The position numbers were made by a program, and so were the translations under genes. DNA of 64,000 nt, from the NCBI GenBank assembly GCA_035561515.1, contig DATMXP010000028.1:1-64000 (forward strand). Direction: 5' to 3'. Source of the DNA: Terriglobales bacterium. Lineage in GTDB: Bacteria > Acidobacteriota > Terriglobia > Terriglobales > Acidobacteriaceae. The notes under the pieces were generated by a model that saw only the letters and a program-made list of their open reading frames with translations, did not search any database and had not been told where the DNA came from. Below, piece after piece: positions 1 through 64,000 of this stretch (position 1 is its first letter; each line of letters opens with the position of its first letter).

Positions 1-2
1 TG

Positions 3-146
3 AAGGCCGCGGACGATTGGAAGTGGAGCAGCTTCCGCCATTACGCGTTTCGACAAGTGGGAGTGGTGGAGATTGAATCGGAGTGGGCAGCGAGGGATCG
101 GGAATCGTCCGGCGCGCAGAGAATCTTCTTGCGGCCTCCGCTGTAG
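3..146 (+). CDS. REP-associated tyrosine transposase (RAYT), C-terminal fragment cut by window start
   Basis: The open frame enters from the left edge and ends at TAG 144-146, giving 47 residues. The fragment contains the block DWKWSSFRHYAF followed by VEIESEW, which is the usual C-terminal end of Y1-type REP-associated tyrosine transposases. These enzymes act on REP palindromes and are domesticated relatives of IS200/IS605 transposases. The catalytic HUH motif and Tyr lie upstream of the window and cannot be checked. A REP-like hairpin lies 37 bases downstream, as expected for this family. Whether the gene is complete to the left is unknown. Confidence 0.75.
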   Translation, partial: KAADDWKWSSFRHYAFRQVGVVEIESEWAARDRESSGAQRIFLRPPL

Positions 147-182
147 GACGCCACAATCCTGACGGTTTCGAACTTTCGTGAT

Positions 183-220
183 ACCCGGGTTAGCGTCCAA
201 CTGCCGGACGCGAACCCGGG
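183..220. repeat. REP-like palindrome beside the RAYT gene
   Basis: A near-perfect inverted repeat: arm 184-198 and arm 206-220 pair at 14 of 15 positions around a 7-base loop. GC-rich arms (CCCGGGTT...) match the style of REP/BIME units, and the adjacent transposase fragment is the family known to recognise such hairpins. It could also serve as a transcription terminator for that gene, but there is no T-run. Confidence 0.6.
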
Positions 221-283
221 GCACCCAAACATTGAGGCAATTGAGGGACCCGGGCCACCAGCCTGCCCTAATGGAGTTCGAGA

Positions 284-625
284 ATGAAAACACTTTTACT
301 GCTTGTCCTCTCATTGTCTCTTGTATTTTCGATTGCTTACGCGCACCCTGGAAAATCGCCATCGTGCGAAATGGTTGCCGCTGCTCTCTCGGAAGTTGAA
401 ACCTTCAAACCCGGTATCACGCGAGCAGAAATCGAGGGATTCTTCGAACTCGATGGCGGTATCTCAAGTCCACAGCAAGCTACGTACGTATATAAAGAGT
501 GTCAGTACTTGAAGATAGATGTCGAATTTCGCCTCGTGAACAAAAACAACAAAGTCGAGTTTAGTCCCACCGATGTCCTAGTGCGCTCATCGAAGCTCTA
601 TGTCTCGCATCCAGTAAAGGATTAA
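284..625 (+). CDS. Small secreted protein, unknown function
   Basis: A 113-residue protein with a clear Sec signal peptide: Lys at position 3, a leucine-rich core at residues 3-18 and a probable cleavage after AYA near residue 21. The mature part is about 90 residues, polar, with Cys at about residues 28 and 73 that could form one disulfide. I do not recognise a family; the FKPGITRAEIE segment is loosely like the start of small SmpA/OmlA-type domains but this is weak. A GGAG sequence lies upstream of the ATG. It stands alone between the RAYT remnant and a convergent epoxide hydrolase gene. Confidence 0.7.
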   Translation: MKTLLLLVLSLSLVFSIAYAHPGKSPSCEMVAAALSEVETFKPGITRAEIEGFFELDGGISSPQQATYVYKECQYLKIDVEFRLVNKNNKVEFSPTDVLVRSSKLYVSHPVKD

Positions 626-632
626 CAGCCTT

Positions 633-689
633 GTTGAGGTGCTGATGGCGGGTGGCGCAGACAAACGCGTCCGACACCCTCACCTCAAC
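633..689. terminator. Possible bidirectional terminator between convergent genes
   Basis: A perfect 9-base inverted repeat (633-641 with 681-689, GTTGAGGTG/CACCTCAAC) spans the gap between two convergent genes; the right arm overlaps the stop codon of the epoxide hydrolase gene. The loop is long (39 bases) and there is no clean T-run, so a terminator role is only a suggestion from position. Confidence 0.25.
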
Positions 690-1834
690 CCCCAAAAGAA
701 CTCCGCCACATCCCCTGCTAACGCCACCGGTTCCTCCGCTGGCGCGAAGTGTCCGCCGCGTGGAAACACCGTCCAGCGCTGGACGTTATACAGACGCTCC
801 AGCAGCGACCGCGGAGGCTCGCCCTCCGGGACCTTCTCGTGCGCGAACACACCGAAGGCCGTTGGCGACCCCACGTACGTCGGCTCCACCGGGTGTCGCC
901 GATTGTCCCAGTAGTCGCGCATCGACGACGTAATCGTTTGCGTTACCCAGTAAAGCGTGAGCGTGGCGCAGAGGAAGTCGTCCGACGGCGTAACGTCGCT
1001 CCACGAATGCCACTTCTCGCCCACGTAGGCCGCCAGCCCCGCCGGTGAATCGTTCAGTCCATAGCCCACCGTCTGCGGCTTCGTCGACTGGATTGCGCTG
1101 TACCCCCGCTCCGTCGCATCCCAGCCCTGCCGCACCGCCAGGTACGCCCGCTCCGACTCCGAAAGGTCCGCGTCATTTACCTCCGGCGTGAGTTCCGGTG
1201 TCGTCAGGTGGATCCCGATCACCGACTCCGGATGGTCCAGCGCCAGGAACGTCGACACCCCTGCACCGAAATCACCGCCTCCCGCGCCATAACGGGAATA
1301 ACCGAGCTCGCTCATCAGCCTGTGCCAGCGCTCCGACACGTACCGGTAGTTGATGCCCACCTCCGCCGGACGAGGCGAGAATCCATATCCGGGCAGCGAG
1401 GGCACCACCACGTCGAAGTCCCCCAGCATCGGCAGCACGTCCACGTAATCCAGGAAGCTGCTCGGCCACCCGTGCGTCAGGATGAGCGGCACACCCCGCC
1501 CTGACTTCGCGCGCTGATGCACAAAGTGAATGCCCTCCCACCTGAAATGCTCCAGCCGGTTCAGTTTCCGTTCCCACGCGCGCCAGTCGAACTCGTCGGC
1601 CCAGTACCGCACCAGGTGCCGCAACCATTCGAGTTCCGTGCCCTGTTCCCAGCCGATGCCCGGTATCTGGTCGGGCCATCTCGTCCGCCGCAACCGCGTG
1701 CGCAAATCGTCGAGCACATCGTCCGCAACATGAATCTCAAACCGTTCCACTTTCACTCCCCGGTCACTCCCCGGTGCCGACCAACTTACACGAGAATTTC
1801 CCGTTCCGGGAAAAGTTATGTCAATGGGGTCCAA
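680..1834 (-). CDS. Epoxide hydrolase (EHN-type alpha/beta hydrolase)
   Basis: 384 residues as drawn from the ATG at 1834. The conserved region starts at about residue 29 (VERFEIHV), so a GTG at 1756 or 1750 is a plausible real start; a GGGGA lies just before the former. Residues 30-140 form the epoxide hydrolase N-terminal lid/anchor domain (RRTRWPDQIPG). Then comes the alpha/beta hydrolase core: oxyanion motif HGWP at 121-124, nucleophile Asp188 in GGGDFGAG, and the likely catalytic His362 in RGGHFAP. It should hydrolyse epoxides to diols in the cytoplasm; the substrate is unknown. No neighbour suggests a pathway. Family call is secure, start is not. Confidence 0.85.
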   Translation of the reverse strand: MDPIDITFPGTGNSRVSWSAPGSDRGVKVERFEIHVADDVLDDLRTRLRRTRWPDQIPGIGWEQGTELEWLRHLVRYWADEFDWRAWERKLNRLEHFRWEGIHFVHQRAKSGRGVPLILTHGWPSSFLDYVDVLPMLGDFDVVVPSLPGYGFSPRPAEVGINYRYVSERWHRLMSELGYSRYGAGGGDFGAGVSTFLALDHPESVIGIHLTTPELTPEVNDADLSESERAYLAVRQGWDATERGYSAIQSTKPQTVGYGLNDSPAGLAAYVGEKWHSWSDVTPSDDFLCATLTLYWVTQTITSSMRDYWDNRRHPVEPTYVGSPTAFGVFAHEKVPEGEPPRSLLERLYNVQRWTVFPRGGHFAPAEEPVALAGDVAEFFWGLR

Positions 1835-1848
1835 GCCCTTAAAAATTC

Positions 1849-1936
1849 GTAAGTCGCTGATTTAACGGCAAATATAAATTTCAGAATGGTGGCATGATGC
1901 CCCCACCCAAATTGCTATTCTGAAAATGTAGGTGGT
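1849..1936 (+). repeat. 88-base dispersed intergenic repeat, copy A
   Basis: This 88-base stretch recurs in reverse orientation at 48145-48232 with about 79 of 88 positions identical and no gaps. It holds a short palindrome GGCATGATGCC and an outer inverted repeat (TTTCAGAAT ... ATTCTGAAA), so it can fold into a stem. It carries no open frame. Both copies lie between genes, which fits a MITE-like or small structured element. Whether it is mobile or transcribed cannot be seen. Confidence 0.7.
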
Positions 1937-1944
1937 TTTCGTTC

Positions 1945-2072
1945 TTTGTCATTCTGAGTTCTGAGGCAAAGCCGAAGAACCCCTGTACTGGGGTTTTTGG
2001 GTTTGTCATTCTGAGTTCTGAGGCGTAGCCGAAGAACCTCTGTACTTGGGTTTTTTGGGTTTGTCATTCTGA
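1945..2072 (+). repeat. Tandem repeat, about 57-58 bases, two copies plus a partial third
   Basis: Copy one is 1945-2001, copy two 2002-2059 and a partial third starts at 2060. Each begins TTTGTCATTCTGAG, continues with GCCGAAGAACC, and ends with a G/T-rich tail. The copies differ at a few positions and by one base in length. No spacers or CRISPR architecture are present. The CATTCTGAG...GAAGAA pattern resembles intergenic repeats common in Acidobacteria genomes, from memory. Confidence 0.7.
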
Positions 2073-2190
2073 CCCTGACGCTGAAACGAAGTGAAGCGGA
2101 AGGGGAAGAATCCCTCTAGCTGCCGCCGACTCTTCAGGAGGAGAGCTTTTACCGACAACCAACGACTAAGGACTAACGACTGGCTTTTTC

Positions 2191-2337
2191 TAACTCCTTT
2201 GTTTTCATATATGCGTCGTGTAACTCATTTGTTTTCATATACAGATTCTCCATATATGAAAACAAAGGACTTATAAATCCTTTAGAATCATATATGTAGC
2301 GCCCAACGCACCTGTAACTGCTTTGTTTTCTTATATA
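2191..2337. repeat. AT-rich repeat cluster with a perfect 19-base inverted repeat
   Basis: Copies of TTTGTTTTCATATA with a TAACTC-like lead occur at 2191-2213, 2221-2241 and, slightly changed, 2315-2337. An inverted copy is at 2251-2269; bases 2195-2213 and 2251-2269 are perfect reverse complements over 19 bases. A further related piece (CCTTTAGAATCATATATG) is at 2279-2296, and a similar GATTCTAAAGGA string occurs near 48033. The segment is much richer in A/T than its surroundings. It precedes the M24 peptidase gene and could be a promoter/operator array or a repeat family. Confidence 0.6.
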
Positions 2338-2468
2338 ACGGCAAAACAGGGGGGGCCCCCTCCCAAACCTGCCTGACCACTACAGGTTGTGGTCCTCTTG
2401 ACATCGAAAGAATCCCATCCGCCGAGCCGGAATGATACAAATCTGAACCAGTAACCAGGAGCAGATTG

Positions 2469-3755
2469 ATGCCGACTCGCAGGCAGTTCATCCAAACCGG
2501 ACTTGCCGCAACCGCCACCGCCGCCACCCTCCCCAGCCTGCACGCGCAGGAAAAAAATGAGAAATCTTCCCTTCCCGCCTCGATCGCCACGCTGAAATCC
2601 ATGAAGTCTCAGGCGACGCCGATCACCGTCGAGGAACGCCGCGAGCGCATCGCCCGCGCGCGACAGCTCATGGCCGAAAACAAGCTCGACGCGATCGTCA
2701 TCGCGCCCGGAACATCGCTCATGTACTTCAGCAACATCCGCTGGTGGCCGAGCGAGCGCTTCTTCGCCATGATCCTGCCGGCAAAAGGCAATCCGTTCTA
2801 CGTCTGTCCCGCATTCGAGGAAGGACGCGCTCGCGAGCAGATTTCGCGCGGACCGCTCGGCGATTCCGCCGACGTTCGCATCTGGCAGGAAGACGAAGAT
2901 CCTTACGCTCGCCTCGCACAAGGCCTGAAAGATCACGGCATCGCAACTGGTCGAGTCGGAATCGAGGAGACGATGTATTACGTCTTCAGCAGCGGCTTGT
3001 CGAAAGCCGCAAGTTCGGCGCAGTTCACCAGCGCAACGCCAGTCACCGCTGGTTGCCGAGGCGTGAAGTCAGCCCACGAACTGGAACTGATGCGCTTCGC
3101 GAACAAGGTCACGCTTACCGCGTACGAAGCAGCCTGGAAAGCCTTGCATCCCGGAATGACCAACCGCGACTTCGCCTCGCTGATCGCAAAAGCCCACGAT
3201 CAGCTCGGCTTCGAAGGCGGAGCGATGGTGCTCGTCGGCGAATATTCGGCCCTTCCGCACGGAACCATTCAGCCACAAACGATCAAGGAGAACGACATCG
3301 TCCTGATCGACGGCGGTTGCGAAGCGGAAGGCTACAACTCCGACATCTCGCGCACCTTCGCCATCGGCAAGCCGACGGACAAGATGAAGCGCGTCTTCGA
3401 CATCGTCCATCGCGCCCAAACCGCTGCCTTCAAAGCAGCCAAAGCAGGAAACACCTGCGGATCTGTCGACGACGCCGCGCGCAAGGTCATCACCGACGCA
3501 GGCTTCGGCCCGGACTACAAGTACTTCACGCATCGCCTCGGACACGGAATCGGACTCGATGGTCACGAATGGCCCTATCTTGTCCGCGGGAACAAGACCA
3601 TGCTGCAACGGAACATGACGTTCAGCGACGAGCCGGGAATTTATATCCGCGGTGAGTTCGGGGTTCGGCTCGAAGACGACCAGGTGATTACCGAAAACGG
3701 CGGAGAACTGATGACGCCGCAGTCGCCATCGCTCGAGCAGCCGTTCGCGAGCTAA
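2469..3755 (+). CDS. Tat-exported M24 metallopeptidase (Xaa-Pro aminopeptidase type)
   Basis: 428 residues from the ATG at 2469, preceded by CAGGAGCAG as ribosome site. Residues 1-27 form a twin-arginine signal peptide (TRRQFIQTG, hydrophobic stretch, then LHAQ), so the folded enzyme is probably exported. An N-terminal creatinase-like domain spans about 50-190 and the pita-bread M24 domain about 200-425. All five expected metal ligands are visible: Asp281, Asp292, His359, Glu388 and Glu402. It should release N-terminal residues preceding proline from peptides outside the cytoplasm. It stands alone downstream of the repeat-rich region; a Tat-dependent location is inferred from the signal only. 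Confidence 0.88.
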   Translation: MPTRRQFIQTGLAATATAATLPSLHAQEKNEKSSLPASIATLKSMKSQATPITVEERRERIARARQLMAENKLDAIVIAPGTSLMYFSNIRWWPSERFFAMILPAKGNPFYVCPAFEEGRAREQISRGPLGDSADVRIWQEDEDPYARLAQGLKDHGIATGRVGIEETMYYVFSSGLSKAASSAQFTSATPVTAGCRGVKSAHELELMRFANKVTLTAYEAAWKALHPGMTNRDFASLIAKAHDQLGFEGGAMVLVGEYSALPHGTIQPQTIKENDIVLIDGGCEAEGYNSDISRTFAIGKPTDKMKRVFDIVHRAQTAAFKAAKAGNTCGSVDDAARKVITDAGFGPDYKYFTHRLGHGIGLDGHEWPYLVRGNKTMLQRNMTFSDEPGIYIRGEFGVRLEDDQVITENGGELMTPQSPSLEQPFAS

Positions 3756-3843
3756 GGCTTAGCGCTGGAAGGAGTAATGTTTCGGACTCAGTTACTCTTG
3801 AGTTACTCCCGTTTCCACAGGATGTTCGCGTACAGTCGCGGAT

Positions 3844-4650
3844 ATGGTTTCCGTAACTGTCCTGGCTAGTGGGAGCAAGGGCAACTGCACGGTTGTCTCC
3901 AGCTCCCGGACGAAGATCCTCGTCGATGCCGGACTTTCTGCACGCGAAACCTTCCGCCGTCTCGAGATGGTCGGCGACAGCGCCCATTCGCTGTCGGCCA
4001 TCGTGATCTCCCACGAGCACTGCGATCACGTCGCTGGACTCTGCGTACTCGCGAAGAAACTGCGAATCCCGGTCTATATGACTGGCTTAGCCCATCAGGC
4101 TTACGAGCGGGCGGAGCGCGATAAGCAGAACGAAGAAACGGGAAAAGTCCTGGAACGCTGCGAGATCTTCCAAGCAGGACACGGTTTCCATATCGGCGAC
4201 ATCGCCGTGATGCCGTTCACCATCCCGCACGACGCGGCCGATCCGGTAGCGTTCACGTTCAAGGTCGAGGGCGTGAAGGTCGGAGTAGTGACGGACCTTG
4301 GCTATATGCCGCACAGCGTGGTGCAACATATGCGCGGGTGCGACATGCTGATGATCGAGTCGAATCACGACCTGGAGATGCTGCGGATTGGGCCTTATCC
4401 GTGGTCGGTGAAGCAGCGGGTGATGTCGCGATTGGGGCATCTGTCCAACGATGCGCTCGCGGAATTTTTCCGCAGCGAATATGATGGAGGCGCAGCATTC
4501 GTTGTGCTGGCGCACTTGTCCGAGCACAACAATCATCCGGAACTGGCACGCACGGCTGCCGAACACGCGCTGTCCAGCCGGAGAAGCTTGCTGCAGAACC
4601 GCCTGGTGCTGGCGTCGCAGGAACATCCGCTGGAGCCGCTCAGGTTTTAG
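3844..4650 (+). CDS. Metallo-beta-lactamase-fold hydrolase, YycJ/WalJ-like
   Basis: 268 residues. It begins with VTVLASGSKGNC, typical of the YycJ/WalJ group of MBL-fold proteins, and contains the metal motif HEHCDH at about residues 58-63, a later His in IPHD at about 129, Asp in VTDLGY and a C-terminal His in LAHLSEHNN. Members are thought to be nucleases acting on DNA ends or phosphodiesters. No signal peptide, so cytoplasmic. The stop is six bases before the next ATG, so it is probably co-transcribed with the small membrane protein that follows. The exact substrate cannot be told. Confidence 0.85.
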   Translation: MVSVTVLASGSKGNCTVVSSSRTKILVDAGLSARETFRRLEMVGDSAHSLSAIVISHEHCDHVAGLCVLAKKLRIPVYMTGLAHQAYERAERDKQNEETGKVLERCEIFQAGHGFHIGDIAVMPFTIPHDAADPVAFTFKVEGVKVGVVTDLGYMPHSVVQHMRGCDMLMIESNHDLEMLRIGPYPWSVKQRVMSRLGHLSNDALAEFFRSEYDGGAAFVVLAHLSEHNNHPELARTAAEHALSSRRSLLQNRLVLASQEHPLEPLRF

Positions 4651-4656
4651 TGCCGC

Positions 4657-5103
4657 ATGAAGACTCAGTGCGTTGATAAAGTCGTCGGCGATATCCTGGC
4701 TAGCTGGCGCTACGACATTTCCGGCATTTTTCCAGAAATGCGTGGCGACTACGAAGCCCACTTCGCCGAGTGTGAGCACTGCCAGGCGAAACGGCGGCTT
4801 CATCGCACCATCGACTTCACCCTCATCGGACTTGCCACATTGTCCGCGTTTGTTTTCCTCGTGGCGTTCGCGGTCATCCACCAGTTGAAACCACAACACG
4901 CTTTTTGGCTGGAGGTTGGGTCGCTGGTGGGATTCTCGCTTTCCGCTTTTATCTGGCTGCTGGTAGCGATTGCCACGCCTGCACCGATCGTGGCAGTGGA
5001 AGCGGCGCGTGTTGGCGCACGGCGGGTACACGATCGACTTCCTGAAAAGATTCGCGACCGCATCCCCGAAGAGCTTTGGGTGAAAATCTCCGGACAGTCC
5101 TGA
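4657..5103 (+). CDS. Small membrane protein with a His-Cys zinc-finger-like motif
   Basis: 148 residues. Residues about 33-43 hold HFAECEHC, a pattern like the HxxxCxxC zinc-finger of anti-sigma factors (zf-HC2). Two hydrophobic segments follow at about 54-74 and 85-108, then a basic amphipathic tail. The layout suggests an inner-membrane protein with a small cytosolic metal-binding head. There is no sigma factor gene nearby, so an anti-sigma role is not supported by context. It follows the MBL-fold gene by six bases. Confidence 0.7.
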   Translation: MKTQCVDKVVGDILASWRYDISGIFPEMRGDYEAHFAECEHCQAKRRLHRTIDFTLIGLATLSAFVFLVAFAVIHQLKPQHAFWLEVGSLVGFSLSAFIWLLVAIATPAPIVAVEAARVGARRVHDRLPEKIRDRIPEELWVKISGQS

Positions 5104-5221
5104 AACGTCTGGGGATCCAGCACGGTGGAATCTGCGTCCAATTAACCAGCAATTCATACTGTAAAGTTTCCACATGACCTGCGTCAGCACGGTTGTAACG
5201 CTGATTCAGGAAGGCAAGACA

Positions 5222-6508
5222 TTGAAAGCGATCACGACTCTACTGCTTACTTTTGTTTTAGTTACAGGCGCTGCCGCCCAACACGAGCAGCACGACATGT
5301 CTCAGCATGGCGACCATAGCCAGCATGAGATGAAGATGGAAACTGCCAAGCCGACGACCGGCGGGATCTTCGAATCGGGCACGGCGTGGGTTCCGGCCTC
5401 GACGCCGCATTACATGTGGATGACCCAGAAGGGCGGCTGGAACCTGATGGCCCACGGCAACCTTATCGTGGGCTACAACCAGCAAGGCGGACCGCGAGGT
5501 GTGGGCAAGGCCGAGTCCACGAACTGGCTGATGCTGATGGAAGAACACGCGCTGGGCAAAGGCACGATTCAGTTCCGGCAGATGCTTTCGGCGGAGCCGC
5601 TGACATCTCCGCATCCGGGATACCCGACGCTGTTCCAGACCGGAGAAACATACAAAGGCAAGCCGCTGGTCGATTACCAGCACCCGCACGACCTGTTCAG
5701 CGAGCTGGCGGTGCGATTTACGTATCCCCTTTCGGAACGATTCAGCTGGCTGCTGTACGGCGGATTAGCGGGCGAACCGGCGCTCGGCCCAGTTGGGTTC
5801 CCGCACCGGTTGTCGGCGATGGATAATCCCGCGGCTGTCCTCGGACACCACCTGCAGGACTCAACGCACATCACGTACGGACTGGTGACGACGGGCTTCA
5901 TCTACGGGCCGGTGAAATTGGAAGCTTCGGCCTTCAACGGTCGCGAACCGGACGAGGTCCGCTACAACTTCGACCTGAAGGGTTTCGATTCGTGGTCCAC
6001 TCGTCTGAGCGTGGCGCCGGGCAAGAACTGGGTGATGCAGTACAGCTACGGGCACCTGGTAAAGCCTGAGGCACTGGAAGAAGGAAACGCCGAACGCCAG
6101 ACCGCGTCCGTGACCTACAACAAGCCGATCAATCGCGGAAACTGGGCAAACACGCTGGTGTGGGGACGCAATCGCAAAGACCATCACGGTACCGACGCGA
6201 TTACGAACAGTTACCTATACGAGTCGTCGTTGAACTTCCTGGATAAGAACTATGTCTATGGCCGGACTGAGTTGGTGGATAAGGACGAACTGCATCTCGA
6301 TCCGCCGCTCGATCACGGATCTTTCCGGATCGGCGCATACACGATCGGCGGCGTGCGGGATATTGTGCAGAACAAGTACGGGCAGATTGGTCTCGGCGCG
6401 GACGTGACGTTCTACTCGAAGCCGGCGGTGCTGGATTCGGTGTACGGAAAGAATCCGGTGTCGTTCCACGTCTTCCTGCGGTTCCGGCCGGGGAAGATGA
6501 AGCACTGA
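5222..6508 (+). CDS. Outer-membrane protein with His/Met-rich N-terminus, unknown function
   Basis: The frame is open from an ATG at 5174, but I place the start at TTG 5222: AGGAAGG lies eight bases upstream and the residues that follow make a normal signal peptide ending GAAAQ. The mature protein begins with a His/Met-rich stretch (HEQHDMSQHGDHSQHEM), common in copper-handling exported proteins. The rest, about 380 residues with many aromatic residues and alternating patterns, looks like a beta-barrel outer-membrane protein. It ends in KMKH rather than a terminal aromatic. A metal role is inferred only from the His/Met stretch. A hairpin terminator follows directly. Confidence 0.65.
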   Translation: MKAITTLLLTFVLVTGAAAQHEQHDMSQHGDHSQHEMKMETAKPTTGGIFESGTAWVPASTPHYMWMTQKGGWNLMAHGNLIVGYNQQGGPRGVGKAESTNWLMLMEEHALGKGTIQFRQMLSAEPLTSPHPGYPTLFQTGETYKGKPLVDYQHPHDLFSELAVRFTYPLSERFSWLLYGGLAGEPALGPVGFPHRLSAMDNPAAVLGHHLQDSTHITYGLVTTGFIYGPVKLEASAFNGREPDEVRYNFDLKGFDSWSTRLSVAPGKNWVMQYSYGHLVKPEALEEGNAERQTASVTYNKPINRGNWANTLVWGRNRKDHHGTDAITNSYLYESSLNFLDKNYVYGRTELVDKDELHLDPPLDHGSFRIGAYTIGGVRDIVQNKYGQIGLGADVTFYSKPAVLDSVYGKNPVSFHVFLRFRPGKMKH

Positions 6509-6516
6509 GCAGTTAA

Positions 6517-6545
6517 GGCGAGATACGCGAGATGCGTATCTCGCC
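6517..6545 (+). terminator. Hairpin terminator after the outer-membrane protein gene
   Basis: A perfect 12-base stem (6517-6528 with 6534-6545) around a 5-base loop lies nine bases after the stop codon. A C-rich rather than T-rich tail follows, so termination efficiency is uncertain. Confidence 0.6.
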
Positions 6546-7102
6546 CTCCCCCACACATTTTCAAGGTTGATTCGAGGACTGATGCCAAGATCGCTCTCAA
6601 CCGCATGCGCGACGGAAAGGTAGCGCCGGGTTGGCGAGTAAGAGAAGTACGCGATCGACGAAGGGTATCTAGGAACGTTCAGAGGTGGCGCGGCTAGATT
6701 TGAAATTCACTTTCGGAAGAACTTCATCGTAATCAGAAATCAAAAGTGATTCCCTGATCCTCACAAAGAGATTCGCAAAGCACGTGGAGAGTCAAATTTC
6801 GCCGAATTAGCTGAGCAGGCGCGGAAAGATGAAGCAGTGAGAAGCTACCTACTTCGTTTCACCTCGGTTCAATTCACTTGACCGCCACATCGCAAACGAT
6901 CCAGCAGCTATCAGCGGACTGGAAAAAACCAACTTTAGATTCTTGAATTCCGAGAAGAAGCTCACGTTCGGAAAGTTCAGGGCGAAAACAGGGGCGTCAC
7001 CTGAGCCAAAACGGCCACAGTAAAGAAAGTACCCGATCTGTAGGCCGGCCGGTGAAGATTAAGCCCGAGATGTTGAGCCTAGATACGGGTAAGCGCGCCT
7101 CC
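6546..7102. other. Intergenic region without a recognisable gene
   Basis: About 560 bases. Short open stretches exist, for example around 6565-6695 and 6763-6880 on the plus strand, but they lack starts, are broken by stops and match no family I know. The base composition is more A/T-rich than the flanking genes, which fits decayed or transferred DNA. I see no RNA gene or repeat in it. Confidence 0.4.
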
Positions 7103-7564
7103 TTATTCCACAAAGAAGACTTTCGATTTGGCGACTTTGCGATTTGGCGGGTTTTCACATGTCCTGTCGCTCTCGCCCGGCCAGTACCAGAGGACGAGCC
7201 GCATCTTTCCTTTACCAACCAGCCGAAACGGATACTCGTGAGTCTGTCCTGCTTGTAGCGGTACAGAAGAGCGGCCATTGCCGAGGTCCGAGCCGAGAAG
7301 CAAGGTGTGCCAGCCCTTCTCATAAGCTTCCACGTAAACGGGTGTCGGCGTTGACTCGGTCAGTTCGGTCTCAGTTACTGAATAGCGCCCGAAATCTACG
7401 CAAAATGAGATATCCTGCCTTCCGACATTCTTGATCGTGACATCAATCCGTTCATGCGCTTTGAACCGTTCTTTCGGGAGGGTGACTCGTACCTGCGACA
7501 ATGCCTCAAACCCCAGCAGACACGAAACACACAACACGAGGGTAATTGCACGCAGAATGTTCAC
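7103..7564 (-). CDS. Small secreted protein, possible Ig-like fold, unknown function
   Basis: 153 residues starting at GTG 7564. Residues 1-24 form a Sec signal peptide (hydrophobic core, then EALSQ). The mature part has alternating hydrophobic pattern (RVTLPKERFKAHERIDVTI) like an immunoglobulin-type beta-sandwich such as BsuPI or similar inhibitor-like domains, plus Cys at about 56 and 135. There is no strong ribosome site. It lies at the start of a minus-strand accessory stretch containing the pyrD remnant. Function not recognised. Confidence 0.55.
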   Translation of the reverse strand: MNILRAITLVLCVSCLLGFEALSQVRVTLPKERFKAHERIDVTIKNVGRQDISFCVDFGRYSVTETELTESTPTPVYVEAYEKGWHTLLLGSDLGNGRSSVPLQAGQTHEYPFRLVGKGKMRLVLWYWPGESDRTCENPPNRKVAKSKVFFVE

Positions 7565-7672
7565 GGTGGAAATCTATGTCATCCAGCATGCGATTTCCAT
7601 CTCTTATGTTGTGAGCCGATTCAAGTGTGACTGTCTGCTTCGCAGACTGATCCGGTCGTCCATTGGTTGGAC

Positions 7673-7741
7673 TTACTCCGTTAACAACCCGCCGATCAGA
7701 TCGGTGATGTTTTCGATGTTGTGCTCGAAGCACCAACTCTC
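7673..7741 (-). pseudogene. Duplicated 3' end of pyrD (22 codons plus stop)
   Basis: Read on the minus strand, this encodes the same C-terminus as the intact pyrD: ESWCFEHNIENITDLIGG, then LLTE and TAA at 7675-7673. At the DNA level 7680-7741 matches 8443-8504 at 58 of 62 bases. There is no start codon or upstream coding sequence, so it is a remnant. The two copies flank the hypothetical gene at 7765-8328. This may be the original pyrD terminus left behind by an insertion. Confidence 0.85.
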
Positions 7742-7764
7742 CCGATTAAGCAGTGAGCGCCGAC

Positions 7765-8328
7765 TTACGATAACGATTTCTTAGCAAGCCCGACTGTCTT
7801 CCACGTCATCTCCGCGAACGTCACTGCAATGACTGCACCGGATGCGAATAAGAATTTGTGTTGCATCAGCGACCTTCCATTAGCCGTCAATTCGTGCGAC
7901 AGCAAGCTGTCAATCTGCTTGTGACCACCCCAGTGAAACCATGGCTCGGTCGGGAGGTCCACTTGCAGCGACTCAAGTTTCCGATACCTGAGTTCGTGTA
8001 GTGTCTTTTCATCGAAGCTGAGGAAGGTCGCACGAACCGCAGCTTGCGAAGGCCGGACAATCGCCTTCTTGGCAGTACCGAGTGCATCACCGAATGTGAA
8101 CTCCAACAGATTGCTGTCGAAGAGTGGATCCTTTTCGTCGGTGAATCTTTCGTATGTACGCTTGGCAAGTCTGGGACGTAACTTCCTCAACTGTTTGTTG
8201 TAGGCGCGGTACAGCTGCTTCGATTTCTCGTGAGCCCGCCGAAGCCGATCCGGGTCAAACGGTTCCGCGTTCCACGCATTCTGCAACTCGCGGTCATAGT
8301 AGGTGAGCGGTTCAGGGTTTGCGTTCAT
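7765..8328 (-). CDS. Hypothetical protein lying between two copies of the pyrD 3' end
   Basis: 187 residues from the ATG at 8328; the frame stays open to a GTG at 8370 which would add 14 residues. It is rich in charged and aromatic residues with helical segments (RLRRAHEKSKQLYRAYNKQL, residues about 27-46) and a hydrophobic stretch at about 162-178 that could be a C-terminal membrane anchor. I recognise no family and see no catalytic motif. It is bracketed by the 62-base pyrD duplication, so it is probably the cargo of the inserted DNA. No mobility gene accompanies it. Confidence 0.55.
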   Translation of the reverse strand: MNANPEPLTYYDRELQNAWNAEPFDPDRLRRAHEKSKQLYRAYNKQLRKLRPRLAKRTYERFTDEKDPLFDSNLLEFTFGDALGTAKKAIVRPSQAAVRATFLSFDEKTLHELRYRKLESLQVDLPTEPWFHWGGHKQIDSLLSHELTANGRSLMQHKFLFASGAVIAVTFAEMTWKTVGLAKKSLS

Positions 8329-8432
8329 GCTTAATAGCCACTCTATTCCTAACCACACCCAGAGTTCCACAACTCATCACAAACGCGGCCTGAAGGCCCG
8401 CTCTTTCAAATCTCTCCGGAATCCGATTTGGC

Positions 8433-9401
8433 TTATCCCTCTGTTATCAACCCGCCGATCAGGTCGGTGATGTTTTCGATGTTGTGCTCGAAGCACCAGC
8501 TTTCGAGGGCGTCCACCAACTTTTCCGTTGCGCACGGGTCCCAGTAGTTGGCGGTACCGACTTCGACTGCTGCCGCGCCGGCAAGCATGAACTCGATCAC
8601 GTCCACGGCGGTGCTGATGCCGCCGATACCGATGACCGGAATTTCGACCGTGTGCGAGGCCTCGTAGACCATGCGCAGAGCGATGGGCTTGATAGCCGGA
8701 CCGGAGAGTCCGCCGGTAACGGTAGAGATGCGCGGCTTGCGGGTTTCGGCGTCAATGGCCATGGCAGTAAAGGTGTTGACGAGGGAGATGGCGTCGGCTC
8801 CGGCCTCGGCGGCCGCATGTGCCATGGTGGCAATGCTGGTCACGTTTGGTGACAGCTTTACGATCAGCGGACGGCGCGCGGCGCTCTTGCACAGCGCCAC
8901 CAGTTCCATGAGCATGCCCGGTTCGGTGCCGAACGCCATGCCTCCGCGCTTCACGTTGGGGCACGAAACGTTCAGCTCATAGGCGGCGATGCCTTCGCCG
9001 TCGTTGAGCATCCGGATGACGGCTTCGTAGTCTTCACGCGTGTATCCGAAGACATTGGCGATGACGTTAATGTTCTTCAGCTTGCGCAGGTGCGGGAGCT
9101 TGTCTTTGAGGAACGCCTCGACGCCGATGTTCTGAAGGCCAATGGAGTTCAACATCCCGGCCGCAGTTTCGAAGAGGCGCGGCGGCGGATTGCCCGGCAT
9201 CGGCTCTCGCGAGAGGCCTTTGACGACGAAGCCGCCGAGTTTGTCGAGAGCGACGACGTCCTCGAACTCCACGCCATAGCTGAAGGTTCCGCTAGCGGCG
9301 ATGATGGGGTTCTTGAACTTCAGCCCGGCGAAGCCGACGTTAAGGTTCGGCTTGGGCTGGGCGCCGCGGCGGGGACGTGGGGCGGTAGAGGTACTGCTCA
9401 T
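8433..9401 (-). CDS. pyrD: Dihydroorotate dehydrogenase, catalytic subunit (class 1B type)
   Basis: 322 residues. It oxidises dihydroorotate to orotate, the fourth step of pyrimidine synthesis, using FMN. The active-site base is Cys147 in NVSCPNV, as in class 1 enzymes, and the phosphate-binding GIGGIST and VEVGTANY blocks near the C-terminus are intact. Residues 1-20 are a non-conserved, Pro/Arg-rich extension. Class 1B enzymes normally pair with PyrK, which is not in this window. Its ATG overlaps the stop of the upstream phosphatase gene by four bases (ATGA), so the two are probably translationally coupled. Its last 62 bases are duplicated downstream. Confidence 0.92.
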   Translation of the reverse strand: MSSTSTAPRPRRGAQPKPNLNVGFAGLKFKNPIIAASGTFSYGVEFEDVVALDKLGGFVVKGLSREPMPGNPPPRLFETAAGMLNSIGLQNIGVEAFLKDKLPHLRKLKNINVIANVFGYTREDYEAVIRMLNDGEGIAAYELNVSCPNVKRGGMAFGTEPGMLMELVALCKSAARRPLIVKLSPNVTSIATMAHAAAEAGADAISLVNTFTAMAIDAETRKPRISTVTGGLSGPAIKPIALRMVYEASHTVEIPVIGIGGISTAVDVIEFMLAGAAAVEVGTANYWDPCATEKLVDALESWCFEHNIENITDLIGGLITEG

Positions 9402-11002
9402 CGTTTACTCTCCGAAGCGGGTTTCGCCAGGGCTTCCGTCAAGACGCGGCCGACGGCGGCGGAAGGTGAATTGATTCCTAGAAGGTTGGCGAGCGTGACG
9501 GCCATGTCGACAGGCTCGCAACGTCCGCGATAGGTGCCGGGTTGGAAGGGCAATCCGAAAAACATGAGCGGCACGTGCGTGTCGTAGCTGTAAGGCATGG
9601 CGTGATCGGTGCCGGTGCCTGACTTACGGGTGACGGTGAAAGGCGGCGAGAAGGCGTAGAGGTACCATCCGCCTTGCGGTGCATAGCTGTTGGCAAATTT
9701 CTTCCCGAGCGGCGTGGGCGGAAGATCGTGGCGTGCGATCTGCGAACGTCCGACATACCCGCGGCTCCCGAACTGCGTGAGAATGTCCGCCACCTGGCGC
9801 TCGGCGTCGTCTTCGTTGAGCTTCGCGGCAGTGAATGCATCGGGATTCAGGAAGACAAGCGGCCATTCGGTTTGGGGAACGTACTCGGCCTTGCCGTATT
9901 TCGCGCTGAGCTGAGTGTTAATGGCGGAGCGGATCTTTTCGTCGACGAGATATCCGGAAGGTACGCCGATGGTTTTCGTGAACGATGGCGCGGTGGAGAC
10001 GCCGTGGTCGGCGGAGAGGGCGATCCAGAGATTGCCGAGGCCAAGACGGTTGCCGAGGAACTCGAAGAATCCGGCGAGTTGACGGTCGATGGCCTGCACC
10101 ATAGCGCGACTTTCGTCGGTGTTGGGGCCGACCTTGTGGCCGAGGATGTCAGGCGCTGACAGGCTGATCAGCAGCAGGTCGGTGGCAGGACCTTCGCCCA
10201 GCTTTTCCTGGGTGACGAGTTCGCGCGCGAAGTCGAGTTCGAAGTCGTTGGCGTAGGGCGTGGAGCCGACGATCTCATAGAAGCTGTCTTCGCCTCTCAA
10301 CTCGGCCGGCTTCGAGGTGCGACGCAGGAGTTTGTCACCGACCTTCCAGTCGCGATTCCAGTATTTTTCCGCCGGGTTCGTCTTGTTGTACGACTTCACC
10401 CAGTCGGGGAGGTCCTTCATGTAGTAAGTCGAGGTGATCCATTGGCCGGAGTACTTGTACGGCCAGAAGGCGGTACCGGAGTATCCGGCGGGAAGAATGG
10501 AGGAGCGTTCTTTCAGAGAGATGGCGAACACGCGAGACTTCCCGTCCGTCGCCATACGGAGTTCATCGCCGAGAGTGTCGGCGAGGAGGTTGTGCGGGGA
10601 GAAGCCGGGGTAGTTGCCGTCGAGTCCGACGAGACGGGTGGAGTCGTCATCGACGGCCGTGATCATCTTCTTCTTTGTCGCGTCGTACCACTCGTTGTTG
10701 AGGATGCCGTGCCCGTTGGAGTAGGTGCCGGTGAACAGAGTGGCGTGTCCCGGGGCGGTGCGGGTGTTGGCGTACTGATAATTGCAGTCGCTAAACCAGG
10801 CTCCGCGGTCCATCAGGAGGCGGAAGCCGTTGGGGCCGAACTGGTCGCGACCGCGATCGAGGTAGTCACCACGGAACTGGTCGATGATGATGACGACGAC
10901 GAGTTTCGGCTGGCCGTTATATGCGGAGGCCCATCCGGTTGCAGGAATGAAAAAAATTGCACATGAGATAACGGCGAGTATGAAAGCTGCGCGGCGTCCC
11001 AT
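9398..11002 (-). CDS. Secreted alkaline phosphatase-superfamily enzyme (PafA-like)
   Basis: The frame is open from 11485, but the ATG at 11002 gives a proper signal peptide (MGRRAAFILAV..., cleavage near ATGWASA), so I use that start: 534 residues. The alkaline phosphatase fold is shown by the first metal site IDQFRGDYL, the catalytic Thr in TRTAPGHATLFTGTYS, the second-site residues in SAPDILGHKVGP, the SADHGVS block, and the late His in TDHAMPYSYDTHVP. A Thr nucleophile with this layout is typical of PafA-type phosphomonoesterases/phosphodiesterases in the periplasm or outside. It ends overlapping pyrD by four bases; the functional link is unclear. Confidence 0.87.
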   Translation of the reverse strand: MGRRAAFILAVISCAIFFIPATGWASAYNGQPKLVVVIIIDQFRGDYLDRGRDQFGPNGFRLLMDRGAWFSDCNYQYANTRTAPGHATLFTGTYSNGHGILNNEWYDATKKKMITAVDDDSTRLVGLDGNYPGFSPHNLLADTLGDELRMATDGKSRVFAISLKERSSILPAGYSGTAFWPYKYSGQWITSTYYMKDLPDWVKSYNKTNPAEKYWNRDWKVGDKLLRRTSKPAELRGEDSFYEIVGSTPYANDFELDFARELVTQEKLGEGPATDLLLISLSAPDILGHKVGPNTDESRAMVQAIDRQLAGFFEFLGNRLGLGNLWIALSADHGVSTAPSFTKTIGVPSGYLVDEKIRSAINTQLSAKYGKAEYVPQTEWPLVFLNPDAFTAAKLNEDDAERQVADILTQFGSRGYVGRSQIARHDLPPTPLGKKFANSYAPQGGWYLYAFSPPFTVTRKSGTGTDHAMPYSYDTHVPLMFFGLPFQPGTYRGRCEPVDMAVTLANLLGINSPSAAVGRVLTEALAKPASESKR

Positions 11003-11111
11003 GCTTCTAGTGTACCGAAAGCAGCGACTTTGAATCTGTCGACAATCAAGGATATGGACGGTAATATCGATCAACTCACATCTATAAGCTTTCAACAGGA
11101 GAAAACAGGGG

Positions 11112-11537
11112 ATGAGGAAACTCACACTTTTGGGCGGAATTCTGCTCGTATGTGTAACGGGCATTTCTGCCATGGCACAAACCGCTGCAACGCCGGCGAA
11201 ACCGGCCGGTAACCTCGCGCGCGGGAAATATCTGGTGAACAACGTGGGCATGTGCTCGGACTGCCATACGCCGATGGACAAGAGGGGGAACCTGGTAAGG
11301 GCGAAATTCCTGCAGGGCACTCCGCTGATGTTCAAGCCCACGGTGCCGGTTCCAGGATGGATGGAAGCGGCTCCGGGCATTGCGGGACTGGAGTGGACGG
11401 ACGAGGAAGCGATCACGTTCTTCACGACCGGCAAGCGTCCGAACGGCACGATGGCCGCGCCTCCGATGCCGCAGTTCCGCTTCAATAAAGCGGATGCCGC
11501 GGCGGTTACGGCGTACCTGAAGTCGTTGAAGAAGTAA
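11112..11537 (+). CDS. Monohaem c-type cytochrome, periplasmic
   Basis: 141 residues with a Sec signal peptide at 1-22 ([23 protein letters not shown] region). The haem-binding motif is Cys48-Ser-Asp-Cys51-His52. Candidate distal Met ligands lie in AAPPMPQF at about 120. The C-terminal [15 protein letters not shown] is the usual last helix of class I cytochromes. It probably carries electrons in the periplasm. No oxidase or dehydrogenase partner is adjacent. A GGGG/GGAG ribosome site precedes the ATG and a hairpin follows the stop. Confidence 0.88.
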
Positions 11538-11545
11538 TTGCGGCT

Positions 11546-11567
11546 GGGGCGACCGCCCGGTCGCCCC
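11546..11567 (+). terminator. Hairpin after the cytochrome c gene
   Basis: A perfect 9-base GC-rich stem (GGGGCGACC with GGTCGCCCC) with a GCCC loop begins nine bases after the stop. There is no strong T-run, so it may be a weak terminator. Confidence 0.5.
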
Positions 11568-11619
11568 GCTTACTCCCACGTGCAGTGCCACCCCTCCGAC
11601 TGATACAGTTATTGCTTCT

Positions 11620-12942
11620 ATGCTCGACTTATCTTTTGTCCGTGATCATCTGGAACTTGTAGAAGAGAAACTGCGCCAGCGGGGTGCGAATCCTGCCGAA
11701 CTTTTGGGCAATTTCCGCGAAATTGACCAGGACCGTCGCCGTGCCATTGCCGAACTCGAGAACCTGCAAAAAGACCGCAATACGATGTCGAAGCGCATCG
11801 GCGAGTTCAAAGGCAAGGAGAAAAAAGGTCAACTCACCGAGGCCGAGAAAGGCGAGTTGGAGGCCATCTCTGCGCAGGTGACGAAGTTCAAGGAGCAGAT
11901 CCCTGCCCTCGAAGAACGCGTCAAGGAAGACGAAGGGAAGTTCTACGAAATCCTGAAGAGCATTCCGAATATTCCGCATGAGTCGGTGCCGGTGGGCAAA
12001 TCCGAGCACGATAACGTGGAAGTGCGACGGTGGGGCAAGCCGCGGGAGTTTGATTTCACTCCAAAGCCGCATTGGGAAGTGGGCGAGCAACTTGGAGTGC
12101 TGGACCTGAATCGAGCGGCCAAGCTGAGTGGCGCGCGGTTTGCCGTGTACTGGGACTTGGGCGCGAAGTTGGAACGCGCGTTGGCGAATTTCATGCTCGA
12201 TCTGCATACGAAGGAGCATGGTTATACGGAAGTCCTGCCGCCGTACATGGTGAACGCGGAGTCGATGTATGGCACGGGTCAGTTGCCGAAGTTTGAGCAG
12301 GACCTGTTTAAGGTTCCACATGGAGACAGGAATCTGTACCTGATTCCCACGGCGGAAGTGCCCGTTACGAATCTGTATCGCGATGAAGTGATCGAGACTG
12401 ACCGATTGCCGGTTTCGCTGACTGCGTATACGCCTTGTTTCCGAAGCGAGGCGGGATCGTATGGGAAGGATGTGCGTGGAATTATCCGGCAGCACCAGTT
12501 CCAGAAGGTGGAGTTGGTGAAGTTCACGCGGCCCGAGGATTCGTACGCACAGCACGAGAAACTGACACGCGACGCAGAGACGATTTTGCAGAAGTTGAAC
12601 TTGCCCTATCGGACGGTTTGTTTGTGCACGGCGGACATGGGGTTCGCGTCGGCGAAGACGTATGACCTGGAAGTATGGCTGCCGGGGCAGAACCTGTTTC
12701 GCGAGATTTCGTCATGCTCGAACTTCGAAGCGTTCCAGGCGCGGAGGGCGAACATCCGCTATAAGCCGGAAGGTAAGAGCAAGACCGACTATGTCCACAC
12801 GCTGAACGGCAGCGGACTGGCGGTCGGAAGAACGTGGTTAGCAATCCTTGAGAATTATCAGCAAGCAGATGGGAGCGTGGTGATTCCGGAGGCGCTGAGG
12901 CCGTACATGGGCGTGGAGCGGATTGAGCCGAGGAAGATGTAG
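11620..12942 (+). CDS. serS: Seryl-tRNA synthetase
   Basis: 440 residues, normal length for the bacterial enzyme. It charges tRNA-Ser (and tRNA-Sec) with serine. The N-terminal long coiled-coil arm that contacts the tRNA variable loop spans about 30-110. Class II motif 2 is seen at about residues 269-290 ([18 protein letters not shown]) and motif 3 near the end ([20 protein letters not shown]). The start context has no clear ribosome site, but the family N-terminus ([12 protein letters not shown]) begins exactly at this ATG. Stands alone, closed by a hairpin terminator. Confidence 0.97.
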
Positions 12943-12970
12943 CTAGAGTTAGCGGTTTAGGCGGTAGGAG

Positions 12971-12989
12971 GGCGCGACGCGGTCGCGCC
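12971..12989 (+). terminator. Rho-independent terminator after serS
   Basis: Stem GGCGCGAC/GTCGCGCC (8 bases, perfect, 3-base loop) followed by TTTACCGTTTTT, 28 bases after the serS stop. Confidence 0.65.
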
Positions 12990-13562
12990 TTTACCGTTTT
13001 TGGGATCATTGATTTCCGGGGCAGACCCGAGATTCTGCTCTGGTTCGGGCTTTTGAAGGCTCGGTATTTCTGAGAAACTAACCGCGAGGATGAAGGTTGT
13101 CGGCAGCGTCACAATACATGTGTGACCTACGACACAGACTCATGGTACGGGGTGACTCCATTATCCTCGGCACCGATACGGCTGGGGCGGCGCAAAGTTC
13201 GCCTCCGGTTGGGAGGCGTTTCCAGATGGCCAATCTGCATCATAGCCGGTTGCTAATATCGAAACGCCCAGAAAGCTTCGTTCTCACGAAGATGCGGCCT
13301 CCGCTCCTGTCCTCCGCAACGCATCTTGAGAGACCCGGCCCGCCGGGATATGCGAGGTTGACCGGTGCGAATGCGCGCCCCCCGTACGGAATAGAACGTA
13401 TTTCATACTCATACTCAGTAAGGCTTCATTCTTCTAAATCAGGCCCTGGTTCCAAGCATTTCATTAAGACATAGGAGCATTGCCACCCCGGTCCCGCCAC
13501 CTGAAAGCTTGCTTATCGGTTTAGGGGAGTAGTGTTCCTGTTTGGCACCAAGAGGAGGAGAG
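12990..13562. promoter_or_regulatory. Long leader/regulatory region upstream of the acetate uptake genes
   Basis: About 570 bases without a gene. I see an inverted repeat GTCACA-N7-TGTGAC at 13108-13126 that could be a regulator site, and a hairpin CGCCTCC/GGAGGCG at 13200-13218. The last 20 bases carry the AGGAGGAG ribosome site of the DUF485 gene. No sigma-54 promoter with both GG and GC elements is evident. The length suggests regulated transcription or an untranslated leader, but no known riboswitch is recognised. Confidence 0.35.
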
Positions 13563-13937
13563 ATGCCTCAAGAGGTAACGGCTGGGAGTCAGCCTGTCGC
13601 CAACCAACAACCGGAAGACGTGTGGGAACACGTCGCCTCCATGGACGAGTTCAAGCTTCTTTTGATTGCCAAGTGGGAGTTCGTCATCCCGGCGGTGATC
13701 ACGTTTGTCGTCTACTACTTTCTGCTGCCGATTTCCGTCGGCTACTTTCCGGAGTTGATGGACAAGCGGATCGGTCCTGTCAACCTGGCTTACCTGTTTG
13801 CCCTTTCGCAATTCTTTGTGGCGTGGCTGATCGCTGCTTTGTATGTCCGCGGCGCAAGGAAATTCGACGACTTTGGAACTCGCATCATGGAACACCTTGA
13901 CCGGCGGGAAGCAGAACGCCTGAAGGGAGAAAACTAA
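13563..13937 (+). CDS. DUF485-type small membrane partner of the acetate symporter
   Basis: 124 residues from the ATG at 13563, chosen because AAGAGGAGGAG sits just before it; an in-frame codon upstream is not needed. Two membrane segments lie at about 43-63 and 85-105, with a conserved short loop containing YFPELMDKRIGPVN. DUF485 (YjcH-like) proteins are encoded next to ActP-type sodium/solute symporters and are thought to be accessory subunits. The stop lies one base before the actP ATG, so the two are translated together. Confidence 0.8.
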   Translation: MPQEVTAGSQPVANQQPEDVWEHVASMDEFKLLLIAKWEFVIPAVITFVVYYFLLPISVGYFPELMDKRIGPVNLAYLFALSQFFVAWLIAALYVRGARKFDDFGTRIMEHLDRREAERLKGEN

Positions 13938-13938
13938 C

Positions 13939-15549
13939 ATGTCGTTAACACTCGTTCTCTTCCTCGCGTTCATTGTCGTTACTCTTGGGATCACATACTG
14001 GGCTGCCCAGCGCTCCAAAGGCGCGGGCGCTTACTTTGCTGCCGGACGCCGGATCACCGCCTGGCAAAACGGCGTGGCTGTGGCGGGCGATTACATGTCC
14101 GCGGCCTCTTTCCTTGGCATCGCGGGTTTGATTGCGTTTTTCGGATACGACGGGTTCATGTACTCGGTTGGATGGCTGGTGGCGTACCTGACCGTGCTGC
14201 TGGTGGTTGCAGAGCCGCTGCGCAACGCCGGCAAGTACACGATGGCCGACGTACTCGCGTATCGACTGAGCCCCCGACCGGTAAGGGCGATGGCGTCGTT
14301 GAGCACGCTGACCGTCAGCACGTTCTACATGATTGCCCAGATGGTCGGCGCTGGAGCACTGGTGTCGCTGCTGTTAAAGGGCTCCGGCATACAGTTCCAC
14401 ACCGCCGTGGTCGGAGTGGGAATCCTGATGATCGTTTACGTCGTATTCGGCGGAATGCTGGCGACGACGTGGGTGCAGATCATCAAAGCCATTCTGCTGA
14501 TGAGCGGCACGATCCTGCTGAGCATCCTGGTGATGGCGCACTTCGGTTTCAGTTTCAGCGCGTTCTTTGACGCGGTCGGTCACGTGAAAACCGGGGTGGA
14601 TCCGAAGACGGGAGCCGATGTGGTTAAGGACTTCCTGCAACCGGGGCTTCGCTTCAAACCACCGTATGGCGCGCTTGACTTGATCTCGCTCGGCATGGCA
14701 CTGATCTTCGGGACGGCAGGACTGCCACACATTCTGGTCCGCTTCTACACCGTACCCGACGCAAAGACGGCCCGGCACAGCGTGGTCTGGGCGATGGTGC
14801 TCATCGGTACCTTCTACATCATGACAACGTTCCTGGGCTTTGGAGCGGCGACCATCGTAGGCCAAACGTTCATCAAGCAGAACGGCGGAACAAACATGAG
14901 CGCTCCGCTGCTTGCGCAGGTGCTCGCCGGAGACGTGTTCTTCGCGTTCATTTCGGCGATTGCCTTCGCGACCATCCTCGCGGTGGTAGCGGGGTTGACG
15001 ATTTCGGCTTCGACCTCGTTCGCTCACGATCTGTGGACCAACGTGATTCATCGTGGCGTCGAGCGAAAACCGGGTGAAGAAGTGCGGGTTGCGCGTATCA
15101 CGGCGTTCGTGGTGGGTGGCATTTCAATGGGCATCGCGATCATGCTCGGGCCGACCGCAAACGTTGCGTTTCTAGTGGCGCTGGCGTTTGCCGTAGCGGC
15201 GTCGGCAAACCTGCCGGTGATTGTGCTTTCCATCTACTGGAAGCGCTTTAACACCACAGGAGCGGTGCTTGGACTGGCTAGCGGACTGGTGGGTTCCATC
15301 CTGCTGATCTTTATCGGGCCGAGCATCATGGGCGTGGATGCGCCCGGAGCAGCGGTTCACCACATGATTCAGCGGGCTCCCATCTTCCCACTCGAAAATC
15401 CCGGGATCCTCAGCATTCCGATTGGGTTCGCTGGAGCGGTACTGGGAACGCTGCTGAGCAAACGTGAAGCGACGGCGGAACACAAGTTCACCGAGCTTCA
15501 GGTTCGCGCCAACACTGGACTGGGTGCCGAGAAGGCGACGGCACATTAA
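13939..15549 (+). CDS. actP: Sodium/solute symporter of the ActP (acetate permease) type
   Basis: 536 residues with about 13 predicted membrane segments. It belongs to the SSS family: the N-terminal block YFAAGRRITAWQNGVAVAGDYMSAASFLG and the LPHILVRFYTVPDA region are typical of ActP. It should import acetate or other short monocarboxylates with a cation. Context strongly supports acetate: DUF485 partner directly upstream and two acetyl-CoA synthetase genes downstream on the same strand. A hairpin between actP and the first acs gene could tune their relative expression. Confidence 0.88.
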   Translation: MSLTLVLFLAFIVVTLGITYWAAQRSKGAGAYFAAGRRITAWQNGVAVAGDYMSAASFLGIAGLIAFFGYDGFMYSVGWLVAYLTVLLVVAEPLRNAGKYTMADVLAYRLSPRPVRAMASLSTLTVSTFYMIAQMVGAGALVSLLLKGSGIQFHTAVVGVGILMIVYVVFGGMLATTWVQIIKAILLMSGTILLSILVMAHFGFSFSAFFDAVGHVKTGVDPKTGADVVKDFLQPGLRFKPPYGALDLISLGMALIFGTAGLPHILVRFYTVPDAKTARHSVVWAMVLIGTFYIMTTFLGFGAATIVGQTFIKQNGGTNMSAPLLAQVLAGDVFFAFISAIAFATILAVVAGLTISASTSFAHDLWTNVIHRGVERKPGEEVRVARITAFVVGGISMGIAIMLGPTANVAFLVALAFAVAASANLPVIVLSIYWKRFNTTGAVLGLASGLVGSILLIFIGPSIMGVDAPGAAVHHMIQRAPIFPLENPGILSIPIGFAGAVLGTLLSKREATAEHKFTELQVRANTGLGAEKATAH

Positions 15550-15557
15550 TACAAGAG

Positions 15558-15581
15558 GAGGCCGGGGCAAACCCCGGCCTC
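15558..15581 (+). terminator. Intercistronic hairpin between actP and the first acs gene
   Basis: A perfect 10-base stem GAGGCCGGGG/CCCCGGCCTC with CAAA loop, starting eight bases after the actP stop. There is no T-run, and the next start codon is only 15 bases further, so partial termination or RNA stabilisation is more likely than full termination. Confidence 0.5.
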
Positions 15582-15596
15582 TCGGAGATTTGCATC

Positions 15597-17504
15597 ATGA
15601 GTACTGCTACGCCAACCACCAAACAGGCGATCGACTCCCTGCTGGCTGTCGATACGGAATACGCATCGCCGCAGATCGTTTCGGCCAATGCCACGCAGAA
15701 ACACTGGGAGCGGGAGTGCCGGCGAGCGCTGGAGTCGCCTGAGGCATTTTGGGGCGAATATGCCAGCAAATTCGTCTGGCTGAAGCCATGGACAAAAGTA
15801 TTCGAGTTCGACGGTGTCCATCATCAGTGGTTCGTGGACGCGCGAACGAATATCACACTTAACGCGCTCGACCGGCACGCAAATTCCGAGCATCGTAATC
15901 GGGTCGCGTATATCTGGCTCGGCGAAGACGGCACGGAGCGCCAGGTCACATACGCCCAGCTTCATGCACAGGTCTGTCGATTCGCGAATGGACTGAAATC
16001 GCTCGGGGTGAAGAAGGGCGATCGCGTCATCATCTATATGCCGCTGACGCTTGAGGGCGTGATCTCGATGCTTGCCTGCGCCCGGCTTGGCGCAGTGCAC
16101 TCGGTTGTCTATGCAGGCCTTGGACACACGGCCTTGCGTGACCGCATCGTCGATGCGCAGGCAAAGATTGTCATCACCGGAGACGTGGGATACCGTCGCG
16201 GCAAGATCGTTCAGCTGAAGAGCATTACGGACGAAGCTGTGGACGGGCTCGATTTTGTCGAGAAGATCGTGGTGTTCTCACGCGAACAGACGGAACTGGC
16301 AGGCAACGAGGTGAACTTCGCCGACTTGATGAAGTTCCCCGATGTTTGCCCTGCGGAAGAGATGGATGCGGAAGACCCGCTGTTCATTCTTTATACGTCC
16401 GGCAGCACGGGAAAACCAAAGGGCGTGGTGCATGTCCACGGCGGGTACATGGTTGGCATCACCTACCACTTGCAGAATTACTACGACGTGAACGAACGCG
16501 ACATCTTCTGGTGCACGTCGGATATCGGATGGATCGTTGGACATTCCTACATTGTTTATGGTCCGCTTTGCGCCGGAGTGACAACGATGTTTCGTGAAGG
16601 CGCCGTAGATTATCCGACGCCCGACACGGCGTGGGAGATAGTCAATCGTTACCGTGTTACGAAAATGTTCACGGCTCCCACGGCGTTGCGTATGTTCATG
16701 CGATATGGCGAGGCACATCCTCAGAAGCACGACATCTCGAGCCTTCGCGTAGTGGCGTGCGCGGGAGAACCGCTGAATCCGGAAGCGTGGAAATGGGCAC
16801 AGACGTACATCGGAGGAGACGGCCGCTGGGGCTACGTCATCGACAACTGGTGGCAAACCGAGTTGGGATGCCCGGCGATCGGGACTCCGCCATCTATGGC
16901 AATGCGTCCGGGAAAATGTGGTATCGCCCTGCCGGGAGCCGACATCGACGTGGTCGATGAGAACGGAAAAGCCGTACCTCCTGGAGCGGGAGGCAGGCTG
17001 GTGCTGAAGCGGCCATTCCCGACCATGATGCGAACCATCTGGGGAGATCCCGAACGCTACGAGCGAGAGTGGCAAAAGATTCCGGGGCTTTATATGACAG
17101 GTGACGTCGCGGTTCGCGATGCGGATGGATACATCACGGTATTGGGACGTGTAGATGACGTGCTGAATGTCGCGGGACATCGCATCGGTACGGCGGAGGT
17201 TGAGAGCGCGCTCGTGTCGCATCCTGCGGTAGCAGAGGCGGCGGCGATTGGCATACCGGACGCACTGAAGGGAGAGGTAATCAAAGCCTTTGTGCAATGC
17301 CGCGCCGGGCACGTTGCATCGGATACACTGGCTACCAGTCTGATTGAGCATGTTCGGCGTGAGTTGGGGCCGATTGCGACTCCGTCCAAAATAGAGTTCG
17401 TGGCAGCCCTGCCGAAGACGAGGTCAGGTAAAATCCTGCGACGGTATTTAAAAGCCAAAGAGCAGGGCCTTGATCCCGGCGATATTTCGACGTTGGAAGC
17501 GTAG
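15597..17504 (+). CDS. Acetyl-CoA synthetase-like acyl-CoA ligase (first of two)
   Basis: 635 residues, AMP-forming ligase of the acetate/propionate group. The ATP-binding loop [14 protein letters not shown] lies at about 264-277, the motif NWWQTELG at about 418-425 retains the Trp that restricts the acyl pocket to small acids, and the catalytic/acetylatable Lys is Lys612 in RSGKILRR. Sequence differs clearly from the second copy downstream (for example WWQTELG rather than WWQTETG, VYAGLG rather than IFGGFS), so it may prefer acetate at another affinity or another short acid. In the same run as actP and acs. Confidence 0.85.
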   Translation: MSTATPTTKQAIDSLLAVDTEYASPQIVSANATQKHWERECRRALESPEAFWGEYASKFVWLKPWTKVFEFDGVHHQWFVDARTNITLNALDRHANSEHRNRVAYIWLGEDGTERQVTYAQLHAQVCRFANGLKSLGVKKGDRVIIYMPLTLEGVISMLACARLGAVHSVVYAGLGHTALRDRIVDAQAKIVITGDVGYRRGKIVQLKSITDEAVDGLDFVEKIVVFSREQTELAGNEVNFADLMKFPDVCPAEEMDAEDPLFILYTSGSTGKPKGVVHVHGGYMVGITYHLQNYYDVNERDIFWCTSDIGWIVGHSYIVYGPLCAGVTTMFREGAVDYPTPDTAWEIVNRYRVTKMFTAPTALRMFMRYGEAHPQKHDISSLRVVACAGEPLNPEAWKWAQTYIGGDGRWGYVIDNWWQTELGCPAIGTPPSMAMRPGKCGIALPGADIDVVDENGKAVPPGAGGRLVLKRPFPTMMRTIWGDPERYEREWQKIPGLYMTGDVAVRDADGYITVLGRVDDVLNVAGHRIGTAEVESALVSHPAVAEAAAIGIPDALKGEVIKAFVQCRAGHVASDTLATSLIEHVRRELGPIATPSKIEFVAALPKTRSGKILRRYLKAKEQGLDPGDISTLEA

Positions 17505-17559
17505 TTCATCGGCGTGGACCAAATGTCCGCGCCAAAATCTCCGATCATAAGAGGATGGA

Positions 17560-19533
17560 ATGGCACAGGAGAGCGCACAGCAACAACAGGCAAACATCGA
17601 TTCGATTCTTCGTGAAGAACGCAAGTTTGAGCCGTCTCCGGAGTTCCGCCAGCATGCATACATAAAAAGCATGGCGGAGTACGAGCGGCTGTATAAAGCT
17701 GCGGCTGAAAATCCGGAGCAGTTTTGGGGCGACATCGCGAAAGACCTGCACTGGTTCAAGCCGTGGACGAAGGTCCTGGAGTGGGATTGCCCGTGGGCAA
17801 AGTGGTTCGTAGGCGCAGAGACGAACATTTCCTACAACTGTCTCGATCGCAATATCGAAAATGGCAAGGGCAATAAAAAGGCGCTTATCTGGGAAGGCGA
17901 ACCGGGAGAGATTCGTACTTACACTTACAAGCAACTGCTCGACGAAGTGAGCAAGTTTGCCAATGCATTGAAATCTCTCGGGGTGAAAAAGGGCGACCGT
18001 GTCACGATCTACATGGGCATGTGTCCCGAACTGCCGATTGCCCTACTCGCGTGCGCGCGCATCGGCGCTCCGCATTCGGTCATCTTTGGCGGCTTCTCTG
18101 CGAACGCGATCGTTGACCGCAACAACGACTCTCAATCCGTTGCTTTGATTACGCAGGACACCAGCTACCGTCGCGGCAACGAAGTCAGGCTGAAAGATAC
18201 GGTGGACGAGGCGCTCGAGAGCTGTCCAAGCGTGAAGCATGTCATCGTTTACAAACGGTCCGGAACGAAGGTGAACATGAAGTCCGGCCGCGACCACTGG
18301 TGGCATGACCTGATGGAGAAGGCTTCGCCGGAATGCCCGGCTGAGCCGTTGGATTCCGAGCACCCGCTGTACATCCTTTATACGTCGGGAACGACGGGCA
18401 AGCCGAAGGGCGTGGTACATACGACCGGCGGGTATGCGGTGGGAACTTACATCACCACAAAGTGGGTTTTTGACCTGAAGGACGACGATATCTATTGGTG
18501 CACGGCTGATATCGGCTGGGTAACGGGACACAGCTACATCGTTTACGGACCGCTGCAAAATGGCGCCACCTGCGTGATGTACGAAGGCGCGCCGAACTTC
18601 CCGGAGCCGGACCGGTTCTGGAGCATCATCGACCGGCACAATGTCACGGTGTTCTACACGGCGCCGACGGCAATCCGCACATTTATCAAGTGGGGCGATG
18701 CGTGGCCGAACAAACACAAGCTGAGCAGCCTGCGGCTCCTAGGCACCGTTGGTGAACCGATCAATCCGGAAGCATGGATGTGGTATCGCGAGGTGATCGG
18801 CAAGAACAAGTGCCCGATCGTCGATACATGGTGGCAAACGGAGACGGGAGCCATCATGATCTCACCTCTTCCAGGTGCGATTCCCACCACGCCAGGAACC
18901 GCAACGCGGCCTTTCCCGGGAGTTGCGGCGGATGTCGTCACCCTCGATGGACAACCGGTGCCGCTTGGCTCGGGTGGATATCTTGTCGTCAAACAACCGT
19001 GGCCCGCGATGTTGCGCACCGTGTGGGGCGATCCGGATCGCTACAAGGCAAATTACTGGTCGCAGATCCCCGGCATGTACTTCACCGGTGACGGCGCCCG
19101 CAAGGACAAAGACGGCTACTTCTGGATCATGGGTCGCGTGGACGATGTGCTCAACGTGTCGGGCCACCGGCTCAGCACGATGGAAGTGGAATCGGCCCTT
19201 GTCGCTCACCCCAAAGTCGCCGAGGCGGCGGTCGTCGGACGTCCGGACGACCTCAAGGGACAGGCAATCTCGGCCTTCGTGACGCTGGAGCAAGGCAACG
19301 ATCCAAGCGACACCCTCAAAGATGAACTGAAGAAGTGGGTGGTGAAGGAGATCGGAGCGCTGGCTCGTCCAGACGACATTCGGTTCACGGACATGCTGCC
19401 GAAGACGCGAAGCGGCAAGATCATGCGTCGTTTGTTGCGCGAATTGGCGAGCAGCGGTGAAGTCAAAGGTGATACGACCACGCTGGAAGATTTCACGGTG
19501 ATTGCACGCTTGAAGGAACAGGACGAGGCCTGA
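17560..19533 (+). CDS. acsA: Acetyl-CoA synthetase (AMP-forming)
   Basis: 657 residues, the usual Acs length. It activates acetate to acetyl-CoA through acetyl-AMP. The ATP loop [15 protein letters not shown], the signature [18 protein letters not shown] and the C-terminal catalytic Lys620 in RSGKIMRR are all present; the Lys is the usual acetylation control site. GAGGA precedes the ATG. It is the last gene of the acetate module and is followed by a strong terminator. More canonical than its neighbour, so I assign the acs name to this copy. Confidence 0.93.
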
Positions 19534-19560
19534 TTTCAATCACTTACGTCGATAACAGAA

Positions 19561-19588
19561 AAGGCCGGCTCGAAAAGCCGGCCTTTTT
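19561..19588 (+). terminator. Rho-independent terminator of the acetate module
   Basis: Stem AAGGCCGGCT/AGCCGGCCTT (10 bases, perfect) with a 5-base loop and a run of T, 28 bases after the acsA stop. Confidence 0.88.
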
Positions 19589-19682
19589 CATTCATGTACG
19601 CTCGAAACTGAAACATATCGTTTTCAGCCTGCATCCATTAGACTGATTAGTTTGCTTATACCCTTGGAGTCCTTCTAGAGTT

Positions 19683-20813
19683 TTGGAGCCGCAGTTACAA
19701 CCACAACCGCGCCTGGTGTCCGTAGATCTGGTCCGGGTGTTCGCCATGGCGCTGATGGTGCAGGGTCATACGCTTGACGTCCTGCTGACCCCGCAGGTTC
19801 AGAGTGCCTCCTGGTACAACTTCTGGCTGTTCTGCCGCGGCTTTACCGCTCCCATCTTCATGACGCTGGCGGGCTTCTCGTTCGCGCTGGCGACGTCGAA
19901 GAAGTGGACCGACCACATCCAGTTCGGCTCTCCGGTTTACAAGCGCATCCGCAGGTTCGCGTTCTTCGTGCTGCTCGGCTACGCCATGCGCTTCCCGGTA
20001 CATTCCGTTCGCGACCTCAAATGGGTTGCGCCCGAGCATTGGCAGACGTTCCTTCAGGTCGACGTGCTACAGACTACCGGGTTTACCCTGATCGCGCTGC
20101 AACTGCTTGTGCTGGCTCTTCGGAGCAAGAAGCTGTTCATCGGCGTATCGCTGGCACTGTCATTCAGTATCGCGTTCATGGCTCCACTGGCTTGGAACAG
20201 TGGCCTGATCCAGTCTCTGCCGCTGGCAATGAGGTCGGCGCTTGTTGGTACAGGCGGATCACTTTTCCCGCTGATCCCCTGGTCGGCATACTTGTTCTTC
20301 GGCGCGGCCGCCGGATTCAGTTACACGATGTACCGCCAGTCGAAGACTTCCCTGCTGCGACTGGCAATACCCGTCGGGATGGTCCTGATGCTTGCGGGCG
20401 TGAAACTCGAACATGCTTCGCACGCCCTGTACGGCGACGCGAGTTTCTGGCCTTCGACTCCGCATTTGTTTATCACGCGAATCGGTTTTGTAATGACCGT
20501 GATGGGTCTGGCAACATTTATCGAGGGATTTGTCAGGCCAAAAGCTTCGACGATTCGTTCCCTTGCGGAAGAATCACTGCTCGTTTATTTCGTCCACGTG
20601 GCGTTGCTGTACGGTTCGATGTGGAACCCCGGGGTCAAGCAGTACATGGGCGGCACCATGGGATTCTCCCACGCCTATGTTTTCGTGCTCCTGATGATCA
20701 GTTCGATGATGACGATGGCCTATTTTTGGAACCGTGCCAAGAAGGGTTATCCCACGCCTAGCTATGCGTTCCGGACTGCAATCTTTGCGGTAGCAGCGAT
20801 AGCGATCGCTTAG
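19683..20813 (+). CDS. Multi-pass membrane protein, DUF1624/HGSNAT-type acyltransferase-like
   Basis: 376 residues starting at TTG 19683 with GGAG about ten bases upstream. It has roughly ten hydrophobic segments. The N-terminus RLVSVDLVRVFAMALMVQGH resembles the opening of heparan-acetyltransferase-like (DUF1624) and related membrane acyltransferases, which carry a conserved Asp/Arg and His at this point. Its substrate is unknown. It is convergent with the small DUF gene that follows and overlaps its stop by four bases. The family call is moderate. Confidence 0.6.
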   Translation: MEPQLQPQPRLVSVDLVRVFAMALMVQGHTLDVLLTPQVQSASWYNFWLFCRGFTAPIFMTLAGFSFALATSKKWTDHIQFGSPVYKRIRRFAFFVLLGYAMRFPVHSVRDLKWVAPEHWQTFLQVDVLQTTGFTLIALQLLVLALRSKKLFIGVSLALSFSIAFMAPLAWNSGLIQSLPLAMRSALVGTGGSLFPLIPWSAYLFFGAAAGFSYTMYRQSKTSLLRLAIPVGMVLMLAGVKLEHASHALYGDASFWPSTPHLFITRIGFVMTVMGLATFIEGFVRPKASTIRSLAEESLLVYFVHVALLYGSMWNPGVKQYMGGTMGFSHAYVFVLLMISSMMTMAYFWNRAKKGYPTPSYAFRTAIFAVAAIAIA

Positions 20814-21115
20814 TCCCCGCAGCCTCCAAGCGTCATCAGCTTGTCTTTCGCCATGAGGTCGGGCTTCGATGCCAGGAAGTTATGGGCCTCCACGCAGAAC
20901 GGACACTTGCCCAAGGTGACTTCGGCTTCCCATCCGTCGCGTCCCTTGAGGAAATAGCGGTCTCCGTCATCCTTCTTCAGTTGCATGATGACTTCTTCCA
21001 CCATCAGGACGCGCGACCAGCCGTCCTGATCGCCGAGTCCGACGTGGGTTATGTGGCGCTGCGGGTCTTCGGTCTTAGCCGCACGAGTCGCGCAGACGAT
21101 CTGATACCGCGCCAA
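20810..21115 (-). CDS. Small cytosolic protein, DUF3892-like
   Basis: I choose TTG 21115 as start, giving 101 residues; the ribosome site CAGGAG lies inside the end of the LysR gene just upstream, and the conserved part begins LARYQIVCATRA. The block RHITHVGLGDQDGWSRVLMVEE is similar to DUF3892 proteins. It has Cys at KCPFC and a C-terminal GGCGD. Function is unknown. It starts one base after the LysR stop, so it is probably made from the same transcript as the regulator. Confidence 0.55.
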   Translation of the reverse strand: MARYQIVCATRAAKTEDPQRHITHVGLGDQDGWSRVLMVEEVIMQLKKDDGDRYFLKGRDGWEAEVTLGKCPFCVEAHNFLASKPDLMAKDKLMTLGGCGD

Positions 21116-21116
21116 C

Positions 21117-22031
21117 TTATCGCTCCTGCTGGAACATGTAGCGTCCGCCTTCGCGTTCGGCGAATGACTGGGCGATATCCATGAATGCCCGGGCAGCATG
21201 AGAGAGAGTGGCATTCTTTCGATAAACGAGCCGTACCTTACGCTCGAAGACCAGGTCCCGGCATGGAACACGTACGAGTTCGCCACGCTCCAATTCGTTC
21301 TCTATCGTGATTGCCGGGATCAGCGCAACTCCATTACCCATTGCGACGAACTTTTTTAACGCCTCGATGGTGGGCATCTCGACATCCATGTGAAGTGGAA
21401 CTTTGCGCTTATGGAAGGTCTCAAGGACCTTAGCACGGTACGGTGATGCGACATGATGGGCGACGAAGTACTCGGCTCCCAACTGGCGGATGCTGACTTC
21501 CTTGGATCGCGCGAGCGGATGATTTGGCGGAACGACGAACGCCAGTTCGTCACGATAAACAAGAATGGAGCGCAGGCTGTCGTCCGGGCGAAAAGTGAGA
21601 ACGCCCATCTCGACACTGTGATTGAGCAGTTCGTCGGGGATGCGGCTTGCGAGCGAGCGCTCAATGATAACTTTCACCATCGGATGAAGCCGCCGGAAGT
21701 CGTTAAGCACGGGCAACAGATAGAGGCACGTAAGCTCGTTGGCCGCGATGCTGAGCTTGCCCTTGGTCATCTCACGCAACTCCTGGAGTGCGCCGATGGC
21801 TTCGGTTCTCATGTTGAGCAGCTTCTCGGCGTACTCGAGCAGTACGCGCCCGGTATCGGTGAGAATGCCTTCGCGCGAAGAACGATCAAACAGCGATTCG
21901 CCGATCTCGTCCTCCAGTTTGCGGACGGTCTGGCTTACCGCAGGTTGGGTGCGATACAGCTTCTTTGCGGCTCGAGAGAAGCTGCCTTCTCTGGCCACGG
22001 TCAAAAAGGTCTCCAGTTGGAATAAATCCAC
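21117..22031 (-). CDS. LysR-family transcriptional regulator
   Basis: 304 residues. The N-terminal winged helix-turn-helix spans about 1-60 (MDLFQLETFLTVAREGSFSRAAKKLYRTQPAVSQ) and the effector-binding domain about 90-295 (PDELLNHSVEMGVL and ALIPAI segments). It is divergent from leuA with 148 bases between the starts, so it is a good candidate for regulating leuABCD in response to a pathway intermediate, although not recognisably LeuO. A palindrome in the shared gap may be its operator. A small DUF gene follows immediately. Confidence 0.88.
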   Translation of the reverse strand: MDLFQLETFLTVAREGSFSRAAKKLYRTQPAVSQTVRKLEDEIGESLFDRSSREGILTDTGRVLLEYAEKLLNMRTEAIGALQELREMTKGKLSIAANELTCLYLLPVLNDFRRLHPMVKVIIERSLASRIPDELLNHSVEMGVLTFRPDDSLRSILVYRDELAFVVPPNHPLARSKEVSIRQLGAEYFVAHHVASPYRAKVLETFHKRKVPLHMDVEMPTIEALKKFVAMGNGVALIPAITIENELERGELVRVPCRDLVFERKVRLVYRKNATLSHAARAFMDIAQSFAEREGGRYMFQQER

Positions 22032-22063
22032 GAATGTCCCCTTGCACTTGGGATGAAAGTAAA

Positions 22064-22078
22064 GCTTATATCATAAGC
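22064..22078. promoter_or_regulatory. Candidate operator between the LysR gene and leuA
   Basis: Perfect palindrome GCTTAT-ATC-ATAAGC in an A/T-rich divergent promoter region, 33 bases from the LysR start and 102 from the leuA start. A second weaker pair ATAA-N7-TTAT lies nearer leuA (about 22103-22117). Position, not motif identity, suggests it is the LysR site; the spacing is shorter than the textbook T-N11-A. Confidence 0.45.
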
Positions 22079-22179
22079 CTACATTATCTTTCAAGAATAA
22101 CTATAAACTTGTCTTATTTACCCGACGGCTGCACCCTACTTGTGGGCACCTTGCCCGAACAAGCAGGAGGATCCCCCAA

Positions 22180-23397
22180 ATGCAGCGAGCCCGAGTACAG
22201 ATTTTCGATACCACATTGCGCGATGGTGAACAGTCGCCCGGTTGCAGCATGAACCTGGATGAAAAGGTCCGCATGGCCCGCCAGCTCGACGTGCTGGGCG
22301 CGGACATCATCGAAGGTGGGTTCCCGATCGCATCCGATGGCGACTTTGAATCAGTACGCGCGATCGCGGAAGAGATCAAGCGGCCGAAGGTCGCCGGACT
22401 TGCTCGCTGCACGCCGATGGATATCGAGCGCGCATACGAAGCCGTAAAGGTTGCGGCGCACCCGCGTATCCATGTGTTCCTGGCAACATCGGACATTCAC
22501 CTGCATTACAAGCTGAAGATCAGCCGCCAACAGTGCCTTGAACAGGCGGTCCAGGCCGTGAAGTTCGCGCGCTCGCTTTGCGAAGACATTGAGTTTTCCG
22601 CCGAGGATGCGACCCGTACGGATCTGGATTTCCTGTGCGACGTTTCGGAAGCCGTCGCCGAGGCGGGCGCCAGTACGGTGAACCTGCCGGATACGGTTGG
22701 ATTCAGCCTGCCATCCGACATGACGCGGATCATCTCCGCCGCCTGTGCGCGTACACGCAAGTACGGCACCGTTCTCTCTACCCATTGCCATAACGATCTT
22801 GGCCTGGCGGTAGCGAATTCGATCGCCGCCATCGAGGGCGGTGCGCGCCAGGTGGAATGCACCATCAACGGCATTGGCGAGCGGGCCGGTAACGCCGCGT
22901 TGGAAGAGATTGTGATGACACTCCGCGTGCGCGCCGACATGCTGCCGTACGACACAGGCATTGTCAGCGAACAGCTCTATCCAACAAGCCGCCTACTGAC
23001 CGAGATGACCGGCGTACACGTGCAGGCCAACAAGGCCATCGTCGGACGCAATGCTTTTGCGCACGAAGCCGGCATCCACCAGGACGGCGTGATCAAGAAT
23101 CCGTTGACGTACGAAATCATGGCGCCGAAGTCGGTCGGCGTTCCGGAAAATAAGCTCGTGCTCGGCAAACACTCCGGGCGGGCAGCGCTCGGCTTCCGTT
23201 GCGGCCAACTCGGATACTCCTTCGATCGCCGCCAGCTCGACAGCGTTTACAAGAAGTTCGTCACTCTCGCCGACCAGATCAAGGTTGTCGAAGATCGGCA
23301 TCTGCTCGCGATCATTCGCGAAGAATTTCCCACGTTGGGAATGCCAGTAGAGGCAGCGACCACTGCCGCAGTTTCCACTTCGATGGGAAGGGCATAG
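22180..23397 (+). CDS. leuA: 2-isopropylmalate synthase, short form without the C-terminal regulatory domain
   Basis: 405 residues, start preceded by AGGAGG. It should condense 2-oxoisovalerate with acetyl-CoA, the first committed step to leucine. The catalytic TIM barrel is complete: [12 protein letters not shown] near residue 10, [13 protein letters not shown] for the metal His pair, and the GIHQDG block. The usual C-terminal LeuA allosteric dimer domain (about 120 residues in the roughly 520-residue enzymes) is absent: the frame stops at MGRA and leuB starts 30 bases later, leaving no room for a frameshifted domain. Gene order leuABCD supports this function over homocitrate or citramalate synthase. 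Confidence 0.85.
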
Positions 23398-23427
23398 ACT
23401 CGGCTTTAAAGGTTCAGTGACAAGGTT

Positions 23428-24534
23428 ATGAAGTTAAATATTTGTGTTCTCCCGGGCGATGGAATAGGTCCAGAAGTTACGCGCGAGGCAGTCCGCATAT
23501 TGCGTTTCGTGGCTGAATCGCAGAACTATGATTTTCGTTTTACCGAGCGTTCCGTAGGCGGAAATGCCATTCGGCAGTTTGGCTCGTCTTTTCCTGACCA
23601 AACCGCCGAAGTGTGCCTGAAAAGCAACGCAGTCCTGCTTGGGGCTGTTGGAAGTCCTGAGTTTGACAACCTGCCTTCAAAGGAGCGCCCGGAAGCGGGC
23701 TTGCTTGCGCTTCGCAAAACGCTGGGCGGATTCGCCAATCTGCGGCCTGCGATTGCTTATCCGGCGATTGCCGACTGCTCGCCCATCAAGGCGGAAGTTC
23801 TCGGCAAGGCGGACATCCTCTTTATCCGTGAGCTTCTCGGGGGCCTTTACTTCGGACAGCCGCGCGGATTCGAGGGCAAGCGCGGCGCGGCGTTCAATAC
23901 CATGCGCTACACGGTCGAGGAGATCGAGCGGGTGGCACGCGTAGCGTTTGAACTCGCCCGGAAGCGCCGCAAAAAAGTAACGAGCGTCGATAAGGCCAAC
24001 GTGCTGGAAGTTTCGCAACTCTGGCGCGAAGTCGTGACCTTGATGGGCAAGGAATATCCGGACGTGAAGCTGGAGCACATGTACGTGGATGCATGCTCTA
24101 TGCGGCTGATCACCCATCCAACATCGTTCGACGTTGTGCTCACCGAGAATCTGTTCGGCGACATCCTTTCCGACGAAGCCGCCGCATTAAGCGGATCGCT
24201 CGGCATGCTCTCGTCTGCGACGATCGGCGGCAGCGTGGATCTATACGAACCGGTACACGGGTCGGCTCCCGACATTGCTGGGAAAGGCATCGCCAATCCG
24301 TTGGGTGCGATCGCTTCCGTCGCCATGCTGCTTCGCCACACGGCTAAGCTGGAAGAGGACGCGCGGGATGTGGAAGAGGCCATTCGCGACGTACTGAAAT
24401 CCGGATACCGGACGCCTGACCTCAATCCCAACGGAAAGCACAAGAACGTGCTTTCGACCGAGCAGATGGGAAAGATGGTTGAGCACAAATTGGCGGAGGC
24501 TTTCGATCGCCGCCGTGCCTATCACGCCGTTTAG
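23428..24534 (+). CDS. leuB: 3-isopropylmalate dehydrogenase
   Basis: 368 residues. It oxidatively decarboxylates 3-isopropylmalate in leucine synthesis. Visible signs: N-terminal [11 protein letters not shown], substrate Arg pair region [13 protein letters not shown], metal Asp block [12 protein letters not shown], and the coenzyme loop [15 protein letters not shown] with Asp-Ile, which marks NAD use. Starts 30 bases after leuA and ends two bases before leuC. Confidence 0.95.
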
Positions 24535-24536
24535 CG

Positions 24537-25943
24537 ATGCCGAAACCAAGGACACTGTTCGAGAAGTTGTGGGATTCGCACGTCGTCTGCACACCAGACG
24601 ACCAGCCTCCGATTCTCTACATCGACCTGCACCTGGTACATGAGGTCACGTCTCCGCAGGCGTTTGATGGACTTCGTGCGGCCGGCCGAAAGGTCCGCCA
24701 GTCGAAGCGCACAATTGCCACCATCGATCACAATGTTCCGACCTCGCCGGGACATCTGCCGGTGCTTGATCAGATCGCTGCCAAGCAGATGGAAGCACTG
24801 CGCAAGAACTGTGCCGAATTCGGAATCAAGCTATACGACGTAGATTCCCCGGAACAAGGCATTGTGCACGTGATCGGTCCGGAGCTTGGGCTGACTCAGC
24901 CAGGGATGACGATCGTTTGCGGCGACAGCCATACCAGCACGCATGGAGCTTTCGGCTCGCTTGCCTTCGGCATCGGCACAAGCGAAGTGGAGCATGTGCT
25001 GGCCACGCAGTGCCTGCCGCAACAGAAGCCGAAAACGATGCTCATCCATGTAAGCGGCAATCTGGCTGCCGGTGTGACGGCGAAAGACCTGGCCCTGGGA
25101 ATCATCGGAAACATCGGCACGGATGGCGGAACTGGCTATGCGATCGAGTTCGCCGGAGAAACCGTCCGTGCGCTTTCGATGGAAGGCCGGATGACGCTCT
25201 GCAACATGAGCATCGAAGCAGGCGCGAGAGCCGGGATGGTCGCTCCTGATGAGACCACGTTCGAGTACGTCCGTGGAAGACGCTTCGCCCCGAAAGACTT
25301 TGACGCTGCGGTTGCGAACTGGAGAACATTAGCCAGTGACGACGGCGCTACTTACGATCGGGTGGTCGAAGTGGACGCATCGAAGTTCGCGCCATTTGTG
25401 ACCTGGGGAACCAGTCCCGGGATGGTGGTGCAGATCACGGATCGAGTTCCAGATCCGGCGCACGTGGCCTCGGAAGTGGATCGAAAGTCTGCCGAACGCG
25501 CGCTCGAGTACATGGCTTTGGAGCCGAATCAGCCGCTGGAGTCGGTGAGCGTAGACCGTGTGTTCATCGGTTCGTGCACCAATTCGCGCCTGGAAGATCT
25601 TCGTGTCGCTGCAAGAGTTGTAAAGGGCTATCGTGTCGCCCCGAAGGTTAGCGCAATGGTGGTGCCGGGTTCTTTCCAAATCAAGCAGGAAGCGGAAAAG
25701 GAAGGTTTGGACAAGATCTTCCGCGAAGCCGGGTTCGACTGGCGCGAGGCCGGATGCTCCATGTGCCTGGGAATGAATCCCGACATCCTGCAACCGGGCG
25801 AGCGTTGTGCTTCGACATCGAACCGGAACTTCGAGGGGAGACAGGGGCGTGGTGGACGTACACACCTTGTAAGTCCCGCCATGGCGGCAGCAGCTGCCGT
25901 AACCGGCCATTTCACCGATGTGCGTCGCTGGGAGTTCAAGTAA
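24537..25943 (+). CDS. leuC: 3-isopropylmalate dehydratase large subunit
   Basis: 468 residues. With LeuD it isomerises 2- to 3-isopropylmalate through an Fe4S4 cluster. Cluster ligands are in [11 protein letters not shown] (about residue 344) and SMCLGMN (about 404-407); the substrate loop [20 protein letters not shown] is intact. The stop TAA overlaps the leuD ATG by one base. Normal length for the family. Confidence 0.96.
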
Positions 25944-26527
25944 TGCAGCCGTTTCGCGTACATACCGGACTCGTCGCGCCACTAGATCGCGCGAACGTCG
26001 ATACGGACCAGATCATCCCCAAGCAGTTCCTCAAACGGATCGAGCGGACGGGCTTCGGCCAGTTCGCGTTCTATGATTGGCGGCTCCGTCCTGACGGAAC
26101 TCCGAATGATTCTTTCGTACTGAATCAGCCAGACTATGCCGGCGCAAGCATCCTGGTGGCCGGAAAGAACTTCGGTTGCGGGTCTTCGCGCGAACACGCG
26201 CCATGGGCACTGGCGGACTATGGTTTCAAGGCAATTATCGCGCCGACATTCGCCGACATCTTCTACAACAACTCGCTTAAGAATGGATTACTGCTGGTGA
26301 GGTTGAGCGAAGTTGACGTTGCCGAACTGCTGAAGAAAGCCAAGACAAACGGCTATCAGCTCACAGTCGATCTGGAGCAATGCCGAGTTCATGACGACAG
26401 AGGATTCGAAGCTTCGTTCGAGATTGACCCATTCCGCCGCAGATGCCTGCTGGAAGGGTTGGACGATATCGGATTGACGCTCAGATTCGCCGACCAGATC
26501 GCGGCCTACGAGCAGCGGCACGTATAA
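25943..26527 (+). CDS. leuD: 3-isopropylmalate dehydratase small subunit
   Basis: 194 residues from ATG 25943, which overlaps the leuC stop (TAATG); the upstream in-frame extension runs inside leuC and is not used. It supplies the swivel domain with the substrate loop [17 protein letters not shown], and [13 protein letters not shown] near the N-terminus is typical. Last gene of the leu operon. About 245 bases follow before trxA, with no clear terminator. Confidence 0.95.
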
Positions 26528-26773
26528 CTCGCCATAGCGCAACCATTTAGCTATTTCGTAAGCGCTTTAGAATCATGCGGTCAGAGGCGGACAGCGTTCT
26601 CGCCGCCGATGCTTCACCGCCGCCCCGCTCGGATTCGACTCTCTCTCCTCAGTTGCGACCTTGTCACAGTTTCTGCATCGAATGGAGTGTTAGGATAAAA
26701 AAAGTCACCAGTAACCGGCGTAAGCACGACGGTGGCGTATAGCACTCAGCTTTTATCCGGGAGAGGAAAAGGA

Positions 26774-27109
26774 ATGGCGAGTAATCTGATTCAGGAAGTC
26801 ACCGATGCCAACTTCGATCAGGATGTTTTGAAGTCCGATCAGCCGGTGGTAGTTGATTTTTGGGCGGCGTGGTGCGGACCCTGCCGCGCCCTGGCACCCG
26901 TCGTGGACGAGGTAGCCAACCAGTATCAGGGCAAAGTAAAAGTCGCAAAGATGGACGTGGACAAGAACGTCGCGACTCCCCAGCGCTACAACGTTCGCGG
27001 CATCCCGACCCTGTTGATCTTCAAAGGCGGCCAAGTTGCCGAACAGATCGTCGGATACGTCCCGAAAGAGACGATTGAGAAGGCTATTAATAAGCACGTG
27101 GTTGGGTAA
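26774..27109 (+). CDS. trxA: Thioredoxin
   Basis: 111 residues from the ATG at 26774 (AGGAAAAGGA just upstream); an in-frame longer start at 26732 is disfavoured. Active site Trp-Cys34-Gly-Pro-Cys37 and cis-Pro in RGIPTLLIFKGG are intact. It is the general cytosolic disulfide reductant. Convergent with lexA across a shared terminator. Confidence 0.95.
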   Translation: MASNLIQEVTDANFDQDVLKSDQPVVVDFWAAWCGPCRALAPVVDEVANQYQGKVKVAKMDVDKNVATPQRYNVRGIPTLLIFKGGQVAEQIVGYVPKETIEKAINKHVVG

Positions 27110-27127
27110 CCCAAGAACTCAAGATTA

Positions 27128-27157
27128 AAAAGCCCGGCTCAGCGAAGCCGGGCTTTT
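27128..27157. terminator. Bidirectional terminator between trxA and lexA
   Basis: Perfect 12-base stem AAAAGCCCGGCT/AGCCGGGCTTTT with a 6-base loop; A-run on one side and T-run on the other, so it can serve both convergent genes. Confidence 0.88.
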
Positions 27158-27179
27158 CTGCTTCAAGGGAGAAAAGAAG

Positions 27180-27803
27180 CTAGTACTTCCTGAGAACTCC
27201 AATCACTCTTCCCTGCACCTCGACGGTATGCGCGGGAACTACGATAGGCTGCATCCTAGTATTCGACGGTTGTAGCCGGATCTTTTCGCCTTCGCGATAG
27301 ATACGCTTCAGGGTCGCATCCGATCCTTCTACCAGGGCTACCACGATCTCGCCGTCGCGGGCTGTTTTGGCGCTTTCGACGATCACGTAGTCGCCCTCGA
27401 CGATGTGCTCGTCCTGCATGGATTCGCCAACAACCTTCAGGACGTAGACGTCTTTGGAACCTGCGAAATCGGATAGAGACAGCGTCTCTGGATTCTCAAC
27501 GGCTTCGATCGGGCGCCCCGCAGCGATCCGGCCCATCAGTGGCAAGGTCAGCGGCGGGGGAGCCATGGTCTTCTTCAAACCGCCCTTAGGCGGGATGACA
27601 TCAATCGACCGGCTTCGGTTGTAGTCGCGCTTGAGCAGGCCCTTCTTTTCGAGGTTGGAGATATGTTTGTGGACGGTGGCCAGCGAACTCAGGCCCAGGC
27701 CTTCGCCGATCTCCTCAAACGAAGGGGAGTAGCCGTTCCGCGCCACGAAATCGGAAATGAAGTCGTAAACCTGTTTCTGGCGCCGCGTAATAGCCATGCG
27801 CAT
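27180..27803 (-). CDS. lexA: LexA repressor of the SOS response
   Basis: 207 residues. Winged helix DNA-binding domain at 1-65 (RRQKQVYDFISDFVARNGYS), self-cleavage site Ala95-Gly96, and the catalytic pair Ser128 (VVGESMQD) and Lys166 (ATLKRI), all present. It represses DNA-damage genes until RecA-stimulated autocleavage. Start could be ATG 27803 or 27797. I did not find a convincing GAAC-N4-GTTC-type box in the 187 bases upstream, so the local SOS box is undefined. Confidence 0.95.
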   Translation of the reverse strand: MRMAITRRQKQVYDFISDFVARNGYSPSFEEIGEGLGLSSLATVHKHISNLEKKGLLKRDYNRSRSIDVIPPKGGLKKTMAPPPLTLPLMGRIAAGRPIEAVENPETLSLSDFAGSKDVYVLKVVGESMQDEHIVEGDYVIVESAKTARDGEIVVALVEGSDATLKRIYREGEKIRLQPSNTRMQPIVVPAHTVEVQGRVIGVLRKY

Positions 27804-27990
27804 GCCGTCCTAGCCAAGAAGTCAGAGCCTGAACTTCGGCGTAAGTATCGGCGAAAGGAAGGCGAAAGTCAATACTTCTCTTAAAGTGCGCGATGTAAGC
27901 GAAATGCTCAATTGCCGCGCCTATTACCTCCGCATACAATACCCAAACTCAGCGGATGGCTCGCTCACGGAGTAAACTGGTCTCGGTCTC

Positions 27991-30525
27991 ATGTCGGAAA
28001 TCGCAAAGCGCCTGGAAAGAGCGGAGAAATACCTTCAGAAGGGGAAACTGACTTCGGCGCTGGAAGAATTCCGTGAGGTCATCCGCGAAGATCCCTCGAA
28101 CGACTCGGCCCGGCAACGTGCCGCCGACCTGTGCCTTTCGCTCGACCTCTCCAGCGAAGCTTGCTGCTATCTGGGCGATATTTTCGATCATGCCGTTGCC
28201 CTCGGACGCAGCCCCGAGGCAATCAATACCTACAAGAAACTGGCGCGCCTGACTTCTCCGGGGATCGAACGCACCTTCAAGTACGCACAATTAATCGAGC
28301 GCTCCAGTCCCCGCGAAGCGCTCGACAGCCTCAAGTCTGTTTTTCAGGCTTACATCACGAATGGTGATCGCGCCCAGGCGATGCAGACCATCAAGCGCAT
28401 CGTCTCGCTCGAACCCTGCTCCGAGAACCTTAAGCGCGAAGCGGATCTGGCCGTGGCAATGGGCGACAACCGCAGCGCGGCGCTGTCGTTCCTGCAACTG
28501 GGCCGCATGGAGGAAGACAGCGGGCGCGATGGCGCTGCAATGTTCGAGCGTGCTTACTCGCTGGATCCCGAGAACCCCACAGCCGGGCTATCGCACGCAC
28601 GCTGCCTCCTGCGGGACAGTCGCGCCGAGCAGGCCGTTGAAGTGCTCCAAACCGTCAAACTAGATACGACGGAATATCTCGAGTTATTCGCGAACGCCCT
28701 GCTGCTGGCCAACCAACCAGAGAACGCCGAACCCGTAATCACCCGGTACTACAAGCAGTCACCTGGCGCGATGCCTCTTATTGGAGAGGTGCTGAACTCA
28801 TACATTTATAACGGCAAAACCGTTGAGGCCATCCATTTTGCCCGCGAGATCGAGCCTGAGATCAGCAAGCGCGGCGATATGCGCGATTTCCTGGGTTTAG
28901 TGAACGACCTGGTGCAGCGGCAGAATCCGGGGGTCGAGTTTCTTGAGTATCTGGCCCAACTTTTCAACACCGCGAATCGCGAACACGAATACTGCGACAC
29001 TCTGCTGAAGCTCTTCGAACTGCACTTTGCAAATCGCAATTACATGAAAGCAGCCGAGTGCCTGGACCGCGCGTCAGAGGTGGATGCTTACGAGCCCGGC
29101 CATGAAGAACGCCTCGAATTGCTTCGCGGCAAGATCGATTCGAATCGCTTCAATTCCATTGCTAACCGGATCACGACGGTAACGCGAACCACAACCGCTG
29201 AAGCGACAGAAGATGATATTGAAGTCGAGCCGGAACCAGAAAAGCCGCAGGAGCCGACGATCCTGGAAGACCTGATGCTTCAGGCAGAAATCTTCCTGCA
29301 GTACTCCATGCGCTCAAAAGCCGTTGAGAGGCTCGAGAGAATTAACAAGCTCTTCCCACGGGAAGAGGAGAAACACGAGAAGCTCCTGAGCCTCTTCAAT
29401 GCTGCCGGGTTCACTCCGAAGTACGAGGATGCCAGCCAAGCGCAGCAAGCGACATCGACGGCGGTTAACAATGAGAACGCTGTCGATAACTTCGCGCGGG
29501 TGACGGAAATTACGCGCAATATCGCGCGACAATCGAGCATCAAATCCGTTCTGTTCACCACGGTCAACGACGTGGGACGGCACTGGAACGTTTCGCGGTG
29601 CGTTGCAGGTCTGAGCGCACCGGGGAAACCTCCGTCGGCTGCGATGGAGTACTGTGCATCTGGTGTGCCGAAATCTGACGTCATGGGACTTGCCCGATTG
29701 ATCTCGACTCTACAGACGCAAGCCGTCGCCGCCGGGGGGCCAGTCTCATTCGAGAAAGCACAAACTGCGCCGGAACTCTCGTCAATTCGCCAGGTCCTGA
29801 TCGCGCAAAAGATTGAATCGCTGATCGCCGTTCCGATGAAGGATGGCGACGAACACATCGGCATTGTCATTCTCGAACAGTGCGGAAATGCCCGAATATT
29901 CCGCAAAGTGGACCAGATTGTTCTGAACACTATCTCGGAGCAGATCGTGATCGCGGTCAACAACGCGCGTCTGCGGAGCCTGGTGAAGAGCCTTGCTCCC
30001 ACGGACGAAAAGTCGGGGCTGCTGCGCCGCTCGTCTTACCTCGACGTCCTTCTATCCGAGGTTCAGCGCAGCCTGCAAACGAAGTCTCCCGTCACGGTCG
30101 TGCTCATGAACTTCGGTTCCGCATCGGCATTGGTCAAGGAAGTAGGCGAGCCCACGGTCGAATTTGCCATGCAGGAGGTCGGTCATGTGGTTACGGCCAA
30201 CATCCGGCAGAGCGACCTGGCGGTACGTTACGGGCTCACTACCATCGCGCTCATTCTCTCCGATACCACTGACAAGAATGCTTTCTTTGTAATCGACAAG
30301 TTGCGGAAGAAGACCGCCACGATGCGAGTGCCCGGGAAGAACGACCCTGTGACACTGACGGCCGGTATCGCCGAACTCGTGATGCAGTCCAAGTTCGAAG
30401 CCGTGGACATCGTGACTGAAGCGATCAACCGAGTGGAGAGCGCCCTCGAAATTGCCCGCCATGAAGGCGGCAACAGCGCCCATGCTTTGGCTCCCATGTT
30501 CGAGGCAAACGCCGTCAGCGCCTGA
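27991..30525 (+). CDS. TPR - GAF - degenerate GGDEF multidomain protein
   Basis: 844 residues, no signal peptide or membrane segment. Residues about 1-480 are helical repeats of TPR style (LERAEKYLQKGKLTSALEEF at the start), residues about 400-425 an acidic Pro/Glu linker, about 510-670 a GAF domain (ESLIAVPMKDGDEHIGIVIL), and about 675-825 a GGDEF fold in which the signature is replaced: residues 748-752 read GLTTI after LAVRY and before ALIL. It should therefore not make cyclic-di-GMP; a binding or scaffold role is more likely. Divergent from lexA. A Gram-negative signalling or gliding-type adaptor is possible, but the exact role is unknown. Confidence 0.75.
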   Translation: MSEIAKRLERAEKYLQKGKLTSALEEFREVIREDPSNDSARQRAADLCLSLDLSSEACCYLGDIFDHAVALGRSPEAINTYKKLARLTSPGIERTFKYAQLIERSSPREALDSLKSVFQAYITNGDRAQAMQTIKRIVSLEPCSENLKREADLAVAMGDNRSAALSFLQLGRMEEDSGRDGAAMFERAYSLDPENPTAGLSHARCLLRDSRAEQAVEVLQTVKLDTTEYLELFANALLLANQPENAEPVITRYYKQSPGAMPLIGEVLNSYIYNGKTVEAIHFAREIEPEISKRGDMRDFLGLVNDLVQRQNPGVEFLEYLAQLFNTANREHEYCDTLLKLFELHFANRNYMKAAECLDRASEVDAYEPGHEERLELLRGKIDSNRFNSIANRITTVTRTTTAEATEDDIEVEPEPEKPQEPTILEDLMLQAEIFLQYSMRSKAVERLERINKLFPREEEKHEKLLSLFNAAGFTPKYEDASQAQQATSTAVNNENAVDNFARVTEITRNIARQSSIKSVLFTTVNDVGRHWNVSRCVAGLSAPGKPPSAAMEYCASGVPKSDVMGLARLISTLQTQAVAAGGPVSFEKAQTAPELSSIRQVLIAQKIESLIAVPMKDGDEHIGIVILEQCGNARIFRKVDQIVLNTISEQIVIAVNNARLRSLVKSLAPTDEKSGLLRRSSYLDVLLSEVQRSLQTKSPVTVVLMNFGSASALVKEVGEPTVEFAMQEVGHVVTANIRQSDLAVRYGLTTIALILSDTTDKNAFFVIDKLRKKTATMRVPGKNDPVTLTAGIAELVMQSKFEAVDIVTEAINRVESALEIARHEGGNSAHALAPMFEANAVSA

Positions 30526-30557
30526 TTTGTCCCACCCTCTGCCCCGCTGATACACTA

Positions 30558-30582
30558 GTTCGTTTTCGAACGGTCGTTCGAA
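30558..30582. promoter_or_regulatory. Overlapping palindromic operator before the thiolase gene
   Basis: Two overlapping dyads: GTTCG-TTTT-CGAAC (30558-30571) and TTCGAACG-GT-CGTTCGAA (30565-30582), both perfect, ending 15 bases before the thiolase ATG. CGAACG/CGTTCG half-sites are the style of operators used by TetR-family regulators of fatty-acid breakdown. No TetR gene is in the window. Confidence 0.6.
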
Positions 30583-30597
30583 CTTTTCTGGGGTGCA

Positions 30598-31797
30598 ATG
30601 CCAAATAGTACCGACATCGTCATTGTCAGCGGCGTACGCACGCCGATGGGCCGTTATTGCGGCAAATTGAAAGACTTTACCGCCATGGAACTTGGCGCCG
30701 CAGCAGCCAAAGGCGCACTTGAACGCGCCGGAGTGGACCCAAAGGACGTTGACCACGTCGTCTTCGGAAATGCCCAGCAGACGTCTGGCGATGCTCTCTA
30801 TGGCGCGCGTCACGTGGGATTGCGGGCGGGCGTCCCCATCGAGACACCTGCGTTGACAGTGAACCGCCTGTGCGGATCGGGCATGCAGTCGCTGGTCACG
30901 GCGGCGCAAATGATCCAGTTGGGCGAGGCCAACGTCGTTCTTGCGGGCGGAATGGAGTCGATGTCGCAGGCTCCGCACGTAATCCGCGGCATGCGATGGG
31001 GCGTGGGTCTTGGCGAAGGCAAGCTCGAAGACTCACTGATGGTCGCATTGCTCGACACCTACTGCGGTCTTTACATGGCGAATACTGCTGAACTTTATGC
31101 AGAGCAGCAAGGCATCACACGCGAGATGCAGGACGAGTTCGCACTGCGCTCACAGAGGTGTGCGGATGATGCGTACAAAGCCGGCCGCCTTCAGGAAGAA
31201 CTTGTTCCCGTTCCGCTGAAGAACCGCAAAGGCGAACCAAGCGGCGAAATGTTCACGGAAGACGATCATCGCCGTCCAGAAACTACGATCGAGAGCCTGC
31301 AAAAACTGAAGCCCGCATTTGGCAAGAATGGTTCCGTAACCGCTGGAAATGCCAGCGGGATCGTCGACGGCGGGGCCGCCGCGGTCATGATGAATTTGGA
31401 TGAAGCGCAGAAGCGTGGGCTGAAGCCGCTGGGGCGTATCGTCAGTTGGGGCATTGCTGGTGTGGATCCGAAGATCATGGGCAGTGGTCCGGTACCCGCG
31501 TCGAAGATGGCGCTGAAGAAAGCGGGGCTAACCCTTGCAGACGTCGACCTGATCGAAGTCAATGAAGCGTTTGCCGCACAATACTTGGCGGTCGAAAAAG
31601 AACTCGGACTCGATCGCGAGAAGGTGAATGTCAACGGCGGTGCCATTGCCTTGGGCCATCCGCTGGGCGCGACAGGGACGCGGTTGGTGATTACACTTCT
31701 TCACGAACTGCGGCGGCGCGGAAAGAAGTACGGCCTCGCGACGGCTTGTATAGGTGGTGGACAAGGGATCGCAGTGATCGTGGAAGCTTTTAAGTAA
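30598..31797 (+). CDS. Acetyl-CoA acetyltransferase (thiolase)
   Basis: 399 residues, usual for thiolases. It condenses two acetyl-CoA to acetoacetyl-CoA or cleaves 3-oxoacyl-CoA. Active-site residues are seen: Cys92 in [10 protein letters not shown], His in [10 protein letters not shown] near residue 350, and the second Cys in [10 protein letters not shown] near 381. First gene of a four-gene run with a hydroxyacyl-CoA dehydrogenase, a small protein and an enoyl-CoA hydratase, which suggests C4 acyl-CoA metabolism or short-chain beta-oxidation. A palindromic operator lies just upstream. Confidence 0.93.
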
Positions 31798-31839
31798 TAA
31801 CCGCGGATTGCGCGGATTGTTACGGATTTGGAGAAACCG

Positions 31840-32763
31840 ATGGAAATCAAGAAGGTAGGCGTCTGCGGTTGCGGTCTGATGGGCTCGGGCATTGCGCAGG
31901 TTTCGGCGATGGCCGGATTCGACGTGGTCGTCCTTGAGGCTGACCAAAAGTATCTCGACAAAGGCTTCACGGGAATTCAGAAGTCACTGGCGAAGTTCGC
32001 CGAGAAGGGCACTCTGAAGGAATCGGCGGAAACTGTTTATGGTCGTCTAAAGGGCACAACCAACGCCCAGGATCTCGCCGACTGCGACATCGTGATCGAA
32101 GCCATTATCGAGAACGTACCCGACAAAAAAGCGCTGTATTCCAAGCTCGATGGCATCGTGAAGGAGGGGGCAGTGTTCGCGACGAACACGTCTTCCATTT
32201 CCGTAACGGAACTGCTCACCGCCACCATGCGTCCGGAACGCTTTGTTGGGCTGCACTTCTTCAATCCGGTTCCGCTGATGAAACTAGTGGAAGTCGTGCG
32301 TACGATTGCCACGGACGAGCAGGTCTTCGAAGCGGCCTTCAATTTCGCCCGGAAACTGAACAAGATTCCCGTCCGCACCAGCGACAAGACTGGCTTCATC
32401 GTAAACCGCCTGCTGGTTCCCTACTTGCTCGATGCGATCCGCGCCTACGAAGAGGGTGTCGGCTCCATCGAGGACATCGATTGGGCAATGCGCCTGGGCT
32501 GCGGCTATCCGATGGGCCCGTTCACGCTGCTCGACTTCGTCGGTCTCGACACCACGTACTACATCACCCACGTGATGTTTGATGAATTTAAGGAGCGCCG
32601 TTTCGCCGCGCCCCCGCTGCTAAAGCGCATGGTGCTAGCGGGCTGGTATGGTCGCAAAAGCGGCAAGGGATTCTACGATTACACCAATCCCGAGAAGCCG
32701 GTGGCGAACGATGCGGCTTTGCGCGGTTTCGCCGCTGAAGCACGGCACGCAACCGGAGCTTAG
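31840..32763 (+). CDS. 3-hydroxybutyryl-CoA (3-hydroxyacyl-CoA) dehydrogenase
   Basis: 307 residues from ATG 31840, with TTGGAG upstream; a TTG twelve bases earlier is in frame but less likely. The NAD-binding motif GVCGCGLMGSGIAQ is at the N-terminus, the catalytic His lies in GLHFFNPVPLMKLVEVV (about residue 138), and the C-terminal domain has the usual GYPMGPFTLLDFVGLDT. It oxidises 3-hydroxybutyryl-CoA to acetoacetyl-CoA, matching the thiolase upstream. The following gene starts two bases after its stop. Confidence 0.94.
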   Translation: MEIKKVGVCGCGLMGSGIAQVSAMAGFDVVVLEADQKYLDKGFTGIQKSLAKFAEKGTLKESAETVYGRLKGTTNAQDLADCDIVIEAIIENVPDKKALYSKLDGIVKEGAVFATNTSSISVTELLTATMRPERFVGLHFFNPVPLMKLVEVVRTIATDEQVFEAAFNFARKLNKIPVRTSDKTGFIVNRLLVPYLLDAIRAYEEGVGSIEDIDWAMRLGCGYPMGPFTLLDFVGLDTTYYITHVMFDEFKERRFAAPPLLKRMVLAGWYGRKSGKGFYDYTNPEKPVANDAALRGFAAEARHATGA

Positions 32764-32765
32764 GC

Positions 32766-32984
32766 GTGAGCGAAGTTGTTTATATGCCGCTGCTCGACGA
32801 AGGCACTGAAACCTGGCGCCCAGTTCACGCGGCTTTGTTGCACGACGATGTCTACGAAATTGAAGTAGACGAGGAGCCCCAGGGCGAACGCTGGATGTTT
32901 CCGCCGCGGTCGCACGTCCGTTGCCGTGAGCATGTCTTTCACGATGGTCATCGTGGACTGCTGGCGTATGAACTAGTGGAGTAA
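32766..32984 (+). CDS. Small protein inside the acyl-CoA operon, unknown
   Basis: 72 residues, starting at GTG two bases after the dehydrogenase stop. The protein is acidic and rich in His and aromatic residues (HAALLHDDVYEIEVDEE, then GERWMFPPRSHVRC), with no membrane segment. It looks like a compact beta protein, about the size of KOW/SH3-like folds, but I recognise no family. Tight packing between the dehydrogenase and the hydratase supports it being a real gene of the operon. Confidence 0.6.
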   Translation: MSEVVYMPLLDEGTETWRPVHAALLHDDVYEIEVDEEPQGERWMFPPRSHVRCREHVFHDGHRGLLAYELVE

Positions 32985-33016
32985 AAAGCTGTCATATAGA
33001 TTCACGAGGAACTCAT

Positions 33017-33820
33017 ATGAGCACAAGCACTGTTCCCACCGCCTTTGAGAACATCATTTACGAGAAAAAGGGCGCCATCGCCTACGTCACCGTCAACCGC
33101 CCCAAAGTCCTGAATGCCCTCAACATGGCAACCATGGCCGAACTCCGCGCTGCATTCTTCGACGCGAAGGATGACTCCGTCGTTCGCGTGGTCTTGCTAA
33201 CCGGCTCGGGCGAAAAAGCCTTCATCGCCGGTGCCGATATCAGTGAATTGCAGAAGCTGTCTCCCGTAGAGGCGAAAGAGTACACGCATCGCGGTCAGAC
33301 CGTGCTCGACCTGATTGAGAATCTCGGAAAACCCGTCATTGCGTGCATCAACGGATTCGCTCTCGGCGGCGGATGCGAAGTCGCGATGGCCTGCACCATG
33401 CGTCTTGCCTCCGAAAATGCAAAGCTTGGCCAACCCGAAGTCAAACTCGGCGTGATTCCGGGATACGGCGGCACCCAGCGCCTTCCGCGGCTTGTCGGCA
33501 AGGGCATCGCGATGCAGCTCAATCTCACAGGTGAAATGATCACCGCACAGGAAGCCCACCGAATCGGCCTCGTCAACGAGGTTGTACCCGCCGCCGATCT
33601 CATGCCGCGCGCAGAAGCACTGGCGGCGAAGATCATCGCCAATGCGCCATTAGCTATCCGCTACTGCATGGAAGCCATAAACAAGGGCATGGAGATGACA
33701 CTCGCGGAAGGGCTTTTCGTCGAGGCGACGCTGTTCGCTGTCACCTGCGCCACAGAAGACAAAAAGGAAGGCACGACGGCTTTCCTCGAAAAACGTGTGG
33801 CTAACTTCAACGGGAAATAA
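33017..33820 (+). CDS. Enoyl-CoA hydratase (crotonase type)
   Basis: 267 residues, start after GAGGA. Crotonase fold with the oxyanion segment AFIAGADISEL at about 70, and both catalytic acids: Glu in GGGCEVAMACTMR (about residue 120) and Glu in QPEVKLGVIPGYGGTQRLPR (about residue 140). It hydrates crotonyl-CoA to 3-hydroxybutyryl-CoA, completing a C4 set with the thiolase and dehydrogenase. Convergent with the VWA gene, two bases between stops. Confidence 0.93.
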   Translation: MSTSTVPTAFENIIYEKKGAIAYVTVNRPKVLNALNMATMAELRAAFFDAKDDSVVRVVLLTGSGEKAFIAGADISELQKLSPVEAKEYTHRGQTVLDLIENLGKPVIACINGFALGGGCEVAMACTMRLASENAKLGQPEVKLGVIPGYGGTQRLPRLVGKGIAMQLNLTGEMITAQEAHRIGLVNEVVPAADLMPRAEALAAKIIANAPLAIRYCMEAINKGMEMTLAEGLFVEATLFAVTCATEDKKEGTTAFLEKRVANFNGK

Positions 33821-33821
33821 G

Positions 33822-34730
33822 CTATTGACCAGACTGAGAGAAATAATCCTTCGGTCCCGTTATTTTTAGCTTCCTGTCTATAGTTTTCACTTCCATGGTT
33901 TTCGATTTTCCGGGCGACGGTGGCTCTGTCGCAGAAAACGTCACCGCATATAGGCCATCCAGCAGTTGCTGAACTTTCGTGAATACGCCGGGGAAGTCCT
34001 TCTTCCCCAGATTATGAAAGATGCGCCCACCGGTCTCATCCACGAACTTTTGCAGGTTGGGGTCGCCGTTCATCAACACGTCGACCGAGTATTCCTGAGT
34101 GTTTATGGCAAAGATGGTTATGCCTGCCTTTTGGGCCGCAGTGATGACCTCGTTTCGAGGATGTTTGCTGTTGTTATCGTTGCCATCACTCAGAATGATC
34201 AGCACTCGCCTGGCCGGGCCTGCGGGTAATTTGCTGAATGCACCGGCGGCGAGCAGCATTCCATCGAAAAGCGATGTTCCGCCACCGGGTTGAAGATTCA
34301 GTTGGAGTTTCTCGAACTCGCCCAGCGCCAGCCATTCCGTAGGTGTCGGAGTTGTATTCGCAACCACCACCATCAGGCGATTTGCAGGATTTTGAATCGA
34401 TGTCTTCATGAAATCGTAGGCGCCCTGAACGGTCGGGTTGTAGAGAGGGTTGGACTTTTGCGAGTTGCTGCTGTCGATCACGACAGCCATGTGCAGTGGT
34501 AAATCCTTCATCGGCTGCACCAACGTGACAGTAACAGGCTTTCGGTTCTCCAGCGCCTGGATACTGCCGGCCGTAATGTCCGGAACTGGTTGGCCATTCC
34601 GGTCAGTCACCACGCACTGGATCGTCACTTGATTCGGGTTAGTCTGTCCCAGCAACGACAAGCCAGTAAGCGTTAACAAACCAACAAGCAAAAGGACGGC
34701 GCCAGAGGAACTCAGAATCGTGGTTTTCAT
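33822..34730 (-). CDS. Secreted VWA-domain protein (VWFA-related, Acidobacteria type)
   Basis: 302 residues from ATG 34730, which gives a clear signal peptide (residues 1-29, ending LLGQ). A short beta-rich N-terminal part (VTDRNGQPVPDITAGSIQALEN) is followed by a von Willebrand A domain at about 75-270 with a metal-site motif DSSNS in VVIDSSNSQ and LSDGNDNN downstream. These proteins bind partners through a metal-dependent adhesion site. The family is abundant in Acidobacteria; specific role unknown. Divergent from two permease genes. Confidence 0.82.
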   Translation of the reverse strand: MKTTILSSSGAVLLLVGLLTLTGLSLLGQTNPNQVTIQCVVTDRNGQPVPDITAGSIQALENRKPVTVTLVQPMKDLPLHMAVVIDSSNSQKSNPLYNPTVQGAYDFMKTSIQNPANRLMVVVANTTPTPTEWLALGEFEKLQLNLQPGGGTSLFDGMLLAAGAFSKLPAGPARRVLIILSDGNDNNSKHPRNEVITAAQKAGITIFAINTQEYSVDVLMNGDPNLQKFVDETGGRIFHNLGKKDFPGVFTKVQQLLDGLYAVTFSATEPPSPGKSKTMEVKTIDRKLKITGPKDYFSQSGQ

Positions 34731-34898
34731 GGTTCTGACCCGGAAATGTACCTTAACCGAGGCAAATTGCGGAACCGTGTCATCGCTTTTCTCGGGCAGG
34801 ATTACCAAAATAGGACAACCGGCTTCAATCGCCTGAACAGGCCATTCCGTCCCTAAGAATGAACTTTTCGGGCATTTCGAGCGTATCCTTTGGGCAGA

Positions 34899-36143
34899 AT
34901 GTCACGTCGCCGGGGAATTTCTTTGCGCGAACCCGTGTTTGTTGCTTTAAGCACCCTTCGCGCGCATAAACTTCGCTCCTTCCTCATGCTGCTGGGGATC
35001 ATCTTGTCTGTCTCCACGCTGATCGTGGTGGTGGCCCTGATCAACGGGACAAATCAGTACATTCAGGAGCGCGTCGCCAATATGGGCGCAAACGTGTTCC
35101 TGCTTAGCCGGTTTGGGGTAATCACGAATGCGGAAGACTTCACCAAAGCCATGCGGCGGAACCGGAACATCACCTGGGAGGACTACGAAGATCTCCGTGA
35201 CAATCTGAAATTGCCCCAAGCCATCGGCGTGGAAGTCCGCAAGCGGGGCACGGTTCGATTCGGTAATGAAACGCTCGAGGACACCGACGTCAGGGGCGTA
35301 ACGGCGAACATCGCCGATATGGATGTGCAGGAGACCCGGTCCGGTCGCTACATAAGCGAAAGCGACACAGACCACCGCACTTATATCGCGTTCGTGGGGG
35401 TCGAAGTCGTAAACCGTCTTTTCCCTAATCAGGAGCCACTCGGGAAAGTCATCAACGTGGACGGTCGTCAGTTTGAAATTGTTGGCGTGGCTAAGGAAGT
35501 AGGAACGGTCCTGGGACAATCACAGGACAACTTTGTGTATGTCCCGGTCACTACCTGGCTCAAGGCTTATGGCTCCGCGAACAACAGCATTACCATCAAC
35601 GTTCAGGCGCAAGGCCCGGAGTGGATGTCACGTACCCAAGATGAAGTAAGAGCTAGGATGCGCGCTCGCCGACACCTCGGCAGCAACGAAGAAGACAATT
35701 TCGGATTCCTGTCGTCGGAATCCATCATGACGCTTTGGAATAACCTGACGGGCGTTCTGGCTTCTGGCATGGTCGGAATCGTCTCGGTCTTTCTGGTCAT
35801 CGGCGGGGTTGTGATCATGAACGTGATGCTGGCTAGTGTGACCGAGCGTACCCGTGAGATCGGCGTCAGGAAATCCATGGGCGCACGGCGCAGCGACATT
35901 TTGTTGCAGTTTCTTGTCGAAACCTCTGTTATGTCAGCCGTTGGCGGAGCTGTGGGTATTCTGCTGGCGTGGATTATCGCTCTAATTGTGAATTACGCCG
36001 ACCTGCTTCCGATGTCGGTACCTCTTTCAGCAGTCATGATTGCGCTGCTGGTATCGACGGCAGTAGGCATGTTCTTCGGTGTGTATCCGGCTCGCAAGGC
36101 AGCGAAACTCGATCCCATCGAAGCGCTGCGGGCGGAGGCATGA
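34899..36143 (+). CDS. MacB-like ABC transporter permease (first of pair)
   Basis: 414 residues from ATG 34899. Topology is typical of MacB/FtsX permeases: one membrane segment at about 22-48 (RSFLMLLGIILSVSTLIVVVAL), a large periplasmic MacB_PCD domain, then three segments near the C-terminus. The coupling region ASVTERTREIGVRKSMGARRSDI is well conserved. It probably works as a heterodimer with the next gene, whose ATG overlaps its stop by four bases. No ATPase gene lies beside them. Substrate unknown. Confidence 0.86.
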   Translation: MSRRRGISLREPVFVALSTLRAHKLRSFLMLLGIILSVSTLIVVVALINGTNQYIQERVANMGANVFLLSRFGVITNAEDFTKAMRRNRNITWEDYEDLRDNLKLPQAIGVEVRKRGTVRFGNETLEDTDVRGVTANIADMDVQETRSGRYISESDTDHRTYIAFVGVEVVNRLFPNQEPLGKVINVDGRQFEIVGVAKEVGTVLGQSQDNFVYVPVTTWLKAYGSANNSITINVQAQGPEWMSRTQDEVRARMRARRHLGSNEEDNFGFLSSESIMTLWNNLTGVLASGMVGIVSVFLVIGGVVIMNVMLASVTERTREIGVRKSMGARRSDILLQFLVETSVMSAVGGAVGILLAWIIALIVNYADLLPMSVPLSAVMIALLVSTAVGMFFGVYPARKAAKLDPIEALRAEA

Positions 36144-37417
36144 TGAAGATCGCTCGAAAGAGAATCGAATTCGGCGAGAACGAGCGCATGGCGTTCAGTT
36201 CGCTCCGTGAGCACAAGGTACGTTCGCTGCTGACGGTCTTCGGCGTCGTGATCGGTGTGACCGCCCTGGTCGTAGTCTCGTCCATTCTCGTCGGAGTCGA
36301 TAAAGATATGCGCGACTACCTGAGCGACTACGGCACCGAGACCCTCTTTATCTTCAAGTGGAATCCAGGTATCCACGTAGGCCGTATGAGCGCCGAGGAA
36401 CGGGCCCGCAAGCCGGTCACCTACGAAGACGCCATGGCGATCAAGGAAGAAGCCCCGCACATCAAGAATGTTGCCGTAGAGGTGTTTCCGCGCGTAACGC
36501 CTGGCCGTCCCTCACGAACGCCTCCTACCATCCGCTACAAGAACAACGAAGTGTACGGGATCGAGCACAGCGGCACGATTCCCTCTTACGAACAGGTCTA
36601 CAACACCCGCATGGCCGCCGGACGTTTCTTCAACGAAGCCGAAAACATGCACAGGGTTGATGTCGCGGTTCTCGGATACGACCTGAAGGAAGCGCTATTC
36701 GGACAGGAAGAGCCCATTGGCAAGCAGGTGCTGGTCGAAGGCGTAACCTACACCGTGGTCGGCATCATGGAGAAACGCAAGGGCACCCTGATGCACGACG
36801 ACTCGGCCGACAAGAACGTGCTTGTGCCTTACCAGACATATAAACGTCATCATCCGGCAGATGACGAGCACTTCATCGGCGCGCAGGCGTATCCGAATTC
36901 GAAAGCCGAAGCGGAAGATGAAGTCCGCGGAATCCTGCGCCGCCGCAGAAACGTCCCCTTCAGCAAGCCCGATAACTTCGGTGTCTCCAGCGCCGAACAA
37001 GTAGCCGACCAGTTCCGGCAGATCATGAGCGTCGTCGCCTTGCTGATCGTGGTCGTCAGCTCGATCGGGCTGCTCATCGGCGGCGTTGGCGTGATGAATA
37101 TCATGCTGATGTCCGTTACCGAACGCACCCGTGAGATTGGGGTACGCAAAGCCATCGGGGCGCGAAGACGAGACGTCATCCGCCAATTCCTGACCGAAGC
37201 TGTCGCCCTCACCGCAGCAGGCGGTGTAATCGGCATCATCATTGCCGTCTTCATCAGCCTGATTGTTCAGAAAGCCCTGAACTTCCCGTCTGCGATTCCA
37301 CCCTGGGCCATTGGCCTAGGAGTGGGCGTATCGATGGGTGTGGGTCTTTTCTTCGGAATGTACCCTGCTGTGAAAGCAGCAAGGCTCGATCCTGTGGAAG
37401 CGCTACGCTACGAGTAG
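36140..37417 (+). CDS. MacB-like ABC transporter permease (second of pair)
   Basis: 425 residues from ATG 36140 (another ATG follows at 36143); it overlaps the previous stop as ATGA. The frame is open further upstream inside the first permease but that part is not used. Same MacB layout: N-terminal membrane segment, periplasmic domain, and C-terminal segments around MSVTERTREIGVRKAIGARRRDV. It shares only family-level similarity with its partner. An ATPase must be supplied from elsewhere. Confidence 0.86.
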   Translation: MMKIARKRIEFGENERMAFSSLREHKVRSLLTVFGVVIGVTALVVVSSILVGVDKDMRDYLSDYGTETLFIFKWNPGIHVGRMSAEERARKPVTYEDAMAIKEEAPHIKNVAVEVFPRVTPGRPSRTPPTIRYKNNEVYGIEHSGTIPSYEQVYNTRMAAGRFFNEAENMHRVDVAVLGYDLKEALFGQEEPIGKQVLVEGVTYTVVGIMEKRKGTLMHDDSADKNVLVPYQTYKRHHPADDEHFIGAQAYPNSKAEAEDEVRGILRRRRNVPFSKPDNFGVSSAEQVADQFRQIMSVVALLIVVVSSIGLLIGGVGVMNIMLMSVTERTREIGVRKAIGARRRDVIRQFLTEAVALTAAGGVIGIIIAVFISLIVQKALNFPSAIPPWAIGLGVGVSMGVGLFFGMYPAVKAARLDPVEALRYE

Positions 37418-37487
37418 CGATTTCTTCCGGGTCCGTCCACATTCACGCGCGCGCCAAGTTTGTTATATTTTTGTGTACTCCTCTTTC

Positions 37488-38597
37488 ATGCGCACCCGCT
37501 ATGCCAACTGGATGTACTCGTGGGAGACCCGTCTCACCATGCGCGATACCAATCGCGTGGTGCGTCCCTTTGAATGGGGACTCGAGTGGACCCGGGATTT
37601 TCCCTATGTAAACGGCAACTATCCCGCCGAAGCAGCCGATATGGAGCGCTATTTCCATGCGCTCAACGAAAAGCTGGTGGCTCATAGCGACGAGTTCTTC
37701 TCGTACAAGCCGCCGGCTGACTATCGCGTGGAGCGCCGTCCAGCCATGCGCATGGGTACCGGACAGAACGCCCTGCCCGAACCGGACCAACCGGAAATCG
37801 CGGAATTTCTCCGTTTCACATCGCCGGTCCGAACGCCTTATCCCGAGAACGATCTCGTCAATGCCCGCTGGTTTCCGGCGAAGAACCCTAATAGCTGCGC
37901 GATGGTCGTAATGCCCCAGTGGAACTCCGACGCCTTCGGCCACAACGCTCTCTGCAAGATCTTCAACTGGTTCGGCATCTCGGCGCTGCGCCTCAGCAAG
38001 CCCTACCACGATGTCCGTAAGCCCGGCGAGATCGAGCGTGCCGACTACGCGGTTTCCGCTAACGTCGGCCGCACGCTCAGCGCCGCACGTCAGGCCGTCA
38101 TCGACGTCCGCTGCTGTCTCGACTGGCTCCAGCAGCAGGGCTACAAACGCTTCGGAGTTCTAGGCACCAGCCTCGGCTCCTGCTACGCCTTCATCGCCAG
38201 CGCCCACGACCAGCGCCTTGAAGTAAACGCCTTCAATCACGCCTCCACATATTTCGCCGACGTCGTCTGGACCGGCCAATCCACGCGACACATTCGGGAA
38301 GGAATCGAACACGCCATCTCGCTTGATAGCCTCCGTAAATCATGGCTGGCGATCAGCCCCATGGCGTATTTCGACAAGTTCGCCCGCTGGCCGAAGAAGT
38401 CCCTGATCGTGTACGCGAAATACGACCTCACCTTTCTGCCCGAATTCTCACAGCATGTCGTCGAGGAATTTCAGAAATGGAAACTCGATGCGAAGGTCGC
38501 AGTGCTTCCCTGCGGCCACTACACCACCGGCGAGACGCCCTACAAATACATGGACGCCTGGCATCTCGGACGTTTCGTGAAAAACGCGTTCCGCTAA
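37488..38597 (+). CDS. Alpha/beta hydrolase (ABHD18-like), substrate unknown
   Basis: 369 residues from ATG 37488; a GTG at 37473 is also in frame and neither has a clear ribosome site. The hydrolase triad candidates are Ser in GVLGTSLGSCYAF (about 225), Asp in VYAKYDLTF (about 308) and His in PCGHYTTGE (about 344). There is no signal peptide. The overall length and motif spacing resemble the ABHD18-like group, whose natural substrates are poorly known. Separated from the permeases by 70 bases. Confidence 0.72.
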   Translation: MRTRYANWMYSWETRLTMRDTNRVVRPFEWGLEWTRDFPYVNGNYPAEAADMERYFHALNEKLVAHSDEFFSYKPPADYRVERRPAMRMGTGQNALPEPDQPEIAEFLRFTSPVRTPYPENDLVNARWFPAKNPNSCAMVVMPQWNSDAFGHNALCKIFNWFGISALRLSKPYHDVRKPGEIERADYAVSANVGRTLSAARQAVIDVRCCLDWLQQQGYKRFGVLGTSLGSCYAFIASAHDQRLEVNAFNHASTYFADVVWTGQSTRHIREGIEHAISLDSLRKSWLAISPMAYFDKFARWPKKSLIVYAKYDLTFLPEFSQHVVEEFQKWKLDAKVAVLPCGHYTTGETPYKYMDAWHLGRFVKNAFR

Positions 38598-38715
38598 GTG
38601 TCGCAATTCGCGCCGCTACTCTCGAATTGCGTTGAGCCAGCTTACGTTTTTGTCTAGCTTGGTGGCAGGCAAAAGCAGAAATTCCCTCCCCTCGTTTCTC
38701 CTGCCAGCAATGGAA

Positions 38716-38743
38716 AGGCGCGCTGTCTCATGACAACGCGCCT
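38716..38743. terminator. Hairpin between convergent hydrolase and hydratase genes
   Basis: Stem AGGCGCG/CGCGCCT extended by TGTC/GACA across a C-A mismatch, loop of four bases. It lies between two convergent stops, so may terminate both. Confidence 0.55.
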
Positions 38744-38766
38744 CATTTGTCTCTGGACCATCGGTC

Positions 38767-39564
38767 CTACTTGTTCTTCCAGACGGGCTTTCTCTTCTCC
38801 AGAACGGCCCTCAACCCTTCCTGTGCATCCTCCAGGTCCATGAGTTGGTTCAAGTAGATATCGTGCGACCGCCTGATCGCCTCATTCAGCGGCATGCCCA
38901 TGGTCGAACCGATCACCTTTTTGGTCATCTCCAGTACCGGGGCACTGATCTCGCCGATCCTCCCCAGCACCTCCTGCACCGTTTTGGCCAGTTCCGCCTC
39001 GGGCACCATTTTGTTGATAAGCCCGACCTGGAGTGCTTCGTCAGCCGACATAGGCTGTCCGGTCAGAATCAACTCATACGTCTTCTTCGGGCCGATCAGC
39101 TGCGGCAGCATGATGGCGGCGAAGGGCGGAAACACACCCATCTTCACTTCCGGCTGGGCGAAGCGTGCGTTCGGGGTCGCAATGATCATGTCGCCGAAGG
39201 CCACCAGTTCCGACCCGGCGCCGATTGCCTGCCCGTTGACCACGACGATCAACGGCTTGGAAATCTCCGACACCGCCTGGAAAACTCGCGTAAATGCATC
39301 CAGGGTCTGAAAAACCCTCTCCGGCCTTGAATCCTCCAGCGAAATCCCGGCCGAAAACATCTTCTGGTTCGAATCCAGCATGATGCACTTGATGTCGCCG
39401 CGGCCGTTCAGGCTCTCGATCGCCTCCGCCAGTTCCGTCATCATAGGCACGGTTAGCACGTTGTACGGCGGGTGGTTCATGGTGATATGCGCCACAAACG
39501 TGGACGTGTCGAACACAATGAACTTGAAGCTCTTCCCTGCCGCTGTCGAACTGGCAGACGCCAT
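38767..39564 (-). CDS. Enoyl-CoA hydratase/isomerase family protein
   Basis: 265 residues from ATG 39564, chosen over an upstream start because GGAGGG sits seven bases before it. Crotonase fold: oxyanion segment KMFSAGISLED, and GAGSELVAFGDM plus QPEVKMGVFPP in the active-site zone; the first acid is Glu in GAGSELV and the second Glu in PEVKM. It differs from the crotonase at 33017 and its N-terminus (MNHPPYNVLTVPMMTELAEA) recalls dienoyl-CoA hydratases of aromatic degradation, a weak hint only. Divergent from the tricarboxylate cluster. Confidence 0.82.
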   Translation of the reverse strand: MASASSTAAGKSFKFIVFDTSTFVAHITMNHPPYNVLTVPMMTELAEAIESLNGRGDIKCIMLDSNQKMFSAGISLEDSRPERVFQTLDAFTRVFQAVSEISKPLIVVVNGQAIGAGSELVAFGDMIIATPNARFAQPEVKMGVFPPFAAIMLPQLIGPKKTYELILTGQPMSADEALQVGLINKMVPEAELAKTVQEVLGRIGEISAPVLEMTKKVIGSTMGMPLNEAIRRSHDIYLNQLMDLEDAQEGLRAVLEKRKPVWKNK

Positions 39565-39753
39565 TAAGCCCTCCGATTGAACCCACAGGAATGCGAGCGC
39601 ATTATCGAATAAGTGCGCCATTCGGGGCAAGCATTGGAACACCTTACGAACGGTGTTGGCCGGAATGTTTGTCCTGCCAGACCGGTTGTGATGTCCGTCA
39701 TGGCGGGGTGTTTGGTGCCATCGTAGCCTAGCTGGTTAGTCGGAGGCGTGTGC

Positions 39754-40296
39754 ATGCACGAGGCCGTACACCGGCTTTGGCCGGAACTGGATTGGATTTC
39801 CAATCCCGACCTGCGCGAGAAGACTGCTCGCACCTGGGAGCGGGCTTTGGAACTGAGCCCACTGAAACCCGAAGACCTGGAACGTATCCCGTTCACCTTG
39901 TTGGTTGCGAACTGCCCCACCACTTTCATGGAGCACAAACGGTGCGTGGTACACATCGCCCGTAAGGCCGCCGAGTCCATGAAGGAATTCATGGGCAATG
40001 CCTTGCCAATCTGTACCGATACAGTGATCGCAGGTGCCATCCTCGCCGACGTCGGCAAGCTCCTCGAGTACGAAACCGTCGACGGCAAAGCCAAACAGAG
40101 TAAACGCGGCGAGATGCTCCGCCACCCATTCACCGGCGTCGCCCTGGCGATGGAATGCGGAGTGCCCGACGAAGTCTGCCACATCATCGCCGCTCACGCC
40201 GCCGAAGGAGACCTGGTGAAACGCACGACCGAGGCGTACATCGTGCATCACGCTGACTTCATGTCGTTTCTGCCGTTCAAGAATCTAGGTAAGTAG
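39754..40296 (+). CDS. HD-domain-like protein lacking the HD His
   Basis: 180 residues from ATG 39754, with GGAGG just upstream. The fold of metal-dependent HD phosphohydrolases is suggested by His61 (MEHKRCVVHI), the segment AGAILADVGKLLEY, RHPFTG and IIAAH...HHADF. However the signature His-Asp is Ala98-Asp99, so the metal site is incomplete or rearranged and catalysis is doubtful. It opens the six-gene plus-strand cluster, 27 bases before the PrpD-type gene. Role unknown; perhaps regulatory or a divergent hydrolase. Confidence 0.65.
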   Translation: MHEAVHRLWPELDWISNPDLREKTARTWERALELSPLKPEDLERIPFTLLVANCPTTFMEHKRCVVHIARKAAESMKEFMGNALPICTDTVIAGAILADVGKLLEYETVDGKAKQSKRGEMLRHPFTGVALAMECGVPDEVCHIIAAHAAEGDLVKRTTEAYIVHHADFMSFLPFKNLGK

Positions 40297-40323
40297 AACG
40301 AGTTCAAAGAAAAAGGACGACGT

Positions 40324-41745
40324 ATGACCACTGCCACCACGGCTTCCCCTGCTGCGAAACCAGTCACGAAGAAAGAAACGATTTCTGCCGTCATGGCTAA
40401 ATGGACGGCCGGCCTGAAGTTCGAACATCTCTCCCAGGACGCCGTCTATCAGGCCAAGCGCTACCTGCTCGACTCGGCCGGCTGTGCGCTCGGCGGATAC
40501 CAGCAACACGATGTCGTCATCGCCCTCGACGTCCTCCGCGAAATCGCAGGACACGGCAAGTGCACCCTCATCGGATCGGGCGAAACGATGGACGCCGTCT
40601 CGGCCTCGCTCGCCAACGCCCTGATGATCCGCTGCATGGATTACAACGACATCTACTGGAAGCAGGACCCATCGCACCCGTCCGACATCTTCCCCGCCGC
40701 GATGGCCGCATGCGAGCGCATGGGTAGCGACGGCCGCGAACTCATCGTCGGCTTCGTCCTCGGACACGAGTTCGAACAGCGCTTCTGCGAAGCAGCCTTC
40801 CCGGGCATCCGCGAGCGCGGATGGCACCATGCCACGTTGACCGCATTCGTTTCCCCAATCGTCGCCGGACGCGCACTGAAGCTCTCGTGGGAGCAAATTC
40901 AGCACGCCATCGGTATCTCGGCCTCACGTCATTGCACCCTCGGCGCAGTCACCGCCGGCAAGCTCACAATGATGAAGAACACCGTGGATCCGATGGCCAC
41001 GCAGTCGGGCATGTTCGCCGCCTTGCTTGCCGAAAAAGGCTATAGCGGCCCCGAGCACGTCATCGACGGCAAAGAAGGCCTCACCCACTGCTTCGGTCCT
41101 GAGTGGAAGCTGAACATCCTGACCGACGGTCTGGGCGAAGGTTGGCGCATCACCGATTGCTCCATGAAGGCATTCCCCACGGAAGCCCTCACCCACACGC
41201 CCATTTCGGCCGTCCTGGCCATAGTCAAAGACAACAACCTCAAGCCGGAACAGGTGAAGGAGGTCCACGTTCGCACCACCGCCCGTGGCGCCGATATCCT
41301 CAGTGACCCGAGCAAGTACGATCCGCACACGAAGGAAACAGCCGACCACTCGTTGCCCTACGTGATTGCCGCGGCAGTCGCCGAGCGTCAGGTAACGCCC
41401 CTGCAATTCACGATGGGCAAGATCATGGACCCAACGATCCGCGCACAACTGAAGAAAGTGGTTGTCGTCGCAGATCCCGAAATCGAGAAGGTCTTCCCGG
41501 CATTGCAGCGCGTCGTGGTGAAGATCACCACCACGGACGGACGCACGTTTGAGAAGCAACTCGATTATCCGAAAGGCGATCCGCGCAATCCGCTGACCGA
41601 CCGAGAAATTGAAGAAAAGTTCGAAGCACTCGCTGATCCGGTCATGACCAAATCCGCACAGCAGAAGCTGAAAGACGCCGTGTGGAGCCTGGAGAAATGC
41701 GATTCCGTAAGTGCATTGATGAAGTTGATGAAAGCAGACAAATAA
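40324..41745 (+). CDS. MmgE/PrpD-family dehydratase
   Basis: 473 residues, normal length. The family includes 2-methylcitrate dehydratase and itaconate/aconitate-related decarboxylases. Typical blocks are seen: AKRYLLDSAGCALGG, an AMIRCMDYNDIYW segment with the conserved Asp-Tyr-Asp, and the His-containing GWHHATLTAF. Residues about 270-340 hold the C-terminal lid. Substrate cannot be told from sequence; a tricarboxylic acid is likely from context, since an aconitase-type hydratase gene follows 72 bases later. Confidence 0.85.
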   Translation: MTTATTASPAAKPVTKKETISAVMAKWTAGLKFEHLSQDAVYQAKRYLLDSAGCALGGYQQHDVVIALDVLREIAGHGKCTLIGSGETMDAVSASLANALMIRCMDYNDIYWKQDPSHPSDIFPAAMAACERMGSDGRELIVGFVLGHEFEQRFCEAAFPGIRERGWHHATLTAFVSPIVAGRALKLSWEQIQHAIGISASRHCTLGAVTAGKLTMMKNTVDPMATQSGMFAALLAEKGYSGPEHVIDGKEGLTHCFGPEWKLNILTDGLGEGWRITDCSMKAFPTEALTHTPISAVLAIVKDNNLKPEQVKEVHVRTTARGADILSDPSKYDPHTKETADHSLPYVIAAAVAERQVTPLQFTMGKIMDPTIRAQLKKVVVVADPEIEKVFPALQRVVVKITTTDGRTFEKQLDYPKGDPRNPLTDREIEEKFEALADPVMTKSAQQKLKDAVWSLEKCDSVSALMKLMKADK

Positions 41746-41817
41746 CACGCAGCACCGGCGACTCGCCGGCTCTCGGTGCGGGCGATTTGCCGCACCAGAT
41801 CAGTACCGAGGTGAATC

Positions 41818-43755
41818 ATGGGCCAGACAATCGTAGAGAAAATAGCACTTGCTTACATGACGGAAGGGCCATCGCGTCCGCTGCGCGCGGGCGACTTCGT
41901 CTCCATCAAGCCGCGCCATATCATGACGCACGACAACACCTCGGCAGTGATCAAGAAGTTCAAGTCCATCGGCGCAAAACGTGTCTTCAACCACCAGCAG
42001 CCGGTGTTCGCTCTTGATCACGACATCCAGAACCAGTCTGAAGACAACCTCAAGAAGTACGCCGCGATCGAGGCCTTCGCACGCGAGCACCACATCGATT
42101 TCTATCCGGCGGGAACCGGCATCGGCCATCAGATCATGATGGAGCGCGGCTACGTCGTACCCGGTTCTTTCGTTGTCGCCAGCGACTCGCACTCCAACAT
42201 GTACGGCGCCCTCGGCGCGATCGGCACGCCGGTTGTTCGCACCGACGCCGCCGCAATCTGGGCAACCGGCGAATTCTGGTGGCAGATACCACGCACCGTC
42301 CAAGTGGAACTCAAGGGCGAGTTGCAGAAGGGCGTAAGCGGCAAGGACGTAATCATCGCCCTCTGCGGTCTCTATAACAAAGAAGAGGTCTTGAACGCCG
42401 CCGTCGAATTCCGTGGGCACGGAGTCGCGTCGCTCTCCATGGACGCGCGCATGAGCATCGCCAACATGACCACCGAATGGGGAGCGCTCGTTGGCTGGTT
42501 CCCGTGCGACCAGGCGACTATTGCCTACATGCGGCAGGTTCGCGACCGTCTCAAAGCCGAGGGTAATCAGCGCGTCACCGACGATGACATCGAACATTGG
42601 GTCTGCTGTGCTTTGCGCCCCGACGTGGACGCCACCTACTCCTCTTACATCACTCTTGACCTCAGCGAAGTCACGCCGCACGTGAGCGGTCCAGACACGG
42701 TGCAGGTGATGGCCTCTCTCGCCGAGATCCAGCCGAAGAAGATCCCGGTCAATAAGGCGTATTTGATCTCCTGCGTGAACTCGCGCCTGGAAGACCTCGA
42801 AGCCGCCGCGCGCGTCCTCGAGGGCAAGAAGATTTCGCCATCCGTGAAGTTCTACCTCGGAGCAGCCTCCAAAACCGTGCAGGCCGAAGCCGAGCGTCGT
42901 GGTGTATGGAAAACCATTGTTGACGCCGGAGCCATCGCGCTGCCTCCGAGTTGCGGCCCGTGCATCGGACTGGGAACCGGACTGCTTGAATCGGGCGAGA
43001 TCGGAATCTCGGCCACCAATCGCAACTTCAAGGGACGCATGGGCGCCAAAGATGCACAGTGCTACCTGGCATCGCCCGAAGTCGTAGCCGCTTCCGCAGT
43101 CGCCGGATACATTACGACAGGAAACGGTACCGCTGCGAAACCACTCACTCGCGATTACGCTCTAGCCGATCTTCCCGAAGTTGCTCCGGAAAAGGTCAGC
43201 ATCATTCAGGGCTTCCCTGAGCGCGTGAAAGGGCGTCTGGTCTTCCTGCCGAAAGACAACCTGAATACCGACGGCATCTACGCCGGCGCTTATACCTATC
43301 GCGAAGACATGACGACCGAAATGATGGCAAAGGTCATCTTCGACAACTACGACGCCTCGCTGCCCTCGCGTGTACAGAAAGGCGATGTTGTCGTAGGCGG
43401 ATTCAATTTCGGAACCGGATCGAGTCGCGAACAGGCCGTCACCGCGCTCAAAGCCGCAGGCATTCCGCTCGTCATCGCCGGGTCGTTCTCGCAAACGTAT
43501 CTGCGTAACGCGTTTAACAACGGCTTCCTCTGTATCGAGGTGCCCGAACTCGTGAAGAAATTAAAGGCAGTATTCACCGGGACGGAGAAGTCCTTCATCC
43601 CCGGCGACGAGATCGAAGTGGATTTCACCAGCGGAACCGTTACTTTTCGCGGCACAAAGTACACCTTCCCAGCGATGGGTAGCGTGCCGCAACGTTTGGT
43701 CGTCGCAGGTGGAGTGGAGAATCTGGTGTCCAAGAGATTGGGAATTTCGAAATAG
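41818..43755 (+). CDS. Fused aconitase-family hydratase, homoaconitase-like
   Basis: 645 residues: a LeuC-type large domain (about 1-430) joined to a LeuD-type swivel domain (about 455-645). Fe-S ligands are in ISCVNSRLED and PPSCGPCIGLG; the swivel substrate loop is FNFGTGSSREQA. The blocks GTPVVRTDAAAIWATGEFWWQIP and ANMTTEWGALVGWFP are, from memory, closer to fungal-type homoaconitase than to aconitase A. It should move a hydroxyl in a tricarboxylic acid, but citrate, homocitrate and methylcitrate all remain possible. GAGGTG ribosome site precedes the ATG. Confidence 0.85.
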   Translation: MGQTIVEKIALAYMTEGPSRPLRAGDFVSIKPRHIMTHDNTSAVIKKFKSIGAKRVFNHQQPVFALDHDIQNQSEDNLKKYAAIEAFAREHHIDFYPAGTGIGHQIMMERGYVVPGSFVVASDSHSNMYGALGAIGTPVVRTDAAAIWATGEFWWQIPRTVQVELKGELQKGVSGKDVIIALCGLYNKEEVLNAAVEFRGHGVASLSMDARMSIANMTTEWGALVGWFPCDQATIAYMRQVRDRLKAEGNQRVTDDDIEHWVCCALRPDVDATYSSYITLDLSEVTPHVSGPDTVQVMASLAEIQPKKIPVNKAYLISCVNSRLEDLEAAARVLEGKKISPSVKFYLGAASKTVQAEAERRGVWKTIVDAGAIALPPSCGPCIGLGTGLLESGEIGISATNRNFKGRMGAKDAQCYLASPEVVAASAVAGYITTGNGTAAKPLTRDYALADLPEVAPEKVSIIQGFPERVKGRLVFLPKDNLNTDGIYAGAYTYREDMTTEMMAKVIFDNYDASLPSRVQKGDVVVGGFNFGTGSSREQAVTALKAAGIPLVIAGSFSQTYLRNAFNNGFLCIEVPELVKKLKAVFTGTEKSFIPGDEIEVDFTSGTVTFRGTKYTFPAMGSVPQRLVVAGGVENLVSKRLGISK

Positions 43756-43836
43756 CACGGGTTGTCAACAATCGTGCCGCGCGATGACCCGATGGCCCGA
43801 TGACTCGATCACCCGATTAGTTTGACAGGAGAGATT

Positions 43837-45063
43837 ATGAGCAAGAGAACGGTGATTACGATGCCCGGCGACGGCATCGGAAATCAGGTACTGCCCGAAG
43901 CGATTCGCGTTTTGAATGCGGTTGGCTTTGAAGCGAACTATATCCACGCGGACATCGGATGGGAAATTTGGTGCAACGAAGGCAATGCCCTTCCCGAACG
44001 CACCATCAAACTGCTCGCCGAGCACAAACTCGGACTGTTCGGCGCCATCACTTCAAAGCCTAAGAAAGCGGCCGACGCGGAACTCAAGCCCGAACTGCGC
44101 GATAAGGGTTTCAGCTATTTCAGCCCAATCGTGACCATGCGGCAGAAGTTCAATCTCGACATCTGCATGCGTCCGTGCATCGGATTTCCAGGCAATCCGC
44201 TGAACTTCATCCGCAAGAAACCGCAGGGAGGATTCGAAGAACCGCAAGTCAATGTAGTTGTCTTCCGCCAGAACACCGAAGGACTTTACGCCGGTGTCGA
44301 ATGGTCGAATCCTTCGGCGCAGGTGCGCGATGCGCTCGCCACTCACTCGAAGTTCAAGCCATTCTCTTCCGTCAAAGGCGAGGACCTGGCGATCTCCGTC
44401 CGCATCATTACCCGCGCAGCGGCCGAGCGCATTTGCCGCGCGGCATTCGAGTACGCCAAGAAGTTCGGCTACAAGAATGTGACTATCTGCGAGAAACCGA
44501 ATGTGCTTCGCGAAACCAGCGGACTGATGGAAGAAGTCGCGAAGCAGGTCGCGAAGGACTATCCGAATATTCCGCTGTGGTCCACCAACATCGACGCGCA
44601 GTGCATGTGGCTCACCAAGAATCCGGAAGACTATGGAGTCATCGTGGCGTCGAATCTATTCGGGGACGTCATCTCTGACGCATTCGCAGGCCTGATCGGC
44701 GGACTTGGGTTTGCCGCTTCCGGAAACATCGGACAGGAAGTTGCCGTCTTCGAACCAACACACGGATCTGCTCCGAAGTACGCCGAGCTCAATCCTCCGA
44801 TCGTGAATCCGATTGCGATGATCCTCTCGGCAGCGATGATGCTCGACCACGTCGGCGAGACCGCAAAAGCCGGCATGATCCGCACGGCAATCGCAGGCGT
44901 TGTTGCGGAAGGGAAAGTCCGCACCTACGACATGATGCGGATTCCCGGCGGGGCAAAGTCGATCTCGCAAGGCGCAGCTTCAACCACACAGATGACCGAC
45001 GCGATCCTGCACGAACTGGAGAAAGTTCAAGCGCGGGAGTTGGTGGCGTCAGCAACCAAGTAA
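43837..45063 (+). CDS. Isocitrate dehydrogenase-like beta-decarboxylating dehydrogenase
   Basis: 408 residues from ATG 43837 (AGGAGA upstream). Family signs: MPGDGIGNQV, FRQNTEGLYAGVEW, and the metal Asp block NLFGDVISDAFAG. Arg102 and Arg112 match the substrate Arg of Icd, Ser96 matches its phosphorylatable Ser, but the next loop position is Ile98 where Icd has Asn (SPI instead of SLN). The coenzyme loop APKYAELNP has Lys-Tyr, which marks NADP use, unlike the NAD-type loop of LeuB here. Substrate may be isocitrate or a homologue. Confidence 0.83.
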   Translation: MSKRTVITMPGDGIGNQVLPEAIRVLNAVGFEANYIHADIGWEIWCNEGNALPERTIKLLAEHKLGLFGAITSKPKKAADAELKPELRDKGFSYFSPIVTMRQKFNLDICMRPCIGFPGNPLNFIRKKPQGGFEEPQVNVVVFRQNTEGLYAGVEWSNPSAQVRDALATHSKFKPFSSVKGEDLAISVRIITRAAAERICRAAFEYAKKFGYKNVTICEKPNVLRETSGLMEEVAKQVAKDYPNIPLWSTNIDAQCMWLTKNPEDYGVIVASNLFGDVISDAFAGLIGGLGFAASGNIGQEVAVFEPTHGSAPKYAELNPPIVNPIAMILSAAMMLDHVGETAKAGMIRTAIAGVVAEGKVRTYDMMRIPGGAKSISQGAASTTQMTDAILHELEKVQARELVASATK

Positions 45064-45075
45064 GGACGTAGAGCA

Positions 45076-46290
45076 ATGTCCAGCATTGCACACACAGAAA
45101 CAACCCAGACTTACACAGCTGGTCGGAGCGGAAAGGATGTCCGCTCCGATCTGGCTGTTCACTTCACTCCACGCAATTCCGGCGGAATCGAGATCGAATT
45201 GGTCTCGCGGGTAGCGACTTATTACGGTGATTCCATCAAGGCGCAAGTCCTCGACGTCCTGAAGCAGATGTCCGTTGTGGACGCTTCCGTGAAGATTGAG
45301 GACGAAGGCGCGTTGCCGTTCGTCATTTCGGCACGAGTGGAAGCAGCGGTCCGTCGTGCGTGGAGCGGAAAGGGCAAGCGCGTTTTGCCGGAACGAACTG
45401 CGCACATTCCCGCGGCACAACGGGATCGGCTGAGAAGATCGCGGCTGTACTTGCCAGGTTCGGAGCCTAAGTACTTTACCAATGCGGCGCTTCATCAGCC
45501 CGATGCGGTGATTCTCGATCTGGAAGATTCGGTCCATCCGAGCGAGAAGGACGCGTCGCGAATCCTCGTCCGCAACGCTTTGCGCTGTATCGACTTCGCT
45601 CAGTGCGAGCGCATGGTACGTATCAACCAGCTTCCGCTTGGACTGGCTGATCTGGAAGAAGTCATTCCTGAACATCCTGACCTGATCCTGATTCCGAAGA
45701 CCGAAACGCCGGAACAAGTCATCGAAGTGGCGCGCAAGATCGCCGAAGTGAAGCGGCAGTACGCGATGTCAGGTCCGATCTGGCTGATGCCGATCCTCGA
45801 ATCAGCGCTTGGCATCGAGAACGCGTTTGCCATCGCCAAGGCCGATGAATCCGTCGTCGCCCTTACGATTGGCCTCGAAGACTACACAGCCGATCTCGGA
45901 GTGGTGAAGACCGTCGAAGGCAGCGAGTCCCTTTATGCGCGAACACGCCTGGTAAATGCCGCGAAAGCCGCAGGCGTTCAGGCGATCGATTCGGTCTTCG
46001 GCGATGTTGGTGACATGGATGGATTGCGCGCGTGGGGCGAGCGCTCGCGCGGAATGGGCTTTGAGGGAATGGGCTGCATTCATCCGGGACAGATCGAGAT
46101 CATTCATCGAGCTTATGCTCCAACGGACAAAGAGATCGAGAAGGCGCTGAAGATCGTTGTGGCATTCGAAGACGCCAAGGCGCAAGGTCTTGGGGTGGTT
46201 TCGCTGGGGTCGAAGATGATCGATCCTCCAGTCGTGAGCCGCGCAGTCAAACTGGTGCAGCGCGCGAAACAGATGGGATTAGTGCAATGA
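45076..46290 (+). CDS. Citrate lyase-type ACP-lyase fusion (CitD-CitE)
   Basis: 404 residues. Residues about 14-95 match the citrate lyase gamma subunit/acyl carrier (TAGRSGKD, GGIEIELVSRV, VKIEDEGALPFVISARVEAAVRRAW); Ser18 is the likely prosthetic-group site. Residues about 115-400 are a CitE-type lyase of the HpcH/HpaI fold (RLYLPGSEPKYF, DAVILDLEDSV, LTIGLEDYTADLG, GCIHPGQIEII). In citrate lyase these are separate proteins. It should cleave an ACP-bound hydroxy acid into an oxo acid plus acyl-ACP. It follows the dehydrogenase by 12 bases and overlaps citF by four. Confidence 0.85.
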   Translation: MSSIAHTETTQTYTAGRSGKDVRSDLAVHFTPRNSGGIEIELVSRVATYYGDSIKAQVLDVLKQMSVVDASVKIEDEGALPFVISARVEAAVRRAWSGKGKRVLPERTAHIPAAQRDRLRRSRLYLPGSEPKYFTNAALHQPDAVILDLEDSVHPSEKDASRILVRNALRCIDFAQCERMVRINQLPLGLADLEEVIPEHPDLILIPKTETPEQVIEVARKIAEVKRQYAMSGPIWLMPILESALGIENAFAIAKADESVVALTIGLEDYTADLGVVKTVEGSESLYARTRLVNAAKAAGVQAIDSVFGDVGDMDGLRAWGERSRGMGFEGMGCIHPGQIEIIHRAYAPTDKEIEKALKIVVAFEDAKAQGLGVVSLGSKMIDPPVVSRAVKLVQRAKQMGLVQ

Positions 46291-47858
46291 GCATCGATAC
46301 ACAAGTCGCAGTGGAACTGGAGAAGAACGCAGCGGGAAGAATTGTTCCGCTCAACGTTAACGGCCGCGAACAAACACCGTTTCAGGGAGTTGGGAATTAC
46401 GAGCCGAAAGGCCGCAAAGCTGCTCCGCCGATTCGGTCGAACCGCGATTATCCCGAGAACGGCGACAAGCGCGTTCCGGATTTGGAAACTGCACTCCGTC
46501 TTTGCGGCTTGAGTAATGGAATGGTGATTTCGTCGCACCATCATTTGCGCGATGGCGACGTGATCGCTTTGCAGGCACTGCAAACAGCGGCGAAGATGGG
46601 TGTTCGCGACTCGATGTGGTTTCCGTCAGCTTCGTTCCCTTCGCAGAAGCCCGTGATCGATCTGATGGAAAATGGAGTCGTTCATCATATTGAAGGATCG
46701 ATGAACGGTCCGCTTGGTGATTACTGCACGCAAGGCAAGATGCGCGGAATGGGCATCCTGCGCTCGCACGGCGGAAGATGGCAAGCGATTCAGGATGGTG
46801 AAGTTCATATTGATATCGCAGTCATTGCCGCGCCGACAGCTGATCCATTTGGAAACGCAACAGGCTCGATCGGCAAGTCGGCTTGCGGATCGCTTGGCTT
46901 TGCGCTCGCCGATTCGATGTATGCAGATCGCGTGATTGTCGTAACCGATAACCTGGTTCCGTTTCCGTGCATTCCGTGGCAGATCCAGGGCAACAACGTT
47001 GACTATGTTGTCGAAGTGCCTTCGATTGGCGATCCTTCAAAAATCGTTTCTGGGACGACGCAGATCACGCGAAGTCCCGATCGACTGATGATCGCTCGCT
47101 ACGTCGCAGAGTTTTTGCGCGATACGGGGATCATGCACGACGGTTTCTCATTCCAAGCCGGTGCCGGGGGCATCGCTTTGGCCTTCGTCGATTATCTGCG
47201 GGCGATGATGAAGCAGGCCGGCGTGAAGGCCCGCTTCGTGCGCGGCGGTTCGACGAAGTTCCTGGTCGAACTTCTTAATGAAGGCTTGGCCGACTACATC
47301 CTCGACGGCCAGACGTTCGATCTTGACGGCGTTCGTTCGCTGGCGACGAACCCGCGGCACGTGGCGAGTTCTCCGTTCACCTCCTACAACTACCACGGCA
47401 AGGGCAACTTCGCCTCGATGATCGATGCAGTTGTGCTCGGTGCAACCGAGGTTGACGTGAATTTCAACGCCAACGTGGTCACTCACTCGGACGGACGGCT
47501 TCTTCACGGCATCGGCGGGTGGCAAAACTGCCTCTTCGCGGGGTGCAGCATTCTGGCTTTACCGTCGTTCCGTGACCGCATCCCGGTGATTGTGGACGAG
47601 GTCACGACCATCACCGGCCCCGGCGAGATGGTTGACGTAGTCGTTACGGAGCGCGGGATTGCGATCAATCCGCTCCGGCAGGATCTGATTGATGCGGCAA
47701 AAGGATCGAAGCTGCCGATCCGCACGATCCAGGACATTCAGCGCGAAGTTTATGCGATTTGCGGTGGTGCGCCGCAGAAGCCGAAGCGAACCGAGAAGCC
47801 TGTGGCGGTAGTGAAGTGGGTGGACGGCACGGTGCTCGACACGGTCTGGGGTCTCTAG
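46287..47858 (+). CDS. citF: Citrate lyase alpha subunit (ACP transferase)
   Basis: 523 residues, start overlapping the previous stop as ATGA. It is a CoA-transferase-like protein that swaps acetyl for citryl (or analogue) on the carrier protein. Signature blocks: GMVISSHHHLRDGD, GPLGDYCTQGKMRGMG, DPFGNATGSIGKSACG, and the C-terminal NPLRQDLIDAAKGS. N-terminal length is usual for CitF. No CitC, CitX or CitG gene is adjacent. The gene name is by family; the real acid may not be citrate. Confidence 0.86.
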   Translation: MSIDTQVAVELEKNAAGRIVPLNVNGREQTPFQGVGNYEPKGRKAAPPIRSNRDYPENGDKRVPDLETALRLCGLSNGMVISSHHHLRDGDVIALQALQTAAKMGVRDSMWFPSASFPSQKPVIDLMENGVVHHIEGSMNGPLGDYCTQGKMRGMGILRSHGGRWQAIQDGEVHIDIAVIAAPTADPFGNATGSIGKSACGSLGFALADSMYADRVIVVTDNLVPFPCIPWQIQGNNVDYVVEVPSIGDPSKIVSGTTQITRSPDRLMIARYVAEFLRDTGIMHDGFSFQAGAGGIALAFVDYLRAMMKQAGVKARFVRGGSTKFLVELLNEGLADYILDGQTFDLDGVRSLATNPRHVASSPFTSYNYHGKGNFASMIDAVVLGATEVDVNFNANVVTHSDGRLLHGIGGWQNCLFAGCSILALPSFRDRIPVIVDEVTTITGPGEMVDVVVTERGIAINPLRQDLIDAAKGSKLPIRTIQDIQREVYAICGGAPQKPKRTEKPVAVVKWVDGTVLDTVWGL

Positions 47859-48144
47859 CAGTGCCGTTTTTGGTGCCTTCCATTCTCTCGGCTTAAGATC
47901 CGGCCATTTGCAAAGGAGTAACCTGCACGTGATGCACAGTATTTATGCGGCAAGATACCCTACCCCCTCCCCCCTATCTCTCCTGACGTAATGGAATCAA
48001 TGACTTGCGTGTAGACTTTTGACCCGACGTTAGATTCTAAAGGACTTACATCTCAAGCTCTTCATTCCAGAACAGTTAGTCGATTCGGCATTTACCTTCC
48101 AGTTATCGTTTCTGTTTTAGAGTATGCGTCCCACACACGACTTC
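47859..48144. other. Intergenic region after citF
   Basis: About 285 bases with no gene. No strong terminator is seen for citF. A string GATTCTAAAGGACTTAC near 48033 resembles a piece of the AT-rich repeat cluster near 2278, so both repeat types of the first locus recur here. A C/T-rich stretch lies around 47960-47980. Confidence 0.4.
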
Positions 48145-48232
48145 ACCACCTACATTTTCAGGATAGCAAGTTGGCCGGGGGCATCATGCCAACATTCTGA
48201 GATTTATATTTGCCGTTAAATGAGGAACTTAC
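48145..48232 (-). repeat. 88-base dispersed intergenic repeat, copy B
   Basis: Reverse-complement copy of 1849-1936, about 90% identical over 88 bases and without gaps. It keeps the GGCATGATGCC core; its inner arms read GTTGGC/GCCAAC. It lies between citF and the 3' end of the TonB receptor gene. Confidence 0.7.
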
Positions 48233-48323
48233 GTGAAAACGGGGTGTGGGACCCCATTGACACACTCCTTCCCGAATCGGGACCGCGAAGCGCATGGGTA
48301 GCGACTGAACACGGCAATAAGAA

Positions 48324-48345
48324 AGGGGCTGCCGAAGCAGCCCCT
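48324..48345 (-). terminator. Terminator of the TonB receptor gene
   Basis: Perfect 9-base stem AGGGGCTGC/GCAGCCCCT with a 4-base loop, 20 bases after the receptor stop on the minus strand, followed there by TTTCTTATT. Confidence 0.7.
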
Positions 48346-48364
48346 AAGCCCGGAGGCAAGTTGT

Positions 48365-51300
48365 TTAGAAGGTGAACTTCACCTGGAAACGAGCATTGAA
48401 GCCGGGGTTGAACTCGGCAGGCTGACCGTAGCGAGGATCTCTATCCACGATCTGTCCACGAGTAGCCGCCTGGCTGGTCAGCAAGCCCTGCCAATCGAAA
48501 CCGTTCCGGAAGTCGGGCACGACACCGTTGGTCACACGGAGACCGGTGGACGAACGATGATCGCGACGGTTGTAGAACTGGTAGGTGTAAATGTTCGTTT
48601 TCTGGTTGAAGAGGTTCTGGATGTTCATTTCGAACCGCAGAGCCTTCTTTTCGCCAACTTTGAAGTTGTGGGCTACGAGCAGGTCAGTCTGGCTGAAGAC
48701 CGGCTCACGGCCGAGATCACCGCGACCTTCGACATAGATCGGAATACCCTGAGTGGTATAGACCTGGGTCGTGATCGGGGTACCGCTCTGGACGCGGAAG
48801 AAGCCGCCGACTTCGGTACCGAACTTGAACTGCTTGGCGCCGTAGAACTTCAGGACGTGCGGACGGTCCGTGGGCAGTCTGCCGAGGATGTCCGTATTTC
48901 CGTGAGAGTCAACGAAAGCCTGATCAAGATCGAAGTAGCGGTTCGCGTTTCCACCCGGACGATAGGTCTGTCCGGCGAACGCCTGGTTGCCACTGTACGC
49001 AGCTCCGTAGGTGCTGGGCAGGATTTCGTCCGTGCTCTGCAGACCCGAGTAGTTACCGTACAGGCGGCTGTAAACGTAGCTTACGTTGCCGAGCCAGCCA
49101 CCACCGAAACGCTTGTTGACGGAGAGTTCCATCGCGTCGTAGTCACGGCGGGCTTTCGGCATCGGAATTGTGCAAGTCGGAACGCCGCCCACATAGCAGG
49201 ACGGAGCTTCAGTGTTCTGACCTTCTCCGGGGTTGCCGTAGAAGTAAGATTCAGAACCGTTGACGAGAACGCCCATATCTTCAATGGTACGGTTGAGATG
49301 GGTGCGGACATACCGGCCGGTGAAGACCATGTTGTTCCGGAATTCCCATTCAACACCAGCGTTCATTGCATCCGAGCTCATCGGCTTCACGCCAGGATCG
49401 AGAGTATCGAAACCGGGCAAGCGCCAATCCTGGTGATCTTCCACCCAGAGGTTGGTGCCGGGCAGGTTGCCAAGGCTGATGCTGCTGATCTGGTTCGGAT
49501 CATCGATGGTGCGGTAGAACGTCCACCAGCGATCAGCACCGAAGGTTCCGCGAGGCAGATCGTACTTGGTCCAATCGAAGTAACGGCCCCAGCCAGCAGA
49601 GATTTTCACCTTTCCGTTGCCGAGGAGGTCGAAGCTGCCGCCAATACGAGGAGCCAGCTTGTCGCCATACCCGAACTCAATTGCATACTTCTTGATGTCA
49701 GGGCGGAACGACGGGATGAGTTCTTTCTCAGTGCGGAAGCCGGCGTTGATGGTCAGGCGACCACCGATCTTCCAGGAGTCCTGCACATAGAAATGGGTGA
49801 TGGAAGAACCGGCGGTACCAATGGTTCCGAGGTCATCCACGGTGTAATAGCCGTAGGGCGTCGCACCAGCCTGGCCACCAGCAGAGACGCAGATTTCGCA
49901 CTGCTGTGCCCAGAAGAGGGTGATCAGTCCGTCTGGAGCCGAGCTATCGAGAACGTTGTTAACGCTCTTCTGCGTGCCGAATCCAAACTTGAAGTTGTGC
50001 TGGCCTGCGAAGCGGACAACCTGCGACAGATCAGCCTGAACGTAGGTACGAGTCGTGAGGTCGTGCGCGGTCTGCGCCGCCGTGGGAGTTGCAAACCCAT
50101 CGGGCTGCTGCAGGGACGGCGGAACACCAGCGAGGCCTTGGGAGGAACCACTCCAGACCCAACGACGGGTGAAATCCACACCGGTGTCTTTGTAGTTCAA
50201 GTAGTAGCGACCACCCTTAACGCTGAGCAGAGTGCTGTTGGTGAGGGTGATGTCAACCTGGCCGGTGTAGCTGTTTTCAAACTGACGGGAACCGAGATTG
50301 CCGTCCAATTTTGCGGTCTCGTAATCGCGAGCCACGCCGTTGGGGCCAAACTCGTTGTAACCGTAAAGAGAGCCCTTCAAAGTCTGGGGCGTATACAAGA
50401 AAGTGAAGTTGGTGCGGATACGGCTGATCGGATCCCAAGAGACCTTGTTAAACCAGTTTTGCTGGTTGAAGCTGCGGCTCATGGGGCCAAACGTATCCGT
50501 GAACTGGTAATAATTGGTGCGGCTCTGCCAGCGAGGCGAGGCGGCAGTATAGAACCACAGCTTGTCCTTAAGGATTGGACCGCCGATCGAACCACCGAAC
50601 TCGTGGTTATCGTTCTTCCACTTGCCATCCTGGAAGTACGCCATTGGATACGGACCGGGCGTCGCTGTGGTACGGCTGACCGCGAGGCGTTCTGTCGGTG
50701 CTGCGTTTAGCTTATTGCCATAGTAGTAGTAGTGGAGGTCGCCGTGGAACTCGTTACCACCGGACTTGGTGATAGCGCTGACCACACCACCGAGTGCGCC
50801 ACCGTATTCGGCATCGAGACCAGTCGTCTTAACCTGGACTTCCTGTAGGTAGTCGAAGGTCGAACCCTGACGAGCCGAACCGTCGATGACGGAGTTGGTT
50901 GCAACGCCGTCTACGTAGTAGGCGTTTTCAGCAGCGGAAGCACCGTTGATCTGGTAGCCGCCGTCCGCGAAGCCGGTGTTGACCGAAGGAGCCAGAACGG
51001 CGACGCCTTCAAAGCTGCGGCCTTTGGGAATACGGTCGAGTTCTTCCACCGTGACGTTGGTGGCGATGATGTTGCTGCTGGTGTCAATCACGGGAGCCGC
51101 TTCCACGACTTCCACCTTCTGATCGACGCCGCCGACCTTTAACTGGGCCTGGACGTTGACGGTTCTTCCGACCATGACCATCACGTCGGGAACTTCATAA
51201 CGGCTGAAGCCAGTCTTCTGGAAGAGGAGCGAGTAGCGTCCGGGTTCCAGATCATTGGCGTTGAAGGTGCCGTCATTACGGGTCTTCGCGGTGAAGACAC

Positions 51301-51484
51301 GGTTTGTAGATTTATTAGTGACTGTGACGGTCACGTCGGGAACGACGGCACCGCTGGCGTCTGTGACCACGCCAGTCACGTTGCCGAACCGTTCCTGAGA
51401 AAGGACCGGCAGGCTGCATATCACGAGAAATGCGCAAAGCAGTGAAAGAACCACTGCGCATTTCTTTAGCGATAAACTTTTCAC
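48365..51484 (-). CDS. Oar-type TonB-dependent receptor with carboxypeptidase-regulatory domain
   Basis: 1039 residues from a GTG start with GGGGG upstream. Signal peptide at about 1-29 (ends PVLSQ), CarboxypepD_reg beta-sandwich at about 33-115 (GVVTDASGAVVPDVTVTVTN), plug domain at about 125-245 (FEGVAVLAPSVNTG, then YYVDGVATN), then a beta-barrel to the C-terminal Phe (FQVKFTF). This is the large outer-membrane receptor class expanded in Acidobacteria, presumably for import of sugars or other nutrients; the ligand is unknown. Stands alone, closed by a terminator. Confidence 0.88.
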   Translation of the reverse strand: MKSLSLKKCAVVLSLLCAFLVICSLPVLSQERFGNVTGVVTDASGAVVPDVTVTVTNKSTNRVFTAKTRNDGTFNANDLEPGRYSLLFQKTGFSRYEVPDVMVMVGRTVNVQAQLKVGGVDQKVEVVEAAPVIDTSSNIIATNVTVEELDRIPKGRSFEGVAVLAPSVNTGFADGGYQINGASAAENAYYVDGVATNSVIDGSARQGSTFDYLQEVQVKTTGLDAEYGGALGGVVSAITKSGGNEFHGDLHYYYYGNKLNAAPTERLAVSRTTATPGPYPMAYFQDGKWKNDNHEFGGSIGGPILKDKLWFYTAASPRWQSRTNYYQFTDTFGPMSRSFNQQNWFNKVSWDPISRIRTNFTFLYTPQTLKGSLYGYNEFGPNGVARDYETAKLDGNLGSRQFENSYTGQVDITLTNSTLLSVKGGRYYLNYKDTGVDFTRRWVWSGSSQGLAGVPPSLQQPDGFATPTAAQTAHDLTTRTYVQADLSQVVRFAGQHNFKFGFGTQKSVNNVLDSSAPDGLITLFWAQQCEICVSAGGQAGATPYGYYTVDDLGTIGTAGSSITHFYVQDSWKIGGRLTINAGFRTEKELIPSFRPDIKKYAIEFGYGDKLAPRIGGSFDLLGNGKVKISAGWGRYFDWTKYDLPRGTFGADRWWTFYRTIDDPNQISSISLGNLPGTNLWVEDHQDWRLPGFDTLDPGVKPMSSDAMNAGVEWEFRNNMVFTGRYVRTHLNRTIEDMGVLVNGSESYFYGNPGEGQNTEAPSCYVGGVPTCTIPMPKARRDYDAMELSVNKRFGGGWLGNVSYVYSRLYGNYSGLQSTDEILPSTYGAAYSGNQAFAGQTYRPGGNANRYFDLDQAFVDSHGNTDILGRLPTDRPHVLKFYGAKQFKFGTEVGGFFRVQSGTPITTQVYTTQGIPIYVEGRGDLGREPVFSQTDLLVAHNFKVGEKKALRFEMNIQNLFNQKTNIYTYQFYNRRDHRSSTGLRVTNGVVPDFRNGFDWQGLLTSQAATRGQIVDRDPRYGQPAEFNPGFNARFQVKFTF

Positions 51485-51875
51485 TTTTTAACCCCCATAG
51501 TTTAGCGGTAAAACTTTGGAACGTCTCTTTTTGAGATCATCCCCGGAAGACTCTGGTGCTACTGGGACAAGTAGAAGCATTCTTGTGACCAGAGTGCTAA
51601 ATGCCGTGTTGAGTAGCAAAATCAACAACTTACATGACGATTTCGTCCCAGCTTTACGCGTTACTTATGGTTTTTGGAAGGCGCTAAAAGGGGCCTATAT
51701 GATTTTTGGCACTCTCCCCTTTTGGGAATCGCGAATTCGCTTTTTTTCCGGGGGATCACCTCGCGTGGCGGACCCAGTTTTTGCACGCAATGAACGAGAC
51801 CAGAAGGGGTTCTGTGGTGTGTGGCGCGTTGCAAAGCAATTTCTTACAATTGGGCGCCGCCCAAAAATAAACAAC
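51485..51875. promoter_or_regulatory. Divergent promoter region with possible structured RNA/operator
   Basis: About 390 bases between divergent starts. An 8-base perfect inverted repeat ACTCTGGT/ACCAGAGT (51550-51557 with 51588-51595) encloses further pairs CTACT/AGTAG, so a compact fold is possible. The open frame continues through this region from TTG 51516 but I judge it non-coding because its residues look unstructured and the conserved protein begins at 51876. Confidence 0.35.
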
Positions 51876-54800
51876 ATGGCGAACCCAACCAGTTACGGTT
51901 CAGCACGACCGCGGTCGCTGGGCCAGATATGGGCTCTAACACTGACCGTTTTTCAGAGTGCGTTCAGCGAGTACGCGCTTAAGACATTGGTACTGGTGCT
52001 GCTGGTGGGGTCGGCCATGCGCGAACTGGGGCGAGAGCGATCGGCGATCCTAGTGGGGGCGCTTTTCGCAGTTCCTTTCCTCTTCTTCTCGACACCGGGC
52101 GGCTTCCTGGCGGACCGGTTCAGCAAAAGAAACGTAACGATCGGCACCAAGCTGGCCGAACTGATATTCACGGCCCTGGTGGCGCTGGCGATTGTGGTGA
52201 ACAACGTTCCCCTGGCAATCCTGGCGGCGCTGATGATCAGGTCCGGCGCGGCGGTGTTTGGTCCGTCGAAGTACGGAATTCTGCCGGAACTGTTGCCGGA
52301 GTCGAGACTATCGCAAGCCAATGGCATTTTGCAGGTATCGATGTTCAGCGCCATCGTGACAGGCTCGTGGACGGGAGCGTGGATCGCGCAACGTTTCCTT
52401 GAGCGTCAGTTGTGGGGCGCCGGCCTGCTGATGGCATTCGCGGCTACTGGGACGGTCATCAGCCTGTTCATTCCGAAGGTGAAGGCAGCGGATGAGAGCC
52501 GAAGATTCCCATGGAACCCGGCGAAAGAATTGCGGGACCGCGTGCTGGAGATTCGCGCGGACCGAGGCCTACTGCTGGCGGTGTTGGGATGCGCTTACTT
52601 TTACTTCCTCGGCACGATTCTGCAACTGAACACGATTGTCTACGGCACGAAGTTGCTGGGGCTAAGCGAGGGAACAAGCGCATTGCTGCTGGCGGCGCTG
52701 GCGATCGGCGTGGGGTCCGGAAGCGCGCTGGCGGGATACGTATCGAACAACAAGATTGAGCATGGCCTGGTACCGCTGGGGACGATTGGCGCCACCTGCG
52801 CCGTGGCAACGATGGCGGCCGAAATGCCTGACGCGTGGGCATTGGGGATGAGGCTGGGAGTACTGGGGTTCTTCGCCGGCATTTTCATTGTGCCGTTGTC
52901 AGCGATGATCCAGCACCGTTCGGATGAACGGCGGCGTGGAGCGATCATCGCGGCGGCCAATCTCTACTCCTTCGCGGCGGTCTTCGCCGGCTCCGCGCTG
53001 TATTACATGCTCACGATCCAGTTTGGGATCGGGCCGCGGGGGGTTTTCATCGTTTCCGGCGTGCTGACGTTGGCCGCCACGGTATATGCCCTGATACTGC
53101 TTCCGGAAGCGCTGGTGCGATTCCTGCTTTGGGTGCTAACGCACACGGTATACCGAATCAAGATCGTGGGACGGGAGAATGTACCGGATAAGGGCGGCGC
53201 ACTCTTCGTGTCGAACCACATGTCGTTCGTGGATACGCTGCTACTGATTGCCTCCACGGACAGGATCATACGGTTCGTGATCTTCAAAGACATTTACGAC
53301 CATCCGATTGTCAAGCCGATTGCGAAGATCATGGGAGCGATCCCGATTTCTGCGAAGTCGCGGCCGAGGGAGGTAGTGCAGTCACTGCAGAAGGCAAGCG
53401 ACGCGCTGAAGAACGGCGAAGTGGTGTGCATCTTCGCAGAGGGGCAGATCACGAGGGTGGGGCATCTGCTGCCATTCCGCGGAGGGTTGAGCAGGATCAT
53501 CAAGGGATCGACGGCGCCGATCGTACCGGTATACCTGGATGACACCTCGGGGTCGCTGCTGAGCTTTGAGCGAGGGCGCTTCTGGTGGCGTGTACCCCAA
53601 CAGATGCTGAATCCGGTAACGGTTACATTTGGCAAACCGTTGCCGCCACGTTCGTCGGCGTTCGATGTGAGGCAGGCCGTGCAGGACGTAAGCACCACGG
53701 CGTACGCACAACGGAAGAAGTTGATGCGTCCACTGCACTGGTGGTTCGTGAAGAGGGCGCGGAGACATCCACTTCGCTTTGCCATGGCGGATATGCGCGT
53801 GGAACGAGTGAACTTCGGCACACTGCTGACGCGCACGATTTTCCTCGGCCGGAAGCTGAAGAATCTGTGGGCTGGGCAGGAGATGGTCGGGGTCTTGTTG
53901 CCGCCGTCGGTAGCAGGCGCGGCGGTAAACTACGCGGCGTCCATGATGGGGAAAGCGCCGATCAACTTGAACTACACGGCGTCGAACGAGGTAATTGAGT
54001 TGTCGGCGAAACAGGCCGGATTGAAGACGGTGGTGACGTCGAGAGCGTTCCTGGAGAAGTTACCGCACCTGAAGCCACCGGGAGAGGTCATCATCCTGGA
54101 GGACCTAGCGGCGAATCCGAAGCTCAAGGACAAGTTGATCGCGCTGGCGTTAACGTGGCTGGTACCGGTGAGGGTGCTGGAAAAGACGCTCGGGCGCGAG
54201 AAAAAAGCGGACGTCGATGAGTTGATCACGGTCATCTTCTCGAGTGGGAGCACGGGTGAACCCAAGGGCGTGATGCTGACGCACTACAACGTCGGCGCGA
54301 ATTGCCGCCAGATGGGCCAGCTGTTCATGCTGAACAGGCATGACAAGGTGCTGGGGATACTTCCCTTCTTCCATGCGTTCGGCTACACGGTGACGATCTG
54401 GCTGCCGGTGGTGCTGGGGGTAGGAGCGGTGTACTATCCGAATCCGCTGGACGCGAAGGCTATTGGAGAGCTTGTCGAAAAGTACAAGCTAACGTTCATG
54501 GTAGCAACCCCGACGTTTTTGCAGACGTATATGCGGCGGTGCACGTCTGAGCAGTTCAAGTCGCTTCAATATGTGATCGTGGGCGCAGAAAAGTTGACCG
54601 ACCGCCAGGCGATCGCCTTCGAGGAGCAGTTCAAGATACGTCCGCTAGAAGGCTATGGCTGCACGGAGTGCGCGCCGGTGGTGGCGGTCAACACGCGAGA
54701 TTATCGCAAGCGCGGGATTCGGCAGATCGGCGTGAAGAGAGGGCATATCGGGCATCCGCTGCCCGGGGTTGCGGTGAGAATCGTGAATCCTGAGACGATG

Positions 54801-55313
54801 GAACCGGTGGTACTTGGCGAGTCGGGGCTGCTGATGGTTAAGGGACCGAACATCATGCAAGGGTACCTTGGGCGCCCGGACAAAACGGCTGAGGTGTTAC
54901 AAGACGGCTGGTATAACACCGGCGATATCGCAACACTGGACGAAGATGGCTTCCTGGTGATTGCGGACAGGTTGAGCCGCTTCTCGAAGATCGGCGGAGA
55001 GATGGTTCCCCACGTCAAAGTAGAAGAAGAGCTTCACAAAGCGGCGGGGCTTTCGGAGCAGACGTTTGCGGTGACGAGCGTGCCCGACGAAAAGAAGGGC
55101 GAAAGGCTGGTGGTGCTGCATACGCTTCCTGAACAGAAGCTGACGGAGGTGCTGGAGAAACTTGCGACGACGAACTTACCGCCGCTATGGAAGCCGCGCC
55201 CGAACCAGTTTTTCCGCGTCGAACATCTCCCCTATCTGGGAACGGGGAAAATGGATTTGCAGGGCTTGAAGAGGATCGCCGCGGAAATGACGAATTCCGA
55301 GGCGATCGTTTAG
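51876..55313 (+). CDS. LplT-PlsC-acyl-ACP synthetase fusion (lysophospholipid import and reacylation)
   Basis: 1145 residues from ATG 51876. Residues about 1-400 are a 12-segment MFS transporter resembling LplT lysophospholipid flippase; about 430-620 are a PlsC acyltransferase with NHMSFVD near 447 and FAEGQITRVGH; about 650-1140 are an AMP-binding acyl-ACP synthetase with SSGSTGEPKG near 788, YGCTECAP, RLSRFSKIGGEM and the catalytic Lys in GTGKMDLQG. E. coli has the same functions as two proteins, LplT and Aas. It should bring lysophospholipids to the inner face and reacylate them. Confidence 0.88.
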   Translation: MANPTSYGSARPRSLGQIWALTLTVFQSAFSEYALKTLVLVLLVGSAMRELGRERSAILVGALFAVPFLFFSTPGGFLADRFSKRNVTIGTKLAELIFTALVALAIVVNNVPLAILAALMIRSGAAVFGPSKYGILPELLPESRLSQANGILQVSMFSAIVTGSWTGAWIAQRFLERQLWGAGLLMAFAATGTVISLFIPKVKAADESRRFPWNPAKELRDRVLEIRADRGLLLAVLGCAYFYFLGTILQLNTIVYGTKLLGLSEGTSALLLAALAIGVGSGSALAGYVSNNKIEHGLVPLGTIGATCAVATMAAEMPDAWALGMRLGVLGFFAGIFIVPLSAMIQHRSDERRRGAIIAAANLYSFAAVFAGSALYYMLTIQFGIGPRGVFIVSGVLTLAATVYALILLPEALVRFLLWVLTHTVYRIKIVGRENVPDKGGALFVSNHMSFVDTLLLIASTDRIIRFVIFKDIYDHPIVKPIAKIMGAIPISAKSRPREVVQSLQKASDALKNGEVVCIFAEGQITRVGHLLPFRGGLSRIIKGSTAPIVPVYLDDTSGSLLSFERGRFWWRVPQQMLNPVTVTFGKPLPPRSSAFDVRQAVQDVSTTAYAQRKKLMRPLHWWFVKRARRHPLRFAMADMRVERVNFGTLLTRTIFLGRKLKNLWAGQEMVGVLLPPSVAGAAVNYAASMMGKAPINLNYTASNEVIELSAKQAGLKTVVTSRAFLEKLPHLKPPGEVIILEDLAANPKLKDKLIALALTWLVPVRVLEKTLGREKKADVDELITVIFSSGSTGEPKGVMLTHYNVGANCRQMGQLFMLNRHDKVLGILPFFHAFGYTVTIWLPVVLGVGAVYYPNPLDAKAIGELVEKYKLTFMVATPTFLQTYMRRCTSEQFKSLQYVIVGAEKLTDRQAIAFEEQFKIRPLEGYGCTECAPVVAVNTRDYRKRGIRQIGVKRGHIGHPLPGVAVRIVNPETMEPVVLGESGLLMVKGPNIMQGYLGRPDKTAEVLQDGWYNTGDIATLDEDGFLVIADRLSRFSKIGGEMVPHVKVEEELHKAAGLSEQTFAVTSVPDEKKGERLVVLHTLPEQKLTEVLEKLATTNLPPLWKPRPNQFFRVEHLPYLGTGKMDLQGLKRIAAEMTNSEAIV

Positions 55314-55318
55314 CGAGC

Positions 55319-56005
55319 TCAGTCCGCTTTGGCGTCGGTGGAGGGTGCGGCGTCGAAGTGATGGCGAACGTCGGCGCCGCGCACCCAGAAGATGACGTCT
55401 TCGGCGATGTTGGTGGCGTGATCTCCTACGCGCTCCAAGTTCCGGGAAATCAGAAGAGCATTCAGCGCCTGCGGTGTGAGTTCGGGCGACTTCTGCATCA
55501 GGTTGAGCATGGCGTGGTACGTCTGCGCGTTGAGTTCGTCAAGTTCGTCGTCGAGTTTCAGGACCGTTTCGGCAACGTCAGCACGGGCGTAAATGAACGA
55601 CTCGAGAGCGATGCGAACCATCTTGGCAGCGGTGTCGGCGACTTTCGGGATGTCAACCGAGAGGTCGACCTCCGGGAGCTTAGCAAGCTCGAGCACACGC
55701 TGCACGACGTTGACGGCTTGATCGCCGACACGTTCGAGATCGGCATTAATCTTCACGACGGCCACGATGAAGCGGAGGTCCACGGCCATGGGTTGCTGCA
55801 TCGCGAGCAGGTCGAGGGCGAGCTCATCGATCTCGCGTTCCATGATGTTGATGGAGTGCTCCGCATCGAGAACACGCCGGCAGAGAGCGACATCGCGACG
55901 GCGGTACGCTTCGTTGGCGCGGTCGACAGCCTGTTCGGCCATGCCGCCCATGCGCAGCAGTTTTTCCTTTAGTTCGTCGAGTGACTGGTGAAAGCGGGTA
56001 CGCAT
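55319..56005 (-). CDS. phoU: Phosphate-signalling protein PhoU
   Basis: 228 residues, two three-helix PhoU repeats with the characteristic metal-binding blocks (DLRFIVAVVKINADLERVGDQAVN and SRNLERVGDHATNIAEDVIFW). It relays the state of the Pst transporter to PhoR and represses the Pho response when phosphate is ample. Its ATG overlaps the pstB stop by one base. Last gene of the pst operon. Confidence 0.93.
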   Translation of the reverse strand: MRTRFHQSLDELKEKLLRMGGMAEQAVDRANEAYRRRDVALCRRVLDAEHSINIMEREIDELALDLLAMQQPMAVDLRFIVAVVKINADLERVGDQAVNVVQRVLELAKLPEVDLSVDIPKVADTAAKMVRIALESFIYARADVAETVLKLDDELDELNAQTYHAMLNLMQKSPELTPQALNALLISRNLERVGDHATNIAEDVIFWVRGADVRHHFDAAPSTDAKAD

Positions 56006-56760
56006 TATCCAAACCTTCCGGTGATGTAGTCTTCCGTACGCTTGTCGGAAGGATTCGTAAAGATCTTTTCCGTCTTGTCGAATTCTATGAGATTTCCCAG
56101 AAGAAAGAAGCCGGTATAGCCCGCTACACGCGCGGCCTGCTGCATGTTGTGGGTGACGATGACGATTGTGTAGTTCTTCTTCAGTTCTTCGATGAGTTCT
56201 TCGATCTTGCTGGTCGAAATGGGGTCGAGGGCCGAGGCCGGCTCATCCATGAGCAGCACTTCGGGATCGACCGCCAAAGCGCGAGCGATACAGAGACGCT
56301 GTTGCTGGCCGCCGGAGAGACTGGCGCCGGACTTCTTCTTCAGGACATCTTTCACTTCTTCCCACAAGGCAGCGCGCCGGAGCGACGTCTCGACGATCTC
56401 GTCCAACCTTGTGCGGCTGCGGAAGCCGTTCAGTTTGAGCCCGGCGGCCACGTTGTCGTAGATGGACATCGTCGGAAAGGGGTTCGGTTTCTGAAACACC
56501 ATGCCGATGCGGCGGCGAACGTCAACGGCGGCCGTGTTGTAGACGTCCGTATCGCCGACCATGATCTCGCCTTTCATGGTCGCGCCGGGAATAGTTTCGT
56601 GCATGCGGTTCAGGCAGCGCACGAACGTCGACTTACCGCAACCTGACGGACCAATGATGGCCGTTACTTGATTGGCACCGATACTCATGTTGATGCCGTG
56701 CAGCGCTTCCGTCGCGCCGAACCAGGCCTTGAGATCGCGTACCTTGATTTCTACACCCAT
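56005..56760 (-). CDS. pstB: Phosphate ABC transporter ATPase
   Basis: 251 residues. Walker [10 protein letters not shown] (about 36-44), signature [15 protein letters not shown] (about 148-162), Walker [14 protein letters not shown], and the switch His in VTHNMQQA all present. It powers phosphate uptake through PstCA. Its ATG directly follows the pstA stop. All elements of the family are intact. Confidence 0.96.
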
Positions 56761-57639
56761 TTATGAAGCTCCTCGATACATGCCGCGACTAGCGGCAATG
56801 CGCACGGCGGTGACCGCGCCCACAATCAGCACAATCAGCACCAGCGCTCCAGCCCATGCCTGACGGTGCCATTCGTCAAAGGGCGAAATGGCATAAGCAA
56901 AGATCTGCAAGGGCAGAGCTGCCGTCGGCTGGTTTACGTTCCAATTCCAGAATTGATTCCCAAAGGCGGTGAACAACAAGGGGGCAGTTTCACCCGCGGC
57001 GCGCGCAAAGGCGAGCATGACGCCAGTGATAACTCCCGCCTGCGCGGTCTTCAACGTCACGCTGAGCGTCGTCTTCCAGTTCGGTACACCCAGGCCCCAT
57101 GCCGCTTCGCGGATATTGCGCGGAACCATGAGCAGCATTTCCTCCGTCGCCCGCGAGACGGTAGGGATCATCATGATGCCGAGAGCAACTCCACCGGCCA
57201 AGGCGGAGAAGTGCTTCTGCCTTATCACGATCAACCCGTACACAGCGATGCCGACAACGATTGAAGGCACTCCATTCAGAACATCCGCGACGAAACGTAC
57301 GGCATTCCCGAACTTATTCTGGCCGAACTCAGCCAGATAAACTCCGGCACCAATTCCAAGCGGGATTCCGATCACCGAGGCAAGCAAAAGGATTACGCCG
57401 GAGCCAACAATCGCATTGGCCATGCCTCCACCGGTTTCACCCACGGGTTTTGGTATCTGCGTCAGGAAGGCCCAATTAATGGAGCCTATTCCTTTCAACA
57501 CGAGATAGCCGAAGATGGCAACCAGCGGCAGAATAATCGCGATGGAAGCAAGAACGGCGAAGATCGTGGCGGCGTGGTCGGTTAAGCGGCGGCGAATACT
57601 GACCCGCTGAACGCGGAACATGGAAAGCTTATTGTCCAT
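56761..57639 (-). CDS. pstA: Phosphate ABC transporter permease
   Basis: 292 residues from ATG 57639, which overlaps the end of pstC by 11 bases; an upstream in-frame ATG inside pstC is unlikely. Six membrane segments, with the EAA-like coupling loop around MVPRNIREAAWGLGVPNWKT. Pairs with PstC in the inner membrane. Followed directly by pstB. Confidence 0.94.
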   Translation of the reverse strand: MDNKLSMFRVQRVSIRRRLTDHAATIFAVLASIAIILPLVAIFGYLVLKGIGSINWAFLTQIPKPVGETGGGMANAIVGSGVILLLASVIGIPLGIGAGVYLAEFGQNKFGNAVRFVADVLNGVPSIVVGIAVYGLIVIRQKHFSALAGGVALGIMMIPTVSRATEEMLLMVPRNIREAAWGLGVPNWKTTLSVTLKTAQAGVITGVMLAFARAAGETAPLLFTAFGNQFWNWNVNQPTAALPLQIFAYAISPFDEWHRQAWAGALVLIVLIVGAVTAVRIAASRGMYRGAS

Positions 57640-58663
57640 GAGCCCTCGCTGGCATGCCGCGCGTGGTGGCCCAGACCAGAGCCTGTGCGATGGCATTCAC
57701 GATGAAGGTCACGATGAAGAGTGCGAGTCCGATTTCAATAATTGCACTCACGTATAGATTGTCCGTGGCTTCACTGAACTCGTTGGCGATAACGCTGGCC
57801 ATGGTGTAGCCGGGGGCAAACAGGGATTTGGCGATTTCAGGCCGATTGCCGATGACCATGGTGACGGCCATCGTCTCGCCCAGAGCGCGGCCCAGTCCGA
57901 GGATGATGCCGCCCACAATACCCGCGCGAGCGTTACGCAAGACTCCGGTGCGGATCATTTCCCAACGAGTAGCGCCCAATGCCAGCACAGCTTCTCGCTG
58001 GTTCTGTGGAACCGCCTTCATCACATCGCGTGAAATTGAGGTGATGATCGGAACAATCATGATCGCCAGAATGATTCCAGCGGCGAGCATGCCGATGCCA
58101 TAAGGCGGGCCGCTAAACAGGCCAGCCCACCCGAGTGTTTTGGACAAGAATGGTTGCACGTGTTGCCGAAGCAAAGGAGCCAGCACGAAAATTGCCCAGA
58201 GTCCGTAGATGACGCTGGGAATCGCCGCCAGCAACTCCATGAGGAATGACAGCGGAGTTCTGAGCCAGCGTGGGCACATTTCCGTAATGAAGACTGCGGC
58301 CGCAAGTGAAACCGGGACCGCCAGAATGAGTGCCAGGAAGGAAGAAACCAGCGTGCCGTAGATGAACGGCAATGCCCCGAAGTCGCCTGCTACCGGATCC
58401 CAATTCTCGGAATAGAAGAACTTGAGTCCAAAAGCATCCAGTGACAACTTCGAAGAAACGTAGAGTTCGTAAGCGATGAGGCCGACGATCGAAAGGACGG
58501 AAATGGCGCAGATGATCGTAACGACGAGGAAAATCTTGTCCGCAAACTTGCTCGCGAAAGAACTGCGCTCTACAAGAGGCTTTCTCACAATAGCAGAGAT
58601 CCTCCCTGCTGGAGTGGATGGATGCGACACAGGATTTGGCAGCGCGTTACCCGGGGTGCTCAA
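57629..58663 (-). CDS. pstC: Phosphate ABC transporter permease
   Basis: 344 residues starting at TTG 58663, supported by GAGGAAG just upstream and by a good N-terminus. Six membrane segments; coupling loop VPQNQREAVLALGATRWEM. The first about 40 residues are a cytosolic extension without a known role. Forms the channel with PstA. Confidence 0.94.
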   Translation of the reverse strand: MSTPGNALPNPVSHPSTPAGRISAIVRKPLVERSSFASKFADKIFLVVTIICAISVLSIVGLIAYELYVSSKLSLDAFGLKFFYSENWDPVAGDFGALPFIYGTLVSSFLALILAVPVSLAAAVFITEMCPRWLRTPLSFLMELLAAIPSVIYGLWAIFVLAPLLRQHVQPFLSKTLGWAGLFSGPPYGIGMLAAGIILAIMIVPIITSISRDVMKAVPQNQREAVLALGATRWEMIRTGVLRNARAGIVGGIILGLGRALGETMAVTMVIGNRPEIAKSLFAPGYTMASVIANEFSEATDNLYVSAIIEIGLALFIVTFIVNAIAQALVWATTRGMPARAHGQ

Positions 58664-58732
58664 TCGAACTTCCTCAAGTTAAGGCTACGGAAGTTGTGTT
58701 ACAGAATTGTTAAACGCGGATAAAAGAAAAAG

Positions 58733-58755
58733 GCCGGCGGATTGGCTCCGCCGGC
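58733..58755 (-). terminator. Terminator between the porin gene and pstC
   Basis: Perfect 9-base stem GCCGGCGGA/TCCGCCGGC with 5-base loop, followed on the minus strand by a T-run (CTTTTTCTTTT). It lies 18 bases after the porin stop, so it probably lowers pstCAB expression relative to pstS and the porin. Confidence 0.8.
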
Positions 58756-58773
58756 GCTGAGGAGACTTGCAGT

Positions 58774-60426
58774 CTAGAAGCTGTAGATAACGTCGAACTG
58801 CATACGCTTGAGGTATGGATCCTTGTCGCCAGTGGCCAATCCAGGAGTCAACGCCCTGTTCTGCAGGTTCGAGTTCAGGGTGCGACCGATCCACTGGGTA
58901 AAGGCCAGAGTGGTGTTGTTTCTGACCTTGTACTGAAGTCCGAAGGTGTGTTGGATGATGTTCGTGGGCGCCCTCTGATCGGACTCGTTGAAGGAGGCAA
59001 TCACGGAATCCTGCTCCTGCCGCCAGAAGCCATAATTGAACTGGAAGTCTCCCTTGTTCTTGGTGGAGCCAAGGCTGGTTTCCACCTTGTAATAGTGAGA
59101 CTGCTTGCCCAGATCTGTGGCGACGGTTCCGTCCGCCAGAAGAGGATGGTCCTGCGCATTCAGGTTATTGAGGTATTCCAACACCACGCGCCAGGTGGGC
59201 AGTTTCGCCCAGCCAGTGGAGATATTGTTGTCGAGGATGAGGTCGCTATACAGGAACTTCGAGTAGAAGCGACGAATGGACACGCCGCCGGCTGTTCCCA
59301 GCGTGACGGTTGCATTGGTAATGCCGTTAGGTGCAAATTGCCCCGCGGAACCACCGTTTACGACTGCGCTCTCGTTAAGAATGACGTCGTTGTTGCGCCA
59401 GTTCAGAATCGAGTACGAGGGTGTCAAGCTCCAGCGCTTCGTCAGTTGAAGCTTCGCCGAAACCTGTCCGCCGGCCGCGAAGGAATCACCACCGGTGATG
59501 CTGCCGCCGTTGGCGCAGATTCCATTGATACAGCTCGTGGACGAGGAAGGACGGTTCGCTTCGTTGAAGAGCAACTGCATTCCGGTGAACGTGACGTTCT
59601 TCAGCAAAGGCGAGTTGAGGTCGAACGAGAACTTCTCGCTAAAGCCTTCGGGGTTCAGGTCGTTGTCGAACGAAGCAGGGGTTCGAATCCAGGTATAGGC
59701 AAACTTGCCGCCGGTCAGGGTGAGGAACTTCGCGGCCGACGGGTTGTAGTTGATATAGGCACGATCGATGCCGATCGTTTTCCGCTCGAATACATCCGAC
59801 AGTGTCTGGTTGGTCGAGGTGGGGTCGCTGAAAGCGCCGGAGGCGAGGAAAATGCCGCCAGTGAAATCCTCACCCGCTTTCCCTTCGAAGCCGAAACGCA
59901 CTCGGATGCGCTCGCGAATTCTTGCATTGCAGGCGCTACCGCAGTTGCTATAGGACTGGAAGAAATCTTCCTGGCGGACACGAACGTCGCCGCTGAACCT
60001 GAATCGACTGACCAGACCTTCGACGGCACTCACACGCTTCTGATCTTCTTGAGTGCTGACGGCGGCGGTGGTCATGTTGCCCTGAAGGTCCTTCACGTCG
60101 CTGGAGAGCTTTTCGTAAGTTTCCTTCTGGGAATCGGCAGCACTCTGCGCGGCGACAGCCTTGGTTTGGGCTTCCGCCGCGGCATTTGCGGCTTGGTCGA
60201 GCCGCTGCTGCGCCGCTTGCCAGGCTGCGTCGCGCTGACGCAGTTCCTGACGAAGCTGTTCAATCTGCTGTTGTTGCGCTGCGAGCGCATCGCGAAGGGC
60301 CTTGACGTCTTCGGCCGTGATGGCGGGCTCTGCTTTCTTAACAGGCCTCTTCTTCGCCGTGGATGTTTGTCCCCATAAGGTGCTCGCCACAACAACGAGC
60401 ACCGCAATTGTTAATAGGCGTTTCAT
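58774..60426 (-). CDS. Porin with N-terminal coiled coil, in the phosphate operon
   Basis: 550 residues, AGAGGAAAG ribosome site. Signal peptide at 1-19 (ends WGQ), a long Ala/Gln-rich coiled coil at about 38-130 (QQQQIEQLRQELRQRDAAWQ), then a beta-barrel of about 400 residues with many alternating strands and a C-terminal Phe (FDVIYSF), typical of an outer-membrane porin. The coiled coil may span to the cell wall. Position between pstS and pstC suggests phosphate passage, by analogy with phosphate-selective porins; specificity is not visible. Confidence 0.82.
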   Translation of the reverse strand: MKRLLTIAVLVVVASTLWGQTSTAKKRPVKKAEPAITAEDVKALRDALAAQQQQIEQLRQELRQRDAAWQAAQQRLDQAANAAAEAQTKAVAAQSAADSQKETYEKLSSDVKDLQGNMTTAAVSTQEDQKRVSAVEGLVSRFRFSGDVRVRQEDFFQSYSNCGSACNARIRERIRVRFGFEGKAGEDFTGGIFLASGAFSDPTSTNQTLSDVFERKTIGIDRAYINYNPSAAKFLTLTGGKFAYTWIRTPASFDNDLNPEGFSEKFSFDLNSPLLKNVTFTGMQLLFNEANRPSSSTSCINGICANGGSITGGDSFAAGGQVSAKLQLTKRWSLTPSYSILNWRNNDVILNESAVVNGGSAGQFAPNGITNATVTLGTAGGVSIRRFYSKFLYSDLILDNNISTGWAKLPTWRVVLEYLNNLNAQDHPLLADGTVATDLGKQSHYYKVETSLGSTKNKGDFQFNYGFWRQEQDSVIASFNESDQRAPTNIIQHTFGLQYKVRNNTTLAFTQWIGRTLNSNLQNRALTPGLATGDKDPYLKRMQFDVIYSF

Positions 60427-60464
60427 TCAGCTTTCCTCTGCTCCTGAACAACCGTTACGAATAG

Positions 60465-61475
60465 CTACTTAATGGTCTTGATGGTGGCGCGAACTTTATC
60501 GGCGACTTCTTTCGGAAGAGGTGCGTAATCGAGGGACTGCGCCATGGGCTGCCCTTTATCGAGCATCCAGTTTAGAAAATCGACCATAACTTTGCCCTTA
60601 TTCGCATCTTTCCACTGTGCGGGGATGAGAAGCCACGTAAAGCTGGAGATCGGATACGCTTCTTTTCCGGGCGCGTTGGTGATGGAGACGCGGAAGTCGG
60701 CGGGCATGCTCTTGACGGTAGCGGCAGCAGCCGTGGTTGCAGCGAGGCTGGCCTTGACGAAGGTTCCGGCGGAATTCTGAACCGAGCCGTAGTTGATCTT
60801 GTTCTGAAGAGCGTAAATGAGTTCAATGTAACCGATGGCGCCTTCCATCTGGCGGATGAGACCCGCAACGCCTTCGTTCCCCTTGGCGCCGATTCCGGTT
60901 GGCCACTTCACCGAGGTTCCCTTATTCGGGCCACTCGCCCAGTCGGGGCTGACCTTGCTGAGGTAGTCGGTGAAAATGAAGGTGGTTCCGCTGCCGTCAG
61001 ACCGGTGAGCGACGATGATTGACGTACTGGGAAGCGACACGCCGGGATTCAGCTTCGTGATGGCGGGATCGTTCCACGTTGTGATCTTGCCGAGGAAGAT
61101 ATCGGCGAGAACCTTGCCGCTGAACTTCAGGTCGCCCTTCACTCCGGGGACGTTGTATGCGGGAACAACCGAGCCCAGCACAGTCGGAATGTGGTAGATC
61201 TTGCGACCGGCGCTGGCGAGTTGCTGGTCGGTCATGGGGCCGTCACTGGCGCCAAAGTCCACGGTACCGGTGGACAACTGGCGGATGCCACCGCCGCTGC
61301 CGATCGATTGGTAGTTGATCTGAACGTCGGGATGGGCCTTGCGGTATTCGCTAAACCACTTCGAGTAAATCGGATAAGGGAAGGTCGCGCCCGCTCCATT
61401 GAGTGCGGTTTGTGCCGTCGCGACTCCGACCAGTGCGGTGGCGATCAGCAGCAAAAAGGTGAAACGTCTGAGCAT
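60465..61475 (-). CDS. pstS: Periplasmic phosphate-binding protein
   Basis: 336 residues with a signal peptide (residues 1-21, ending ATAQ). The phosphate-binding blocks are present: GAGATFPYPIYSKWF, QSIGSGGGIRQL, DFGASDGPM, and HRSDGSGTTFIFTDYLSK. It delivers phosphate to PstCAB. GGAGGAG precedes the ATG. A candidate Pho box lies about 70 bases upstream. Followed by the porin gene. Confidence 0.96.
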   Translation of the reverse strand: MLRRFTFLLLIATALVGVATAQTALNGAGATFPYPIYSKWFSEYRKAHPDVQINYQSIGSGGGIRQLSTGTVDFGASDGPMTDQQLASAGRKIYHIPTVLGSVVPAYNVPGVKGDLKFSGKVLADIFLGKITTWNDPAITKLNPGVSLPSTSIIVAHRSDGSGTTFIFTDYLSKVSPDWASGPNKGTSVKWPTGIGAKGNEGVAGLIRQMEGAIGYIELIYALQNKINYGSVQNSAGTFVKASLAATTAAAATVKSMPADFRVSITNAPGKEAYPISSFTWLLIPAQWKDANKGKVMVDFLNWMLDKGQPMAQSLDYAPLPKEVADKVRATIKTIK

Positions 61476-61542
61476 TGATGCTCCTCCGATGAGGTGTTCA
61501 CCTTTGTTTTATTTCGGGCGTGTTACGACGGGTTTACAGGAT

Positions 61543-61560
61543 TGTGAATATTGTGTGAAT
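61543..61560 (-). promoter_or_regulatory. Candidate Pho box upstream of pstS
   Basis: On the minus strand two exact 7-base repeats ATTCACA are spaced 11 bases apart (61560-61554 and 61549-61543), the geometry of PhoB/PhoP boxes, and a third weaker unit TGTAAAC follows at the same period. It sits between phoU2 and pstS, where a phosphate-starvation promoter is expected. Confidence 0.6.
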
Positions 61561-61577
61561 GAAGTTCGAGCAGGCCG

Positions 61578-62297
61578 CTACTTGCCTTGCTTGCGCATCC
61601 ACTCCACGAACAGGAGTTCGTAAGGCTTGTCCTTTGCGCGCAGCAGGTGGCGGATGGCTTGCCCTGTAACAAGTTGACAGACTTCTTCGGCAAGGTTCTT
61701 GGCGTGGTCTCCGGCGCGCTCGACGGTTTGCGTCATGAAGACGACGTGGAAACTCTCCTGCCGCGGCTGGTTTTCACGGTTTTCGACGTGACGCATGAAG
61801 ACCAGGTTGCGGAGACGGTCGAGTTCGGAATCGGCGCGGAGGATATCAAGAGTTTTCTGGAGGTCGCGCTTCGAGAAGGCAAGGTAGGCGTCACCAAGCA
61901 TCTTCTCGAGGATGGAAGTCATCATGGTGAGGTCGTTGGTATCGGCGGAGTCGAGGCGCTTGCCAACGACGGCGGCCCGATTGGCGAAATTCAGCAGGAG
62001 GTCGCCAATCCGCTCAAGTTCAAGAATGAATTTCAAACAGGCGAGAAGCTCACGCGTCTGGTTTTCGTCCGTGATCTGGGCAACAGTGGAGGTAACTGCC
62101 TCGTTAAGTTCACGGTCGATATTATCGAGTTCGTCTTCGAAGCCGCGGACACGATCCAGCATGTTGCTGGAGCCGGAGGCAATTCCCTCTGCAGAGGCGC
62201 CGGCCGCCGACTTCGCAACATCAATGGCGTGCAGGGTACGTTGCAGAATCTGGTCGTAAGCCGAGTTGCTGAGGTTCTTGGCGAGAGCGGAGCTCAT
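61578..62297 (-). CDS. Second PhoU-domain protein
   Basis: 239 residues, GGAGG ribosome site. Helical PhoU-like repeats with blocks LKFILELERIGDLLLNFANRA and FMTQTVERAGDHAKNLAEEVCQLVTG. It is distinct in sequence from the PhoU at the end of the operon. Lying between phoR and pstS it may link the sensor kinase to the transporter. Which of the two is the classical PhoU is unclear. Confidence 0.85.
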   Translation of the reverse strand: MSSALAKNLSNSAYDQILQRTLHAIDVAKSAAGASAEGIASGSSNMLDRVRGFEDELDNIDRELNEAVTSTVAQITDENQTRELLACLKFILELERIGDLLLNFANRAAVVGKRLDSADTNDLTMMTSILEKMLGDAYLAFSKRDLQKTLDILRADSELDRLRNLVFMRHVENRENQPRQESFHVVFMTQTVERAGDHAKNLAEEVCQLVTGQAIRHLLRAKDKPYELLFVEWMRKQGK

Positions 62298-62392
62298 ATG
62301 CCTCCATCAGAACAACAACAAGGATACTGCGTCCATATCAGTTGCGCGAAGCTGTTTGCAAGTTTTCCTACCAGTTAAGTTTCCACCGGCAA

Positions 62393-64000
62393 TCATGCAC
62401 GAGCCATCTCTGCCGGCTTCAAGGCAAGTGGCAGTCTGAAGCTGAATTCTGAACCGCGGTTCAAAGTACTGGTTGCTGCGACTGTGCCTCCGTGCTTGCG
62501 AACGATGTGTTTCACGATGGCCAAGCCCAAGCCGGTACCTCCGGACTCGACGGAACGGGCCTTGTCGACGCGATAGAAGCGTTCGAACAGGCGTGAGAGA
62601 TGTTCGGACGGAATGCCGGGCCCGAAATCCTGTACATAGAACTCAACAAACTGATCTGAAACGCGCGCGCCGAGAAGAACTTCGGTTCCGCCCGGAGCGT
62701 ACTTGATCGCATTATCCACGAGGTTTGTAAAAACCTGATGAATCGCGTCGCGGTCAGCCTGAACGGTTTCTTCCGTGCTGGAAGCGACGCGGAGAGAGAT
62801 GCCGCGGGCGACGGCGAGATCATGAAGGTTCTGCTCGGCATCGTGCAGAAGAGAGGAAGCAGGAACGGCTTCGAAGCGAAAGCTCTGTTCGCCGGATTCG
62901 ACTCGAGCCAGGGTAAGAAGATCCTGGGTGAGGCGCGACATGCGCGCGGCGTTTTTGCGAATGATCTCGAGGAACTCGTGGGTGGTCTTAGGGTCGGAGG
63001 GGAGTCCGTCGAGCAGGGTCTCGGTGTAGCCCTGGATCGAAGTGAGCGGGGTACGGAGCTCATGTGAGACGTTGGCGATGAAGTCGCGACGCGTTCTCTC
63101 GAGACGCTCGATTTCCGAGAGATCGTAGAGGACAACTACAACGCCTCCGCCGGGCATGGGGGCGGCCGTCACGCTGAAGCTCTTGCCCGCTGACGCCCAC
63201 GAGATGCGTTCGGTGTGAGTGTTCTCAGCGGTGGCTGCGGCTTCGGCGGCACGAAGGAGATCGGGGTCGCGGAGGGTCTCGACCAAAGGTGCGCCGATGC
63301 GAACGCCGGCGGGCAGGAGTTGCTGCATCTTGCGGTTGGCCCAAATTACGCGACGGTCAGCCGAGGTAGCGAGAACGCCTTCCTCCATGCTGTTGAGGAG
63401 AGTCTCGAGTTCCTTGTGACTGAGTTCGACTTGCTGGAAGCTTTGTTCGAGGCGGCGCGCAGTGCGGTCGAGCGCGGCCGCGACCTGCGCGATTTCATCG
63501 GAGGAGTCGCCGGGATCGATGCGCGCGGTGAGGTCGCCAGCGGCGATCTTCTCGGCGAAGCGCATGATCGAGCGCAAACGGGTGCTGATAACGCGAGAAG
63601 CGATGGCGGCAAGAATGAGCGCAACGAACATCGCCAATGCGGTTGATTTGAAAAGGCTGCGGCGGACGTGCGAGTTGACCTGCTTGATCTCCGAAAGGGG
63701 GTATGCGAGACGTACGGCGCCATTGGGAATGGGAGCGGCGAGGTAAAGGAACTCAACTCCTACGGTGTGGCTGACGCGGGAGCTTTCACCTTTTTTCCCG
63801 GTGAGCGCGGCGAGGAACTCCTGCCGCGAGGCGTGGTTCTCCATCTCCTGCGGATTGGCTTCGGAGTCGGCGAGGACTTTGCCGGAAGAATCAATGATGG
63901 TGGCTCGGGCAGCGGCGGCCATGGAAATGTCACGGGCGACCTGGCCATATTGTTCGGGCGACGCGGCACGGACTCGCTCGGCGAACATCGCGACCTTTTC
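62393..64000 (-). CDS. phoR: PhoR-type sensor histidine kinase, N-terminus beyond window
   Basis: The C-terminal 535 or more residues are in the window; the frame runs off the right edge upstream of the first in-window ATG at 63988. Visible parts: a sensory region ending in a membrane segment, a HAMP segment (RFAEKIAAGDLTARIDPGD), a PAS domain (LETLLNSMEEGVLATSADRRVIWAN), the phospho-acceptor block FIANVSHELRTPLTS, and ATPase boxes DNAIKYAPGG, DFGPGIP and GTGLGLAIVKHIV. Next to phoU2-pst it is most likely the phosphate-starvation kinase. Confidence 0.9.
   Translation of the reverse strand, partial: EKVAMFAERVRAASPEQYGQVARDISMAAAARATIIDSSGKVLADSEANPQEMENHASRQEFLAALTGKKGESSRVSHTVGVEFLYLAAPIPNGAVRLAYPLSEIKQVNSHVRRSLFKSTALAMFVALILAAIASRVISTRLRSIMRFAEKIAAGDLTARIDPGDSSDEIAQVAAALDRTARRLEQSFQQVELSHKELETLLNSMEEGVLATSADRRVIWANRKMQQLLPAGVRIGAPLVETLRDPDLLRAAEAAATAENTHTERISWASAGKSFSVTAAPMPGGGVVVVLYDLSEIERLERTRRDFIANVSHELRTPLTSIQGYTETLLDGLPSDPKTTHEFLEIIRKNAARMSRLTQDLLTLARVESGEQSFRFEAVPASSLLHDAEQNLHDLAVARGISLRVASSTEETVQADRDAIHQVFTNLVDNAIKYAPGGTEVLLGARVSDQFVEFYVQDFGPGIPSEHLSRLFERFYRVDKARSVESGGTGLGLAIVKHIVRKHGGTVAATSTLNRGSEFSFRLPLALKPAEMARA

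Follow-up and report, generated by a model that had tools for sequence, protein, structure and literature searches.

The 88-base repeat found at 1849-1936 (+) and 48145-48232 (-) of the window (the whole stretch of 64,000 nucleotides that was analysed) is probably the core of a promoter cassette that is ancient, dispersed and transcribed into a short terminated RNA. According to this model, a control region of about 120 bp with several fixed boxes would end in an extended -10-like TGnTATnCT, transcription would start about 7 nt past this element, and it would stop at an intrinsic terminator 40-90 nt after the start, giving a tiny hairpin RNA. In related genomes the short RNA would serve as leader to either a PDDEXK_5 nuclease gene or a gene for a small basic protein, or stand alone, and read-through of the terminator would lead to expression of the gene, as in an attenuated leader. 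The genome to which the window belongs (hereafter the own genome) carries about 66 cassettes, none with either gene and most of them forming a composite with a G-run and arrayed 16-bp sites; such gene-less cassettes would probably yield short terminated RNAs, or act as decoys binding the same regulator.

A conserved unit of about 120 bp

The two copies lie on opposite strands and in intergenic DNA, as the sequence-only reading had placed them, and the identity of about 90% was confirmed: with a DNA query from copy 1, copy 2 came up as an ungapped match of 89 nt at 90% identity (E 2.2e-28). A whole-genome search, proposed earlier as a check, returned about 66 copies in the own genome, not just two, so that a chance resemblance can be dismissed. 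The DNA query from copy 1 gave 40 scored matches at E<=0.01, and a sequence profile of 120 nt (R1), trained on 30 own sequences and one each from the relatives G006, G026 and G031, gave 67 matches at E<=1 (66 at E<=8e-9). The set of own copies comprises 66 of these 67, the dropped match being the weakest, a 51-nt fragment. The 88 bases correspond to the 3' three quarters of the unit, but the conserved unit is wider (~120 bp), with a TGTCAA box about 30 nt upstream. In an alignment of 33 sequences the boxes follow each other in the order TGTCAA, GTAAGT..TGATT, AATATAAATTT, GTGGC..CCCC and the extended -10-like TGCTATTCTGAA; the TGTCAA box is invariant (33/33 aligned copies), and the 3' end of the unit lies about 15 nt past TGCTATTCT. 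The palindrome GGCATGATGCC is absent in relatives, which have GTGGC/GTGTC..ACCCC at its place. The elements of the two copies in the window are as follows.

1818..1936 (+): copy 1 of the promoter-like unit over its whole conserved length (R1 match, E 5e-30)
1819..1824 (+): TGTCAA box, copy 1 (alignment, read from sequence)
1870..1881 (+): AAATATAAATTT box, copy 1 (alignment)
1891..1901 (+): GGCATGATGCC palindrome of the sequence-only reading, copy 1 (sequence, alignment)
1913..1921 (+): extended -10-like element TGCTATTCT, copy 1 (alignment)
near 1928 (+): predicted transcription start, copy 1
48145..48263 (-): promoter-like unit, copy 2 (R1 match, E 5e-29)
48160..48168 (-): extended -10-like TGCTATCCT, copy 2 (sequence, alignment)

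The first 50 bp upstream of the TGTCAA box were mostly unrelated between copies (22/66 matched three or more others), and similarity on the 3' side was seen in 48/65 own copies, fading at 250-450 bp.

Age, constraint and distribution

The identity of the two copies had earlier been taken to indicate recent spread or strong constraint, as for a MITE or a structured RNA. A dispersed and strongly constrained family is what remains of that interpretation; recent spread, a MITE and a structured RNA within the 88 bases were not supported. The own genome holds 66 copies, whose conservation profile is common to other genera: the per-column information of own copies was correlated with that of relatives over 119 columns (Spearman 0.62), a value reached by 0 of 109 circular shifts of the profile (best shift 0.24). 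The mean pairwise identity of 64 own copies was 0.72, exceeding 0.95 in 5 of 2016 pairs, which argues against recent spread; within three relatives the mean was 0.58-0.69. The conservation pattern of the unit thus points to function and not to recent spread.

At E<=0.01, R1 matched at least 154 of 300 genomes of the own family (own genome included; 12 candidates per genome scored), and the positive genomes spanned at least 55 of 79 genera. Class-wide, at E<=0.001, 37 of 299 genomes matched, of which 32 belonged to the own family and 5 to one other family. A single DNA sequence used as query matched only 3 of 60 relatives, all of those listed being from other genera than the own one. An exact 28-mer of the own type had 0 matches in GTDB contigs, from which the own genome may be left out. 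Two exact patterns of the unit had 0 matches in viral contigs, and a phage origin of the unit was rejected on this result.

At a syntenic locus with the small basic gene described below, or with its neighbour, one unit was found in 15 genomes from 8 genera (G006, G199, G146, G321, G188, G311, G317, G170, G262, G099, G187, G168, G098, G021 and G031), so that at least that copy has been inherited and kept. A search of the own genome for the phosphatase that marks this locus in relatives found none. The best supported reading is that the cassette is old and ancestral to the bacterial family. Units also occur in tandem in relatives, on one strand and with starts about 155-215 bp apart.

G098, C1:294026/294183, C1:181651/181814 and C2:528510/528663 (one strand): tandem units
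G031, C1:1268972/1269186 (one strand): tandem units

Promoter-like features and downstream terminators

A set of 56 loci from 29 genomes was used for comparison with relatives. An extended -10 motif (TGnTATnnT-like) was found at a fixed position, with TGCTATTCT or a close variant in 58/66 own units and 52/56 relatives' units. No -35 element was found at the usual distance, and the unit was missed by a simple sigma-70 scan; the scan found no standard -35/-10 pair, and the spacing in the alignment does not fit a sigma-54 promoter. By crude ORF calls, the downstream neighbour gene was on the same strand in 18/45 and on the opposite strand in 27/45 own copies, so that the latter units are not promoters of the next gene, and 10/66 own units overlapped a called ORF. 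Driving neighbouring genes is thus not the cassette's main role.

Intrinsic-terminator-like sites were found, under a strict rule, from -5 to +105 of the unit end at 27/55 relatives' loci (control windows under the same rule: 0-2 of 53-56 in each of 11). A same-strand intrinsic terminator at short distance is expected of a short terminated RNA or attenuated leader, and these loci of relatives have such a site. Only 8/64 own copies passed the strict test (controls 0-2). At 30/55 relatives' loci the first 44 nt contained a stem exceeding 95% of shuffles in strength, and 33/65 own copies had a stem stronger than shuffles. The letters of the hairpin after the unit vary from locus to locus in relatives, which means that the hairpin is conserved and its sequence is not. 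For 17 mixed leaders aligned together, RNAalifold gave no consensus pairs, presumably because hairpins that are unrelated fail to line up, and the terminator count was used in its place. We read these results as RNA-like structure lying just 3' of the unit, in its putative transcript, and the unit itself as a promoter cassette giving a short terminated RNA, whose transcription we infer.

The hairpin and terminator of copy 1 are repeat-derived, and no terminator was found downstream of copy 2. In many own copies a GGTGGTGAAGACG..CGTCTCACCACC hairpin sits exactly at the predicted start (in L020 with a z-score of -4.25), and diverged own copies have a plain architecture; C18:121935, one of them, shows a GC-rich hairpin together with a T-run. 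Repeats of the type TCATTCTGAGTTCTGAGGC..GAAGAACC form the hairpin after many units, replacing the GGTGGTGAAGACG hairpin.

1975..1998 (+): terminator-like hairpin, then T-run, after copy 1
1949..2067 (+): pair of TCATTCTGAGTTCTGAGGC..CGAAGAACC repeats, with no others in the window

Genes that follow the unit in relatives

A PDDEXK_5-like (I-Ssp6803I-like) ORF was located 3' of the unit, on the same strand, at 23/56 relatives' loci, and a small basic ORF at 12/56, counts that are not independent because the protein profiles were partly built from these loci; the placement is informative, as neither family was ever found in any other placement relative to the unit at the 56 loci. Of eight typed proteins searched against Pfam, four matched PF11645 (E 4e-12 to 1e-22), while the small basic proteins had no Pfam match above the cut-off, and the nuclease alignment matched 2ost (E 5e-23), which we take to be I-Ssp6803I. 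PF11645 matches numbered 21 in each of G006 and G098, with none in the own genome and none in G031; control genomes gave no match in one search, and G006 and G098 matched in another. The multiplication of I-Ssp6803I-like nucleases in G006 and G098 is unusual.

Among 30 of the 42 PF11645 loci of these two genomes, the unit was found by R1 at 17, and all 21 R1 hits at those loci were upstream and on the strand of the gene. R1 had been trained on one G006 sequence, from a non-nuclease locus, and on none from G098. Degenerate units were recognized by eye at L157 and L139, among the other 13 loci. The small basic family at L043, L045, L051, L052, L059, L061, L066 and L070 follows the unit in conserved surroundings, and was present as one copy each in 3/5 genomes searched.

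Neither PDDEXK_5 nor the small basic protein was found in the own genome, at any of the 66 loci or genome-wide. Draft contigs break inside the composites described below (21/66 copies), so gene-bearing own copies could be missing. The best supported reading is that the unit has multiplied without genes in the own genome.

Relation to mobile elements

The cassette could alternatively be a non-autonomous mobile element (MITE-, REPIN- or IS200-type) with copies carrying a promoter and hairpin, spread via a tyrosine transposase or PDDEXK_5 nucleases and now partly lost. This is rather unlikely, although it would fit the 66 copies in unrelated intergenic places with 3' similarity over 250-450 bp, and the tandem units in relatives. 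Against it, the terminal inverted repeats of a MITE were lacking (2/36 copies, 0.9 expected), and no inverted pair joins both ends of either composite in the window. GTAG precedes the palindrome-bearing stretch in 50/58 own copies, in favour of mobility, but in only 10/52 relatives' loci. Proximity of Y1 transposase hits to units (3/7 within 1.1 kb) also speaks for such an element, whereas none of the seven is flanked by units on both sides, and the arrangement of REP/REPIN systems, in which a GTAG tag and palindrome flank a RAYT gene, was not found. Furthermore, the copies are old and constrained box by box, one is syntenic across 8 genera, and the two exact patterns are without matches in viral contigs. 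The three Y1 hits near units, listed here, may be due to chance or be a trace of mobility.

G000:C13:625-945: Y1 transposase hit near a unit
C1:58378-58677: Y1 transposase hit near a unit
C16:21380-21628: Y1 transposase hit near a unit

Composites of the own genome

Most own copies have, 3' of the unit, arrayed AAGTnCTTTGTTTTCA sites and a G-run. In the own genome 138 array sites were counted, and the reversed pattern was absent; 60/66 own copies have one or more within 1500 nt, and 78 of the 100 sites listed are at most 600 nt 3' of a unit, with 14 of the rest at contig ends. A G-run was present within 560 nt in 36/45 own copies far from contig ends, compared to 1/220 control windows. Altogether, 21/66 copies were within 600 bp of a contig end, which was always on the 3' side. 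The G-run of copy 1 is degenerate (a G-run, then a C-run) and was left out of the G-run pattern count. Half-sites of AAGTnCTTTGTTTTCA are arranged in direct and inverted order.

2192..2331 (2192 +, 2222 +, 2257 -, 2316 +): array of all four AAGTnCTTTGTTTTCA sites of the window (0.07 expected by chance)
2349..2355 (+): G-run, far end of the copy-1 composite (read from sequence)
47992..48006 (-): AAGTCATTGATTCCA array site following copy 2, with no other in the window
47960..47975 (-): G-run ending the copy-2 composite, approximate ends

The near restriction of array sites to units and the enrichment of the G-run, together with a similar GTAAGT..TGATT site within the unit itself, could also suggest a DNA-binding platform, in which unit, half-site array and G-run form a chromosome-organising or regulator-titrating site and transcription is incidental. 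We consider this improbable, as array and G-run are rare near relatives' units, where the terminator and genes are kept instead.

That the 88 bases are themselves a structured RNA (a riboswitch or sRNA body) folding around GGCATGATGCC is very improbable: in copy 1, TTTCAGAAT and ATTCTGAAA can pair around the palindrome, but only weakly and no better than shuffles (z -1.27), while copy 2, for which the same fold had been claimed, is without that pairing and folds worse than shuffles (z +1.22), and the consensus fold of 33 sequences reached only -3.6 kcal/mol with 12 pairs. Single copies thus fold like shuffles and no fold is conserved within the 88 bases. Rfam 15 gave 0 matches at the gathering score in the window and 0 in 20 loci; three sub-threshold hits, to microRNA or streptococcal families, were rejected as implausible.

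Implications of the proposed promoter cassette

Read as a promoter cassette, an anonymous repeat becomes a testable control element that occurs in roughly every second genome sampled from one acidobacterial family and is linked to nucleases of a family with up to 21 copies per genome. R1 is a ready profile for tracing the regulator and the RNAs, and the composites explain many contig breaks in the draft genome (21/66 copies). It is conceivable, as a long shot, that one family-wide regulator acts on a single multi-box promoter and commands a regulon that joins stand-alone PDDEXK_5 nucleases with tiny terminated RNAs by the dozen, with each RNA serving (by control or targeting) the nuclease after it, and that in the own genome the nucleases have been lost and the RNA genes multiplied.

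Comparison with known systems

No description of the unit was found in the literature searched, including passages of PMC3733652, PMC12306157 and PMC5900883. For Koribacter versatilis, PMC3733652 describes three tyrosine transposase genes of the REP/REPIN kind, one of them with a repeated TIR family. Like REP/REPIN and TIR families of tyrosine transposases, own copies are intergenic, have a palindromic 3' part and mostly carry GTAG, but the GTAG and the palindrome sequence are not retained in relatives, and its conserved part is promoter-like, not palindromic. The relatives' genes 3' of the unit belong to the PDDEXK_5 / I-Ssp6803I-type endonucleases (PF11645; 2ost), although in two genomes their matches reach 21 per genome.

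Leaders or attenuators with a premature intrinsic terminator are of a generally known kind, and relatives similarly have a promoter-like unit, a short stretch, a terminator and a same-strand ORF. The unit differs in that no common RNA sensor was seen, and in that the own genome is without such a gene after it. Dispersed or 'putative mobile' promoters of prokaryotes are likewise a known concept, and share with the unit a promoter-sized intergenic sequence present in many copies at unrelated loci. Compared with these, the unit (120 bp, several boxes) is longer and better conserved; it is also old, not a product of recent spread, and is tied to a terminator and a nuclease family.
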